DNA of 64,000 nt from Acidimicrobiia bacterium (GTDB lineage: Bacteria > Actinomycetota > Acidimicrobiia > IMCC26256 > PALSA-610). Below the pieces are notes generated by a model. The model saw only the letters and a program-made list of their open reading frames with translations, was not told the DNA's origin and searched no databases. Positions 1-64,000 of this stretch are shown piece by piece. Positions within the stretch are counted from its first letter, which is position 1. Every line of letters starts with the position of its first letter. The position numbers and the translations under genes are program-made. Location: contig JAOSJK010000001.1 of the NCBI GenBank assembly GCA_027494135.1, positions 62,001 through 126,000 of the forward strand, written 5' to 3'.

Positions 1-927
1 CAGCCCCGCCGTCCCGAGGCGCCGCGACGCGTCGAGCCTGTGACGGGCGGCCCCCGGGCTCCCGCCGACGGCCGCGGCGGCCTGCTCCTTCGTCGCGATG
101 GCCGGGTCGTCGAGGCGGAGCAGCCGCTGGTAGTGGGAGACCAGCGTCGCCATCACCTGCAGGGGGTGCACGAGCTTCGGCTGCTTCGCACTCGTGGCGC
201 GCAGCAGCCGGTGAAGCACCTCGAGCGCGCCCGGCACGTCGCCTCGATCGATCGAGTTGGCGAGGTCCCACCACGCGACCGTTCCCACCTCTCCCAGGTA
301 CGGCTCCACGTCGGCGAGGTCGAGGGTCGCGCGATCTCCGTAGGTCGAGTGCAGCAGCTCGACGAGCTCCGGGACCCGTCCGGCGTCACCGCCGAGGTGC
401 TCGACCACCCGCGCCGATGTCGGTCCCGTGAGCTTCAGCTTCGCGGCTCGCAGCGCGGCGGCGAGGACGTCGGCCGTGGACTCGCTCGCGGGGCCGACAG
501 TGGGCACACCGGCGGCCTTGACCGCCTTGTCGATCGCCGCGGGTATCCTCCCGCCGCCCGACACCAGAACGAGGTACACGCCGCCGACCGGATCCTTCAC
601 GTGCTCGGCGAGCGTGCTCGCGTACTGGGAGACGACGTTCCCGACGTCGCGCACGACCACGATCCTGCGACCTGTCATGAACGGCGGGCTCTGCAGTGCG
701 TTGAACACGGCCCTCATCACCGGCGTCTCCACGACCTCGTCGGCGTCACCGCCGGCGCCCTCGTCGCCCGTCGCGCGCGCCCGCCCGGGGATGGTCAGGT
801 CCTCCAACGCGAGGAGACGATCCTCGCCCTCGAGCAGGTCCGACACGAGTCGCTCGACCTCGCGGTCCCGCAGGATCGGGTCGTCGGCCTTCACCAGGTA
901 CGTCTGGGGGCGCTCCTCGTCGCTCAC
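1..927 (-). CDS. holA: DNA polymerase III delta subunit (partial, 3' end beyond window)
   Basis: The delta subunit opens and loads the sliding clamp as part of the replication clamp loader. The reading frame is open from a GTG at 927 to the left edge, about 309 codons. It begins VSDEERPQTYLVKADDPILR, followed by the family's features: an early 'DPILRDREVERLV' helix, 'GRRIVVVRDVG', 'VYLVLVSGGG' and the later 'KLVHPLQVMATLVSHYQRLLRL' segment. The GTG overlaps the TGA of the upstream folP2-like gene by 4 nt (GTGA), so the two are translationally coupled. It is the last gene of a comEA-comEC-folP2-holA run; comEC next to holA is a common bacterial arrangement. The C-terminus lies outside the window. 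Confidence 0.85.
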   Translation of the reverse strand, partial: MSDEERPQTYLVKADDPILRDREVERLVSDLLEGEDRLLALEDLTIPGRARATGDEGAGGDADEVVETPVMRAVFNALQSPPFMTGRRIVVVRDVGNVVSQYASTLAEHVKDPVGGVYLVLVSGGGRIPAAIDKAVKAAGVPTVGPASESTADVLAAALRAAKLKLTGPTSARVVEHLGGDAGRVPELVELLHSTYGDRATLDLADVEPYLGEVGTVAWWDLANSIDRGDVPGALEVLHRLLRATSAKQPKLVHPLQVMATLVSHYQRLLRLDDPAIATKEQAAAAVGGSPGAARHRLDASRRLGTAGL

Positions 928-1832
928 AGCCGGCCCACCTCGCTCGAACAGGCAGGTCTTCCCGGGTCGACCGCCGCGGCCAGCTCCTCCTCCAGGAGTG
1001 CCTCGACCGTCCTGCAGACCCGGACGGTCCCCACGACGTCGTGCACGCGCACGATCCGGCACCCGTTGACGACGCCGTACCCGGCGGCGGCGAGCGACTC
1101 GGTGCGACGGTCTTCGACGCCGCGGCCGAGCAGTTCGCCGAAGAACCGCTTGTTCGACGCCGAGAGCAGCAACGGGTAGCCGAGGCTCGCCAGCGCCGCG
1201 CTCTCGCGCAGGAGGACCGCGCTCTGCGCCGGCGTCTTGCCCAGGTCGAGACCGGCGTCGAGGATCGTCTGCTCGACGGCGATGCCCGCCTCCGCCGCCC
1301 GGCCGGCGCGGTCGAGGAGGAACGCGACGACATCGGCGACGAGGTCGTCGTAGCGCGGCTCGGGGTCGGGGACGCGAGGCTCCAGCCGGATGTGAGTGGC
1401 GACCACCGATGCTCCGTGCCGCGCCGCCACCGCGAGATAGTCGGGGTCCGCGAACCCGCTGATGTCGTTCCCGACGACCGCGCCCGCCGAGCAGACTGCG
1501 TCGAGCACCCGCGCCCGCCAGGTGTCGGCCGAGAGCGGGATGTCGAACCTGGCGCGCAGTGCCTCGACGGCCGGCACGACCCGATCGAGCTCCTCGGCCT
1601 CGCTCACGTCGGGGCCGGGTCCGGCCTTCACTCCCCCGACGTCGAGGAGGTCTGCGCCGTCGGCGACGTGCCTCTCCGCAATCCGCAGGAACGAGTCGAG
1701 GTCCCACGTGGCACCGCGGTCGTAGAAGGAGTCGGGAGTGCGGTTGAGGATCCCCATGACCAGCGCCCTGGTCCGCACGTCGTAGCCCTCATCTCCCAGG
1801 CGGATCCTCGGGTGGGGCGTCACCGGCATCAT
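924..1832 (-). CDS. Dihydropteroate synthase paralogue, FolP2 type
   Basis: A TIM-barrel protein of the dihydropteroate synthase family. Motifs seen are MGILNRTPDSFYDRGAT, DLLDVGGVKAGPGPD, SADTWRARVLD and GNDISGF. The GGVKAGPG loop replaces the GGESTRPG loop of true folate-pathway FolP, and NRTPDSFYD replaces NVTPDSF. From memory these are features of mycobacterial FolP2, whose DHPS activity is doubtful, so a function other than folate synthesis is possible. ATG-ATG pairs lie at 1832 and 1829; I take 1832. The start lies inside the 3' end of comEC and the stop overlaps holA by 4 nt, so the gene belongs to the comEA-comEC operon. Confidence 0.8.
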   Translation of the reverse strand: MMPVTPHPRIRLGDEGYDVRTRALVMGILNRTPDSFYDRGATWDLDSFLRIAERHVADGADLLDVGGVKAGPGPDVSEAEELDRVVPAVEALRARFDIPLSADTWRARVLDAVCSAGAVVGNDISGFADPDYLAVAARHGASVVATHIRLEPRVPDPEPRYDDLVADVVAFLLDRAGRAAEAGIAVEQTILDAGLDLGKTPAQSAVLLRESAALASLGYPLLLSASNKRFFGELLGRGVEDRRTESLAAAGYGVVNGCRIVRVHDVVGTVRVCRTVEALLEEELAAAVDPGRPACSSEVGRL

Positions 1833-3342
1833 CGGGGAGGCTACCCGGAGCCCTCCGCGCCCTCCTCGCCGCCCGGGACAGCGCCCACGCTGCGGCGAGA
1901 GGGGCCGCGAAGGCGAGCGTCCGCCCGTCGATCTCCAGCGGCACGCGCGCGGACACGCGGGCGACGGTGCCAATCCACCTCACCGATGCCGCCGCGGGGA
2001 CGTTCAGCGCTGCGCGCAGCCCGGGCACGGCGTCGCCGAGGAGGCCTCCGAGCACCCCCGCGGGCAGCCCGAAGACACCGAGGAAGTCGGCGACGGGCAC
2101 GGCGAGGAGGTTCGCCAGGGGCGACACCGCCGGCAGCGACCCGAACACCGGCAGCAGCACCGGGGTGACTCCGGCCTGGGCGGCGACGGTGACGGCGAAC
2201 GGCTCTCTCAGCCAGCGGGGGCCGGGCAGTCGGTCGGCGAGAGGTGACGCGAGGAGAGCGATCCCCACGCAGGCTCCGCACGACAGGGCGAAGGCGACGG
2301 AGTGGATCAGGAAGGGGTCGGCGAGCATCAGCGCGACGACCGCGATCGCGAGGAGGCGGACAGCACTCGCAGGCCGTCCGACGAAGCCGGCGAAGAGCGA
2401 GACCGCCGCCATCGCCGAGGCGCGCATGACCGACGGCTCGAAGCGCGTCATGGCGGCGAAGAGGACGACGACGGCGAGACCGCCGAAGAACCGCATCCCT
2501 ATCCCGAATCTGTTCAGGGCGGGCCGGACCACCGCGAGTGCGAAGGCCACGTTCGCGCCCGAGACCGCCAGCAGGTGTGACAGCCCCGAGGCCCGGAACT
2601 CGTCGGCGACCTCTCGGGGGATCTCGCGCGTGTCGCCGAGCAGGAAGCCGGCTATGAGGGCACGGTCGGTCGCCGCCAACGACGCGCTGCCGCGCAGCAC
2701 AGCGGAACGGAGCCGGTTCGCGACGGCGAGAACCCCTCCCCGCGGCGCCGCGAAGGCATGCACCTCGGCACGGCTCAGCAGGGCGACGCCGTGCTGCCAT
2801 CTGCGCCGCGAGTCGAATCCCTCCAACGGGCCGAGGCGGCCGCGGAGCACCACCCGGTCGCCCGCGGCGAGCACGCGCAGTCGGCCGGCCTCGTCGCCCG
2901 ATGCCCGCGCCAGCACCGTGCGGTCGACTTCGCGCCACCCCGAGTCGATCGGGATACCACCCCGACCGGCTTCGGGGGAGAAATCGTCGATGCGCACGAG
3001 CGCGTCTGCGGCGAACCGCGGGCCCTGCGGATCGGTGGCCAGCGTGCCGCGGACCCAGACGTCGGATCCTCGGCTCACGTCTGCGACGAGTGCGTGCCCG
3101 GAGAGGCCGGCGAGTGCGCTCTGCATGCTCGCGGCCCCGAGCAGCGCCATGGCGAGGGCCGCGACCGGCACGCGGGCGCGCCCCGTGAGCAGCCAGGCGG
3201 TGACGAGCGCCACCGACCCGGCGAGAAGAGATGAGCGGGCGGGGCCCGGTCCTGCGCGCTCCCCGAGCACCAGCCCCACCAGCAGACCGGCCGCCGCGAC
3301 CAGCGGCCCGACCTCGAGTCGCGCGCTCGGCGGCGCTCTCAC
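1789..3342 (-). CDS. comEC: ComEC/Rec2 family DNA-uptake channel (short form)
   Basis: A polytopic membrane protein of 517 residues, the channel that carries single-stranded DNA across the membrane during transformation. It has two N-terminal membrane segments, a soluble OB-like part (about 70-190), then the competence domain. The competence domain carries GDTREIPREVADEFRASGLS followed by HLLAVSGANVAFAL (about 235-270) and several membrane helices to about 480. It ends soon after the competence domain, so the C-terminal metallo-beta-lactamase domain of full-length ComEC is absent. The start is GTG, overlapping the comEA stop (GTGA). The pairing with comEA supports a competence role. Confidence 0.85.
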   Translation of the reverse strand: MRAPPSARLEVGPLVAAAGLLVGLVLGERAGPGPARSSLLAGSVALVTAWLLTGRARVPVAALAMALLGAASMQSALAGLSGHALVADVSRGSDVWVRGTLATDPQGPRFAADALVRIDDFSPEAGRGGIPIDSGWREVDRTVLARASGDEAGRLRVLAAGDRVVLRGRLGPLEGFDSRRRWQHGVALLSRAEVHAFAAPRGGVLAVANRLRSAVLRGSASLAATDRALIAGFLLGDTREIPREVADEFRASGLSHLLAVSGANVAFALAVVRPALNRFGIGMRFFGGLAVVVLFAAMTRFEPSVMRASAMAAVSLFAGFVGRPASAVRLLAIAVVALMLADPFLIHSVAFALSCGACVGIALLASPLADRLPGPRWLREPFAVTVAAQAGVTPVLLPVFGSLPAVSPLANLLAVPVADFLGVFGLPAGVLGGLLGDAVPGLRAALNVPAAASVRWIGTVARVSARVPLEIDGRTLAFAAPLAAAWALSRAARRARRAPGSLPDDAGDAPPEDPPGR

Positions 3343-4073
3343 ACGGCCACCAGGTCGCGGATCTGCGCGTAGCGGCTCTCGCCTATCCCCGAGACCTGCT
3401 GCAGCTGGGCGACGTCGGTGAAGCCGCCGCGCCGGTCGCGCTCGTCGATGATCGCCGCCGCGAGGGTCGGCCCGATCCCCGGCAGCTCCTCCAGCTCCGC
3501 CTGCGTCGCCGCGTTGAGGTCGAGCGGGGCTGAAGGCTCGGTCGCGGTCCCCGTGCCCGACCCGCCGCTCGCGGTCATGCTCACCGGCGTGGGCGGGTCG
3601 CCGACACGGGCCACGAGGACCTTCTCGCCGTCGACGAGCGGTGCGGCCAGGTTCAGCCGGTCGAGATCCGCGTCGCGGAGTCCGCCGCCGGCGGCGTCGA
3701 TGGCGTCGACCACCCGCGACCCTGTGGGGAGGGTCGCCACTCCCGGTCTCCTCACCGCGCCGGCGACGTGGACCACGACCGCGATCGGGGCCGTCTGCGT
3801 CGTCGGCCCGGGGGCACTCGCGCTCGCGACCTCGACCGCCGAGGTCGTCGTCTCGGCCGTCTCCTGCTCCGACGTGCCCTGCCCGGTCGGGGTGGCAGTC
3901 GCCGAGCGGAACCAGAACGCGCCGGCGGCGAGGGCCACCGCCACCACCGCCACGGCGCCCAGCCTCGGATCACCGCGCAGTGCTCTGAGACGGTCGCCCA
4001 GATCTGCCAGACGGCCGTCGGGCAGACCGGGGCGCGGGGGCAGCATCGGCGATGACGGGTATCCGTCGGGCAT
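3339..4073 (-). CDS. comEA: ComEA-like DNA-binding protein (SLBB + helix-hairpin-helix)
   Basis: A membrane-anchored DNA receptor for competence, 244 residues. A transmembrane helix lies near residues 38-55 (AVAVVAVALAAGAFWF), then a Ser/Thr-rich linker. An SLBB domain follows (PIAVVVHVAGAVRRPGVATL, about 95-140), then a C-terminal double helix-hairpin-helix (DLNAATQAELEELPGIGPTL and QLQQVSGIGESRYAQI). Start ATG at 4073 has GAGGA close upstream. It heads the comEA-comEC-folP2-holA run; leuS ends 109 nt upstream on the same strand. Confidence 0.88.
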   Translation of the reverse strand: MPDGYPSSPMLPPRPGLPDGRLADLGDRLRALRGDPRLGAVAVVAVALAAGAFWFRSATATPTGQGTSEQETAETTTSAVEVASASAPGPTTQTAPIAVVVHVAGAVRRPGVATLPTGSRVVDAIDAAGGGLRDADLDRLNLAAPLVDGEKVLVARVGDPPTPVSMTASGGSGTGTATEPSAPLDLNAATQAELEELPGIGPTLAAAIIDERDRRGGFTDVAQLQQVSGIGESRYAQIRDLVAV

Positions 4074-4182
4074 CTCGTCCTCCGGGCGCGCGCGGGCAGT
4101 GCTCAGGAGGAAGTGACGGAGGAAGCTGCCGTGACGCTACCGCGCGATCGCGTGGTTGGCCATCTATGTGCAGCCGGCGCCG

Positions 4183-7121
4183 TCAGGCGACGACGAAGTT
4201 GACCATGCGGCCCGGCACGATCACCGCCTTGCGCAGCGTCTTGCCGTCGAGGAGGGCCGCCACCTTCTCGTCGGTGCGAGCCGCGGCCTCGTGCGCGGCC
4301 TCGTCGGCACCGACCGGCACCATCACACGCGCGCGCACCTTGCCGTTCACCTGCACCGGGATCTCGATCTCGTCGGCGACGAGGTAGGCGGGGTCGGCCT
4401 CGGGGAACTCCTCGAATGCGAGCGTCGTGTCGTGACCCAGCAGCGACCAGAGCTCCTCGGCGATGTGGGGCGCCAGCGGCGCGACCATCAGCACCAGCGG
4501 CTCCACGACCGATCTCGGAACCGCACCGTTCTCGCCGACTACCTGGGTCACGTGGTTGTTGAGCTCGAAGAGTCGGGCCACCGCCGTGTTGAACCGGAGT
4601 GCGGCCATGTCGGAGCGCACGGTGTCGATCGTGCGGTTCAGCGCTCGCAACGTCTCTTCGGTCGGGGGTTGGTCGGTCGCGCGCGCGGCGCCGGTCTCCT
4701 CGCTGACGACGTTCCGCCACAGCCGCTGGAGGAACCGGTGCACGCCGACGATGTCCGACGTGTTCCACGGTCGGGATGCGTCTAGGGGCCCCATGAACAT
4801 CTCGTAGAGGCGCAGCGTGTCGGCCCCGTACTCACGGCAGATGTCGTCCGGCGCGACGGCGTTCTTCAGGCTCTTGCCCATCTTCCCGAACTCCCGCGTG
4901 ACCGGCCTGCCCTCGAAGTAGAAGCCGCCGTCGCGCTCCTCGACCTCGTCTGCCTCGACGTACGTGCCGCGCTCGTCGGTGTACGCGGCCGCCAGGATGT
5001 ACCCCTGGTTGTAGAGGCGCTGGAAGGGTTCCGGGTTGGTGACGTGTCCGAGGTCGTGGAGCACCTTGTGCCAGAAGCGCGCGTAGAGGAGGTGCAGCAC
5101 GGCGTGCTCGACACCGCCCACGTACAGGTCGACGAGGCCGGCCGCCTGCGAGCCGTCGCCACGGGTGCCCGCGGCCCAGTGGCGCTCGACGGCGGGGTCG
5201 ACCATCGCGTCCTCGTTCGTGGGGTCGAGGTAGCGCAGGTAGTACCAGCACGACCCGGCCCACTGGGGCATCGTGTTCGTCTCGCGGCGGTAGGTCTTCG
5301 GGCCGTCGCCCAGGTCGAGGTCGGCTATGACCCATTGCTCCGCTCTCGCGAGCGGCGGCTCGGGCAGGGCCTCCGGGTCGTCGGAGACCCTGGGCTCGAA
5401 GTCGACGATGTCGGGGGAGCTCGACGGGGGAGCATCGCCTCCGGCACGGCAACCGGCCGGTCGCTCTCGTCGTAGGCGATCGGGAACGGCTCGCCCCAGT
5501 AGCGCTGCCTGCTGAAGAGCCAGTCGCGCAGCTTGTAGGTGATCGTCGGCCGCCCCTGATCGGTGCTCTCGAGCCACTCGCCGATTACGCGCTTCGCCTC
5601 GGCGGTGCCGAGGCCGTCGAGGCTCACGGTGTCGTTCGCCGAGGCCATCGCCTCACCCTCGCCGACGAACGCCTCGGGCCACTGCGACGCGGGCACCCCG
5701 GTCGGCAGCCCTCGATCGTCGAACCAGTGCGCCGGCGGCCGCACGACGCCGACGATCGGGAGGTCGAACTCGGTGGCGAACTCGAAGTCGCGGTGGTCGT
5801 GTGCGGGGACGGCCATGATCGCCCCGGTGCCGTACCCCATGAGCACGTAGTCGGCGATGAAGACCGGGATCCTGGTGCCGGTGGTCGGGTTGACGGCGAA
5901 CGCGCCCGTGAACACTCCCGACTTCTCGCGCCCCTCGGATTGTCGCTCGAGCTCCGACTTCTGGGCGGTGAACTCCCGGTAGCGGGCAACGGCCTCCGAC
6001 GGCGTCCCCGTGGCGCCGAAGACGCCACGCCACGATGCGAGCGCCCCGTCGTTCCAGTCCCAGGCGACCGAGTCGTCGGGCCACTCGTTCGCCGTGACGA
6101 CGTCGACCAGCGGGTGCTCGGGTGCGAGCACCATGTAGGTCGCACCGAAGAGGGTGTCGGGCCTGGTGGTGAAGACGGAGATCTCGACGCCGTCGTGCCC
6201 GTGCACCGGGAACGCCACCTCCGCCCCGTGGCTCCGGCCGATCCAGTTGCGCTGCATCTGCTTGATCGAGTCGGTCCAGTCGAGCAGGTCGAGGTCGTCG
6301 AGGAGGCGGTCGGCGTACGCGGTGATGCGGAGCATCCACTGCTTCAGTGGCCTCTTGAACACGGGGAAGTTCCCGCGCTCGCTGCGCCCCTCGGAGGTGA
6401 CCTCCTCGTTCGCCAGCACCGTGCCGAGGCCGGGGCACCAGTTGACGGGCGCCTCGTCGAGGTATGCGAGCCGCTGCGAGTCGATGTGTTCGCGCTGCTC
6501 GCCGGGGGTCATCGCCCGCCACGCCCTCGCGTCGCCGGGCGTGCGGTCGCCCGAGTCGAGCAGCTCCACGAGCTCACGAATGGGACGCGCCCGACCCACC
6601 TCGTCGTCGTACCACGAGTCGAAGATCTGCAGGAAGATCCACTGCGTCCAGCGGTAGTAGCCGGTGTCGGTCGTCGCGATGCCGCGGCGGGGATCGTGCC
6701 CCAGCCCGAGAGCGCGGAGCTGACGGCGCATGGTTGCGATGTTCGCCTCGGTGGTCTCTCTAGGGTGCCGGCCCGTCTGCACCGCGTACTGCTCCGCGGG
6801 GAGGCCGAAGGCGTCGTAGCCCATCGCGTGCAGCACGTTGTAGCCACTCATGCGCTGGAACCGCGCGTAGACATCGGTTCCGATGAAGCCGAGCGGATGG
6901 CCCACGTGGAGGCCCACGCCCGACGGGTAAGGGAACATGTCGAGCACGAAGAGCTTCGGCCTGCCGGCGACGCTCTCCGCGCCCTCACTCAGGAGGCCCG
7001 TCGGGTTCGGCGTGTGGAAGGTCTTCTCCACCTCCCAGCGGTCCTGCCAGCGCCGCTCGATCTCTCCGGCCAGAGCGGCGTCGTAGCGGTGCGGCGGGGC
7101 GTCGTCGGCTCTCTCGTTCAC
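4183..7121 (-). CDS. leuS: Leucyl-tRNA synthetase (apparent double +1 frameshift at 5413-5430)
   Basis: Charges tRNA-Leu. The N-terminal frame has the HIGH-type motif in [16 protein letters not shown], an editing domain ([14 protein letters not shown]) and the [10 protein letters not shown] segment. The C-terminal frame has [11 protein letters not shown] and the KMSKS-type motif GKMGKSLKN. The two frames meet at 5413-5430, where two runs of five G (plus strand) each appear one base too long. Removing one base from each gives MLPVELPDIV, matching the family's LPVxLP motif, with about 978 residues in total. I chose GTG 7121 because TACGCT (7129-7134) lies 7 nt upstream, fitting a leaderless start; an ORF extension to 7199 has no such support. 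The break is most likely a sequencing error because the gene is essential. Confidence 0.9.
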
Positions 7122-7128
7122 GGCGCCG

Positions 7129-7134
7129 AGCGTA
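7129..7134 (-). promoter_or_regulatory. -10-like hexamer TACGCT of leuS
   Basis: TACGCT on the minus strand ends 7 nt before the GTG at 7121. It is one of a recurrent set of TANNNT elements placed 6-10 nt before start codons in this window, consistent with leaderless transcription. Confidence 0.5.
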
Positions 7135-7230
7135 CCGTCTGCCCTCTCGGCGCCCGTCCCAATACGGGACTCCGACGTCGTCCTCGGCATCGGCGCCACG
7201 GCGCGCCGCTGCTATCGTGAGGGGTCCCTC

Positions 7231-7304
<74 letters not shown>

Positions 7305-7348
7305 CCGTGTGATCTGTGCACACCTCCAGCGCCGTGGGGATCACCGAC

Positions 7349-7391
7349 CATGTCGCGTCCAGCCACCGATTCGGTGGCTAAACGCGACATG
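7349..7391. repeat. 43-bp interrupted palindrome (two nested stems)
   Basis: The outer arms CATGTCGCGT and ACGCGACATG pair over 10 bp. After a symmetric 2-nt mismatch (CC/AA), the inner arms AGCCACCG and CGGTGGCT pair over 8 bp around a 3-nt loop. It lies between the Ala tRNA and the AhpD-like gene. No T-run follows on either strand, so it is not a classical intrinsic terminator, though it could end the tRNA transcript. A mobile palindromic repeat is the other reading. Confidence 0.7.
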
Positions 7392-7413
7392 AACCGCTCG
7401 ACCCGGTGCCGGG

Positions 7414-7419
7414 TACTGT
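7414..7419 (+). promoter_or_regulatory. -10-like hexamer TACTGT of the AhpD-like gene
   Basis: TACTGT followed by 7 nt and the GTG at 7427 matches the TANNNT-spacer-start pattern seen at many genes here. It favours GTG 7427 over the upstream GTGs at 7406 and 7418. Confidence 0.45.
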
Positions 7420-7426
7420 GAGCCGC

Positions 7427-8458
7427 GTGACCACGCCGTCGATCCGCGCCGATCTGGCCGAGGCGCACGCGGCGGTCGTCGCGGAGTGGGGCGAGCCGGG
7501 CACCTGGTGGACCGGTGCGGAGCGACTCGCGATCGTGGCGGAGCTCAGGCGCGCACGCGCCGCGGATCCGCTGCCGCCCTGGGTCTCACCGTCTGCCGAG
7601 GGCCTCGTGCCCGATGACCATCTGCTCTCGGCTCCGGCGGTCGATGCCATCTGGCGCATCGCCAACCACGCCGGCACCTTCACGCGTGACGTCTACGACG
7701 CGCTCGTCGCCCGCGGTCTCTCCCCCGAGGCCTACGTGGAGCTCGTCGCAGTAGTCGCGACGGCGGCCGCTCTCGACACCTTCACCACTGCCCTGGGTCT
7801 CCCTGTGTATCCGCTGCCCGATCCCGTCCCCGGAGAGCCGACGCGCGAGCTCGTAGCCGGCGCCGTAGCGAGCACCCACTGGGTCCCGACCGTTCCGGGA
7901 GGCGTGAGCGTCCTGCAGGCGCTGAGCGCGGTCGCTTCGGGCAACGAGACGCGCCGCAACCTCTCCGAGGCGCAGTACCTCCCGGCGGAGGCGCTCATCG
8001 GCGACCTCACCTGGTCGCGAGGCACGCTCGACCGCCTTCAGATCGAGCTGATCGCCGCCCGCACGTCGATCCTCAACGAGTGCTTCTACTGAACGTCGTC
8101 GCATAGCCTGCTGCTCGGTCTGAGCAGCCTCGAGACAGGCCAGGACGTCGACATCAGCCGGGTTGCCGACAAGGGCGACGGGGACGGCGGCATCACCCAC
8201 GGAGCCGAGCTCGCAGCGTTCGTCGACGCGATCCACTCAGGCGACGCCGACCTGATCGCGATCGCACGCAACCGGGTCGCCGCATCCTGTGGCAGCGACG
8301 CGATGGTCGATGCGGCAGCCGTCTGCGCGAACTTCCAGATGATGACCCGCATCGCGGACGCGACCGGCACGCCCCTCGACGAGTTCAGCGTCGAACCCTC
8401 CGCGGAGCTCAGGTCGGAGCTCGGGATCGACTCCTTCGCCGGCCGGCGGATCCTCTAG
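7427..8458 (+). CDS. AhpD-like / carboxymuconolactone-decarboxylase-family selenoprotein (in-frame TGA = Sec222)
   Basis: Predicted thiol/selenol peroxidase-like protein of 343 residues if the TGA at 8090-8092 is read as selenocysteine. What is seen: the frame continues past TGA for 121 codons with protein-like composition to TAG at 8456-8458. The TGA sits in E207-x11-C219-F-Y-U222-x3-H226, which reproduces the AhpD catalytic layout (Glu, Cys-x-x-Cys, His; M. tuberculosis AhpD E118, C130, C133, H137). A SECIS-like hairpin lies at 8110-8128. The protein is longer than a minimal AhpD (about 175 residues), with a roughly 150-residue N-terminal part ahead of the active site and a helical C-terminal half containing 'ANFQMMTRIADATG'. 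What is known: AhpD-like selenoproteins have been predicted from metagenomes. What is inferred: the genome encodes SelA/B/C/D. The alternative is a TGC/TGT-to-TGA sequence error or a truncated gene ending at 8092. Confidence 0.8.
8110..8128 (+). promoter_or_regulatory. Bacterial SECIS-like stem-loop
   Basis: GCTGCTC-GGTCT-GAGCAGC is a perfect 7-bp stem with a 5-nt loop that begins with GG. The apical loop begins 24 nt after the TGA, inside the 16-37 nt range used for bacterial SECIS elements. The GGUCU loop resembles that of E. coli fdhF. Within the frame it encodes LLLGLSS, so it does not break the protein. Confidence 0.75.
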
Positions 8459-8520
8459 GCGGCGCCTGCGCCACGCGACCAGCGGCCGGTGTCAGGCCTC
8501 AGAGCTCGATGCGCCGATCT

Positions 8521-8538
8521 GGAGCGGTCGTCCGCTCC
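8521..8538. terminator. Hairpin between convergent genes
   Basis: GGAGCGG-TCGT-CCGCTCC forms a perfect 7-bp stem with a 4-nt loop in the 87-nt gap between the stop of the AhpD-like gene and the stop of the convergent GNAT gene. There is no T-tract, so termination is inferred from position only. Confidence 0.4.
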
Positions 8539-8545
8539 CGTTCGG

Positions 8546-9145
8546 TCAGAGTGCGCGGCGCCAGAGGAGCTGGGTCTCCTCCGGGAGGTCGGGGTAGGCG
8601 GAGCGGTCGATCCGGGTGAGATGGAAACCCTCCCGGGCGTAGAGCCGGCACGCCGGCACGTTGACGTTCTGCGTCTCCACCCCGATCTCCCGGCATCCAC
8701 GTTCTGCAGCCCAGTCGTAGGCCGCCCACAGGAGCTCCGAACCGATCCCCTTTCGTCGATGGTCCGGCCGGACACGGAGGTCCCACACGAATGCCAGGTC
8801 CGCGCGGTCAGCGAGAAGCCGGACATCCGGAGAGCCCCACGCGATAACGACACCGCCGACGCGCTCCGCATCCTCGTATGCGCCGAGCAGCCCCCAGCGC
8901 GAGATGTCGAACCGGGTGGCCCACCGGCTCGGGCCCTCGCCGTCGAGTGCGTCGTAGTCCTTCACCCAAGGGGCCGGAACCCGCCGCTCCCGGAGATGCA
9001 CGCCGCCGAGCCCGGCGTCGATCAGGACGACGTCCAGCGTGCGCTCGACCATGAACGCGATCGGAATGCGTCCATGGCTCGCGAGCGTCTCGATTCCGTC
9101 GTCACGCACCCGAGACGAGTCACTCGACGTGCGCATGCCCACCAC
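8546..9145 (-). CDS. GNAT family N-acetyltransferase
   Basis: A 199-residue acyltransferase-fold protein. The acetyl-CoA binding segment is WDLRVRPDHRRKGIGSELL (about 117-136), preceded by the beta-4-like 'DLAFVWDL' strand and followed by ACRLYAREGFHLTRID, the usual motif-B region. The substrate cannot be told from sequence. The start is GTG 9145, with TACGGT (9153-9158) 7 nt upstream; ATG 9136 is an alternative. An (AGCGAC)n repeat lies just upstream. Confidence 0.8.
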   Translation of the reverse strand: MVGMRTSSDSSRVRDDGIETLASHGRIPIAFMVERTLDVVLIDAGLGGVHLRERRVPAPWVKDYDALDGEGPSRWATRFDISRWGLLGAYEDAERVGGVVIAWGSPDVRLLADRADLAFVWDLRVRPDHRRKGIGSELLWAAYDWAAERGCREIGVETQNVNVPACRLYAREGFHLTRIDRSAYPDLPEETQLLWRRAL

Positions 9146-9195
9146 GGTCCGGACCGTAGCCGCACGGCGCTCTCCTCACATCGACATCGATAGCG

Positions 9196-9249
<54 letters not shown>

Positions 9250-9252
9250 GAC

Positions 9253-10202
9253 CTATCGTGATCCGGGCCGGTCGAGCGCGTCGTAGGTGACGCCGGTGAG
9301 CGACTCCGAGACGGCCCAGAGACGCCGGGCCACCGCGTCGTCCTGAGCCCTCTTGCTCACGCCGGTCTTCACGGGATGGCCCCTCTGCTCGCCGAGGCCG
9401 TCGGGGCCGTAGTAGTCGCCTCCGGCGACCTCCGGGTCGGTGGCTGCACGCAGCGTCGGCAGCGCCCCCCATAGCGGCGCTCTGGGTGAAGAGCTTCTCG
9501 GTCAGGGGCCGGATGCCGTGTATCACGTTGTTCAGGATCCCCCCGGGGTTCTCGTGCCCGAGGGGCGTCCTGGAGGCACCCGGGTGCGCCGCGACCGCGA
9601 TCACCTCGGCCCCGGCGTCACCGAGTCGCCGCTGCAGCTCCCGGATGAAGAGCAGGTTCGCGAGCTTGCTCTGGAAGTACGCGCGCCACGGCGAGTACTT
9701 CGACTCGCTGTTCAGGTCGTCGAAGTTGATCCGCCCCGGCCGGTGCCCCTGGCTGCTGACCGAGACGACCCTCGCGGGTCCGGATCGGAGGAGGAGCGGC
9801 AGCAGATGCCCCGTCAGAGCGAAGTGCCCCAGGTGGTTCACCCCGAGCTGCATCTCGAATCCCTGAGCCGTGCGCTGCCGCGGAGTGGCCATGAGCCCCG
9901 CGTTGTTCACAAGCCGGTCGAGACGATCGTGACGCTCGGCGAGCTCGCCGGCCGCGGCCTGCACGGAGTCCAGGTCTGCCAGGTCGATCTCGAGGATCTC
10001 GGTCGACCCGCGCGAGCCGGTTGTCGCAATTCGTGCGACGGCATCCTCGGCCTTGGTACGACTCCTGCAGCCGAGGACCACTGTGGCGCCGTGCCCGACG
10101 AGTGCGCGCGGCCTCGAACCCGATGCCGCTGTTCGCCCCCGTGATCAGCACGGTACGCCCCGCCATGTCGGGGATGTCTGCCTCGGTCCAGTCGGTGCTC
10201 AT
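9253..10202 (-). CDS. Short-chain dehydrogenase/reductase, retinol-dehydrogenase-like (two frameshifts)
   Basis: An NAD(P)-dependent oxidoreductase of about 316 residues once two breaks are repaired. It shows the nucleotide motif TVLITGANSGIGFEAAR, NNAGLM, the catalytic SSQGH and the YFQSKLAN (YxxxK) pair, and HPGASRTPLG. Break 1 lies at 10104-10110, a GCGCGC run two bases short, which separates the first 35 residues. Break 2 lies at 9465-9470, a run of six C one base too long. After repair the tail reads GGDYYGPDGLGEQRGHPVKT and stops at 9253. GGGGAGA precedes the ATG. Substrate unknown. Confidence 0.82.
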
Positions 10203-10244
10203 CGGCTCTCCCCTGCTACGGGCCGCACTCGGGCGCGCAGCGCT

Positions 10245-12161
10245 CTAGACGACGGCGAGCACTGCCACACTCCGGACGGAGATGACCTCACGCGTCACGC
10301 TCCCCAGGATGACACGCCGGATTCCCGTGTGCCCGTGCGCGCTCATGACGACCAGCACCACCTCGTGCAGCTCGGCGTGGGCGACGATCGCGCTGGCAGG
10401 CTCCCCCTGCTCCACGTGGATCGAGACCGACCTCACGTGCGGGCGGACCGCCGCCGCCATCGCCTCGAGGTACGCCTCGGCCGGAGCGATCACTTCACTC
10501 TCTGCGACATGCAGGAGCATCAACTCGACAGGGACGATCCGCTCGAACTGGATCGCGTACCGCAGGGCCCGTTCTGCGTGAGCCGAACCGTCGAGAGGCA
10601 CCGTCATCCGCCATCGCCCGCCACCCGCGCGACGCGGCGCGAGATGGAGGACCGTCGCGACCCGCCCCCCGCGGGCGCCTCGATCGTCGCTCCGCCGTTG
10701 CGCAGGCGCTCGACCACGTGCTCGACCGGCACATCCGACTCGAGCGACTCGGTCATCAGCGCGGGAACCTCGTCGCCCTGCCACCGCGCGAGAAGCCGAC
10801 CCATCCGCTCGGCCGGCGCTCCCGGATCGCCGCGGACGCGGCGGATCACGTCGAAGGTCCCCGCCACCAGGGGCACCAGCACGAAGTAGATCCACACGCC
10901 GTCGGTGAACCGCTCGACGAAGAGGACGATCGTTGCGGTCGTGGTGAAGAGCGCCGCCGCCACGACCGCCACGAGGTTCCGGGTCGAGACCGTGCCACGA
11001 ACCCGACGATGCCGCACCAGGCGCAGTACCGCCGCCCAGCTCGTCATGGAGAGGAGCACGAACACGCCGGCCGCATAGACCGCGAGGTAGGTGGCTTCGC
11101 GCGTTCCGGAGCACGACGAAGCACCCGACGACGACGACGACCTGCGCCCACACAGGCCGCGTCGCGACACCGACGGAGTTGTGGTGCCTGAACGCCGCCG
11201 GCGCATAGTGCCGGACCGAGAGGCCGTGGAAGAGGCTCTGGATGCCGAGGGCGCTCGCCGCGGCCGCAGAGAGGAGCACGAGGATCCCGACCCCGGTACC
11301 CGCGAGTGCGAGCGGCCGTGGAAGGAGCGCGTCCATCGTCTGGGTGAAGACCGAGACCTTCTCGTCGGTCGGGTCCGAGAGGTCGAAGACCGCCGGTGCG
11401 ACGATCACCATCGTCAATGCGGTGCTGCCCATGATGATCATCAGGCTCCGGAATGCCTTTCGACTCCGGACGACGGCGCTGCCCGAGTACGACGCCACGA
11501 GGTTCGCGAAGACCTCGATCCCTGTCATCAACGCGAGGATCCGCACGAACCCGCCGAGAGTCAGACGGATCGTGTCGCCCCGGAACGCCTCGAACCTGAG
11601 GGGGCGAGATGGAAGCCGCGCCGGGCGACCGTCGCGATCATCATCACCCACAGAAGAACGAGGACGCCGGCGGTGGCCGGACCGAAGACGAAGGACACGA
11701 CCCGGGGCCCACGGTTCACGAGCGCTCCACATGTGACGACCACCGCGACGGCCAGCCAGGTCCGCGGGTCTACACCGAGCCACGCTCCCCCAGATCGACG
11801 CGGTCGGCGACGAAGGTGACCAGCGCAGCGATCGAGACCAGGATGGTGAGCGTGTACTCGATACACGTGATCGCGGCGCTCAGCTTCGCGGCCCACGGTC
11901 CGAGCTCTTCCTCGCTGAGTCCGGTTCCACCGCTTCCGTCGACGATCCACTGCATCACCAGGCGGTAGAGAAGCGAAACCACGATGATCGTCGCGACGGC
12001 GAGCCAGATCGCAGCGCCGTATGCGACGGCGGCGACGCCGGCGGTGGTGAGAAGAGCGAAGAACGGCCCGAAGACGTAGAGCGGAGAGCTGGCAGGGTCG
12101 CCTCCCCCGCCAGCGCGCCCTCCCACGAGCTCCGCAGCTTCCGATCCATCGGCGCCGACAT
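10245..12161 (-). CDS. APC-superfamily permease fused to a universal-stress-protein domain (five frameshifts)
   Basis: A predicted amino-acid/cation permease of about 640 residues with at least nine hydrophobic segments. These include PLYVFGPFFALLTTAGVAAV, GVLVLLWVMMIATVA and LALAGTGVGILVLLSAAAAS. A cytosolic UspA-like domain ends the protein (MTVPLDGSAHAERALRYAI and VVMSAHGHTGIRRVILGSVT, the G-x2-G-x9-G(S/T) nucleotide loop). The frame is broken at about 12100-12108, 11787-11791, 11600-11604, 11099-11103 and 10665-10670, all in G/C or CG runs. The start chosen is ATG 12161 (MSAPMDRKLRSSWEGALAGE) because TAGGCT lies 8 nt upstream. Five breaks could also mean real decay, but the protein-level continuity across each argues for sequence error. 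Confidence 0.7.
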
Positions 12162-12169
12162 CGGACGGC

Positions 12170-12175
12170 AGCCTA
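12170..12175 (-). promoter_or_regulatory. -10-like hexamer TAGGCT of the permease-Usp gene
   Basis: TAGGCT on the minus strand ends 8 nt before the ATG at 12161, back to back with the TAGGCT of the divergent gene at 12226. Confidence 0.5.
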
Positions 12176-12213
12176 CGAGGCGACGATCTCGGATCGGCGC
12201 CCTCGCGCATGCG

Positions 12214-12219
12214 TAGGCT
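12214..12219 (+). promoter_or_regulatory. -10-like hexamer TAGGCT of the FAD oxidoreductase gene
   Basis: TAGGCT ends 6 nt before the ATG at 12226, predicting an almost leaderless transcript. Confidence 0.5.
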
Positions 12220-12225
12220 GCGCCC

Positions 12226-14686
12226 ATGCCAGAGCCGGCACTGCCCCAGCGCGCACGCGTCGTCGTGATCGGTGGCGGAGTCATCGGGTGCTCCGTCGCC
12301 TACCACCTCGCTCACGCTGGATGGACGGATGTCGTCCTACTGGAGCGCGATCGAATCACCTCGGGCACGACGTGGCACGCCGCCGGTTTGATGGTCACGT
12401 TCGGATCCACCTCCGAGACCTCCACGGAGATGCGCAAGTACACGCGCGACCTCTACGCGCGGCTCGAGGAGGAGACGGGACTCGCCACGGGGTTCAACCC
12501 CGTCGGGTTCATCGAGATCGCCACCGACACCGACCGCCTCGAGGAGTACCGGCGCGTCTCGGCCTTCAACAGGTACTGCGGAGTCGAGGTGCACGAGATC
12601 TCGGCGGCGGAGGTTCACGACCTCTTCCCGCTCGCCCGCACCGACGACATCCTCGCCGGCTTCTACGTGCCACAGGACGGCCGGGTCAACCCCGTAGACG
12701 TCACGATGTCGTTGGCGAAGGGCGCCCGGCAGCAGGGAGTGCAGGTAGTCGAAGGCATGCCGGTCACCGGGTTCACGCAGCGCAGCGGCACCGTAACGGG
12801 TGTGACGACCGCGCACGGCATCATCGAGGCCGAGTATGTCGTGAACTGTGCAGGGATGTGGGGGCGCCAGCTCGCGGCGAAGGCCGGCGTCACCGTCCCG
12901 CTCCAGGCGGCCGAGCACTACTACCTCATCACGGAGCAGATTCCCGGCCTCTCGGGGTCGCTCCCCGTGCTGGAGGACCCGGCGTCGCACGGGTACTACC
13001 GCGAAGAGGTCGGTGGGCTGATGATCGGGCTCTTCGAACCGGTCTGCGCGCCCTGGATGGTCGACCGCGTCCCCGAGAGCTTCTCGTTCGGAGAGATCCA
13101 TCCCGACTGGGACCGCATGGGCCCCTACGTCGAGACGGCGATGCAGCGAGTCCCGATCTCCCGGGAGGCCGGGGTGCGGAAGTTCTTCTGCGGCCCCGAG
13201 AGCTTCACACCGGATCTGCAGCCGATCGTGGGAGAGGCGCCGGAGCTCCGCAATTACTTCGTTGCGGCCGGGCTCAACTCGATCGGGATCCTCACAGGCG
13301 GCGGACTGGGCCGAGTCCTGGCCCACTGGATCACGGACGGCCGCCCCGATGTCGACGTGACGGGATTCAACATCGATCGGCTGCACCCGTACCAGGCGAA
13401 CCCCGAGTACCTGCGCACTCGGACGGTCGAGTCCCTCGGGATGGTGTACCAGTGCCACTATCCGACGCGCTCGATGCAGACGGCCCGCGGAGCGAAGCAC
13501 TCCGCGCTGCACCGCCACCTCGCCGAGCGCGGCGCCCACTTCAGGGACGTCAGCGGCTGGGAGGGGGCCGACTGGTACGCACCATCAGTCATCGCGGCCG
13601 GCACGGAGCGCCTCTCCTGGGGGCGCCAACACTGGTTCGACTACTGGGCGGCAGAGCACCGCGCGGCGCGCGAGAGCGTCGTGCTGATGGACATGTCGTT
13701 CATGTCGAAGTTCTTCGTGAAGGGAAGCGACGCTGCGCGGATGCTGAACCGGGTCTCGGCGAACCAGGTCGACGGGGAGCCCGGGGTCATCACGTACACG
13801 CAGTGGCTCAACGAGGGCGGCACTGTGGAGGCCGACCTCACGGTGACCAAGCTCGACGACGACACGTTCTGGGTCGTGGCCTCGGACACCGCGCACCGCC
13901 ACGTCGAGACCTGGATGCGCCGCCACACGCCCGACGGGTCCAGTGCATTCGTCGTCGACATGACCTCGGCCTACGCGCAGATCAACGTCCAGGGCCCTCG
14001 AGCGCGCGACCTCGTGCAGTTCGTCACCTCAGCCGAGATGTCCAATGAGGCGTTTCCCTACCGCGCGGCGCGTGAGATCGACATCGGCTACGCGCGAGCT
14101 CTCTGCATACGCATCACGTACCTCGGGGAGCTCGGCTACGAGCTGTACGTACCTGTCGAGCAGGCCGCTCACGTGTACGAGCTCATCGTCGCCGCGGGCG
14201 CCGAGACCGGCCTGCGCCACGCGGGGCTGAAGGCTCTGGCGAGCCTCCGGATGGAGAAGGGATATCGCGACTACGGCCACGACATCGACAACACCGACTC
14301 CGTTCTAGAGGCAGGACTCGGGTTCGCGGTCGACCTCGACAAGCCAGGCGGCTTCATCGGGCGCGACGCGGTGCTCGCGGAGCGAGCAGGGGGCCCGCCT
14401 ACGCGCAGGCTCGCGCAGATCCTGGTTCAGGATCCCGAGCCATTGATGTTCCACGCCGAGGTGGTCCATCGCGACGGTCTGCCGGTCGGGTACATCAGGG
14501 CCGCGTCCTACGGTCACACACTCGGCGGTGCGGTCGGACTCGCGATGATCGAGGCCGGCGAGTCCATCGACCACGACTACATCGACGGTGGTGATTGGGA
14601 GGTCGAGATCGCCGACAGGCGGTATCCGGCGATCGCGTCGCTCCGACCGCTGTACGACCCGGAAGATGCTGAGGATCAAGCGCTAG
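12226..14686 (+). CDS. FAD-dependent dimethylglycine/sarcosine dehydrogenase-like protein with GcvT domain
   Basis: An oxidative demethylation enzyme of about 819 residues. The N-terminal DAO domain has the dinucleotide motif VVVIGGGVIGCSVAYHLA, SGTTWHAAGL (the flavin-attachment region of this family carries such a His) and FVAAGLNSIGILTGGG. A C-terminal GcvT-like folate-binding domain (from about residue 430) holds GWEGADWYAP, VQGPRARDL, ITYLGELGYELYVP and GLKALASLRMEKGYRDYG. It probably passes the methyl group to tetrahydrofolate. As read, the frame runs on to 14916 antisense to rsfS. Removing one G near 14662 gives ...LYDPKMLRIKR and a stop at 14686, a normal end for the family. No partner gene is adjacent. 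Confidence 0.85.
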
Positions 14687-14704
14687 TCGCCTGGCTCGCC
14701 TTCA

Positions 14705-15001
14705 CTACGACGCGGCGGTCTCGCCCTCCCACGCGACCCTCGGCGCGTCGGCCCAGAGGCGCTCCAGCCCGTAGAACTGCCTCGTCTCCTCGAGGAAGAC
14801 GTGGACGACCACATCGCCGTAGTCGAGAAGCACCCACGTCGCGTCGTCGCGCCCCTCGGTCGCCCGTGGTTTCGCGCCGTCGGACTCGCGCAGGCGCTCC
14901 TCTATCTCCTCGATGATGGTACGGACCTGTCGCGTGTTCGGCGCGCTCGCCACCACGAACATGTCGGCGATCCCGAGGATGTCACCGACGTCGAGGATCA
15001 C
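14705..15001 (-). CDS. rsfS: Ribosomal silencing factor RsfS (Iojap)
   Basis: Binds ribosomal protein L14 and blocks subunit joining under nutrient stress. The conserved core is ILDVGDILGIADMFVVASAP, RQVRTIIEEIEERL, WVLLDYGDVVVHVF and FYGLERLWADA. The listed start is the GTG at 15001. However, the frame stays open upstream with the family's usual N-terminal helix (DRARIAAAAADAKKGNDIVI) and no ATG/GTG/TTG. The best-placed initiator would be an ACG at 15065-15067, five nt after AGGAG. It follows the LytR_C gene, as in the common nadD-lytR-rsfS order. Confidence 0.88.
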   Translation of the reverse strand: MILDVGDILGIADMFVVASAPNTRQVRTIIEEIEERLRESDGAKPRATEGRDDATWVLLDYGDVVVHVFLEETRQFYGLERLWADAPRVAWEGETAAS

Positions 15002-15075
15002 GATGTCGTTGCCCTTCTTGGCATCGGCCGCGGCTGCGGCGATGCGGGCGCGGTCGCTGGCGTCCGTCTCGTCTC

Positions 15076-16295
15076 CTACTCTTGATCCGGGCCCTGATCC
15101 CGGTCCTGGCCTGTGGCGAGGTCGGCGCCCACGACGATGGTCACGTCGATCACGTCGACCGGCCTCGGGGCCTTCACGACGACACCGATACCGAGGGCCG
15201 CGGCGAGTGCCTCCGCCGTGGCGGCCCCCTCGTCGCGGTAGTACAGCACCTGCGTGGTATCCGCGCCGAACCCGGGCAGGTTGCCGGTGAGCGTCACCTC
15301 AACGCCCTCCCTCACCACGGCCTTCGCGACCGACTGGGTCACACCGACCTCGCCGGTCCCGTTGAGGATCTCCACGCGCGGGCGCGGCTCGTCTCCGAGG
15401 AGCGCCCAGGGCATGGTCCGCTCGAACAGCGACCGCGCATCGTCGCGCCTGACGACGAAGCGCTCCTCTCCTCCGGAAGCGACGCTCACGACGGGCAGCG
15501 TGTCGTAGCGCAGTACAGCGCTGGACGCGAGCACGAGAGTACGCGCCCCTCGCGCGGCGGCGAGCGTCGCGGCGGCGGTCTCTTCCTCGCGGATCGCGGC
15601 CATCCAGCCCTGCATCACCGCCTGAATCGTCACGAGGTGATCGAGCTCCCCCGGCTTCCGCCGGCAATCAGCAGACGCACTGCCGTCGCGGCATCGATCT
15701 CCTGAATGCCCGAGGTGAAGGCGAGGGTCCCGGCGTCGTCGTCGATCCGAAAGGCGCGCCCGAAGTCGACCGTCATGGTTCCCGCAGGAGCAGTGAGCGC
15801 GATCAGCCCTTTGTCGTCGGTCAGGAGCAGGTCGTCGAAGCCGGTCCCGAGTGCATTCTCGACCGACGTCTGCAGGAGGTCGGGACCCCCGAGCGAGCCC
15901 ATGCGCACGACGTCGACCAGCGCCTGGGTCTCCAGCGACGGAACCTCGACGAGTGTCGCCGTCGGGATGAGCAGCACCGCTCCCTGGTCGTGCCCCTCGG
16001 CGACCGCAAGAGCGACGAGCAAATCGAGATGCCCGTCGTCGCCGACGTGGCCGAGCAGCAGCGTGCGCGGCCGGGGCGCCCTGTCTGCCTCGCCGGCGTC
16101 GGGGCCGCGTGCCGAGCCCGTGGTCGTGGGCGTGTCCGGAGAGACGTCGAGCGTGTCCACCGTTCCTGCCGACGTGACTCGCGGCTCGCCTGCGATGCCC
16201 GCAGCGATACCAGCGAGCAGTGCGAGCGACACGACCCATGCCTGGTAGCGGAGATCGCGTCGCTCGCGTCGCCGACGGTCACGACCCCTCGTCAT
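15076..16295 (-). CDS. LytR C-terminal-domain protein, membrane anchored (frameshift near 15660)
   Basis: A cell-envelope protein of about 406 residues with one N-terminal transmembrane helix (AWVVSLALLAGIAAGIAG). A LytR/CpsA/Psr-like middle follows (LLGHVGDDGHLDLLVALAVA, VDFGRAFRIDDDAGT). The C-terminal LytR_C domain carries PRVEILNGTGEVGVTQSVA and a predicted Gly-rich turn. Frames join at about 15656-15664, where one base is missing from a GC-rich run (AAVRLLIAGGKPGELDHLV after repair). ATG 16295 overlaps the end of nadD by 17 nt. Its place between nadD and rsfS is conserved in actinobacteria. Confidence 0.78.
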
Positions 16296-16911
16296 CGCGG
16301 CGAGTGTAGAGACACCTGTCTTCGATGATGCGGACCGCGCCGGCCGGCACCTCGAAATCGACACGGAGCCCATCGGCGACGCGCCTTCGTATTTCCGTCG
16401 AGGACACGTCGATCCTCGGCATGGCGACGCGTTCGACTCTCCATCCGGCAAGATCTGCTCCTGCCGGATCGTCGCCCGCACGCTCGACCATCACGAGAGT
16501 CGCGAGCCGCTTCACCTCCTCGACCCGTACCCACGTGTCGAGTCGCGCCGCGACGTCACTCCCGACTATCAGGAAGAGGTCACGCCCGGGCGACGAGAGC
16601 TCGGCGAGTGTGTCGGCGGTGTACGAGGGCCCGGCACGAGTGACCTCGATGCTGCTCGCCTCCAGCCCCGGCACTCCCGCGACGGCCGCCTCCACCATCT
16701 CCAACCTGTCGCGGGCCGCTGCGTGAACTCGCCCCGACTTCTGCCAAGGATCCCCGGCGACGACGAGAAGCACCCTTTCGAGGTGAAGCACCTCGAGGAC
16801 GGTCCGTGCGGCAACCAGGTGACCCACATGCACGGGATCGAACGTCCCGCCCAGCAGACCCAGCCTCTCCGCGGTAGGTGCCCCGGAGGATCTCGCGGCT
16901 TCGGAGTCCAC
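16279..16911 (-). CDS. nadD: Nicotinate-nucleotide adenylyltransferase
   Basis: Makes nicotinate adenine dinucleotide in NAD biosynthesis, 210 residues. The nucleotidyltransferase signature is LGLLGGTFDPVHVGHLVAA. FLIVGSDVAARLDTW and the terminal VSSTEIRRRVADG (ISSTxIR) are also present. The GTG at 16911 is chosen because TACACT (16918-16923) lies 6 nt upstream; a longer reading to 17061 would run into the divergent ACT gene. Confidence 0.92.
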   Translation of the reverse strand: MDSEAARSSGAPTAERLGLLGGTFDPVHVGHLVAARTVLEVLHLERVLLVVAGDPWQKSGRVHAAARDRLEMVEAAVAGVPGLEASSIEVTRAGPSYTADTLAELSSPGRDLFLIVGSDVAARLDTWVRVEEVKRLATLVMVERAGDDPAGADLAGWRVERVAMPRIDVSSTEIRRRVADGLRVDFEVPAGAVRIIEDRCLYTRRDDEGS

Positions 16912-16917
16912 TCGCGA

Positions 16918-16923
16918 AGTGTA
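16918..16923 (-). promoter_or_regulatory. -10-like hexamer TACACT of nadD
   Basis: TACACT ends 6 nt before the nadD GTG at 16911 on the minus strand; part of the leaderless-start pattern. Confidence 0.45.
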
Positions 16924-17006
16924 CGGGATGCAACGGTGAGCGACTGCCGGCGCCGGATCATGTCGGCGGTGCCCTCCAGCGCACGCCGCGCGCTCCGCGG
17001 AGGCCG

Positions 17007-17012
17007 TACCCT
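17007..17012 (+). promoter_or_regulatory. -10-like hexamer TACCCT of the ACT-domain gene
   Basis: TACCCT followed by 7 nt and GTG at 17020; decides the start of the ACT gene. Confidence 0.4.
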
Positions 17013-17019
17013 GTCCGGC

Positions 17020-17643
17020 GTGCAGCAGCCGCAGAGAAGCGAGACCGATGCCGAGATCCATCTGGTTGTGCGGGTGTGGATCCCCGACAGGCCCGGCGCG
17101 CTCGGTCTCGTGGCGTCTCGGATAGGAGCGCTCGGCGCCGACATCGTCGGACTCGACGTGCTCGAGCGCACCGAGGCCGCGGCGGTCGACGAGTTCGCGA
17201 TCGTGCTTCCACGGGGCGACCTCGAGGTGCTCCTGGTTCGCGAGATCGAGCAGGTCGACGGGGCGAGCGTCGAGGAGTGCCGCGAGGTGCGCGAGTTCCC
17301 CGACGCACGGACCGACGCGCTGGTGTCGGCCGAGCGGCTCTGCACGGCCCCCGACCGCGCGGCGCTGCTCCAGGAGCTCGCCGACGACCTACGAGCCGAG
17401 TTCGAAGCGGACTGGACGGCCGTGGTGCGCTCCGGTCGGCTCGTCGCCCGATCAGGGACCGGCGTGCCGGAGAAGCCCGAGCTGCCGGCCGTCCCTGACG
17501 CCGCATCCGCCGTCATTCCTGGTATCGACGCAACTCTCGTTGCATCGCGGGCCGGACGACCTTTCCGAGTGCGCGAGGTCCGCCAGCTCCTGGCACTCGC
17601 CCGGATCACCGACCTCCTCGCCGCCCGTCTCCCCGAGGCCTAG
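17020..17643 (+). CDS. ACT-domain regulatory protein
   Basis: A 207-residue protein with an N-terminal ACT domain (IHLVVRVWIPDRPGALGLVA, then SRIGALGADIVGLDVLER) and a C-terminal part of unknown fold containing ALLQELADDLRAEFEADWTA. It has the shape of an amino-acid-sensing or signalling protein rather than an enzyme. Start GTG 17020 is chosen from the TACCCT hexamer; ATG 16960 is in frame and possible. The 3' end overlaps the convergent rsgA by 38 nt. Confidence 0.7.
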   Translation: MQQPQRSETDAEIHLVVRVWIPDRPGALGLVASRIGALGADIVGLDVLERTEAAAVDEFAIVLPRGDLEVLLVREIEQVDGASVEECREVREFPDARTDALVSAERLCTAPDRAALLQELADDLRAEFEADWTAVVRSGRLVARSGTGVPEKPELPAVPDAASAVIPGIDATLVASRAGRPFRVREVRQLLALARITDLLAARLPEA

Positions 17644-18799
17644 GCGAGTCGCCGGCCGCCAGCTCGTTCTCGAGCGACTGGTAGGCCGCCACCCGGTCGC
17701 CCCGCAGGCGCCCGGACGAGACCGCAGCCGCCACCTCGCACCCCGGCTCCCCGGAGTGCCGGCAGTCGGAGAACCGGCACCCGCTCGCGACCGCTTCGAC
17801 GTCGTCGAACGACTCCCCGAGTGGGTCCGCTGCCGGGCCGGTCGCCGTGCCGGCGACCGGTGGCAGCGCCAGTGACCTCAGGCCGGGCGTGTCGATGAGA
17901 ACGCCTCCGCCGGGGAGCACCACGAGCTGTCGCGCCGTCGTCGTGTGCCGGCCCCTCTGGTCGGACTCGCGGACCTCCGCAGTGGAGAGAACCTCGCGCC
18001 CGAGTAGAGCGTTGACGATCGTGGACTTGCCTACCCCCGAGGCGCCGATCAGCGCGACGCTACGCGACGCGCCGGCGTGCGCCCGAACCGCCTCCAGGCC
18101 CTCTCCCGTCGTGCTGCTGACCGCGTGCACCGCGACATCGGGCGCTATTCCTGCGGCCACCTCCAGGTGCTCCGTGGAGTCGGGATGCAGGTCGAGCTTG
18201 GTCAGAACGAGGACCGGCTCTGCCCCGCCGCCCCTGACGAGCATCAGCTCGCGTTCCAGACGCCTTCGGTTCAGCGGCTTCGTCAACGAGTGGACCACGA
18301 AGACGGTGTCGAGATTCGCCGCCACCACCTTTACGCGCTCGGGTCGTTCCGGGTCACCGCGTATGAATGCCGAGTGACGCGGAAGGACCGCGACCACCGC
18401 CCCGGCGTCGGTGGCCACCCAGTCGCCGACAGCGACGCGTTGCTCGACATCCTGCCGCCGCTTGCGCAGCGCCGGCGCGAGCGGGAGGCGTACCGTGCCC
18501 GAGGCGGTCATCACCGTGACCAGGCCGCGGTCGACTCGTGATACGCGGCCGGGCACTACCGTCGGTGACTCCTCTCGGAAGCGCGACAGCTCCCGTTGCA
18601 GACGGTCGTCCCAGCCGAGACGAGACGGATCGGGGTGCTGCGACCCCGACTCCGGATCCGGCCTGGCATCGGTGGCATCGGTGGCATCGGTGGCGTCGAT
18701 ACCTCCATTATCGGCGCAGCGGCGACCTCGCCGGTGCCGGCCGTCCTCGCGACGCCGCGGGTGAGGTCGGTAGGCTCCGCAGCAGATGACCGATCTCAC
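17606..18799 (-). CDS. rsgA: Ribosome small-subunit GTPase RsgA
   Basis: A circularly permuted GTPase that checks 30S maturation. In order: OB domain (VVPGRVSRVDRGLVTVM), G4 LVLTKLDLH, G1 GASGVGKSTIVNALLG, G3 DTPGLRSLAL, and the C-terminal zinc site CRFSDCRHSGEPGC. The 5' end is uncertain. The GTG at 18799 overlaps the divergent GNAT gene, no ATG/GTG lies in frame nearby until the OB domain, and a (Asp-Ala-Thr)n stretch from a 9-bp repeat precedes LGWDDRLQRELSRF. A frameshift in the 5' region is possible. Confidence 0.85.
   Translation of the reverse strand: MRSVICCGAYRPHPRRREDGRHRRGRRCADNGGIDATDATDATDARPDPESGSQHPDPSRLGWDDRLQRELSRFREESPTVVPGRVSRVDRGLVTVMTASGTVRLPLAPALRKRRQDVEQRVAVGDWVATDAGAVVAVLPRHSAFIRGDPERPERVKVVAANLDTVFVVHSLTKPLNRRRLERELMLVRGGGAEPVLVLTKLDLHPDSTEHLEVAAGIAPDVAVHAVSSTTGEGLEAVRAHAGASRSVALIGASGVGKSTIVNALLGREVLSTAEVRESDQRGRHTTTARQLVVLPGGGVLIDTPGLRSLALPPVAGTATGPAADPLGESFDDVEAVASGCRFSDCRHSGEPGCEVAAAVSSGRLRGDRVAAYQSLENELAAGDSPRPRGDGRRGGR
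18771..18776 (+). promoter_or_regulatory. -10-like hexamer TAGGCT of the GNAT gene at 18786
   Basis: TAGGCT ends 9 nt before the ATG at 18786, the same hexamer as before the genes at 12161, 12226 and 55691. Confidence 0.5.
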
Positions 18800-19421
18800 C
18801 GTCTCACACCTTCAGGCCGCGCACGCGCGACCTGCGGCCGAGGCGCTCGCACGCGCCTTCGACGACGATCCCCTGACCAGGTTCCTCCTCCCCGACCCGG
18901 TTCAACGCCCGAGGGTTCTCGCGTCGACCTTCGCAGCCCAGATCCGCGACGGGCTGGTCAACGGCGAGGTGCTCGCGGCCTTCGACGGTGACCTGCCCGT
19001 GGCGACCGCGGTCTGGATTCCGCCCGAGGCATGGCCCATGTCCATACGACGACAGATCGGCGTCATCTCCGCGGCGATGACGCCCGGCCTGCGCGCGCTC
19101 CCTGCCGCGCTGCGCGCCGGGCCGAGATTCGTGCGCGCATTCTCGATCGTGGAGCGGCTCCACCCCGACCGGCCGCAGTGGTACCTGTCCCTGCTCGGCA
19201 CCGATCCGAGGTATCAGGGTAGGGGCGCGGCGTCGCGGCTCCTGGCACCCGTCCTCGAGCGCTGCGACGCCCTCGGCCTGCACGCGTACCTCGAGACAGG
19301 CACGACGCGGAACCTCGCGTGGTACGCCAAGCACCACTTCGTGACGCTGCAGGAGCTGCGGCCATTGAAGAACGGGCCGCCTCTCTGGACGATGGAGCGC
19401 ATCTCCGCTGCAGGGCCATGA
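18786..19421 (+). CDS. GNAT family N-acetyltransferase
   Basis: A 211-residue protein with the acetyl-CoA motif WYLSLLGTDPRYQGRGAASR followed by LLAPVLERCD, and the C-terminal ARNLAWYAKHHF-type segment (TTRNLAWYAKHHFVTLQEL). The N-terminus resembles other 'putative acetyltransferase' proteins of actinobacteria (ALARAFDDDPLTRFLLPD). Substrate unknown. It is divergent from rsgA and convergent with the enoyl-CoA hydratase gene. Confidence 0.82.
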   Translation: MTDLTVSHLQAAHARPAAEALARAFDDDPLTRFLLPDPVQRPRVLASTFAAQIRDGLVNGEVLAAFDGDLPVATAVWIPPEAWPMSIRRQIGVISAAMTPGLRALPAALRAGPRFVRAFSIVERLHPDRPQWYLSLLGTDPRYQGRGAASRLLAPVLERCDALGLHAYLETGTTRNLAWYAKHHFVTLQELRPLKNGPPLWTMERISAAGP

Positions 19422-19430
19422 GGCTGCATC

Positions 19431-19447
19431 CGCCGCCTTCGGCGGCG
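19431..19447. terminator. Hairpin between convergent genes
   Basis: CGCCGCC-TTC-GGCGGCG, a perfect 7-bp stem with a UUC loop, sits in the 34-nt gap between the GNAT stop (19421) and the enoyl-CoA hydratase stop (19456). It lacks a T-tract. Confidence 0.45.
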
Positions 19448-19455
19448 TCGTGGGC

Positions 19456-20259
19456 TCAGCTGCGCTTCGCTCGCGCCTCCAGGTAACGGGCCGCTGCAGC
19501 ACGCGACTCCGCGTCGGCCGCCGCCGCGCCGAGGGCGAACGCGTCGGCTGTAGCGCCCGCTGTCGAGAGCAGCGCCTCGGTCGCCGCGTGCACCTGCTGC
19601 TTCGTCTGTCGCATTACGAGCGGCGACTTCTGCGACAGCAGCTCGGCCAGCGCCTCGGTCTCCTGACTCAGACGGTCGTTCGGCACGACCCTGTTCACGA
19701 ATCTGATCGAGTGGGCCTCCGCGGCGTCGAAGCCGCGGCAGGTGAGAACCAGGTCCATCGTCACGGCGGGCCCGAGCTCCCGCACGAGCCGCGGGATGCC
19801 GCCCCAGGCCAGCGGGATGCCGAGATCCACCTCGGGAATCGAGAAGCGGGCGTCGTCGGAGGCGACCCGGATGTCGCATGCGGCGGCCAGGACCAGTCCG
19901 CCGCCGACGCAGTGCCCCTGGATCGAGGCGATCGTCACGGCCCTCATCCCGCCGACGGCCTCCGCCATCACGCGCCCGAGGTCGGCCACGTCGGTGAGCG
20001 ACTCGCCCTCCTCCGGTGGCGCCGCGAAGTCGCCGAGATCGAATCCCGAGGAGAAGGCCCTCCCCTCCCCCCTGACGATCACTACCGTCACCGCACGTTC
20101 CGCATCGAGGAGGCTCGCGGCGGCGACGAGTTCCCGAAGCGTGAGACGGCCGAGTGGGTTGAGCTTCTGCGGACGGCAGAGCGTGACGTACCCGATGCGG
20201 CCGGTTACGTCGACCCTGAGAGTCTCGAAGCCCCGGTCGCCGCCGGATGCCGGCGTCAC
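19456..20259 (-). CDS. Enoyl-CoA hydratase/isomerase family protein
   Basis: A crotonase-fold protein of 267 residues. It shows GYVTLCRPQKLNPL at the N-terminus, AFSSGFDLGDFA in the CoA loop and the oxyanion-hole region IQGHCVGGGLVLAAACDIRV. ARFSIPEVDLGIPLAWGG follows, with Glu at the usual catalytic position. GTG 20259 overlaps the TGA of the VWA gene (GTGA), so it is coupled to the proA-moxR-VWA run. Which acyl-CoA it handles is not evident. Confidence 0.82.
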   Translation of the reverse strand: MTPASGGDRGFETLRVDVTGRIGYVTLCRPQKLNPLGRLTLRELVAAASLLDAERAVTVVIVRGEGRAFSSGFDLGDFAAPPEEGESLTDVADLGRVMAEAVGGMRAVTIASIQGHCVGGGLVLAAACDIRVASDDARFSIPEVDLGIPLAWGGIPRLVRELGPAVTMDLVLTCRGFDAAEAHSIRFVNRVVPNDRLSQETEALAELLSQKSPLVMRQTKQQVHAATEALLSTAGATADAFALGAAAADAESRAAAARYLEARAKRS

Positions 20260-21769
20260 TGGAGATCCACTACGGACGCGACGAAACGCTGCAGCTGACG
20301 GAGGTTCCGACACTCGTGAGCAGCATCGCAGTAGCGCGCGTACTCCGAGACGATCGAGTCGCCCGTGTCCCAGTAGCTGCGCGGCTCGGGATCCAGCCAG
20401 AACACGCGCCGCGCCCGCTTCCTCATCTCCGCGAGCGTCCACGCCTGCGACGCGTGGTAGTTGTTGCGCGCGTCGCCGAGGATGATGATCGACGACTTGT
20501 GCGTCACCTCGTGGATGTGGCGGTCGTGCCAAACCTCGAGTGCGTGACCGTAGTCGGAGTGGCCGTCGACCCACACGACGTCGGCCTCGGTGTTCACGCG
20601 TTGGATCGCCTCGCCGATCTCGTCCGCCTCCTGGAAGAACTGGGTGACCTCGTCGATGCCGTCGATGAAGACCCATGACCGAACCTTGGAGAACTCGCTC
20701 GCCATCGCGTACACGAACTGGAGAGTGAAGGCGCGAAGCTCGCCACCGAACCCGAGATGTCGGCGATGACCATTATCTCCGGCTTGGAAGGCTTCGGGTG
20801 CTTGAACTTCGGCTCCGCGGGCACGCCTCCGTAGGACAGCGAGTGCCTGACCGTCGCGCGGAAGTCGAGATGCCCGCGATTGCGTCGCCTCCGGCGCTGG
20901 GCGAGGCGGGCTGCCAGGGCACGCGTCAGCGGGTAGATCGCCTTCTGCAGCGACTGCATCTCCTCACGCGACGCATGCATGAAGTCGACGTCTTCGGGCA
21001 GAGGCTTGCGCAGCGTGCGCGCCATCGCCTCGACTCCACGGTCCGCAACCAGGCGACGTCTGATCTCCGCCTCGATGATCTCCTTCAACGCCTTGAGGCG
21101 CGACTCGAACTCCTCACGGGCAAGGCGCTCGTCGAGATCGCGCTCGCCGACCTCCCCCTTCTCGCGCGCCTGCGCCATCATCTTCGCGACCAGTCCCTCG
21201 GAGTCGAGCTGCCTCAGAGTCCGGTAGAGGTAGTACGCACCGCCGACGGGGCGGCCGGGCTCCATCCCGGCGAAGCGGGTCACGGCCGCGCCTGCGATCG
21301 CGCGGAGCACGTCGCGGTCCATGTTCATCAGGGCGTCGAGGAGCATCCGGGCGAGGTCCTCGTTCGAGACCTCCCCCATGGCCCCGCCCCCCTGCATCGC
21401 AGCCTGCATCAGCTGCTGGGCGAGCTCGTCGTCGTCGCCTTCCGGCGCGGTGCCATCCGCGCCACCGCCGTCGACCCCGCGGCTCAAGAACGAGAAGTAC
21501 ACGTCGAAGACGGTGTCGAAGACCTTCCAGTGCCCGTGACGCTTCACGAGGGTCGCGGCGAGCGCCGACTTGAGGGCTTCTCGGTCTTCGAACGGGACGT
21601 GCTCGACGGCGGTCATCGCGTCGAGGTTCTCGGTCATCGAGACCGGGAGTCCCGCGGCCCGGAGCTCGTGCACGAACCCCTGGAAGATGTCGAGCATCGC
21701 GGGCTCAGTGCTCACGACCGTCACGTCACTCGGCCCGAAGGCGCGCGGGACGACATCGGCGCCGCGCAT
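20256..21769 (-). CDS. VWA-domain (CoxE-like) protein (frameshift near 20730)
   Basis: The partner of the upstream MoxR ATPase, about 504 residues after repair. The N-terminal part (MLDIFQGFVHELRAAGLPVS) and charged helical middle match CoxE-type proteins. The C-terminal von Willebrand A domain has the MIDAS motif IADISGSVASFA (DxSxS) and later IIILGDARNNYH. The frames join at 20730-20736, where a GCGCGC-type run is one base short; repaired text is SGSVASFARFTLQFVYAMAS. GTG 21715 is an alternative start. MoxR-VWA pairs usually act as chaperones that insert metal or activate enzymes; the client here is unknown. Confidence 0.78.
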
Positions 21770-21805
21770 GACCTGGTCGAGCTTCCACCAGTGGATGACC
21801 CCACC

Positions 21806-22708
21806 TCAGCCGCGCTTGGCCCCTGCGAGAGGCGAGGTGAGGCCGTCAACTCCCAGCTCCTTGCGCGCCTTCGCGACGTCGGACTGGTACTTGAGCAGCA
21901 CGTTCAGCGTCTCGCCGATCGTCTCGGGGTCGAGATCGTTCCGACCGAGGTAGATCAGTGTGCGCGCCCAGTCGATCGTCTCCGAGATCGAGGGCGCCTT
22001 CTTCAGATCGAGCCGGCGGATCGAGGTGACGACCTTCGCGACCTGCTCGGCGAGCTCGGCGTCGATCTCCGGTACACGAACCCGGACGATCTCCTTCTCT
22101 CGCTCGAGGTCCGGGTAGTCGATGTGGAGGTACAGACACCTTCGCTTCAGTGCCTCCGAGAGGTCGCGGGTGTTGTTCGACGTCAGGAAGACGAGCGGCC
22201 TCTGGTTTCCGACGATCGTGCCGAGCTCCGGAATCGAGACCTGGAAGTCGGAGAGCACCTCGAGCAGCAGCGCTTCTGTCTCTATCTCGACCCGATCGAC
22301 CTCGTCGATCAGGAGCACGATCGGGTCCTCGGCGCGGATCGCCTCCAGGAGAGGACGGGTCAGGAGGAACTGCTCCGAGAAGATGTCGGCCTCGACCGTC
22401 TCCCAGTCGCTCTCGTGCTCCCTGTCGGCCTGGATCCGCAGCAGCTGCTTCTTGTAGTTCCACTCGTAGAGAGCCTTGCTCTCGTCGAGTCCCTCGTAGC
22501 ACTGGAGCCGGATCAGCCTGCTGCCGGTGACCGCTGCGACCGCCTTCGCCAGCTCGGTCTTGCCTACGCCGGCCGGCCCCTCGACGAGGACGGGCTTCTC
22601 CAGCCGGTCGGCCAGGAAGACGACGCCCGCGATCATCTTGTCGGAGAGGTAGTCGAAACCTCTGAGTCGGTCGACGACGTCGTCGACCGACTCGAAACGC
22701 TCTGCCAT
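21806..22708 (-). CDS. MoxR-family AAA+ ATPase
   Basis: A 300-residue AAA+ ATPase. Walker A is VEGPAGVGKTELAKAVA, Walker B is PIVLLIDEVDRVE, sensor 1 is LVFLTSNNTRDLSEALKRRC (a likely Arg finger follows), and sensor 2 lies in the C-terminal lid. The ATG at 22708 overlaps the proA stop as TAATG, so the longer frame to 22735 is not needed. It acts with the VWA protein encoded next. Confidence 0.88.
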   Translation of the reverse strand: MAERFESVDDVVDRLRGFDYLSDKMIAGVVFLADRLEKPVLVEGPAGVGKTELAKAVAAVTGSRLIRLQCYEGLDESKALYEWNYKKQLLRIQADREHESDWETVEADIFSEQFLLTRPLLEAIRAEDPIVLLIDEVDRVEIETEALLLEVLSDFQVSIPELGTIVGNQRPLVFLTSNNTRDLSEALKRRCLYLHIDYPDLEREKEIVRVRVPEIDAELAEQVAKVVTSIRRLDLKKAPSISETIDWARTLIYLGRNDLDPETIGETLNVLLKYQSDVAKARKELGVDGLTSPLAGAKRG

Positions 22709-23952
22709 TACCCGCGCACCTGCCCGTCTCCCCACACCAAGTACTTGTACGTCGTCAGCTCGCGAAGTCCCATCGGGCCGCGCGCGTGGAGCTTCTGCGT
22801 AGAGATGCCGATCTCGGCTCCGAACCCGAACTCGGCGCCGTCGGTGAAGCGCGTCGACGCGTTCACGGTGACGGCGGCCGCATCGACCTCCGACACGAAC
22901 CGTCTCGCGGCGTCGAGGTCGCGCGTGAGTATCGCCTCGGTGTGACCCGTGCCGAACCGGTTCACGTGTGCGATCGCGGCGTCGAGGTCGGCTACGACCG
23001 CGACGCTCATCTTCAGGTCGAGAAACTCGCGAGCGAAGTCGTCGTCGGCGGCTGCGCCGATGCTCGCCGACCGGCTGCGCGCCGCGGCGTCGCCGACCAG
23101 CTCCACTCCCTGGCCGCCGAGCACATCGGCGACCCGGGGCACGAAGGCATCGGCGACGGCCTCGTGGACGACGAGGGACTCCGCGGCGTTGCAGACGCTG
23201 GGGCGCTGGGTCTTCGCGTTCACGACGATCGTGAGCGCCTCGTCGAGGTCGGCGGACTCATCGACGTAGACGTGGCAGTTGCCGTCGCCGTCGATGATCA
23301 CCGGCACGGTCGCGTTGTCGCGGATCGACTTGATCAGAGCCGGACCGCCGCGCGGAATGAGGCAGTCGACGTGATCGGTGAGGCGCATGACCTCTACCGC
23401 CGTCTCGTGCGACGGATCGTCGACGAGGATCACGGCGTCCTCGGGGAGCCCCTGTTCGCCCAGCGCGTCGCGCAGGATGCCGGCGACCACGAGGTTGGAG
23501 CGCAGCGCCGTCCCCGACCCACGCAGGAGCGCCGCGTTCCCGGCCTTCACGCAGAGACCGGCGGAGTCGCTGGTGACGTTGGGACGGTTCTCGTAGATGA
23601 TCGCCACCACGCCGAGGGGCACCCTCACCCGCTCGATGAGGAGGCCGTTCGGCCGCTTCCAGCCGTCGAGCACCTCCCCGACCGGGTCGGGAAGGGCGGC
23701 CACCGTCCGAAGGCCCTCGGCCATCCCGGCCAACCGCGCGGGGCTCAGCCTGAGCCGGTCGAGGGGCCCGGCCGCCATCCCGCCGGCGGCGGCCTCGGCG
23801 AGGTCGGCCTCGTTGGCCGTCCCGATCCCGGGGGCGCGCTCGAGCAGCAGGTCGGCGGCGCGGAGGAGCGCGGCGTCCTTGAGTGCGGTGGGAGCAGAGG
23901 CGAGCACCCGGCTCGCCGCCTTGGCGCGTCGGCCGAGCTCGATGACCGGCAT
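22708..23952 (-). CDS. proA: Gamma-glutamyl phosphate reductase
   Basis: The second step of proline synthesis, NADPH-dependent, 414 residues. It shows the conserved IYENRPNVTSDSAGLCVKAG, LRGSGTALRSN, LIPRGGPALI and the catalytic-Cys segment AKTQRPSVCNAAESLVVH. The C-terminus ends FGAEIGISTQKLHARGPMGL-RELTTYKY. It follows proB after a 97-nt gap that holds two palindromes. Confidence 0.95.
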   Translation of the reverse strand: MPVIELGRRAKAASRVLASAPTALKDAALLRAADLLLERAPGIGTANEADLAEAAAGGMAAGPLDRLRLSPARLAGMAEGLRTVAALPDPVGEVLDGWKRPNGLLIERVRVPLGVVAIIYENRPNVTSDSAGLCVKAGNAALLRGSGTALRSNLVVAGILRDALGEQGLPEDAVILVDDPSHETAVEVMRLTDHVDCLIPRGGPALIKSIRDNATVPVIIDGDGNCHVYVDESADLDEALTIVVNAKTQRPSVCNAAESLVVHEAVADAFVPRVADVLGGQGVELVGDAAARSRSASIGAAADDDFAREFLDLKMSVAVVADLDAAIAHVNRFGTGHTEAILTRDLDAARRFVSEVDAAAVTVNASTRFTDGAEFGFGAEIGISTQKLHARGPMGLRELTTYKYLVWGDGQVRG

Positions 23953-23966
23953 CAGCCCAGCCTACT

Positions 23967-23986
23967 ACTTGACCAACCGGTCAAGT
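23967..23986. promoter_or_regulatory. Operator-like palindrome ACTTGACC-N4-GGTCAAGT
   Basis: Perfect 8-bp inverted arms around a 4-nt spacer (AACC), 15 nt upstream of the proA start. The shape is typical of a TetR-family operator; which regulator binds it is unknown. Confidence 0.5.
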
Positions 23987-23992
23987 CCTCCC

Positions 23993-24041
23993 GTTTTGGC
24001 GTCAGAAACTCGCGCATACCGCGAGGAAGTGACGCCAAAAC
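23993..24041. repeat. 49-bp interrupted palindrome between proB and proA
   Basis: The outer arms GTTTTGGCGTCA and TGACGCCAAAAC pair over 12 bp. GAAA/GAAG form an internal loop, then CTCGCG pairs with CGCGAG around a 5-nt loop. The two-stem layout mirrors the palindrome at 7349-7391. It lies between the proB stop and proA start, so it could attenuate proA or be a small mobile palindromic repeat. Confidence 0.7.
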
Positions 24042-24049
24042 CCCGGCTG

Positions 24050-25155
24050 TCAGGGGAGGACGACGAGGTCGTCGCGGTGGACGGCCTGGCCGGGCGCACC
24101 CTCGGGGAGGTCCCCCGTCCTGCGGCCGGCCACTTCGCGCAGCGCCGCCGCCGAGTAGCGGCTCAGGCCCTTCGCGAACGGACGGCCGTCGGACCCGACG
24201 ATCTCCACGGCCTCCTCGGCCTCGAAGGCGCCCTCGACGGCGCGCACTCCCGCCGGCAGCAGCGACCGCCCGTCCGAGACGAGCGCACGGCGCGCGCCCT
24301 CGTCGACCACGATCCGCCCCGACGACCCCCTGGCGAACGCTATCCACAGCTTCCGGCTCGCCAGCCGCTGCGTACGGGGCTGGACCGACGTCCCCACCGG
24401 CCGTCCCTCGATTGCGTCGAGCACGACACCCTCCGACGAGGCCGCCGCGATCACCGCACGCACCCCCGACCACGCGGCGATCTTCGCCGCCGCGAGCTTG
24501 CTGGCCATCCCCCCACTGCCGCGCCCGCTCCCCGTGCCGCCGGCCACGGCCTCGAGCGCATCATCGACCTCGACGATCTCCTCGATCAGCGACGCCGCCG
24601 AGTCGAGGCGCGGGTCGGCGGTGAAGAATCCCGCCGTGTCGGTGAGCATGAGCAGCAGGTCGGCGCCGAGCAGGTGTGAGACGAGCGCGGCGAGCCTGTC
24701 GTTGTCGCCGTACCTGATCTCGTCGTCGGCTACGGCGTCGTTCTCGTTCACGACGGGGAGCACGCCCAGATCGAAGAGGCGCCCGAAGGTCTCACGCGCG
24801 TGCAGATACTGGCTGCGGTGGACGAAGTCGTATGGGGTCAGGAGGACCTGGCCGGCGACGATCCCGTACGACCCGAGCATCGCGCCGACCCTCTCGAGCA
24901 GCCGCGGCTGCCCGACCGCCGAGATCGCCTGCAGCTTGCCGAGGTCGGTCGGGCGCTCGGTCAGGCCGAGCGCCGGCATGCCGGCCGCGATCGCCCCGGA
25001 GAGCACCAGTACGACCGTGTGTCCCGCCTGTCTCGCCGAGTCGAGGTCGGCGCAGAGCTTCAGCAGTGCAGCGTCGTCGAGGCTGCCGTCGTCGTGTGTG
25101 ATCGACGACGTCCCGATCTTGACGATCGCGGTGAGCCCCGCCCCGGGCCGGGAGC

Positions 25156-25159
<4 letters not shown>
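24050..25159 (-). CDS. proB: Glutamate 5-kinase
   Basis: The first step of proline synthesis, 369 residues with an N-terminal amino-acid-kinase domain ([68 protein letters not shown]). A C-terminal PUA domain carries [20 protein letters not shown]. The start is a TTG at 25159, overlapping the obg stop as TTGA, with GAGGAGGGG at a normal distance upstream. A long in-frame extension through obg is spurious. Confidence 0.92.
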
Positions 25160-28808
<3,649 letters not shown>

Positions 28809-28920
28809 CAGATCGAGGGCCCGCACGCGGACGGGAGGAGCGGTTCCAGGACGCGTCGAAGACCTGCCGTAGAGATGCGTCGGAGAGTTGTGTCGGAGGA
28901 GTGTGTCGAGTGCTCGGGCG

Positions 28921-29179
28921 CTACTCGGCGCCGAGGACGACGTCGACGAGCCGGCGGCCGCGCCGGCTCCCGAAGCGGACCACGCCGTCGGATGTGGCGA
29001 AGAGGGTGTCGTCGCCGCCGCGACCCACGTTGAATCCGGGGGTGGAACCTGGTGCCACGCTGCCTGACGATGATCGTCCCCGAGGTCACCACCTCGCCGC
29101 TGTACCTCTTCACTCCGAGGCGCTGAGCGTTCGAGTCACGACCGTTGCGGGACGACGCCGCGCCCTTCTTCTTCGACAT
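28921..29179 (-). CDS. rpmA: Ribosomal protein L27 (one frameshift)
   Basis: An 85-residue 50S protein near the peptidyl-transferase centre. It begins [20 protein letters not shown] and [20 protein letters not shown]. At 29038-29042 a run of five G (plus strand) is one too long. After repair it continues [20 protein letters not shown] and ends VDVVLGAE at 28921. As read, the frame runs on to 28727 in nonsense. rplU lies 8 nt upstream. Confidence 0.92.
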
Positions 29180-29187
29180 CTCCGACC

Positions 29188-29490
29188 TCAGCCCTTGGTG
29201 ATCGAGGTGATCTCGATCGTCGAGTAGTGCTGCCGGTGCCCCCAGCGCTTCCGCTGGTTGACCTTCGACTTGTAGGTGAACCCACGGATCTTGGGTCCGC
29301 TGGCGTCGCCCACGACGCGTGCAGTGACCTTCGCGCCGGAGAGCGCCGCGCGGGTCGCGATCACGTCGTCACCGTCGACGAGCATCACGGGCGTGAGCTC
29401 GAGCTCATCGCCCCGGACGCGCTCGACGTCGACCCGATCGCCCTCGGCGACCCGGTACTGCTTGCCACCCGTCTCGATAACTGCGTACAT
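29188..29490 (-). CDS. rplU: Ribosomal protein L21
   Basis: A 100-residue 50S protein: [20 protein letters not shown] at the start and [20 protein letters not shown] near the end. The ATG at 29490 is chosen over an upstream ATG at 29514 because MYAVI is the family N-terminus. It is first of the rplU-rpmA pair. Confidence 0.96.
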
Positions 29491-29532
29491 GGCCGCGTCA
29501 GACCCCTCGAACACCGATGCTGGAACCGGACG

Positions 29533-29538
29533 ATTCTA
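29533..29538 (-). promoter_or_regulatory. -10-like hexamer TAGAAT upstream of rplU
   Basis: TAGAAT on the minus strand lies 42 nt before the rplU start, in the 111-nt gap after rne. It would give a short 5' leader for the rplU-rpmA transcript. Confidence 0.5.
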
Positions 29539-29601
29539 TCCCCGACGGCCCGGCTCCTCGCATCCCGGCAACGGCGCTGCCTTCTCCCTGCTCCGGGGCG
29601 C

Positions 29602-31683
29602 TCACTCGAGCATCGAGCCGTCGAGCACGAAACCTCGGCCCCCGCAGGTCTCACAGGTGTCGGAGAACGCCTCGACGAGCCCCTCCGAGACCCGCTTGCG
29701 GGTCATCTCGACCAGGCCGAGCTCGGAGATCGGGAAGATCTGGGTGCGTGTCTTGTCTCGCGACAGCGCGTCACGGAGCGCCCGCTCGACGTCTTCCCGG
29801 TTCCGCTTGCTCTCCATATCGATGAAGTCGATCACGATGATCCCGCCGATGTCGCGCAGCCTCAGCTCCCGAGCAACGGCCTCGGCGGCCTCGATGTTGT
29901 TCTTGGTCACGGTCTCCTCGAGGTTCGACCGTCCGACGTTCTTGCCGGTGTTCACGTCGACGACCGTGAGCGCCTCGGTGCGCTCGATCACCAACGATCC
30001 ACCGGACGGCAGCCAGACCTTGCGCTCGAGGGCCTTGTGGAGCTGCTCGTGCACGTGGAACCGCTCGAAGATCGAGAGGTTCTCCTCCACCGGGTCGAAG
30101 AGCTCGACCCGCTCGGCGAGCTCGGGAGCGACGGCATCGACGTAGGCGCGAACCTCCTCGTAGAGCGCCGCATCGTCGATGACGACACCGCGGTACTCCT
30201 TCGTGAACTCCTCACGGATGACGCGCTGCACGAGCGGCGGCTCCTTGTAGAGGAGCCGCGCTGCCTTCGAGGTCTTCGCGAGGTCGGAGATCTGCGTCCA
30301 CTGCGCCTTCAGGCGGCGCATGTCGAGCTCGAGCTCCTCGTAGGTGGCGCCCTCGGCGGCGGTGCGCACGATCAGGCCCGCGTCGGGTGGCCTCAGCCCG
30401 TCGAGGATCTTGCGGAGCCGGCGGCGCTCGTCGTCGGGTAGGCGCTTCGAGATCCCATAGGTCCCGGGCTGCCCGGGGACCATCACGACGAAGCGCCCCG
30501 CGAGGCTGACCTCCTGGGTGAGTCGCGCCCCCTTGTGACCTATCGGGTTCTTCGTCACCTGGACGATCACCGACTGGCCGTTGCGGAGCATCCTCTCGAT
30601 CCTGGGGCGCTCCTTGCCCTCGACGTCGGAGTCGTCGTACGCGACGTCGCCGCGGTACAGCACGCCGTTCTTGGGGGTGCTGATGTCGATGAACGCAGCC
30701 TCCATCCCGGGGAGCACGTTCTGGACGCGGCCCACGTAGATGTTCCCGTCGATCGACATCGTGTCGTCCTCGGGCTGCGAGACGTAGTGCTCGACCAGGC
30801 TGCGGCCCTCCAGGACCGCGATCTGCGTCGGACCTTCGGGGTTGACGTGGACGACCATCAGGTAGCGCCCGGCAGGCCGCCCCTTGCGTAGCCTCCCGCG
30901 GCGCCGCTGCAGGGTCTCTTTGTCGAGCGAGTCGAGGATCGCTGTGCCGTCGATGTCCTCGACGTCGAGCGATCCCTCCACGAAGCCCGGCTTCGGCCGC
31001 TCGGCCGTCGCGGCGGATGAGCGTCGCTGGGTCGATCCGGCGCCGTTACCCGGCGCGCTGCCGCCCGTCCCGCTGCCTCCGTTGCCGCTGTTGCCCGTTC
31101 CGCCGCCTGTCCCGCGGCCGCGGCCGCGACCGCCGCGCCGGCGCCGGCGCCGCTTCGGCGCGGTACCGGGCTCTCCAGTCCCAGCGTCTCCGCCTCCCTC
31201 TCCGGCACCCTCTCGGTTCGCAGCGGGACGGGAGTCACCGATGCTCGGCTTCGGTGCCGGCGGCGCCGGCCGCGCATCGCCGACCCTCGGCTTCGCCGGC
31301 GAGGGCACGGGGGACTCACCGTCGCGGTCTTCGGACAGCCCCGCGTCTTCCCTGGCCTGGTCGGCGAGGTCCTCCGCAGTCAGGCCGCGGTCGGCGGCCG
31401 GGTCGGTCCAGTCCTCTGCGCGGGTCTGCGCACGAGCCGCGGCAGGCCTCTTCCGGTTCCTCCCGCCCCGGGAGCCGCGGCGCCTCTTGCGGGGCGCTCC
31501 GCTGCCTGCCGGTCGCGGTGTAGCGCCATCACCGGCGCTGCCACCTGCACTGTCGTCTGCGCTGTCACCGGAGCCGCTACGCCCCTGAGGCGCCGGCTCC
31601 TGCTCGCTGGTCGGGGCCCCGGTCGACGGGGCTGTCGTGGACACCGGCGCGACGCCGGTGCTCATGCTGTCGTGCTCGGACAT
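29602..31683 (-). CDS. rne: Ribonuclease E/G
   Basis: An endoribonuclease for rRNA, tRNA and mRNA processing, 693 residues. A disordered N-terminal third rich in Gly, Arg, Pro and Ser (runs such as KRRRRRRGGRGRGRG) is typical of actinobacterial enzymes. The S1 domain (NIYVGRVQNVLPGMEAAFID) and the catalytic DNase I-like region (ALTVVDVNTGKNVGRSNLEE, IGGIIVIDFIDMESKRN) follow, then the Zn-link cysteines DTCETCGGRG. AGAAGGA precedes the ATG. Confidence 0.94.
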   Translation of the reverse strand: MSEHDSMSTGVAPVSTTAPSTGAPTSEQEPAPQGRSGSGDSADDSAGGSAGDGATPRPAGSGAPRKRRRGSRGGRNRKRPAAARAQTRAEDWTDPAADRGLTAEDLADQAREDAGLSEDRDGESPVPSPAKPRVGDARPAPPAPKPSIGDSRPAANREGAGEGGGDAGTGEPGTAPKRRRRRRGGRGRGRGTGGGTGNSGNGGSGTGGSAPGNGAGSTQRRSSAATAERPKPGFVEGSLDVEDIDGTAILDSLDKETLQRRRGRLRKGRPAGRYLMVVHVNPEGPTQIAVLEGRSLVEHYVSQPEDDTMSIDGNIYVGRVQNVLPGMEAAFIDISTPKNGVLYRGDVAYDDSDVEGKERPRIERMLRNGQSVIVQVTKNPIGHKGARLTQEVSLAGRFVVMVPGQPGTYGISKRLPDDERRRLRKILDGLRPPDAGLIVRTAAEGATYEELELDMRRLKAQWTQISDLAKTSKAARLLYKEPPLVQRVIREEFTKEYRGVVIDDAALYEEVRAYVDAVAPELAERVELFDPVEENLSIFERFHVHEQLHKALERKVWLPSGGSLVIERTEALTVVDVNTGKNVGRSNLEETVTKNNIEAAEAVARELRLRDIGGIIVIDFIDMESKRNREDVERALRDALSRDKTRTQIFPISELGLVEMTRKRVSEGLVEAFSDTCETCGGRGFVLDGSMLE

Positions 31684-31704
31684 CTGTTCCTTCTCTCGTG
31701 GTTC

Positions 31705-32478
31705 TCATGATGCGCGCGCCTCCGGCACGCGCACGCGCGGGTCGGCGTCGAGCGGTTCACACCGCGCGCCCTCGCGCTCGATCCATTGGTGGGTGCGCAG
31801 AACGTCGCCCTCTGCGAGGACGCAGCGACCATCGGGGCCACCGGAGGAACCGGTAGCCGCCGCGATCGCGGCGAGGACCTCGCCGGGCTTCGCTCCACGC
31901 GGTTGCGTTGACATCTCCATCTCGCACCGGACACCTCTGGCGCTCGGCCCGACGACATCGATCCGGCGTATCACCGGACGGACGTCGTCGACGACCTCAC
32001 GCCCCTTGCGGCGTCTGGCTGTCTCCAGGGTGGGGCTGACGAGCGCTTCGCCGGCGAGAGCGGCGAAGGCCTCCGGGGAGAGCGGGGGTCCGGCGTCGGA
32101 GCCGAGAACCTCCACCCTCCAGACGACCGCCGTGACCGCCTCCTGCAATGCGGGGGCCCGCTCGGCGAGCGGGACTGCGGCGACGACATCGACCCCGTCG
32201 GGGAGCGCCGGCGTGAGCCGCCCCGGCAGGGTCGCCAGGTCCACCTCCCGCAGGAGCTCCATGTCGAGGTACTCGGCTTCGCTCTCCGCACCCACCGGTA
32301 GGGCCAGGCCGAAGCTCACCTTCGGGTGCGGGCTGAATCCCTCGCTGAACGCGAGCGGAAGCCTCTCGACGCGCAGTGCCCTCTCGAAGGCGCGTGCGAG
32401 ATCGCGGTGGGAGATCCACCGGACCTTGCCACGCTTCGAGAAGCGCAACCTGACCGGGCACGCCGCTCCGCCGCGCAT
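31705..32478 (-). CDS. TIGR03936-family radical-SAM-linked protein (DUF2344)
   Basis: A 257-residue protein with the family opening VRLRFSKRGKVRWISHRDLA and LPLAFSEGFSPHPKVSFGLA. It is always found with, or fused to, the radical SAM protein encoded just upstream, and the ATG overlaps that gene's stop (TGATG). A role in tRNA or rRNA modification has been suggested from its neighbours (RNase E, L21, L27), but no reaction is established. Confidence 0.88.
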   Translation of the reverse strand: MRGGAACPVRLRFSKRGKVRWISHRDLARAFERALRVERLPLAFSEGFSPHPKVSFGLALPVGAESEAEYLDMELLREVDLATLPGRLTPALPDGVDVVAAVPLAERAPALQEAVTAVVWRVEVLGSDAGPPLSPEAFAALAGEALVSPTLETARRRKGREVVDDVRPVIRRIDVVGPSARGVRCEMEMSTQPRGAKPGEVLAAIAAATGSSGGPDGRCVLAEGDVLRTHQWIEREGARCEPLDADPRVRVPEARAS

Positions 32479-34455
32479 CAGAGAACCGCCGACATCGTCG
32501 TGGCCGCAGGCGCCGGCGGTTCGGGCACTTCGCCACCTCGCGACAGGTCCTGGCCCGTTCCCTGGCTCCCGCCCGCGGGCGGGGTGGGGGAAGCCACGAC
32601 GTGCTCGATCCCGAATCCCGTGCACACCCCGCAGTCGTAGCACGGCGTCCACCTGCAATCGGGGAGGCCGTGCTCTGCCAGGGCGTCCTGGAAGTCGGTC
32701 CACAGGAAGTCGCGGTGGAGTCCCGCACTCAGGTGGTCCCAGGGCAGGGGCTCGTCGTACTCACGGTGGCGGGTGACGTACCAGTCGGGATCGAGGCCCT
32801 CTGCGGCCATCGCGTCGAGCCAGCGGGAGAGGTCGAAGTGCTCGCTCCACTCCTGGAACGTCCCTCCCTCGCGCCACACACGCTCGATCACCCGGCCGAG
32901 CCGCCTGTCGCCCCTGCTGGTGATCCCCTCGGCGAACGACGCCTCGGGATCGTGCCACTTGAGCTGGGCGGCCCGGTTGCCGCGCAGCTCACCACGGAGC
33001 AGGTCGATCTTCCGCCGCAGCACATCGACGGAGTTCTGGCCGAACCATTGGAACGGTGTATGGGCCTTCGGCACGAACCCCCGACCGACGCCGTGCACGT
33101 CGCCTGCTTGTTGTGACTCCGCCCGATCTCGACGACTCTGCGCAGGTGCTCGGCGATCGCCCGCAGGTCGTCGTCGGTCTCCGTGGGCAGGCCGATGAGG
33201 AAGTAGAGCTTCATCCGCCGCCAACCCTGCGAGTAGGCGGCGTCGACGGCGGCGAAGAGGTCCTCCTCGGTGATCTGCTTGTTGATCACCTGCCTGAGGC
33301 GCCACGACCCCGCCTCGGGGGCGAAGGTGAGGCCGGTGCGGCGGACCTTCTGGATCTCACTCGCCAGGCCGACGGTGAATGCATCCACGCGCAGCGACGG
33401 GAGGGAGAGGCTCACCGAGCCCGTGCCCTCCTGGTCGTTGACCATTCCGGCCACGACGCCCTCGATGCCCGAGAAATCGGCCGTCGAGAGCGATGTGAGG
33501 GCCACCTCGTCGTAACCGGTGCGCTGCAGGCCCGAGCGGACCATGGTGCGCACCTGCTCCTCCGGGCGCTCCCGCACCGGTCGGGTGATCATCCCGGCCT
33601 GGCAGAAGCGGCACCCGCGGGTGCAACCGCGGAAGACCTCTACGTTGAGGCGGTCGTGCACCACCTCGACGAGCGGCACCAGCTGGCTCTTCGGGTAGGG
33701 CCACTCGGCCAGGTCCTCGATGGTCCGCTTCTCGACGACCTCGGGGACATCCGGGTAACTCGGTCGGACCTCCCGTATCACCGGGCCGTCGTACTCGACG
33801 TCGTACATCGACGGGACGTAGACGCCCTCTATCGCAGCGAGGTCGCGCAGCACGGCCTCGCGTGCCCCTGAGCCGGAGCCGTCTCCCCCGTCGCCGCGGG
33901 GCGCTTCCACGCGCCCACGACCGCCGTCACCTCCCCCACAGCCTCCTCACCGTCTCCGAGCACCACCGCGTCGAAAAAGTCGGCCAGCGGTTCGGGGTTG
34001 TACGCGCAGTGCCCGCCCATGATCACCAGCGGGTGCTCGGGGCCACGGTGCTCGGCGCGCACCGGGAGCCCGGCCAGGTCGATGAGGTTGACGACGTTCG
34101 TCGCCACCAGCTCGGCGAGGACGTTGAAGCCGAGGATGTCGAAGTCGCCTGCGGCACGGTGGGTGTCGACCGAGAAGAGCGGCAGGCCCGTGGCCCGCAT
34201 CGAGGCCTCCAGATCGATCCAGGGCGCGTAGGCGCGCTCGGCCGAGGCGTCGTCGCGCTCGTTCAGGATCTCGTAGAGGATCTGGAGCCCCTGGTTGGGG
34301 AGGCCGATCTCGTAGGTGTCGGGGTAGACGAGGAGCCAGGACACTTCGTCGGGTCGGTGATCCGGCCGGACGGCGCCCCGCTCCATTCCGATGTAGCGAG
34401 CGGGCTTCTCCACCTTGGCCAGGAGCGGTTCAATCCGCGGCCACAGGTTGGACAT
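32478..34455 (-). CDS. TIGR03960-family B12-binding radical SAM protein (two frameshifts)
   Basis: A radical SAM protein of about 659 residues. The N-terminal cobalamin-binding-like region has YPDTYEIGLPNQGLQILYEI and VIMGGHCAYNPEPLADFFDA. The SAM cluster is VFRGCTRGCRFCQAGMITRP (CxxxCxxC), followed by LTFAPEAGSWRLRQVIN and FVPKAHTPFQWFGQ. The C-terminus has the Cys-rich PCYDCGVCTGFG. Breaks are at 33898-33901 (one C short) and 33078-33082 (one base short in a run of five). ATG 34455 has TACACT 10 nt upstream (34466-34471). Confidence 0.87.
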
Positions 34456-34465
34456 GTCGCCCTGG

Positions 34466-34471
34466 AGTGTA
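34466..34471 (-). promoter_or_regulatory. -10-like hexamer TACACT of the radical SAM gene
   Basis: TACACT ends 10 nt before the ATG at 34455 on the minus strand and would drive the radical SAM - DUF2344 - rne run. Confidence 0.4.
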
Positions 34472-34617
34472 CAGGCGCACCGGCCATCCGCCCGTTCACG
34501 CGCAGAGCGCCCCCGCTCCCACTCCCCGTGGTTACCCCGGTGCGTGGTGGCCCGCGCCCCGGCGACCCTGCCGGAGGCCCTCTGCCGCCCGGGGTGCGTC
34601 GCCCCACCGGGCCTCGG

Positions 34618-34623
34618 TACGCT
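34618..34623 (+). promoter_or_regulatory. -10-like hexamer TACGCT of the spermidine-synthase-like gene
   Basis: TACGCT lies 37 nt before the ATG at 34661; a normal GAGGAG ribosome site follows, so this transcript is probably leadered. Confidence 0.4.
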
Positions 34624-34660
34624 CCGCCCGCCTAGTCGGCCGGGACCCGCGAGGAGCCAG

Positions 34661-37133
34661 ATGGAGACGCACGCCGACGGCGGCGCCGAGCGCAGGATCG
34701 AGCTCGTCGGCATCGCGCTGGTGAGCCTCGCCGGCCTGCTGCTCGAGGTCGGGTACACCCGCATCGTCTCGTTCAAGCTCTGGTACTACTACACGTACCT
34801 CGTCATCGGTCTCGCCCTCCTCGGCATAGGGTCGGGCGGCATCGCCGTGGCCATCTGGCCGCCGATCAAGCGGGCGACCACGAGGCAGATCGTCGCCGCC
34901 TGCTCGACTCTGGGGGCGATCAGCATCGCCGCCGGCTACGCCGTGGTCGCGCGCATGCCCGTAGACACGGTCAGGATCTGGGACTACGGCACGCTGTCCT
35001 CGGTGAAGAACACCGTGGCGCTCGCTGTCATCTGCCTCGCCCTCTTCTCGACGTTCGTCGCGATCGGCGTCATCATCTCGACGATCCTCGGCCGCGCCCT
35101 GCGACCGGATCGGCCGCCTCTACGCCGCCGACCTCGGGGCCGCCGGCCTCGCCTGCGTTGTGGCGATCCCACTCATCTCGCGCCTCGGTCCTCCCTCGGT
35201 GATAGCCCTCGCCGCCCTCGTCTGCGCCGGGCTCGGCCTCTGGGCCGCTCCGCGAAAGCTCTCCCTGCTCGGCGTCTCGGCGGCCGTGGCGGTTCTGCTG
35301 CTCGGAGCCGCTGTCGTCGACTCCGATCTCATCCCGCGCGTGCGGCCGGAGGCATCGAAGATCGACCCCGCGAAGGACGCCTCCTACTCGGAGTGGGGGC
35401 CGGTCTTCAGGGTCGACGTGATGCAGGCCGCGATCTTCGGTGACTCGGCCCTACTGGTCCACGACGGGACGTTCGGCTCAGCGATGCACGCCTTCGACGG
35501 CGACGCCGCGGCGCTCACGCGCTACGACGCCGATCCCCGGGCCCTGCCCTTCGCGGTCCTCGGCGAGCCCCCGGAGCGCGAGCTGATCATCGGCTCCGCG
35601 GGGGGCAACGAGATCCTCGCCTCGCTCCACTTCGACGCGCCGCACATCGAGGCGGTCGAGCTGAATCCGGTGACCGTCTCGCTCCTCACCGACCACTTCG
35701 CCGACTGGACCGGTCACCTCCCCGAGCGCCCCGAGGTCGACCTGCACCAGGGCGACGGGCGCACCTACCTCGCCCGCAGCGACGACTCCTACGACCTCAT
35801 CTGGTACGTCGCACCCGACAGCTATGCGGCGAACAACGCCGCGTCGTCGGGGGCCTTCGTGCTCTCGGAGAGCTACCTGTACACCTCGGAGATGATCCAG
35901 GAGAGCCTCGAGCACCTGACCGACGACGGAGTGATGGTCGTGCAGTTCGGCGAGCTGGCCTTCGACGAGCAGCCGAACAGGACAGCCCGGTACGTGGTGA
36001 CCGCCCGCAACGCGCTCCGGGAGATCGGCGTCGAGGATGCCGGCGACCACCTCCTCGTCGCGGTCTACCGCAGCGGGAGCTCCGGCGACCTCGCGACCAT
36101 CATGGTCAAGCGCACTGCCTTCACCAAGGAGGAGATAGCCGCCTTCGAGGACGCAGTGCCGAAGCTCGACGACGTCGGGATCGCGCACGTGCCGGGCGGT
36201 GCGCCTGGCCCCGAGAAGGGGACCCGCCTCGTCGCGAGCCTCGCCTCCGGGAGCGCCGCCGAGGTCGACGCGATCGTCGCCGGCCACTCACGCCAGATCG
36301 CGTCGATCTCCGACGACGCCCCCTTCTTCTGGCACTTCACCAAGTTCCGCACCGTCCTGCGCGACTTCTTCAGGCCGATCGAGGCCCACGACCCGGAGGA
36401 CTCGATCGGTGAACGGGTCCTCGTCCTGCTCCTCGGCGTCGCGGTGGCGTTCGCCGCCGTATTCCTCCTCCTGCCGTTCCTGGCCATCAGGCGCCAGTGG
36501 CGTGAGTTCCGGGCGAAGGCCGTCTCCGGCGCGTACTTCGCCGCGCTCGGACTCGGCTTCATGTTCTTCGAGATAACCATGATCCAGCGCCTCGTCCGAT
36601 TCCTCGGCTACCCGACCTACTCGCTGACGGTCACGCTCGCCGCGATCCTCGTCTCCACCGGGGTGGGCGCGCTGGCCAGCAGGCGGTTCGCCGACAACCC
36701 CGCAGCCGCGCTCCGGGCCCTTCTCGCGCTGCTGGCGATCCTGACCCTGTTCTACAGGTTCGCCCTCGACGACATCACCGACAGCCTCCAGGCGCAGGCA
36801 CTGGCGATCAGGGTCGTGGTAGCAGTGCTCGTCCTGATCCCGCTCGGTCTCTGCCTCGGCGTCTTCATGCCGCTCGGCCTGACCCAGGTCTCACACCTCG
36901 GCGGTGACAGCGAGGCATACGTGGCCTGGTCCTGGGCGGTCAACGGCTTCTGCTCGGTCATCGGGTCCGTCCTGACGACGATCCTCTCGATGGCGCTCGG
37001 TTTCCGCACGGTGCAGGCGATCGCCTTCGCGTTCTACGCGCTGGCCGTCGTCGCGTTCATGCGCCTCCGCGCCGCAGCGTCGGGCCCGGTGGGCACCGGC
37101 GAGGTCGGCCTCGCCGCGGCCTCCGTCAGCTGA
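34661..37133 (+). CDS. Membrane protein with spermidine-synthase-like methyltransferase-fold domain (one frameshift)
   Basis: About 824 residues. An N-terminal block of membrane helices begins VGIALVSLAGLLLEVGYTRI and includes YTYLVIGLALLGIGSGGIAV. A soluble spermidine-synthase-like domain follows: ELIIGSAGGNEILASLHFDA, HIEAVELNPVTVSLL, LHQGDGRTYLARSDDSYDLI. A second membrane block (about 590-800) completes it. At 35101-35104 two bases are missing from a CGCG run; repaired text is LRDRIGRLYAADLGAAGLAC. GAGGAG precedes the ATG. These fused proteins are common in environmental bacteria; polyamine synthase activity has not been shown and the ligand is unknown. It is convergent with rodA (8-nt overlap). 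Confidence 0.8.
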
Positions 37134-38286
37134 AGCGTCGCATGTGCACGTTGGAGACGAGTCCGACCGCGATGAACGACGCGATCGTCGCCGACCCGCC
37201 GTAGCTCATGAAGGGTAGGGGGATGCCGGTGATCGGCATGATCCCCATGGTCATGCCGACGTTCTCGAACACCTGGAACGTGAACATCGCCAGCATCCCG
37301 ACGCAGAGGAGCGTGCCGAAGAGATCGGCGGCGAGCAGTGCGATCCGCCATATGCGCCATACGAGCGCGGCGAAGAGCGCCAGCAGGAGCGACCCGCCCA
37401 AGAAGCCCAGCTCCTCGCCGACGACGGTGAAGATGAAGTCGGTGTGCTGCTCGGGCACGTACGAGAGCTTGGTCTGCGTGCCCTCGAAGAGGCCCGCACC
37501 CGTGAGCCCACCGGCTCCGATGGCGGTCTTCGACTGGGCGAGGTTGTACTCGGCGTCCGACGCCGTCCGGGTGTCGACCGTCGACTGGTCGAGGAACGAC
37601 GTCAACCGGTCGATCTGGTAGTCCGCGAAGACGTCGGAGCTCACCGCGCCACCCACGAGAGTGACGGCGAGGAGCACCATCACGGCGAGGTGCCGCCCGC
37701 GCGCACCCGCGACGACCAGCACCGTGCCCACGCAGATCATCAGCACGATGGCCGTCCCGAGATCGGGTTGGCGCAGGACCAGCACGATCGGCAGCCCCGC
37801 GAGTCCGATCGCGATCGCGAACCGCCAGACGTCGAGATCTCCGCGGTGCGAGTGGCAGTAGCCGGCCAGCGCGACGACGAGCACCACCTTGGCAAGCTCG
37901 GAGGGCTGGAACTGCAGGGGTCCGATCTGGAACCAGGCCTGCGTGCCCTTGCGCGTCGCCCCCAGGGCTAGGACACCTACGAGCATCGGCAGCACGGCTA
38001 CGTAGAGCAGCGGGAACATGTCGCGGAGCCGGCGGTAGTCGACGAGCATCACCGCCAACATGGCGGCGATGCCGATGACCACCGCTGCTCCCTGTCGCTG
38101 CACGTAGTACAGCTCGCTGAGCCCCTGCCCGGCGAGGCGCGTGCGCGTCGACGAGTAGACCATGAGCAGCCCGAGTGCCGAGATGCCCACCGGCAGCGCC
38201 AGCAGGCCCCAGTCGACGTGGCGCAGAGGGGCCGTCGCGGAGGCCGGGGGCCTGGCCGCTGCCGATGGCAGTGCGACGCCGACCAT
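37126..38286 (-). CDS. rodA: Rod-shape peptidoglycan glycosyltransferase RodA
   Basis: A SEDS-family membrane glycosyltransferase of 386 residues with about ten helices. Conserved parts include WFQIGPLQFQPSELAKVVLV, LVLRQPDLGTAIVLMI, EQHTDFIFTVVGEELGFLGG and GIMPITGIPLPFMSYGGSAT. It works with PBP2, whose gene overlaps it as TGATG. It is last in mreB-mreC-mreD-mrdA-rodA. Confidence 0.94.
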   Translation of the reverse strand: MVGVALPSAAARPPASATAPLRHVDWGLLALPVGISALGLLMVYSSTRTRLAGQGLSELYYVQRQGAAVVIGIAAMLAVMLVDYRRLRDMFPLLYVAVLPMLVGVLALGATRKGTQAWFQIGPLQFQPSELAKVVLVVALAGYCHSHRGDLDVWRFAIAIGLAGLPIVLVLRQPDLGTAIVLMICVGTVLVVAGARGRHLAVMVLLAVTLVGGAVSSDVFADYQIDRLTSFLDQSTVDTRTASDAEYNLAQSKTAIGAGGLTGAGLFEGTQTKLSYVPEQHTDFIFTVVGEELGFLGGSLLLALFAALVWRIWRIALLAADLFGTLLCVGMLAMFTFQVFENVGMTMGIMPITGIPLPFMSYGGSATIASFIAVGLVSNVHMRRFS

Positions 38287-40244
38287 CAGTCGCTCGCCTC
38301 GCCGTGCGGCACCACGACGGGACTGATCGGCAGGTCGTAGAGCGCCTCGATGACGCGCCGCACGATCGGAGCCGCGACGCGCGACCCGAACCCAGCCTCC
38401 TGGACCACGGCGACCGCGACGTACTTCGGCGCATTCGCGGGGAAGACCGCAGCGAAGAGCGAGGTGTCGCCCTTCGTGTCGTCCGACGTGCCGATCTGGG
38501 CCGTGCCGGTCTTGCCGGCTATCGGGATCAGGCCGAGCGGGAAGCCCGCGAACGCGCCGTACGCCGTACCGCTCGGATCCGCCACCGCGCCGACCATCCC
38601 GTCGATGATCGCCTGGCGGCGGTACGGGTCCATCGCGACTCGACGGATCCGCTTCGAACGGGTCCGGCGCACCGTGTCACCGTCGGAGTCGCGCACCTCA
38701 ACCGACAGCCGTGGCTCCCGCAGGACCCCTCCGTTCGCGAGCGCCGCGTAGGCATTGGCCAGCTGGAGCGGCGTCACCAGCACGTCGCCCTGCCCAACCG
38801 ACATGTTGATCTGATCTCCCGGGTACCAGATCTCGTTCTCGCTGATCTTCTGCGGGTCGTCGTACAGCACCCGCGCGAAGTCGTGCTTCCACTCGGGATC
38901 GGGGATCCGGCCCTCCGCCTCTACCAGCTCGAACCCGCTCGGAGCCCCGAACCCGAGCTGCCCGGCGACGGTCTGCATCGCGAGCCCCCGCGCCTCGTCC
39001 TCGAACCTCCACGTCCTCCAGAACTGCCTGCCCAGCTCGAAGAAGTAGGCGTCGCTCGACACGGTGAGGGCGCGGCGCAGATCGACACTCCCGTACGCGC
39101 GCCCACCGGCGTTGTTGTAGGTCGTCTCCTCGACGGTTATCGATCCGGTGTCGTTGAACCAGTCGTCGGGTCCGCGGTACCCGTACTCCATCGCGGTCAG
39201 GGCTGTCACGAGCTTGAACGTCGATCCCGGCGCGTAGGTCCCCTGCGTCACCCGGTTCAGGAGCGGCTGGAAGAGCGACTCGTCCTCGGTCAGCTCCTGA
39301 TACCGCGCCTCGGAGATGCCGCCGATGAACTCGGCCGGATCGTAGGTGGGGAACGAGGCCATGGCGACGACGCCGCCGGTGTCGACGTCGATCACGACCA
39401 CGGCCCCGGCGGGTGCGGCGAAGGTGGCGAAGCCGGCCTCGTAATCGGTGTTCTGGACCTCGCGCGCCTGGAGGATCGCCGAGACCAGCGACTCCTCGGC
39501 GACCCTCTGAACCTGCTCGTCTATGGTGAGCACCACGTCGTGCCCGGGCTCTCCGGGCGCCTTCTCCAACGGGTCCCCGACGACGTTCCCCGCCGGGTCG
39601 ACCTCGACCGTGACGCTCTGCGGCACTCCGCGCAGGTCGGCTTCGTAGGCAGCCTCGACGCCGGCCCGACCGATCGTGTCGCCGAGCACGTAGTCGTCGC
39701 CCTTGTGCTCCGCCATCTCGTCTTCGTTGATCTCGCCGACGTAGCCGAGTACGTGCGCGGCGAGCGTCGAGTGGGGGTAGTGGCGCAGGTTGAGGGGCAC
39801 CACGCTCACACCCGGGTAGCTCTCCCCCTGCTCCTGCAACACCACGCGCGCTCGGTCGGGCACCTCGGCCTCGACGGCCAGCACCGCCGGCGCGAGGCGC
39901 GACCCTCTGGGATCGTCATAGCGCTCACGGAGGATGTCCACGTCGATCGCCAGCAGCTCGGAGAGGCTGCCGATCACTCCGTCGAGGCTCTCTTCGTCGA
40001 GGTCGCGCGAGACGGTCACGGCCCACGCGATCCGGTTCTCCACGAGCACCTCGCCGTTGCGGTCGAGGATGCGGCCGCGCGGGGTCTCGGTCTGGACGAC
40101 CCGGACGCTGTTCTCCCTCGCCGCCTCCACGTAGACCGTGCCGGAGCCGACCTGCAGGAACCAGAGTCGCCCTACGAGGGTGCTGAAGAGCGCAACGACG
40201 ACGACGCCCACGATGCTCACCCTGATGCGGCTCGTATCGGTCAT
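38286..40244 (-). CDS. mrdA: Penicillin-binding protein 2
   Basis: The transpeptidase of the elongation machinery, 652 residues. An N-terminal membrane anchor (VSIVGVVVVALFSTLVGRLW) is followed by the dimerisation domain (TPRGRILDRNGEVLVENRIA). The transpeptidase domain has SxxK in YAPGSTFKLV (Ser341), the SxN equivalent SSDAYFF and KTGTAQIG. ATG 40244 is chosen because TDTSRIRVS directly precedes the anchor; the longer frame to 40322 adds an Arg-rich tail. Confidence 0.94.
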   Translation of the reverse strand: MTDTSRIRVSIVGVVVVALFSTLVGRLWFLQVGSGTVYVEAARENSVRVVQTETPRGRILDRNGEVLVENRIAWAVTVSRDLDEESLDGVIGSLSELLAIDVDILRERYDDPRGSRLAPAVLAVEAEVPDRARVVLQEQGESYPGVSVVPLNLRHYPHSTLAAHVLGYVGEINEDEMAEHKGDDYVLGDTIGRAGVEAAYEADLRGVPQSVTVEVDPAGNVVGDPLEKAPGEPGHDVVLTIDEQVQRVAEESLVSAILQAREVQNTDYEAGFATFAAPAGAVVVIDVDTGGVVAMASFPTYDPAEFIGGISEARYQELTEDESLFQPLLNRVTQGTYAPGSTFKLVTALTAMEYGYRGPDDWFNDTGSITVEETTYNNAGGRAYGSVDLRRALTVSSDAYFFELGRQFWRTWRFEDEARGLAMQTVAGQLGFGAPSGFELVEAEGRIPDPEWKHDFARVLYDDPQKISENEIWYPGDQINMSVGQGDVLVTPLQLANAYAALANGGVLREPRLSVEVRDSDGDTVRRTRSKRIRRVAMDPYRRQAIIDGMVGAVADPSGTAYGAFAGFPLGLIPIAGKTGTAQIGTSDDTKGDTSLFAAVFPANAPKYVAVAVVQEAGFGSRVAAPIVRRVIEALYDLPISPVVVPHGEASD

Positions 40245-40346
40245 TCTGCTCCGGGCGCGTGCGCGCCCCGAATCGGCGCGGCGGAGCCACCATCCTTGCC
40301 GAGCCGGGGGCAGGTCGCACACCGGCTTGCCCTGCGGCGCCGCGGC

Positions 40347-40859
40347 CTACCTGACGCGCCAGGCGGCCGCAGGCTCACGCTCCTCTCGCAGGAGACGCCC
40401 CACGGCGAGAAAGACCAGAGGGGCCAGCAGGGCGTCGTAGAGGGTCGCTCGCAGGATCACGTCGAGGGTCCTCCAGGAGGCGAGCACCTCCGAGCCGGTA
40501 ACGACCCCACCCGCGGCAAAGACGAGTCCACCCCCGAGCCCCGCAGCGGCGCCCAGGAGGGGCGCGACCCACCGCGGCGACCTCAGGAGGCCGGTCTGCA
40601 GGACGCCGAGCGCGTAGCCCGTGAGGGCACAGGAGATCGCCGTTAGACCCAGGGGGGTCTCCAGGAAGAGGTCGGTGCCGAGGCCGGCGACGAAGCCGAT
40701 CACGGCGGCGGTGTCGGGGCCTTCCATGTAGGCCACCGCGGCGGCCACCAGTAGGGCGAGGTCGGGCACCGTTCCGAAGACCCGCAGGCCGGGGAAGACC
40801 CCGCCCTGGAGCACGATCGTCGCCGAGACGAGAAGCGCGAGTCGCGTGCCGCGCCCCAC
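40347..40859 (-). CDS. mreD: Rod-shape-determining protein MreD
   Basis: A 170-residue membrane protein with about five helices (RLALLVSATIVLQGGVFPGL, PDLALLVAAAVAYMEGPDTA, FVAGLGTDLFLETPLGLTAI). It is poorly conserved in sequence but has the right size and position between mreC and PBP2. The GTG at 40859 follows the mreC stop with one intervening base. Confidence 0.88.
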   Translation of the reverse strand: MGRGTRLALLVSATIVLQGGVFPGLRVFGTVPDLALLVAAAVAYMEGPDTAAVIGFVAGLGTDLFLETPLGLTAISCALTGYALGVLQTGLLRSPRWVAPLLGAAAGLGGGLVFAAGGVVTGSEVLASWRTLDVILRATLYDALLAPLVFLAVGRLLREEREPAAAWRVR

Positions 40860-40860
40860 C

Positions 40861-41881
40861 TCAACCGCCTTCCGGAGCAGCCGCCGACGGTGTCCACCGC
40901 AGGACGCGCACGATCTCGAGTCGCGAGAAGTCGACGAACGGCCTCAAGATCACCCGGTGCAGCGTCGTCCCCGGGTTCGGACTCGACCGTGACGACCTCG
41001 CCCACCAGGAACCCCGGCGGGAAGACACTGCCCTCGAGCCCCGACGTGACCGCGTCGTCACCGACGACCACGTCGAAGCCCTCGTCTGCGATCACGGCGG
41101 TCGTCATCGTGGTCGTCGTGGCCGCCGGATCCGCCTCGGCAGCGGTTGTGGCGGTCGAGTCCGTCTCGAGGGGCACCGGGTTGCTGGTCGTGGTCGTGCT
41201 GATCGTGGTCGTGCTGGTCGCAGCGGGCGGCGGGGGTTCCCTTGATCGGTTCGACCAGATCGAGCACCAGAGTCGACCGGCCGGCTCGACCGTGGGCCTG
41301 GCCCGTGAGGCGCGGTCGCACCATGCGGACGCTCACGCCCGAGCGCGAGTCCGTCAGGAGGAGCACCTTCGCGCCACTCGACCAGACCTCGATGACGCGC
41401 CCGACGAGCCCCTCGGCGGCGACGACCGGCATCCCTCGCCGACACCGGCATCACTGCCCTTGTCGATGATGATCGTCGACTCGTAGTTCCCCGCGGGGCC
41501 GAGCACCACGTTCGCCGCAACCGCCTCGGAGTCCTCCGGGATCTCCAGCTCCAGGAGCTCCTTGTAGCGGCGGTTCTCCTGCAGCGCGGCGTCGCCACGG
41601 CGCGCCCTCGACTCCGCATCGGCCAGCTCCGCGCGCAGGCGGTCGTTGTCGCGCTTGAGGGAACCGGCCGAAGTCACGCCCTCGAACCAGTCGCCCACCG
41701 GGTCCGTCACGGCGTTCACGGCCTTCGCCACCGGCGAGACGACCTCGTGCGCGGCCCGGCCCACGGCCCCCAGCGGCCCGGAGTCACCACTGCGCTTGTC
41801 GAGCGTGATGAGTGTGATCGCGGTCAGGAGCAGCAGCACCAGCACGTAGCGGCGCCTGCCCCCGCGGCGATAGACGACCAT
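40861..41881 (-). CDS. mreC: Rod-shape-determining protein MreC with Thr-rich insert (three frameshifts)
   Basis: A scaffold of the elongation complex, about 339 residues after repair. An N-terminal membrane helix (YVLVLLLLTAITLITL) and coiled coil (SLKRDNDRLRAELADAESRA) are followed by the two beta-barrels (NVVLGPAGNYESTIIIDKGS; VTSGLEGSVFPPGFLVGEVV). It ends RPFVDFSRLEIVRVLRW. Breaks are at 41433-41435 (one short), 41232-41236 (one long) and 40969-40972 (one long). Between the barrels the repaired frame reads a roughly 50-residue Thr/Ala/Pro stretch (PPPAATSTTTISTTTTSNPV onward), unusual for MreC. Confidence 0.83.
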
Positions 41882-41905
41882 CCGCCCGGTCTACTACGAC
41901 CGACG

Positions 41906-42943
41906 CTACGAGTGCTGAGAGGAGATGAGCACCTGCTTCAGCGCGTCGAACTCCTCCAGGCATTGACCCGAGCCGTTCACGACCGAGTAGAGGGGGTTGT
42001 CGGCGATGTGGATCGGCATCCCCGTCTCGGAGTGCAGCCGCTCCTCGAGGCCGTGCAGCAGCGCTCCGCCACCGGTCACGACAATCCCCTTCCCCATGAT
42101 GTCGGCAGCCAGCTCGGGCGGGGTCTTGTCGAGTGTGACCTTCACCGCGTCGCAGATCGCGGCGACCGGCTCCTCGATCGCCTCACGTATCTCCATGGTC
42201 GACACGACGACGGTCTTCGGCAGACCGGTGACGAGGTCGCGCCCGCGGATCTCGGCGTAGAGCTCCTCCTCGAGGGGGTACGCGCTACCGAGCGCGATCT
42301 TGATCTCCTCGGACGTCCGCTCACCGAGCGCCAGCGAGTACTCCTTCTTGACATAGTGGACGATCGCCTCGTCGAGCTCGTCACCCGCGATGCGTATCGA
42401 CTCGCTCGCCACGATCCCGCCGAGCGAGATGACCGCGACCTCGGTCGTACCGCCCCCGATGTCGACGATCATGTTTCCCGCGGGTTCGTGAACCGGAAGC
42501 CCCGCGCCGATGGCCGCAGCCATCGGCTCCTCGATGATGTACGCAGGCTTGCGGGCACCGGCGTACTCCGCCGCCTCCTGGACGGCCCGCTGCTCGACCC
42601 CGGTGATCCCCGACGGCACGCAGATGACCATCCGCGGCTTCGCCCACCGGCGCTGGTGCACGCGCTGGATGAAGTACCTGAGCATCTTCTCGCAGACGTC
42701 GAAGTCGGCGATCACGCCGTCCTTGAGCGGCCGGATCGCCTGTATGTGCCCCGGAGTGCGACCGATCATCCGCTTCGCCTCGGTGCCGACCGCCAGCGGG
42801 CGGCCGTCGCGCGCGTTGACGGCGACCACGGAGGGCTCGTCGAGCACGACGCCGCGACCGCGCACGTAGACAAGGGTGTTCGCCGTTCCCAGATCGACCG
42901 CCATGTCGCGGCCCATCACGGACGAGTACCAGGGTTCGCTCAC
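41906..42943 (-). CDS. mreB: Rod-shape-determining actin MreB
   Basis: A bacterial actin of 345 residues. [20 protein letters not shown] holds phosphate 1, [20 protein letters not shown] holds phosphate 2, and [17 protein letters not shown] is the adenosine motif. GTG 42943 ([19 protein letters not shown]) is chosen because AAGGAGG lies 6 nt upstream. Longer in-frame readings to 43249 are unsupported. Confidence 0.95.
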
Positions 42944-42949
42944 CGCGTG

Positions 42950-42961
42950 CCTCCTTGGAGG
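42950..42961 (-). promoter_or_regulatory. mreB ribosome-binding site inside a perfect palindrome
   Basis: CCTCCAAGGAGG on the minus strand contains the AGGAGG Shine-Dalgarno and its complement back to back, 6 nt before the GTG at 42943. As a hairpin its loop would be too tight, but two transcripts or a shifted pairing could mask the site. Confidence 0.55.
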
Positions 42962-42977
42962 CGAGCCGAGTCGTACA

Positions 42978-42983
42978 AGGCTA
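42978..42983 (-). promoter_or_regulatory. -10-like hexamer TAGCCT of mreB
   Basis: TAGCCT lies 34 nt upstream of the mreB start codon, leaving room for a short leader with the strong AAGGAGG site. Confidence 0.4.
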
Positions 42984-43106
42984 CGGTCACGGCCGCCATC
43001 GCGCCACCTTGGGCGCGGAGAGCCGGTCATGCCGCGTCCCTGGGCGACGCGGACACGTATTCGCCATTCACGATGGGTGACCGCTCCGCCGCGCCACGGG
43101 CGCGGC

Positions 43107-43520
43107 TCAAGCGAACCCGGGGAAGAAAAGTGCGATCTCGCGCGCCGCCGACTCCGGGCTGTCGCTCCCGTGGACGAGGTTCTCGCCCATCTCGATGGCC
43201 AGGTCGCCGCGGATGGTGCCAGGGGCGGCATCCCTCGGGTTCGTGGCACCCATCAGCGTCCTGACGACCTTCCAGGCCTCGGTTCCCTCGACGACCATGG
43301 CGACGAGCGGCCCGCGCGTGATGAACTCGACCAGCTCCCCGAAGAAGGGCTTGCCGTCGTGCTCTGCGTAGTGGCGCTTCGCCGTGTCGGAGTCGAGGTG
43401 CCGCAGTTCCAGCGCGACGATGCGGAGCTGCTTGCGCTCCAACCTCCCGACGATCTCACCGACGAGGCGGCGCTCGACGGCGTCGGGCTTGCAGAGCACG
43501 AGGGTCCTGTTGTCGCTCAT
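43107..43520 (-). CDS. ndk: Nucleoside diphosphate kinase
   Basis: Balances nucleoside triphosphates, 137 residues. [20 protein letters not shown] at the N-terminus, the P-loop-like [17 protein letters not shown] and the active-site histidine in [12 protein letters not shown] are all present. ATG 43520 has TAGCCT 9 nt upstream, embedded in an 18-bp palindrome. Confidence 0.96.
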
Positions 43521-43529
43521 GGGCGGTTC

Positions 43530-43547
43530 AGGCTACTCGGGTAGCCT
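43530..43547. promoter_or_regulatory. Palindrome overlapping the ndk -10 hexamer
   Basis: AGGCTAC-TCGG-GTAGCCT is a perfect 7-bp inverted repeat. Its left arm on the minus strand supplies the TAGCCT that ends 9 nt before the ndk ATG, so a bound repressor would block transcription. Confidence 0.5.
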
Positions 43548-43569
43548 TCCGACCCCCGAAACCGAGCCC

Positions 43570-43965
43570 TCAGTCGTAGTAGTCCTCGTCGGGGCGTTCA
43601 TCCTCGGGATCCGGCACGGCGATTATGAGGACGTGCAGCTCCCTGCCCTCTTCGGGAATTGCATCGTGCCTGGTCCCTGGTGGGATCACGACGAGATCAC
43701 CCTTGGCGATCGCCACGCGATCGTCGTCGAGCTCGATGTGCCCCTCGCCGTCGACCACGAAGTAGTACTCGGTGGTCCGGCGGTGCGAGTGCCTGCGCGC
43801 GTCTCGGATCCTCAGGTAGTGGAACCAGAGCGGTTCGCCCGGCACCGAGAGCGTGAGGTCGCGTCGGAAACCGCACGTAGACCGGAACTCGGTCTGGTCG
43901 GCGAGGTGCCGCACGCTCGCGCTCGCGCCGGCGGCTATGACCTCGACGCTCTCCGCCCTGGGCAT
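43570..43965 (-). CDS. Cupin-domain protein
   Basis: A 131-residue single-domain cupin. Motif 1 is HYLRIRDARRHSHRRTTEYYFVVDG-like with metal-ligand His and Glu; motif 2 is GDLVVIPPGTRHDAIPEEG. It ends in an acidic tail (DPEDERPDEDYYD). The ATG overlaps the stop of the DUF6807 gene (TGATG), so it belongs to the sugar cluster. It could be a sugar isomerase or binding protein; no substrate is shown. Confidence 0.8.
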   Translation of the reverse strand: MPRAESVEVIAAGASASVRHLADQTEFRSTCGFRRDLTLSVPGEPLWFHYLRIRDARRHSHRRTTEYYFVVDGEGHIELDDDRVAIAKGDLVVIPPGTRHDAIPEEGRELHVLIIAVPDPEDERPDEDYYD

Positions 43966-44876
43966 CAGGCCTCCTCTCCGACTACTGCGCTCTCCTCTAT
44001 GTAGCGCGCGTACTGACCGGCGACGTCGGCCTCCGCCGCGCCACCTTCGTGAACGAGGATCCGGTGACGGAGCCGCATGCTCTCCCCCGCGGCCAGGCTT
44101 CCGCCTCCCAGGAAATGGTGACCGGGGAACGGCGAGAGCGGTCCGTAGTCGCGTGCGAACCAGGTAGCCGGGTGGGGGTTCGCCGGATGGTCGAAGACCG
44201 CGATGCCCTCCGTGTAGGCCTTGTGCCACACGCCGCGACGATCCCCACAGCGATCGATCCAACCGGCCGGCTTCCCGAAGCACTCCTGCTCGCCGGAGCC
44301 TCCCTCTGAGTTCACCATCGTCCCACCACCGTTCGTGGTGAGCACCTCTGCGACGCGCAGGCCCGGCATCACCGACTCCTTGGTGTCGCCGAACTTCAGG
44401 TCGATGCGCGCGCTGTAGGTGCTGTCGAGATCGACCGTGTACCAGTGCTCATCCGCGTAGTGGGCCAGGAGTATGCGCCGCTCATCGATGAGCGTCACGC
44501 CGTCGGGATCGCGCCATTCGAGCGTCTCGTCGAATCCGAACCACGGGTCGTCGTCGACGATCTCGTCGAAGGCGACGTGCTCGACCCGCCCGTGATCCAT
44601 GTCTTCGCGTTCGAGCTCCAAGTAGAAGTCGACGCCGTTGACGTCGCCGTGCCCCCACCAGAGCCCGAGGTGATGGGCATGGTCCGGTGGGGCGCACTCC
44701 AGCATGTTGCGCCCCGACGGTCCGACGAGCGTCGAGAGGTACGGGCGCCGTGTCGCTCCGCGGACGTGGTACGCGAGCGTCACGCAGTCGGGTGAGAAGT
44801 CTGTGCCGCGGAGCATGAACCTGTGGTCGTCTACCAGGACCTCGGGCCCCGTGTTGGCCTGTTCGGATGCGATCAT
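43965..44876 (-). CDS. DUF6807 ('PmoA family') protein
   Basis: A 303-residue protein of the family annotated as PmoA-like after a misnamed member, with no link to methane oxidation. It has RPYLSTLVGPSGRNMLECAP, DHAHHLGLWWGHGDVNGVDF and GVWHKAYTEGIAVFDHPANP. The His-rich HAHHLGLWWGHG is the likely active or binding site. It is usually found with Gfo/Idh/MocA oxidoreductases in carbohydrate loci, as here (4-nt overlaps on both sides). Confidence 0.8.
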   Translation of the reverse strand: MIASEQANTGPEVLVDDHRFMLRGTDFSPDCVTLAYHVRGATRRPYLSTLVGPSGRNMLECAPPDHAHHLGLWWGHGDVNGVDFYLELEREDMDHGRVEHVAFDEIVDDDPWFGFDETLEWRDPDGVTLIDERRILLAHYADEHWYTVDLDSTYSARIDLKFGDTKESVMPGLRVAEVLTTNGGGTMVNSEGGSGEQECFGKPAGWIDRCGDRRGVWHKAYTEGIAVFDHPANPHPATWFARDYGPLSPFPGHHFLGGGSLAAGESMRLRHRILVHEGGAAEADVAGQYARYIEESAVVGEEA

Positions 44877-46005
44877 GGACGCGCTCCCATCTCGGAGATT
44901 GCAGTTGTGCCGTCACAGAGCTGCCGGTAGACGGCTGCGTAGCGGCCGGCGGCCTTGGCGACCTGAACCGGCTCGCCGCGCACGGCTGAGAGGTAGGCGG
45001 CGTTCGCGAACTCGATGACGCGGGTCGCCTCGGTCGCATCGCACGAGGACGGTCGTCCCTCGAGTGCGGCCGACGCGAAGTCGCGGTGCGAGTCGAGGAT
45101 CATGTCGAACCACTCGGACGGAGTCCTCAGCACGTCGATCGGCGCCCACTCGACGTCGAGCTCGGGGAACTCCTCTTTGCTGGAGTCGCTCAGGACCTGC
45201 GCCGGCGTCTCGAGGCGCGCCCGCCGGAGCTCGTAGCCCTCCGCGGCGATCGACCCGAGCTCGCCGTGCCACTCTATGCGATCTGCGCCCACAGGGTCGT
45301 TCAGCGATGCAACGACCACGCCGCGCGCTCCGGAGTCCCACTCGCAGAGAATGATGATCTCGTCCTCCACTTCCGCAACGTGGCGTGCGCGGAACGCGCG
45401 GGCGGTCACCCGCGCCGGCGAGCCCATCACCGCCAGATACGCGTCCACCTGGTGACACGCCTGGCTCAGCAGCACTCCACCGCCCGACATCTTCCAGGTG
45501 GATCTCCAGGGACTCGCCTCGAAGTAGCGCTGCGCGCGGAACCAGGTCGTCGCCGTCACGTCGGCGCGGAAGACCTGTCCGATCTCCCCCGCCTCGATTC
45601 CCCGCCGCGCCTCTGCGTAGCCGCGGTGGTACCGGTACTGGTGGCCCACATGCAGCACACGTCCCATCGCCGCTGCCTCGCTGCCCAGCGCCCAGCCCTC
45701 CTCGGCCGTGGGAACGAAGGGCTTCTCGCAGTAGACGTGCAGACCGGCAGCGAGGGCACCCCGAATCAGCGACGCGTGAGTCCCGGGGGCGTGGCGATCA
45801 CGACAGCGTCTACCGCGCCGGACGCGAAGAGGTCCTCGGCCCTCGGGAACGCGGCGACTCCGTGGTCGTCGGCGGCCTTGGTGAGGACCTCCTGGTCCAA
45901 GTCGCAGACGGCGGTGAGGGTCTCGTGGTCTACCGCGGGTACCGCGAAGAGGTGCGCCTGGCCGATCCCGTTCGCACCGATGACGCCGACTCGCAGGTCT
46001 CCCAT
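44873..46005 (-). CDS. Gfo/Idh/MocA family oxidoreductase (one frameshift)
   Basis: A predicted NAD(P)-dependent sugar dehydrogenase of about 377 residues. The Rossmann part is LRVGVIGANGIGQAHLFAVP, with VVIATPPGTHASLIRGALAA, HVYCEKPF (catalytic Lys) and VGHQYRYHRGYAEARRGIEA. At 45785-45789 a run of five G (plus strand) is one base short, splitting off the first 75 residues. It heads the three-gene cluster with DUF6807 and cupin. Confidence 0.83.
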
Positions 46006-46095
46006 GCCCAGCCCCTTCGAGACTCGCCGATCGCCATCAACCGGAGCGCGCGGACTGGCGAGCCTACGCCCCCGCACGCTCCACGCACCCGTGGA

Positions 46096-47411
46096 TCAGT
46101 GCTTCACAAGGAACGAGCGTGCAGCACCCACCGCGTAGAGCGATCCGGCGACGACGATCTGGCCGTCGTCCATCGTCCCCAGCATCGCCGCGGCAATCCC
46201 GTCGGCGACGGAGTCGACGACCTCGATCCGGTCCTCGGGAACGCCGAGATCCGCCGCAGCGCTCGCGATCCTCTCCGGATCCAGCGCACGCGGGCTCGGT
46301 GGCCTGCAGCAGATGATCAACGTCGCGTCGCCTGCACCGAGCGCCGTGAGCATCTCGCGCGGATCCTTCTCGCGAAGCAGCCCGACGACGAGCGTGAGCG
46401 GCCTGGGTGCGAACTCCTCGTCGAGTGCCGCGCGCAGAGCCTCCGCGCCGGCGACGTTGTGCGCCCCGTCGAGGAGCACCAGCGGGCTGCGACCGACCAC
46501 TTCCAGCCTCCCGGGAGAGCTCACCGAGGCGAAGGCCTCGGCCACGACTCCGGGATCGAGTGGCCGTCCGATGAACGCCTCCGCCGCGGCGAGCGCCACG
46601 GCCGCGTTGTCTCCCTGGTGTGCCCCGTGCAGCGGCAGGAATACTCCCGGATACTGCGCGCCCGGCGTGTAGAGGTCGACGACGCGACCGCCGTGCGCCA
46701 GGGTGCCGCCGCGCACGCCGAAGTCGACCCCTCGCCTGACCACGGATGCTGCACCACGGTCGAGGAATAGCGCCGCGACGTCGTCGTCCGTCTCGCCGAG
46801 AACCAATGCCGTGCCGGGCTTGATGATCCCCGCCTTCTCCGCCGCGATCTGATCGCGCGTCGGCCCCAGGTAGTCGACGTGGTCGATGCTCACGTTCGTC
46901 ACCACTGCGACGCGACCGTCCACGAGATTCGTCGCGTCCCAGGTGCCACCACCCCCACCTCCACCACTGCGGCTTCGACTGCCTCGTCGGCGAACCACCT
47001 GAGTGCCGCCGCTGTCACCACCTCGAAGTACGACGGCCGGCCCTCCATCGCCTGCTCGGCCGTTCGCACCGATGCGAGGAGGTCGTCGAAGACGTCGTCG
47101 GCCACGGCCTCGCCGCAGAGCTCCATCCGCTCGTTCACGCGCTCGAGGTGCGGGCTCGTGTACGAACCCGTCTTCAGGCCGAGGGCATCCAGCAGCGCGG
47201 CACACATCCGCGTCGCCGAGGTCTTGCCGTTCGTGCCGGTTACGTGAACCGCCGCGAGCTCACGCTGAGGTGAGCCCAGGAGCGTGAGGAGGCTGTCGAT
47301 GCGGTCGAGCGTCGGTGCCGATGACCGTCGATCCACGCTGGTCGGCACGCCGATACCGGTCTCGAGGTTGACGTGCGAGTCGAGCCAGGCGCGTGCATCG
47401 GGATCTTCCAC
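46096..47411 (-). CDS. folC: Folylpolyglutamate / dihydrofolate synthase (one frameshift)
   Basis: Adds glutamate to (dihydro)folates, about 438 residues. The P-loop VHVTGTNGKTSATRMCAALL is followed by TGSYTSPHLERVNERMEL, VSIDHVDYLGPTRDQIAAEK and LLDGAHNVAGAEALRAAL. At about 46944-46956 one base is missing in a G-rich run; repaired text is VVEVGVGGTWDATNLVDG. It lies 4 nt after valS, the usual valS-folC order. Confidence 0.9.
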
Positions 47412-47415
47412 CGTC

Positions 47416-49986
47416 TCAGGGTGCCTCGGTGTCCGGAGCGACGAGCTCGACCGTCACGGAGAGCTCCGTGTCGGCGACGCACTCGAGACTCAGGATCTTC
47501 CCCGCCGCGCAGACATCGCGCTCGGCCGCGGCAAGAGCGGCCAGCCTCTCCGCCGTGTCACGCACCAGCACTCGGGTCGCCGGAGTGGCGAGCGAGCGCT
47601 TCTGCGCCGACTTCTCCTTGCGTACTGCGCCGAGCACCTCTGAAGCGACCTCGTATACGAGCGGGTCGGCCTCCGGACCGGCGAGCGCGAGCTCCGATGC
47701 CTCCGGCCAGCGCGCGCGGTGGATCGAACCTTCGCGCCACCACGACCACGCCTCTTCGGTGACGAACGGAACGTGCGGCGCGAAGAGGCGAAGCAGCACC
47801 GAGAGCGCCGTGCGCAGTGTCACCGCAGCCGAGGTGAACCCGGCATCGCCGGCCCCCGCGTAGGCCCTGCTCTTGACCAGCTCCAGGTAGTCATCGCAGA
47901 AGTGCCAGAAGACGCGCTCCACGCGCTCCAACGCCCGCGCGTAGTCGTACGAGTCGAATGCCCGCGTCGCGTCGGTGACGAGATCGGACATCTCGCGAAG
48001 CACGGCGCGATCCAACGGGTGCGACACCAGACCGAGGTCGTCGCCGGCGTCGCCTGCGATGCCGAGCACGAACTTCGACGCGTTGAGGATCTTGATCGCT
48101 AGCTTGCGACCGATCTTGACCTGGGCCTCGTCGAATGCCGTGTCGGTGCCGGGTCGTCCACTGGCCGCCCAGTAGCGGACCGCGTCGGAGCCGTACCGCT
48201 CCAGAACGTCGATCGGCGTGACGACGTTGCCCTTCGACTTCGACATCTTCTTGCGATCGGGGTCGAGCACCCACCCAGAGATCGCGGCGTCGCTCCAAGG
48301 CAGCGAACCGTGCTCCTGGTGGGCGCGCACCACGGTGGAGAAGAGCCAGGTGCGGATGATGTCGTGAGCCTGCGGGCGGAGATCCATCGGGAAGACGCGA
48401 TCGAAGAGGTCCGGGTCGTCCACCCACCCGCCGGCTATCTGGGGCGTCAGCGAGGACGTAGCCCACGTGTCCATAACGTCGGGGTCCGCCGCGAAGCCAC
48501 CCGGTCGATCGCGTTGTGCTTCCTCGTAGCCGGCCGGCACGTCACTCGACGGGTCGACGGGCAGGTCGTCTTCGCTCGGCGTGATCGGCGCGTCGTATCC
48601 CGGGCTGCCGTCGGCGTCGAGCGGGTACCAGAGCGGGAAGGGAACCCCGAAGTACCGCTGCCTGCTGATCAGCCAGTCGCCGTTCAGCCCCTCCACCCAG
48701 GACTCGTAGCGCGAGCGCATGTACTCCGGATGCCAGGTGAGCTCGCGGCCGCGCGAGACGAGAGCAGCGCGCAGGTCGGCGTCGCGCCCGCCGTTCCGTA
48801 TGTACCACTGACGTGTCGTGACGATCTCGAGGGGACGATCGCCCTTCTCGTAGAACTTCACCGGGTGAGTGATCTGCGCCGGCTCACCGTCGAGCTCGCC
48901 GCTCGTCCTCAGCTGCTCCACCACCCGGGCCTGTGCCCGCTTGACGGTCAGGCCGGCGATCTCCTGGTACGCCTCCTGCCCCGCGGCTGTCTCCGACACC
49001 TCCTCGGGCGCCTCCGACCTCAGGCGGCCGTCGGGTTCGATGATCCCGCGCGTCGCCAGCTGCAGCTCGCGCCACCAGATGACGTCGGTGAGGTCGCCGA
49101 AGGTGCAGACCATCGCGATCCCGGAGCCCTTCTCGGGGTCCGCCAGGGCATGGGCGACCACAGGGACGCGTACGCCGTACAGAGGTGTCACGAGCTCGCC
49201 GCCGAAGAGAGACCGGTAGCGATCGTCGTCGGGGTGGGCGACCACGGCGACGCACGCGGCGAGGAGCTCCGGGCGGGTCGTCTCCACGATCACGTCGCCG
49301 GAGCCGTCTGCCCGATGGAACCGGAGCCGGTGGTAGGCGCCGCCCACCTCGCGGTCCTCGAGCTCCGCCTGGGCGACCGCCGTGCGGAAGTCGACGTCCC
49401 AGAGGGTCGGGGCCTCCGCCTGGTAGACCTCACCGCGCGTGATCTGACGGAGGAACGCTCTCTGCGCGGCCCGCCGGGCGCGGTCACTGATCGTCGTGTA
49501 GTTGTGGGTCCAGTCGACAGATAGTCCCAGTCTGCGAAAGAGCGCCTCGAATACCTGCTCGTCCTGAGCGGTCAGCTCCTCGCAGAGCTCCACGAAGTTG
49601 GGCCGGCTAACCGCGATCTGCACCTTGCCCGGCTTCTCGGGCGCGCGTAGCGTGGCGTCGTAATGCAGGTGCGGCTCGCACCTGACCCCGTAGTAGTTCT
49701 GGACTCGACGCTCGGTAGGAAGTCCGTTGTCGTCCCACCCCATCGGGTAGAAGACCTCTCGGCCACGCATCCGCTGGAAGCGGGCGATGGTGTCGGTGTG
49801 CGTGTACGAGAGCACGTGGCCCACATGGAGTGAACCGCTAACGGTCGGCGGAGGAGTGTCGATGGAGTAGACGTGCTCGCGCGGCTGCGATCGGTCGAAC
49901 CGGTAGGTGCCATCGGCATCCCACCGGGCCGACCAGCGATCCTCCAGCCCTTCGAGTCCGGGCTTCTCCGGTATGTGGGCCACCAT
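47416..49986 (-). CDS. valS: Valyl-tRNA synthetase
   Basis: Charges tRNA-Val, 856 residues. The HIGH motif is PTVSGSLHVGHVLSYTHTDT, the editing domain has VIVETTRPELLAACVAVVAH, and the KMSKS motif is DRKKMSKSKGNVVTP. The frame is intact. ATG 49986 has TAGACT 8 nt upstream. Confidence 0.96.
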   Translation of the reverse strand: MVAHIPEKPGLEGLEDRWSARWDADGTYRFDRSQPREHVYSIDTPPPTVSGSLHVGHVLSYTHTDTIARFQRMRGREVFYPMGWDDNGLPTERRVQNYYGVRCEPHLHYDATLRAPEKPGKVQIAVSRPNFVELCEELTAQDEQVFEALFRRLGLSVDWTHNYTTISDRARRAAQRAFLRQITRGEVYQAEAPTLWDVDFRTAVAQAELEDREVGGAYHRLRFHRADGSGDVIVETTRPELLAACVAVVAHPDDDRYRSLFGGELVTPLYGVRVPVVAHALADPEKGSGIAMVCTFGDLTDVIWWRELQLATRGIIEPDGRLRSEAPEEVSETAAGQEAYQEIAGLTVKRAQARVVEQLRTSGELDGEPAQITHPVKFYEKGDRPLEIVTTRQWYIRNGGRDADLRAALVSRGRELTWHPEYMRSRYESWVEGLNGDWLISRQRYFGVPFPLWYPLDADGSPGYDAPITPSEDDLPVDPSSDVPAGYEEAQRDRPGGFAADPDVMDTWATSSLTPQIAGGWVDDPDLFDRVFPMDLRPQAHDIIRTWLFSTVVRAHQEHGSLPWSDAAISGWVLDPDRKKMSKSKGNVVTPIDVLERYGSDAVRYWAASGRPGTDTAFDEAQVKIGRKLAIKILNASKFVLGIAGDAGDDLGLVSHPLDRAVLREMSDLVTDATRAFDSYDYARALERVERVFWHFCDDYLELVKSRAYAGAGDAGFTSAAVTLRTALSVLLRLFAPHVPFVTEEAWSWWREGSIHRARWPEASELALAGPEADPLVYEVASEVLGAVRKEKSAQKRSLATPATRVLVRDTAERLAALAAAERDVCAAGKILSLECVADTELSVTVELVAPDTEAP

Positions 49987-49994
49987 GGCCGGGG

Positions 49995-50000
49995 AGTCTA
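49995..50000 (-). promoter_or_regulatory. -10-like hexamer TAGACT of valS
   Basis: TAGACT ends 8 nt before the valS ATG at 49986, in the 69-nt divergent gap with the CAP protein gene. Confidence 0.5.
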
Positions 50001-50055
50001 GGAGCGACCCTCCCTGCGAACAGATCGAGACACCACCGATGAGGATGGACTACTA

Positions 50056-51471
50056 GTGCGAGCGGCACGGGTTCCCACGCAGACCCGGCGCGAAGAGCGC
50101 GCCAGAGCGCCGCGCATCTCGGTTCACGCGAGGCGCGCCGCCGCGTTGCTCGCTGCGATCTCCATGGCCGTCGGAGCGATGGCCGCTGTACCTGCCGCCG
50201 CCCAGGACGCCCGCTACCTCGGATCGGTGGCCGGCTCCCAGCTGGATCGTCCGATCGTAGGGATGGCCGCGACGCCGACCGGGCGCGGCTACTGGCTCGT
50301 CGCCTCCGACGGCGGGATCTTCGCGTTCGGCGACGCCCGCTTCCACGGCAGCACCGGCGGAACCCTCCTCAACCGTCCCATCGTCGGGATGGCATCCACC
50401 CGCACCGGCAACGGCTACTGGCTCGTCGCCTCCGACGGCGGGATCTTCGCGTTCGGCGACGCCCGCTTCCACGGCAGCACCGGCGGAACCCCCATCAACC
50501 GTCCCATCGTCGGGATGGCATCCACCCGCACCGGCAACGGCTACTGGCTCGTCGCCTCCGACGGCGGGATCTTCGCGTTCGGCGACGCCCGCTTCCACGG
50601 CAGCACCGGCGGCATCGCGCTCAACCGTCCCATCGTCGCCATGGCATCCACCCGCACCGGCAACGGCTACTGGCTCGTCGCCTCCGACGGCGGGATCTTC
50701 GCGTTCGGCGACGCCCGCTTCCACGGCAGCACCGGCGGCATCGCGCTCGTCAGCCCCATAGTCGCAATGGCATCCACCCGTGCCGGCAGCGGGTACTGGA
50801 TGATCGCGTCGGACGGCGGGATCTTCGCCTTCGGCGACGCCCGCTTCTACGGGTCGGCAGCGGGGCAGCCTGCAACCGGGACCATCGCGTCGATGGCTGC
50901 GTCGCCTCGCGGCGGATACTGGATGGTGACGGCCGACGGCGCCGTGCTCACGGCCACCCGGGCAGCCGGGTTCAAGACCGACCCGAACCTCGCCGCCCTC
51001 TCCCCCGAGGCATCCGTGGCCCGGGACCTCTTCTACCGCATCAACGACGAGCGCGCCGCCCGCGGCCTCCGGACTCTCACATGGGATCCGGTCCTCGCCG
51101 ACCTGGCCGCCGGCTGGGCCCGGCGCATGGCCACCGAGGGCCGCATGTACCACCAGAACCTGCAGGGGCTCTTCGGCACTCCTCTCGTGGCCGGCCGGTT
51201 CACCGCGCTGCGCGAGAACATCTACACGGGCAACGGCATCTACCGCGACTCAGGCTCCACCCATGTCGCCTTCATGAGCTCCGACCCGCACAGGGCCGAC
51301 ATCCTGGTGCCCGAGCTGACGTCGGTCGGAGTCGGCGCAGCGTGCGTCAACGGCACGCTCTGGGTAACGCAGGACTTCGGCGTTGTCGCCGGTTACCCGG
51401 CGCCCGCTCCCGCTCCCGTGCCTCCCCGCGACCCGATCGTCAGGCCCGACGAGAACGGGCCCTCCTGCTGA
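50056..51471 (+). CDS. Secreted protein with 42-residue repeats and C-terminal CAP (SCP/PR1) domain
   Basis: A 471-residue predicted exported protein. The N-terminus is basic, then hydrophobic (RRAAALLAAISMAVGAMAAV) with likely cleavage after PAAAQ-type Ala-rich sequence near residue 52. Five 42-residue units carry GYWLVASDGGIFAFGDARFH with GSTGG, plus a degenerate sixth; they look like blades of a beta-propeller. Residues about 315-455 form a CAP domain (LFYRINDERAARGLRTLTWD, then WARRMATEGRMYHQNL). Such repeats are typical of Acidimicrobiia surface proteins. Start GTG 50056; function unknown, probably wall-associated. Confidence 0.82.
   Translation: MRAARVPTQTRREERARAPRISVHARRAAALLAAISMAVGAMAAVPAAAQDARYLGSVAGSQLDRPIVGMAATPTGRGYWLVASDGGIFAFGDARFHGSTGGTLLNRPIVGMASTRTGNGYWLVASDGGIFAFGDARFHGSTGGTPINRPIVGMASTRTGNGYWLVASDGGIFAFGDARFHGSTGGIALNRPIVAMASTRTGNGYWLVASDGGIFAFGDARFHGSTGGIALVSPIVAMASTRAGSGYWMIASDGGIFAFGDARFYGSAAGQPATGTIASMAASPRGGYWMVTADGAVLTATRAAGFKTDPNLAALSPEASVARDLFYRINDERAARGLRTLTWDPVLADLAAGWARRMATEGRMYHQNLQGLFGTPLVAGRFTALRENIYTGNGIYRDSGSTHVAFMSSDPHRADILVPELTSVGVGAACVNGTLWVTQDFGVVAGYPAPAPAPVPPRDPIVRPDENGPSC
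50287..50913 (+). repeat. Tandem 126-bp repeats within the CAP protein gene
   Basis: Unit boundaries at 50287, 50413, 50539, 50665 and 50791, exactly 126 bp apart. Units 2-4 are almost identical at nucleotide level and units 1 and 5 diverge. A sixth, shortened unit begins near 50914. Confidence 0.92.
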
Positions 51472-52272
51472 CGGCAGACGGCATCCCAGCCCGCACGGCC
51501 GGGCTCGGCCTCACGGACGTGTCCCTCCTCATGGGCGGCACGGCTGTCCTCGACTCGGTCACGTGGCGGGTCGAGGCCCACCAGCGCTGGGTCGTGCTGG
51601 GACCCAACGGAGCAGGCAAGACGACACTGCTCCGAGTCGCGGCGCTGAGGCTGCACCCGTCGAGCGGCTCCGTCGAGGTGGTCGGCGAGACCCTGGGGCG
51701 CTGCGACGTCCGCGAGGTGCGCTCACGCATCGGCTTCGCCGGAGCGGCCCTCGCAGCGGCCCTCGAGCCGCGCATGACGGCGGTCGAGGTCGTGATGACG
51801 GGGATCCACGCAGCGCTGGCCCCCTGGTGGCACACATACACAGACGACGACCGCGTCCGCGCACTCGGTCTCCTTGCGCGATTCGGCTGCGCGCCACTGG
51901 CGGATCACGGCCGCGACCCTCTCCTCGGGCGAGCGACAGCGCGTGCTGCTCGCCCGCACTCTCGTCAGGGATCCGGAGCTCGTCCTGCTCGACGAACCGA
52001 CGGCCGGCCTCGACGTAGGTGGCCGCGAGCAGCTCGTCGCCGACCTCACGCGCGTCGCCACCGACGACCTCGCGCCGCCGGTGGTGCTCGTCACGCACCA
52101 CCTCGAGGAGATCCCACCTGGCTTCACCCACGCTCTCGCGCTGCGCGGCGGTCGGATCGTCGCCTCCGGAGCCATCGGCGAGGTCGTCACCGACGAAGTG
52201 CTGTCGGAGACGTTCGGGCTACGGCTCAGAGCGGCACACTCCGACGGACGCTGGTCGGCGCGCCCGGGCTGA
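51468..52272 (+). CDS. ABC transporter ATP-binding protein (one frameshift)
   Basis: A single ABC ATPase of about 267 residues. Walker A is VVLGPNGAGKTTLLRVAALR, the signature is ATLSSGERQRVLLARTL, Walker B is PELVLLDEPTAGLDVGG, and the switch His is VLVTHHLEE. The Q-loop region IGFAGAALA lacks an obvious Gln. The frames join at about 51900-51915. The start is unclear: a CTG at 51468 would overlap the CAP gene's TGA as CTGA, and the first ATG lies inside the domain. No permease gene is adjacent. Confidence 0.8.
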
Positions 52273-52289
52273 TCGCGGTCAGCGGGCTC

Positions 52290-53543
<1,254 letters not shown>

Positions 53544-53567
53544 GGCGCCTCTCCCCTCGTAGTACGG

Positions 53568-54200
53568 CTAGTTGGTTCCCTCGGCGGGTGGAACGGCAGC
53601 GAGCTCGCGGTTGCTGATCACCTCGTCGACGATGCCGTAGTCCTTGGCCTCGTAGCCGCTCATGATGAAGTCGCGGTCGGTGTCGTTGGCGACCTTCTCG
53701 ATCGTCTGACCGGTGTTGTGTGCGAGCAGCTCGTCGAGGAGCTGCCGCATGCGGATGATCTCCTTCGCCTGGATCTCGATGTCGACCGCCTGACCGGCCG
53801 CGCCACCGTGAGGCTGATGGATGAGCACCCGGGCGTGCGGGAGGATGTAGCGCTTGCCGGGAGTGCCCGCCGAGAGGAGGACCGCCGCCGCGGAGGCGGC
53901 CTGGCCGACGCAGATCGTCTGCACGTCGCACTTGATGTACTGCATGGTGTCGTAGATCGCGAAGAGCCCCGTGATCTCGCCGCCAGGCGAGTTGATGTAC
54001 ATCATCACGTCCTTGTCGGGATCCTCTGACTCCAGGTGGAGGAGCTGGGCGATCATGAGGTTCGCGACGGTGTCGTCGATCGGCATGCCGAGGAAGATGA
54101 TCCGGTCCTTCAGGAGCCGGGAGAAGATGTCGCGGGTCTCGCGACCTCTAGGCGTCTCCTCGGTCACGTAGGGCATGTAGAGGTTCTGTGTCTGGCTCAC
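53568..54200 (-). CDS. clpP: ATP-dependent Clp protease proteolytic subunit
   Basis: A serine protease of 210 residues. The catalytic triad regions are seen as [18 protein letters not shown] (Ser), [14 protein letters not shown] (His) and [20 protein letters not shown] (Asp). GTG 54200 overlaps the tig stop (GTGA). The order tig-clpP-clpX is standard. Confidence 0.96.
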
Positions 54201-55602
54201 GCCTCGGGCCTTTCCTCGCTGTCGGAGCTTTCGGAGCTGCTGTCGGAGCTGTCGCCTTCGGAGCTGCTGTCGTCGGTGCCGGGCATCTCGGGAAGCGTGA
54301 GATCGATTGGCTCGCCTGACTCGTCGACGACCTCGGCCCCGCTGATCAGGAGCTCCAGGGCCTTTCCTCGGGCGATATCAGAGCGTACCGCCTCCAGGAC
54401 CCCCGCTTCTCCAAGTCGCGCCGGACGCGATCGGGCTTCTCCTGCATGCGCTCTGCCAGCTTGAAGACCTCCGCGTCGAGGTCGGCATCGGTGGCCTCGA
54501 TCTCCTCCTGGGCCACGACCGCCCTCAGGGCGAGGTCTGCCAGGACCGCCCGGCCGGCCCCGCTCTGGACCTCGTTGATCAGGTCCTGCTCCTGCCGGCC
54601 GCTCGCGGCGAGGTACTGGTCGATCGTCATCTCCTGATCGGCGAGCCGGTGCAGGAGGTCGTGGAGACGCCGCTCGGTCTCCTGACGGACGAGGGCCTCG
54701 GGGGCCTCGATCGGGACGAGGTCGGCCACAGCCTCGAGGACGCGCTCCCGCAGCGCCATCTGGGCCTGGACTCGGGATACCACGTCGAGGCGGCGTGTCA
54801 CGTCGGCACGCATCTCCTCGACCGTCTCGAGCTCGCTCGACTCCGCGACCCACTCGTCGGTGAGGTCGGGTAACCGGCGCTGCTTCGCATCCTTGACGAG
54901 CACCCGGAAGGTGACTGCCTGCCCGGCGCGCTCGGCGAATCGCTCCGGAAGCTCCTCCGCGAACTCGAGGATCGCACCCGGGCGGGTGCCGCGGATCTGA
55001 GCGTCGAGGCCGGGGACGACGATCCCCGAACCGACGCGGTAGAGGAACTCGGTTGCCACGAGCCCCTCCACCTCCTCTCCGTCTATCGATCCATGGATGT
55101 CGATCGTCGCGAAGTCGCCGTCGGTGAGGGGGGCCTCGGAATCGACCAGCTCCGAGAAGCGCTCGCGGAGCGAGTCGATCTGGGAGTCGACCGCCTCGTC
55201 GTCGACGGGGGCCCATGGCAGCTCGACGCGCAGCGAGTCGTAGCCGACCAGCCTCACCACAGGGCGGACCTCGACGACGGCATCGAACTCGACGTCGCCC
55301 GACTCCTGCCCGGCGGTTATCTCGATCTCCGGCGGTGCGATCACGTCTACGTCGTTCTCCGTGACCGCCGCCCCGTAGTAGTCGGGAAGGGCATCCTGGA
55401 GGGCCTGCACGCGAGCGGCCTCAGCACCGAATCGCGCCTCGAGCAGGCGGCGTGGCGCCTTGCCCGGACGGAAGCCCGGGATCTTCACCTCTCCCGCGAG
55501 CTTGCGGAAGGCGGCGTCGATGGCCTTCTCGAACTCCGCCGCGGGGACGGCCACGTGCAGGCGGACCTTGTTGCCATCGAGGGCTTCTACGGTTGTCTCC
55601 AT
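54197..55602 (-). CDS. tig: Trigger factor (one frameshift)
   Basis: A ribosome-bound chaperone and prolyl isomerase, about 468 residues. The ribosome-binding domain has the signature [20 protein letters not shown]. The FKBP domain ([20 protein letters not shown]) and C-terminal helical domain follow, ending in a Ser/Asp/Glu-rich tail. At 54400-54404 a run of five C (plus strand) is one base short; repaired text is [23 protein letters not shown] 55602 has TACACT 11 nt upstream. Confidence 0.92.
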
Positions 55603-55613
55603 AAGGGAGTCGG

Positions 55614-55619
55614 AGTGTA
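55614..55619 (-). promoter_or_regulatory. -10-like hexamer TACACT of tig
   Basis: TACACT ends 11 nt before the tig ATG at 55602, opposite the TAGGCT of the divergent VOC gene. Confidence 0.4.
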
Positions 55620-55676
55620 CCCGGGCCTCCCGACGCTACGGTCACCCTGGCGGGGCCCGCCGCACCGGCCTGTGAT

Positions 55677-55682
55677 TAGGCT
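55677..55682 (+). promoter_or_regulatory. -10-like hexamer TAGGCT of the VOC gene
   Basis: TAGGCT ends 8 nt before the ATG at 55691. Confidence 0.5.
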
Positions 55683-55690
55683 CACCCCTG

Positions 55691-56152
55691 ATGTCCGATC
55701 CGACACGCAGCGCCACCAACGACGTCGGCGCGACCCACGTCGCACTGCCGGTCAACGACCTCGACCGCAGCATCGACTTCTACGAGCGGTTCGCGTCGAT
55801 GCGCGTCGTCCACCGCCGCGCCGACCCTCCGAGCAATCGCGGCGTCGCTTGGTTGAGTGATCTGACGCGCCCGTTCGTCCTGGTCTTCATCACAGCGCCG
55901 GAGGCGGACGGCGCTCTCACCGGATGGGCGCATCTCGGCGTCGGCGTGGAGAGCCGCGACGAGGTCGACCGCCTCGTCGCGCTGGCGCGCTCCGAGCAGC
56001 GTGCAGTGCAGGGCCCGACCGACTCCGGCTACCCCGTCGGCTACTGGGCATTCATCGAGGACCCCGACGGCAACAACCTCGAGATCTCGTTCGGCCAGGA
56101 GGTCGGCCTCACGGTCGAGGAGCACGCCTCCGGCGGTAACCTCGCCCCATGA
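55691..56152 (+). CDS. VOC (glyoxalase/bleomycin-resistance) family protein
   Basis: A 153-residue metal-site fold. THVALPVNDLDRSIDFYERF carries the first His, GWAHLGVGVESRDEVDRLV the second, and YWAFIEDPDGNNLEISFG the C-terminal Glu. Substrate unknown. The stop overlaps the next gene as ATGA, so it is co-translated with the aminotransferase. Confidence 0.84.
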   Translation: MSDPTRSATNDVGATHVALPVNDLDRSIDFYERFASMRVVHRRADPPSNRGVAWLSDLTRPFVLVFITAPEADGALTGWAHLGVGVESRDEVDRLVALARSEQRAVQGPTDSGYPVGYWAFIEDPDGNNLEISFGQEVGLTVEEHASGGNLAP

Positions 56153-57370
56153 CCACGCCTCGCCAGCCATACCCCTCGCGCGAGACCACGATGGCCGACT
56201 TCGCGGCCCATGTGTCGCGCGGCAAGGTGGAGGCGATGCAGGCCTTCGGCCTCGACGTCGTTATGGGCGAGCGAGAGGGGGATCCGCTTCCACGACGCGT
56301 ACGACCCGGAGCGCTCGTGGATCAACTGTCACTGCAATGGCGGCGTCTTCAACCTCGGACACCGTCACCCTGCGGTCGTCGCCGCCGTGCGCGACGCGAT
56401 CGAGACCATCGACGTCGGCAATCACCACCTGGTGTCGGGCTGGCGTGCCCGCCTCTCCACCCGCCTCGCCGCGACGACCGCCGATCACCTGCCGAGCGTT
56501 GTTCTCGGCGTGAGCGGGGGCGAGGCGATCGACGTAGCCATCAAGTCGGCGTGGGCCGCCACCGGCCGTCGGAAGATCGTCTCGGTCGTCGGCGGCTACC
56601 ACGGGCACACCGGCCTCGCGCTCGCGACCGGCGACGCGCAGTACCGCGACCCGTTCGGGCCCAACCTGCCGGGCTTCGCGCAGGTCCCGTTCGACGACCT
56701 CGCTGCAATGGACGCCGCGGTAGACGACTCCACCGCCGCGGTGATCCTGGAGCCGATCCCCGCGACTCTCGGCATGCCGATCGCGTCCGACGGCTATCTC
56801 GCCGGGGTGCAACGCCTCTGCCACGACCGCGGCGCGCTCTTCATCGCAGACGAGGTGCAGACGGGCCTCGGTCGCACCGGGCGCGTGTGGTGCTATCAGC
56901 ACGACGGCCTCGCGCCCGACATCGTCGTGACCGGCAAGGGCCTCTCCGGGAGCGTGTACCCGATCACCGCGACGCTGATGACAGAAGAGGTGCACCGCGT
57001 CTACGACGACAACCCGTTCGTGCACATCTCCACCTTCGGCGGCGCCGAGCCCGGCTGCGCCGCGGCTCTCGCGGTGCTCGACGTCATCGAGGCCTCGGGC
57101 TTCCTGGAGCGCGTCGAGTCGCTGAGCGACCGCCTGGCCGCCGCGTTCGCCGACCTCCCGTTCACGCTGCGGCGCCGCGGCCTGATGATGGGCCTCAAGT
57201 TCCCCAGGGATGGCGACGGCCTCTCGGCCGCGAAGGCGACCTACGACGCGGGGGTCTTCACCGTCTTCGCCAACAACGACACGTCGGTGCTGCAGTTCCT
57301 CCCTCCGCTGACCATCACTGACGACGAGTGCGACGACCTCATCGAGCGGATCCGCAAGGCCTTCGGCTGA
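56149..57370 (+). CDS. Class III PLP-dependent aminotransferase (one frameshift)
   Basis: About 406 residues. It shows the fold-type I features WINCHCNGGVFNLGHRHPAV, VLGVSGGEAIDVAIKSA, GGYHGHTGLALATGD, FIADEVQTGLGRTGRVWCYQ and the Schiff-base lysine in DIVVTGKGLSGSVYPI. At 56277-56281 a run of five G is one too long, cutting the first 44 residues from the rest. It resembles acetylornithine/4-aminobutyrate-type enzymes; the amino donor is not evident. Confidence 0.87.
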
Positions 57371-57447
57371 GTCGGCAACAGGTCGGGCCCTGATCCGCCC
57401 ATCCCGAAAGGGAGCGGAGCGACTCGATCTCGCGGGACCCTCGGCCC

Positions 57448-57453
57448 TACTCT
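57448..57453 (+). promoter_or_regulatory. -10-like hexamer TACTCT of the CBS gene
   Basis: TACTCT lies 46 nt before the GTG at 57500, in the 129-nt gap after the aminotransferase gene. Confidence 0.35.
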
Positions 57454-57499
57454 CATCACGCCCCGCAGGGCAGCCTCGGAGCACCGACAAGGAGGACCA

Positions 57500-57889
57500 G
57501 TGGACGCCCACTCTGTGAAGGTGCACTCACTCGTGCACCGGCCGGCGGTCTACGCACCGTCCGACATGACCCTGAGGCAGCTAGCCCTGCTCCTGACCGA
57601 GAACGAGATCGGCGCCGCCCTCGTGCGCGGCCCGAGCCACGCCGAGGGACTCGTCTCGGAGCGCGACATCGTGGTGGCGATCGCCGACGGCTCCGACCCC
57701 GACCAGACCCGGGTCTCCGACGTGATGGCCGAGGAGCTGGTGACGATCGCGCCGAAGGACGACCTCCTCGCAGCGACACTCGCGATGCTCGACGCCGAGG
57801 TGCGGCATCTGCCCGTCGTCGAGGACGGCGTGCACTTCGGGATGATCTCGGCGCGCGACGCGCTCGCCGCTCTCGTCGAGAACGAATAG
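57500..57889 (+). CDS. CBS-pair domain protein
   Basis: A 129-residue protein made of two CBS motifs (TLRQLALLLTENEIGAALV, VSERDIVVAIADG; VSDVMAEELVTIAPKDDLLA, VRHLPVVEDGVHFGMISARD). It would bind an adenine nucleotide and act as a stand-alone regulator. GTG 57500 has GGAGG 7 nt upstream. Confidence 0.88.
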   Translation: MDAHSVKVHSLVHRPAVYAPSDMTLRQLALLLTENEIGAALVRGPSHAEGLVSERDIVVAIADGSDPDQTRVSDVMAEELVTIAPKDDLLAATLAMLDAEVRHLPVVEDGVHFGMISARDALAALVENE

Positions 57890-57929
57890 GACCGGGCTCG
57901 GCGCTGCCCCGTCATCCGGAGACCTCGCT

Positions 57930-58784
57930 GTGAAGATCGCGGCTTTCACCGCCGGTCTCCCCGAGTACACGCCAGAGGATGCAGTAGAGGCGCTCTCCTC
58001 ACTCGGCTTCGACGGAGTCGAGTGGCGGGTCGTCGACCAGGGCCCTTGGGACGGCGAGCCGTCCTTCTGGTTCGGCAACAGGTGCACCCTGCCGCTCTCG
58101 ACGCTCGTCGACGACGCGCCGCGCGTGCGCGCGCTGGTCGAGGGGCACGGGCTCGCGATGCCGAACCTAGGCACGTATGTCGCGTGCTCCGACCCTGAGG
58201 CCGTCGAGCATGCGATGCGCGCCGCGGTCGCTCTCGGCGCGCCCAGCATCCGGGTGACGCTCCCCGGGTACGACGGATCTGCCCCCTACCTCCCCGAGCG
58301 CGACGCCGCCCGCCGCCAGTGGGACACGGTCGCGATGCTCGCCGCCAACCATGGGGTGCGCGCACTTCTGGAGCTGCACATGGACACGATCATCCCGTCG
58401 GCGAGCGCGGCCGCGTCGTTCCTCCACGGCCTCGACCCCGCCCACGTCGGGGTGATCCACGACGCCGGGAACATGGTCTTCGAGGGGCACGAGCGGTACC
58501 GGATGTCGCTCGAGGTGCTCGGCCCGTACCTGGCGCACGTGCACATCAAGAACGCGACGTGGTCGCCATTGGGCGCCCGCCCCGACGGCAGCACGCAGTG
58601 GGCGCCCGCATTCGCCCCACTGACCGCGGGCATCGTCGACGTGCCCTCCCTGCTGCGCTCCCTACGCGACGTCGGTTACGACGGGTGGATCTCCCTCGAG
58701 GACTTCTCCACCGCACAGCCCGTCTACGAGCGCACCCGCGACGACATCGCCTACCTGCGCAAGGCCCTCGCCGCCGGCACCTGA
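57930..58784 (+). CDS. Sugar phosphate isomerase/epimerase (xylose-isomerase-like TIM barrel)
   Basis: A 284-residue AP endonuclease-2/xylose isomerase-fold protein. It begins MKIAAFTAGLPEYTPEDAVE, with ALSSLGFDGVEWR. Metal-ligand-type segments include LLELHMDTIIPSA, VGVIHDAGNMVFEG, LAHVHIKNATWSP and GWISLEDFS. The start is GTG with GGAGA upstream. It may act with the Gfo/Idh-type sugar genes elsewhere in the window, but they are not adjacent. Confidence 0.82.
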   Translation: MKIAAFTAGLPEYTPEDAVEALSSLGFDGVEWRVVDQGPWDGEPSFWFGNRCTLPLSTLVDDAPRVRALVEGHGLAMPNLGTYVACSDPEAVEHAMRAAVALGAPSIRVTLPGYDGSAPYLPERDAARRQWDTVAMLAANHGVRALLELHMDTIIPSASAAASFLHGLDPAHVGVIHDAGNMVFEGHERYRMSLEVLGPYLAHVHIKNATWSPLGARPDGSTQWAPAFAPLTAGIVDVPSLLRSLRDVGYDGWISLEDFSTAQPVYERTRDDIAYLRKALAAGT

Positions 58785-58804
58785 GCCCGCGGTTCCCTCC
58801 GCGC

Positions 58805-60433
58805 TCAAGCGGCGACGGCACCGCCCGGGCCCCGCGCCTTCGCCACGGGCGCCTGAGCCCGGACCTGCCCTTCGCTGTCGATCCCGATCTCCCACCGCCC
58901 CTCGTGCACGAGCCGGTGGTGACGGTGACAGAGGAGGAGCAGGTTGTCGAGGTCGGTCGGCCCGCCGTCGGCCCAGTGGACTAGGTGGTGCGGCGCGCAC
59001 CACGCCGGCTGGCGGTCGCAGCCCGGGAACCGACAGCCCGCGTCGCGCACCACGAGGGCCCTGCGCTGCGCTCCGGTGACCGTGCGCCGCTGCCGCCCCG
59101 CCTCGAGCGGCTCGCCACGCGTTCCCGTGATGACTCTGCTGATCGACGCGTCGCAGGCCCAGCGACGGACTGTCTCCGCGCTCACCGGCCCCAGATGGGC
59201 TGCCTCGCAGCGACCCGTACGCAGCGCCTCGATCAGGTCCCACGATCCGAGCAGCCCGTGCGGGCCCGACGTGCCGATCGCGTCCGCCAGTCCGGTAGCG
59301 CCGACAGCGTCCTCCAATCTGGCCGCGCCGACCGATCCGACAAGCGACGCCAGCTCGGTCGCGCCGACCGATCCGACGGACGACCCGAGGCCGGCCGACC
59401 CGGCACCAAATGAAGACGCCGGCGTGGTGCGGGCGGCGAGAGCCTCCAGGCTCACCACGACGGTGATGTGCGGGCGCTCCCCGCCGCGCGTGACAGGCAC
59501 CCGGCCGTCGAGGAGCGCCCGGCATGCCTCGACCAGGGCGTCGGCGCGCCGCTGGGGCGCGGTGCGGCGCTGCTCGTGCGGCGAGGCGCGCTCGGTCTCG
59601 CGTCCTGCGTCGACGAGCCCCTGCAGGGCGGTGAGAACGATCTCACCGCCCTCGGGGTCGAGGAGCCCGTCGATCGCGACCATGCCTTCGAAGGTCGCCG
59701 AGACGTGGAGGCGCCTCTGCTGGTACCGCTCCTCTGCGGCGGCGGCCCCCTTGTCGTCGTCGAGGTACGTCCGCCAGTACTCGACCACTCCGCGGAGCTC
59801 GGCCGGCGAGCACTGCCTCGCGACGTGCACCAGCGACTCCTCGACGTCTCGGAACGCCTCCTCGGTCCGCTCGTCGACCTCGCTCGCCAGCACGCGTGCG
59901 TGCGAGTAGGAGATCTCGCCCGCCTCGAACGCTCGCAGCGTCGCCGGCATGCGCTCCAGCGCCCGGCCGACCTTGATCCGGCGGTGCGACTCGGCAGCGG
60001 AGAGCCGGCAGTGCGCCCGGAGCCACGCGGCGGCCGACGTGGCCCCCTCGCCGGCCCACTCGTTGTCGATGTCGAACCGCCTGACAGCATTGCTGAACGC
60101 CGCCTCGAGCCTGTTCACGACCCGGCGCAGACGCACGAGATCCTCACCCGAGACGCCGCCCGGCACCGCCGACCGCCCCGTCGACTCCTCCAGCACCTCG
60201 GTCGCCACCCTCTCGAGCCGGTCTATCCACGGCAGGCATGCCCCGAATTGACGCGAGCTCTGCATCTCGTCTGCCGCGGCCCCCGGCCCTGGGTTCACCT
60301 CGGTCTCCGTCCCGGCCTCGGCCCCGCTCCCCACCCCCGGCCCACGGCCCTGGGTGCCGGCCTGCGCGGTACGGGCCGGAGCGGTGCCGGACCAGCCGGC
60401 CGGGGGCATGATCGAGGCATATATCGAACTCAT
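58805..60433 (-). CDS. DUF222 / HNH endonuclease-domain protein
   Basis: A 542-residue member of the 13E12-like family common in actinobacteria. The DUF222 part (RRFDIDNEWAGEGATSAAAW, ESHRRIKVGRALERMPATLR) is followed by a variable linker with VGSVGA-type repeats. The HNH domain holds CRFPGCDRQPAWCAPHHLVH, then WADGGPTDLDNLLLLCHRHH. ATG 60433 is chosen because TATCAT lies 6 nt upstream. The longer frame to 60853 reads antisense through two tRNAs and is spurious. The biological role of the family is unknown. Confidence 0.84.
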   Translation of the reverse strand: MSSIYASIMPPAGWSGTAPARTAQAGTQGRGPGVGSGAEAGTETEVNPGPGAAADEMQSSRQFGACLPWIDRLERVATEVLEESTGRSAVPGGVSGEDLVRLRRVVNRLEAAFSNAVRRFDIDNEWAGEGATSAAAWLRAHCRLSAAESHRRIKVGRALERMPATLRAFEAGEISYSHARVLASEVDERTEEAFRDVEESLVHVARQCSPAELRGVVEYWRTYLDDDKGAAAAEERYQQRRLHVSATFEGMVAIDGLLDPEGGEIVLTALQGLVDAGRETERASPHEQRRTAPQRRADALVEACRALLDGRVPVTRGGERPHITVVVSLEALAARTTPASSFGAGSAGLGSSVGSVGATELASLVGSVGAARLEDAVGATGLADAIGTSGPHGLLGSWDLIEALRTGRCEAAHLGPVSAETVRRWACDASISRVITGTRGEPLEAGRQRRTVTGAQRRALVVRDAGCRFPGCDRQPAWCAPHHLVHWADGGPTDLDNLLLLCHRHHRLVHEGRWEIGIDSEGQVRAQAPVAKARGPGGAVAA

Positions 60434-60439
60434 ATTCGC

Positions 60440-60445
60440 ATGATA
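60440..60445 (-). promoter_or_regulatory. -10-like hexamer TATCAT of the DUF222/HNH gene
   Basis: TATCAT ends 6 nt before the ATG at 60433, in a locally AT-rich patch unlike its surroundings. Confidence 0.45.
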
Positions 60446-60643
60446 TAGGAGGAGTGTGACAACAACGATTCCGCCGGCAGACGGTCCCTCCGATCTCAGC
60501 GGTCGGGCACCCGGTGCCTCCGGCCGATCGGGCGGCCACCGGGAAGGGACCGCGCAACGTCTCGTCCCGCGGACCCGGCACCGGCACGACTCCCAACCCG
60601 ATCCGGCGCGAAGATCGCGCCCACTACCGTTGGGGGGTTCACC

Positions 60644-60715
60644 GGGGAGTGGCGCAGTGGTAGCGCTCCAGCTTTGGGAGCTGGAGGTCGGGGGTTCGAG
60701 TCCCCCCTCCCCGAC
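60644..60715 (+). tRNA. tRNA-Pro (TGG)
   Basis: The acceptor arms CGGGGAG/CTCCCCG pair perfectly. The D-arm is GCGCAGTGGTAGCGC, the anticodon stem CCAGC/GCTGG has loop TTTGGGA (anticodon TGG), and the T-arm is GGGGG-TTCGAGT-CCCCC. The discriminator is A. CCA is not encoded. Confidence 0.95.
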
Positions 60716-60778
60716 GCAGTCCCCGGGTCGATCCTCACCCGGGTCGGTCAACGTTGTGCGGATAGCCTTTCGCGCTTC

Positions 60779-60852
60779 GCGGGTGTAGCTCAATGGCAGA
60801 GTCCCAGCCTTCCAAGCTGGTAATGCGGGTTCGATCCCCGTCACCCGCTCCA
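60779..60852 (+). tRNA. tRNA-Gly (TCC)
   Basis: The acceptor arms GCGGGTG/CACCCGC pair perfectly. The D-arm is GCTCAATGGCAGAGT, the anticodon stem CCAGC/GCTGG has loop CTTCCAA (anticodon TCC), and the T-arm is GCGGG-TTCGATC-CCCGT. Discriminator T is followed by an encoded CCA (60850-60852). Confidence 0.94.
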
Positions 60853-60944
60853 ACGTGAACGTGCTCGTCGCGCCACGCGATTCAGACCTGACCGGTGGTC
60901 GGGCGTGACACCCTCCGCCCCCGGTTCGCGATCGACCCCAAGCC

Positions 60945-61331
60945 TCAACCCGCCAGCAACTGCTGGACTCTCTGGTGGGAGACGCCGAGGATGTCAGCGG
61001 CGTCCCGGCGGCTGAGGCCCATGCGGTCGAGCTTCTTCGCCGCCTTGACCGTCGCTGCGCCGGCCTCTCGCGCGGTCGCTTCGGCGACGCATCGGGCTTG
61101 CGAGACCGCGGACGCGATCTCCACGAGGTCCTTCGGCCATTCGGGCGCGATCACCAGGCCGTCGGAATCCCGGTCGAGCCAGAGGGCGAGCGCCTCTCGG
61201 ATGCGGTCCTCGGCTTGGCGGAGGCTGCGACCATAGGTGTGACAGCCGTCGATGCCCTTGATGTGAACGAGCCACGCGTCGCTATCGGGATCGCGCTCGT
61301 ACACCGCCACGTAGCTCTTCGTCCTCGTCAT
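60945..61331 (-). CDS. hicB: HicB-like antitoxin
   Basis: A 128-residue antitoxin. The N-terminal partial RNase H-like domain (YVAVYERDPDSDAWLVHIKG, HTYGRSLRQAEDRIREALAL) is followed by a C-terminal helix-turn-helix (RMGLSRRDAADILGVSHQRV), which would bind the operator. ATG 61331 overlaps the hicA stop (ATGA). The longer frame to 61355 lies inside hicA. Confidence 0.85.
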   Translation of the reverse strand: MTRTKSYVAVYERDPDSDAWLVHIKGIDGCHTYGRSLRQAEDRIREALALWLDRDSDGLVIAPEWPKDLVEIASAVSQARCVAEATAREAGAATVKAAKKLDRMGLSRRDAADILGVSHQRVQQLLAG

Positions 61332-61532
61332 CGCAGCCATCCTTCTCCGAGGCACGGCGCCAACGTGCGCTCGATGCTACGAAGCGTGCCGAGCGGGAGG
61401 TCCTGCCCTCGGTGGATCGGAATCACGGTCTGGCAACCTCCCCGGGCAACGAACGATCACATGCGACCCGCGCTGGCGGAGCCGTTCGCAGCCGAGCTTC
61501 TCGACCAGGCGCAGGATCTCGCGTGCGCTCAT
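61328..61532 (-). CDS. hicA: HicA-like mRNA interferase toxin (one frameshift)
   Basis: A toxin of 67 residues after repair. It begins MSAREILRLVEKLGCERLRQ, with the active His in RQRGSHVIVRC, then GGCQTVIPIHRGQDLPLGTL and ends LGEGWLR. At 61440-61443 a run of four C (plus strand) is one too long. It precedes hicB in the standard order. TAGTAT (61551-61556) and CTAG-containing palindromic sequence lie just upstream as a likely promoter/operator. Confidence 0.78.
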
Positions 61533-62207
61533 TCGTCTATCTCGCTAGACATACTAGTACGGCCCGCTTGGAACACGATCGTCGGCGCCGTTTCGGGGCA
61601 CCTTCGGCCGTGGCGAACCGCGGAGCGGCATCAGCAGTTTCGATAAGGCTCGCGAGGCGTACCGCGAGACCCGGAATCAGCGCGTCAGTGATCACGACGG
61701 TGCGACACCTGCTCATGGTCTTCTCCCGTTGACGGGCTACCCAGGCGGCGCAGGGGCGCTGCGATCCGGAGCGTGCGCCTCACATGAAGCAGATCGGCTC
61801 CTCATCGAGGAGCGTACCGAGAGGGCGTGACGGCGACCGCGGCACAGAGCGGCACGGGCCGGGCCAACCGGCGCGAAGGCGTGGCTTTGCGGCGACGCCG
61901 GCAGCGGCACCTGCCCCGGTTGCGGGTTCGACTGGACCATGCTCCCGGCCTGTGATGCCTCGAGACATCGGCGACGGCCCGCACCCGCATCAGGGTTCAA
62001 GGGTGTTCTCGTAACCGAGGTCACCGCCGCCGGCCCAGGCGGCTCAGGTGCCCGGCCGGGCCTCCGGGGGCGGGAGACCGTAGAGTCCCCCGGGAAGCGC
62101 TCGGCCGCTGGACCACGTCCGGCGGCACGAGGCGACGCCAGCAGCTCTCACCGCGTACGTTGCCGTGACGGCGGGCCAGTCGGTCCGCCGCGCACAGGAG
62201 GACATCG
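61533..62207. other. Intergenic stretch without a convincing gene
   Basis: It holds the hicA promoter region and a small hairpin, GCTCCTC-ATC-GAGGAGC, at 61797-61813. A short plus-strand frame with a CPGCGFDW zinc-ribbon-like string lies near 61910-61945, and the leader of the acyl-CoA dehydrogenase gene begins near 62090. No ORF here has conserved start, length or neighbours that would support a gene. Confidence 0.6.
62081..62086 (+). promoter_or_regulatory. -10-like hexamer TAGAGT of the acyl-CoA dehydrogenase gene
   Basis: TAGAGT lies 121 nt before the ATG at 62208 and would give a leader of about 115 nt. AGGAGG at 62196-62201 is a strong ribosome site, so this gene is not leaderless. Confidence 0.35.
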
Positions 62208-64000
62208 ATGCCGATCGCCATCTCAGAGGACCACCTGACCCTGGCCGAGACGGCCGCCGACTTCCTGGACCGGCGCGACGCCCGCGGAGCGAACCGTGCG
62301 CTGCTGGAGGCCCCCGAAGAGACGCTCGGCGACCTGTGGAACGAGATCGTGGGTCTCGGCTGGCTCGGGCTCCACTTGCCGGAGGAGCTCGGCGGGTCGG
62401 GCTTCGGGCTGGAGGAGCTCGTCGTCGTGGTCGAGCAGCTCGGCCGGACGGTGGCCCCCGGGCCGTTCGTGCCGACGGTCATCGCGAGCGCGGTGCTGGT
62501 GGCCGCGGCCGACGACGGCACCAAGAAGCAGCACGTTCCCGGCCTCGCCGACGGCTCCACCCTCGCGGGGGTCGCGATCGACTCCTCGGTCGAGGTCAAG
62601 GGCGGCAAGGCGACGGGCGAGGCACCCACTGTGCTCGGAGGGGCGCTCGCGCGGATCTTCGTCGTTCCCGCCGGCGACGACGTGGTCGTGGTGGAGCGGG
62701 GCGACGGCGTGCAGGTGGAGGTCCCGGCCGCTCTCGACCCGAGCCGCCGCTCCGCGCGCCTGAAGCTCGACGGCGCCGCGGCCACGGTCCTGACCGGCGC
62801 CCGGCGGACGCTGACCGACCTCGCCCGGGTGATCCTGTCCGCCGAGGCGGTCGGGATATCGGCCGAGTGCACGCGCCTCGCCGCCGAGTACGCGAAGGAG
62901 CGCCAGCAGTTCGGCCGGCCGATCGCCATGTTCCAGGGCGTCAAGCACCACTGCGCCAACATGGCCGTCGCCACCGAGTTGGCGACCGGCGCCGTGTGGG
63001 ACGCGGCCCGGGCCTCGGCCACCGGAGGCGACCAGCTCACCTACGCCGCGGCTGTGGCTGCCACGCTCGCGGCGCCGGCTGCCGACCTGTGCGCCAACCT
63101 CAACACACAGGTGCACGGGGGCATCGCGATCACCTGGGAGTCCGACGCCCACCTCTACATGCGCCGCGCCACCACGCTCCTCAACTACATCGACTCGGTG
63201 CGCGCTGCAGAGGAGCTCACCGACCTGACGCGACGCAAGGTGAAGCGCGCCAAGGCCGTCGAGCTACCGCCCGAGGCCGACAAGATCCGCGCCGAGGTGC
63301 GCTCGTTCGCAGAGGAGATCAAGGGGCTCGAGGCCGAGGAGCAGCTCGCCCGGCTCATCGAGACCGGATACGTGATGCCCCACTGGCCCAGGCCCTACGG
63401 ACGTGACGCGGGGGCCGTCGAGCAGCTCGTGGTCGAGGAGGAGTTCAAGGCCGCGGGCGTCCGCCGCCCGCAGTACGGCATCACCGCCTGGAACATCCTC
63501 ACGATCGTCCAGTACGCGACTCAGGACCAGAAGGACCGCTGGGTCCTTCCCGCGCTGCGCCAGGACGTCATCTGGTGCCAGCTCTTCAGCGAGCCCGACG
63601 CCGGTTCCGACGCCGCCGGGATCAAGACGCGTGCCACCCGCACCGAGGGCGGCTGGCTCGTGAACGGCCAGAAGGTGTGGACGTCGGGCGCCCATGTCGC
63701 GGGCATGGGTTTCGCGACCGTGCGCACCAACCCCGACGTGCCCAAGCACGAGGGCATCACGATGATGGCGATCGACATGCACGCCGAAGGCGTCGAGGTC
63801 AGGCCGCTCAAGATGACGACCGGCAACTCGGAGTTCAACGAGGTCTTCTTCAACGACGTGTTCGTCTCCGACGACGACGTGGTCGGCCCGATCGACGGCG
63901 GTTGGACCGTCCGCGCGCCACGCTCGGCAACGAGAGCGTCAGCATCGGCGGGGGGCGGCGGCGGCATGACGGTCCCCGCCGACAACCTCGTCGATCTCCT
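62208..64000 (+). CDS. Two-domain acyl-CoA dehydrogenase (partial at right edge)
   Basis: A FadE-type flavoenzyme made of two dehydrogenase domains in one chain. Domain 1 (about 1-345) has LHLPEELGGSGFGLEELVVV, ERQQFGRPIAMFQGVKHHCA and NTQVHGGIAITWESDAHLYM. Domain 2 starts near residue 355 with AEVRSFAEEIKGLEAEEQLA and shows QLFSEPDAGSDAAGIKTRAT and NGQKVWTSGAHVAGM. Domain 1 keeps mainly the C-terminal helical parts intact, as in mycobacterial fused FadE proteins. Two compensating shifts at about 63910-63917 and 63950-63955 scramble some 14 residues, which should read like ARATLGNESVSIGGG. The 3' end is outside the window. Confidence 0.86.
   Translation, partial: MPIAISEDHLTLAETAADFLDRRDARGANRALLEAPEETLGDLWNEIVGLGWLGLHLPEELGGSGFGLEELVVVVEQLGRTVAPGPFVPTVIASAVLVAAADDGTKKQHVPGLADGSTLAGVAIDSSVEVKGGKATGEAPTVLGGALARIFVVPAGDDVVVVERGDGVQVEVPAALDPSRRSARLKLDGAAATVLTGARRTLTDLARVILSAEAVGISAECTRLAAEYAKERQQFGRPIAMFQGVKHHCANMAVATELATGAVWDAARASATGGDQLTYAAAVAATLAAPAADLCANLNTQVHGGIAITWESDAHLYMRRATTLLNYIDSVRAAEELTDLTRRKVKRAKAVELPPEADKIRAEVRSFAEEIKGLEAEEQLARLIETGYVMPHWPRPYGRDAGAVEQLVVEEEFKAAGVRRPQYGITAWNILTIVQYATQDQKDRWVLPALRQDVIWCQLFSEPDAGSDAAGIKTRATRTEGGWLVNGQKVWTSGAHVAGMGFATVRTNPDVPKHEGITMMAIDMHAEGVEVRPLKMTTGNSEFNEVFFNDVFVSDDDVVGPIDGGWTVRAPRSATRASASAGGGGGMTVPADNLVDL

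Follow-up and report, generated by a model that had tools for sequence, protein, structure and literature searches.

The predicted selenoprotein gene and its annotation

The window, meaning the whole 64,000-nucleotide stretch of acidimicrobial DNA analysed here, carries a single forward frame that opens with a GTG, closes with a TAG at 8456-8458 and is broken by a sole in-frame TGA at codon 222 of 343 (Table 1). An in-frame GTG at 7406 is a possible alternative start. The translation contains the motif E207-x11-C219-F-Y-U222-x3-H226, in which CFYU is followed by T. The original prediction had described this frame and placed the TGA at the second redox position of an AhpD site; both points were borne out, and reading the TGA as selenocysteine (Sec) restores the complete E/C/U/H site. 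The loss that it expected from standard gene calling has also occurred, as the database protein identical to the window's frame (P0002) is 221 amino acids long and ends at the TGA.

Table 1. Features of the selenoprotein gene, in window coordinates
Feature	Position	Strand	Basis
Selenoprotein gene, NF041238 family, 343 codons with UGA as Sec, then TAG	7427..8458	+	Frame and profile match
N-terminal half, residues 1-146, predicted degenerate AhpD-like domain, no Cys in the window's copy	7427..7864	+	
C-terminal half, residues 150-343, catalytic AhpD-like domain bearing the CFYU helix-turn-helix	7874..8455	+	Alignment and predicted structure
Glu207, invariant (32-row alignment), putative proton relay	8045..8047	+	
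Cys219, first redox residue, invariant (32-row alignment)	8081..8083	+	
In-frame TGA, predicted Sec222	8090..8092	+	Frame and relatives
His226, invariant (32-row alignment), putative proton relay	8102..8104	+	
SECIS-like hairpin with a 7-bp stem and a 5-nt loop (GGUCU); distance from the UGA 18 nt to the stem and 25 nt to the loop	8110..8128	+	

Profile searches support the proposed reading of the product as an AhpD-like selenoprotein. The translation scores 348.3 bits on NCBIfam NF041238 (AhpD_rel_CFYUT, "alkylhydroperoxidase-related (seleno)protein"), whose cut-off is 175, and covers positions 1-356 of its 357; residues 190-227 match PF02627 (AhpD-like/CMD) with 29 bits against a gathering cut-off of 23. 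The family motif, CFYU or CFYC followed by T with a TGA or Cys codon at the site, is present in the window as CFYUT with TGA, and Cys and TAG forms occur among the relatives. In contrast, the claim that no such two-part protein, some 340 residues long, had been described fails, since the family is known: NF041238 is a full-length equivalog model, NCBI records carry its name, and a 2026 review (PMC13188914) lists NF041238, with its CxxU motif, as the "hypothetical protein 1" of the 2005 Sargasso Sea selenoproteome, which was reported there as four sequences with a CXXU motif and a predicted SECIS element (PMC1088965). The window's gene is thus a member of an already catalogued selenoprotein family, which it resembles in its full-length match, in CFYU followed by T and in CxxU, and nothing sets it apart from that family.

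In a survey of the class, 45 of 296 genomes exceeded the NF041238 cut-off at 48 loci, 47 of which have exactly one in-frame TGA while one (in genome G246) has none. Across the phylum, 4 of 396 genomes did so, all four from the window's own class, and within the window's own order the survey listings give one genome out of 58, which is the window's own. Upstream of the TGA the frame is 58% identical to its nearest fetched relative (L047), and downstream of it 51%. Of the 310 homologues found, 120 were listed, and 118 of these stop right at CFY, the same point of truncation as in the window's database protein. Identity on both sides of the TGA, the 47 loci with one TGA and the homologues ending in CFY together indicate that the TGA-containing frame is not due to chance. 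Routine annotation therefore drops a third of the enzyme, and these 118 records are stubs without the catalytic helix.

Gene neighbourhood was considered as a clue to function and dropped because the 18 close same-strand neighbours picked from 15 loci include no partner common to more than single families of the survey. Neighbours shared within a family were a cyclopropane synthetase (L022 and L025), an acetyl-CoA synthetase-like protein (L043 and L046) and a TGS GTPase (L019 and L026).

Two other features of the surroundings were recorded. The gap between a tRNA-Ala gene (anticodon ggc, 7231-7306) and the selenoprotein start codon holds a strong 43-nt hairpin at 7349-7391 (-32.9 kcal/mol, z -7.58). 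No T-run follows it, and its core is absent from the other fetched loci examined except those of the same place; it could be a terminator, an operator or a mobile remnant. Further on, twelve copies of the 6-bp tandem repeat ACAGCG (9178-9249, 92% matches) occupy the 3' end of a minus-strand open reading frame that resembles short-chain dehydrogenases at scores under their cut-offs.

The codon at the Sec site among relatives

Aligning 34 relatives to the window gave 35 sequences, with TGA at the Sec site in 31, TAG in one and a Cys codon in three. As anticipated for homologues of a selenoprotein, the Cys forms (TGT in L048 from Marinomonas, TGC in L050 and L053) align through the site. The TAG form, L049 from Geodermatophilus chilensis, has its TAG at 4544-4546 of the locus; its frame continues beyond this codon with 34% identity to the window over 94 residues, and the hairpin described below is kept. 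The same genome contains a tRNA-Sec match of 65.1 bits with anticodon cta (L059, 1497-1592, minus strand), which ARAGORN labels tRNA-Pyl because of its anticodon. UAG-coded Sec is known in the Geodermatophilaceae (PMC5330540), and the TAG codon of L049 together with the CTA tRNA-Sec is like the cases described there; they differ in the proteins concerned, which that paper names as FDH, UGSC and AhpC, the term AhpD having no occurrence in its main text. The Geodermatophilus relative serves as a natural control: the codon at its Sec site follows the tRNA-Sec anticodon.

Switching from Sec to Cys proved a weak test of Sec. In the tree, L049 and L053 fall among the TGA forms, L053 on a long branch, and the placement of L048 and L050 is unsure. 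The genome of L053 (G246) has no strong tRNA-Sec (best E 1.9e-7), which is weak evidence because four genomes with TGA forms (G295, G244, G210 and G275) also show no tRNA-Sec match below E 1e-8. No tRNA-Sec exceeds the cut-off in the Marinomonas genome, where the best match is a tRNA-Ser, and the genome of L050 does carry a tRNA-Sec. Scores near the cut-off are not decisive, since ARAGORN identifies as tRNA-Ser a match above it in the genome of the Geodermatophilus relative (L061, 48.2 bits).

A SECIS-like hairpin downstream of the UGA

We compared third-base conservation beyond codon usage over 294 codon columns, and the four most constrained columns lie at +8, +11, +10 and +9 counted from the UGA (z 9.1, 6.3, 6.2 and 5.5), followed by the lone column +44 (z 5.0). 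Column +10 ends in G regardless of the amino acid encoded. These four columns form the SECIS-like hairpin just downstream of the UGA, within which TGCTC, the loop G and GAG show no variation among the 32 sequences (31 with TGA and one with TAG). In 27 of the 31 sequences with TGA, the best hairpin has a 5-base loop at nucleotide 25; of the Cys forms, L050 has a hairpin in a different register, and L048 and L053 have none.

Covariation was found at the outer two pairs of the stem, where 8 cells have both sides changed; shuffles give 2.9, and none of the 500 attained 8. The inner five pairs show no both-side change. The covariation score of the 7-pair stem is 0.124, nearly equal to the 0.113 obtained when the partner is slid by +3. 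The folding energy of the window's hairpin region is ordinary (z 0.05 over 51 nt, and -0.66), only 6 of the 31 TGA sequences beat 95% of their synonymous shuffles, and an Rfam search for a SECIS family at the site gave five matches, all far under their gathering scores. Because each sequence taken alone is weak in energy and against shuffles, the evidence for the hairpin is its shared register; judged by this conserved register and by the third-base constraint, it qualifies as a putative bacterial SECIS element of unexceptional energy.

Selenocysteine machinery in the source genome

The source genome (G000) is a 3.93-Mb assembly, 77.5% complete. It contains a tRNA-Sec with anticodon tca (58.3 bits, over the cut-off), a selA whose main piece scores 334.8 bits (L014; G000:C1:1022593-1023891) and, adjoining it, an unbroken selB, which scores 299.1 bits alone and 323.1 once its C-terminal piece is counted. 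A further selenoprotein gene in this genome belongs to the UGSC family (153.4 bits, above the 125-bit cut-off; L086, 1501-1926; G000:C1:858127-858552); its sole TGA is the U of DUGSC and is directly followed by a hairpin-forming stretch. All of these lie with the window on one 1.65-Mb contig, C1.

Of the sel genes expected to accompany the gene, tRNA-Sec, selA and selB were found, and for selD this 77.5%-complete assembly has no match over the cut-off (best 27.4 against 125 bits); 11 of the 13 other genomes of the same taxonomic family have a strong selD match. The three selA matches, just upstream of selB, fall in two reading frames as assembled, which reflects either assembly indels or a damaged gene. 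Within the window, leuS (4183-7199, minus strand) consists of two overlapping open reading frames in different frames that match TIGR00396 with 546.5 and 339.3 bits, both below the cut-off of 548.4, and this split is probably an assembly indel. With selA and leuS each divided between two frames, indel errors in this assembly are likely.

Predicted architecture of the protein

The active site of AhpD-like proteins comprises E, C, C or U, and H. The corresponding residues of the NF041238 protein, E207, C219, C/U222 and H226, are invariant in the 32-row alignment. The predicted structure shows two AhpD-like halves in one chain, the two-domain arrangement of sestrins. Its C-terminal half keeps the helix-turn-helix (helices 203-216 and 220-237), and its N-terminal half is without cysteines and without the second helix of that motif. 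The Marinomonas Cys relative L048 (protein at 4001-4456) has a CxxC in its N-terminal half (CEFC, residues 42-45) in addition to CFYC in the C-terminal half.

A sequence link between the two halves was not significant in profile-profile comparison (E 0.38 and 0.068, probability under 1%), and the case that they are duplicates draws on their predicted folds and on the N-terminal CxxC of the Marinomonas relative. Against solved structures, AhpD-like entries match the family profile in the C-terminal half only, the N-terminal part giving only chance matches (gag capsid proteins, E of at least 0.78), and no sestrin appears up to E 10. Likewise, a Pfam scan up to E 1 returned CMD only and no sestrin family. 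Foldseek gave no match at E 0.001 or better; Sestrin2 appeared at E 1.1. Identity to Sestrin2 is 9%. No sestrin was among the matches listed for the N-terminal half alone, which does not count against a resemblance.

Discussion

By sequence, the locus shows a single in-frame TGA, a frame conserved beyond it and nucleotide-level constraint on a hairpin, in a genome that encodes selB and a matching tRNA-Sec; modelling predicts two AhpD-like halves of which the C-terminal one holds E207, C219, U222 and H226. We consider it highly probable that this gene of a known family has its UGA read as Sec by tRNA-Sec and SelB with the SECIS-like hairpin, and that the product is a predicted sestrin-like fused AhpD pair that would reduce organic hydroperoxides. 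In such an enzyme, Sec222 would be inserted with the aid of the hairpin, the U222 selenol would attack the hydroperoxide, C219 would resolve U222 as a selenenylsulfide, and E207 and H226 would relay protons as proposed for AhpD. Termination at the UGA would instead yield only the first 221 residues, a stub ending within the catalytic helix.

It seems very unlikely to us that translation really ends at this TGA, or that the TGA arose as an assembly mistake within a conventional AhpD-like gene, with no Sec being made. The frame breaks in leuS and selA and the lack of a selD over the cut-off speak for this reading; however, those breaks are indels whereas the selenoprotein gene stays in frame, the same TGA recurs in 47 of 48 family loci, the hairpin is conserved, and Sec at this position is in keeping with the TAG codon and CTA anticodon paired in Geodermatophilus. 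It is rather doubtful, if less so, that the protein contains Sec and works as a thiol-disulfide or reductive dehalogenase-like enzyme instead of a peroxidase, as the conserved E/C/U/H set matches the AhpD proton relay (PMC4674687) and the next sequence family after NF041238, under its own cut-off, is the "peroxidase-related" TIGR01926.

The relation to sestrins calls for a different weighing. Human Sestrin2 also has two AhpD-like domains per chain, and the predicted shape of the NF041238 protein is similar to it. In sestrins, the live half is N-terminal with one Cys and the C-terminal half has hinge and GATOR2/leucine functions (PMC4674687, PMC11429811), whereas the live half is C-terminal with CxxU in the NF041238 protein, which no sestrin family matches in sequence. 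It is probable that the resemblance reflects only the way in which AhpD-type domains pack against each other in AhpD dimers, and that the two halves became fused independently of sestrin. The low identity to Sestrin2, the profile search without sestrins and the opposite position of the catalytic half favour such an origin, as does the description of an artificially fused pneumococcal AhpD dimer that already resembles SESN2 (PMC11429811); a shared fold does not show descent. For the ancestry of sestrins, the same paper raises the question of how a fused AhpD pair divides its work between a live and a dead half. It also describes AhpD proteins with two domains from Corynebacterium ureicelerivorans and Comamonas aquatica that, like ours, have a live C-terminal half and a Cys-free AhpD-like N-terminal half; going by that published description, they have two Cys where the second is Sec here. 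AhpD of Mycobacterium tuberculosis and single-domain AhpD-like proteins (1gu9, 6k40, 2prr) differ in having one domain and Cys instead of Sec.

More tentatively, the NF041238 proteins could be bacterial "selenium sestrins", in which an AhpD pair was fused by duplication, the front half died through loss of its CxxC and the accompanying helix, and the back half exchanged its second Cys for Sec. They would then be a mirror image of sestrin, which kept catalysis in its front half while its back half became free for binding. The inactive front half of the NF041238 proteins might likewise bind or sense, and the Marinomonas Cys relative, both of whose halves have a CxxC, may be near the undegenerated state. 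In the open-access literature searched, we found no paper on a sestrin-like fold of the NF041238 family, none on acidimicrobial selenoproteins, and none of relevance joining sestrin, selenocysteine and AhpD. The present work adds to this family the predicted sestrin-like two-half fold and the UAG-coded relative. If the fold is confirmed, the family would provide a bacterial Sec counterpart in which to study the division of work between the live and dead halves of a fused AhpD pair.
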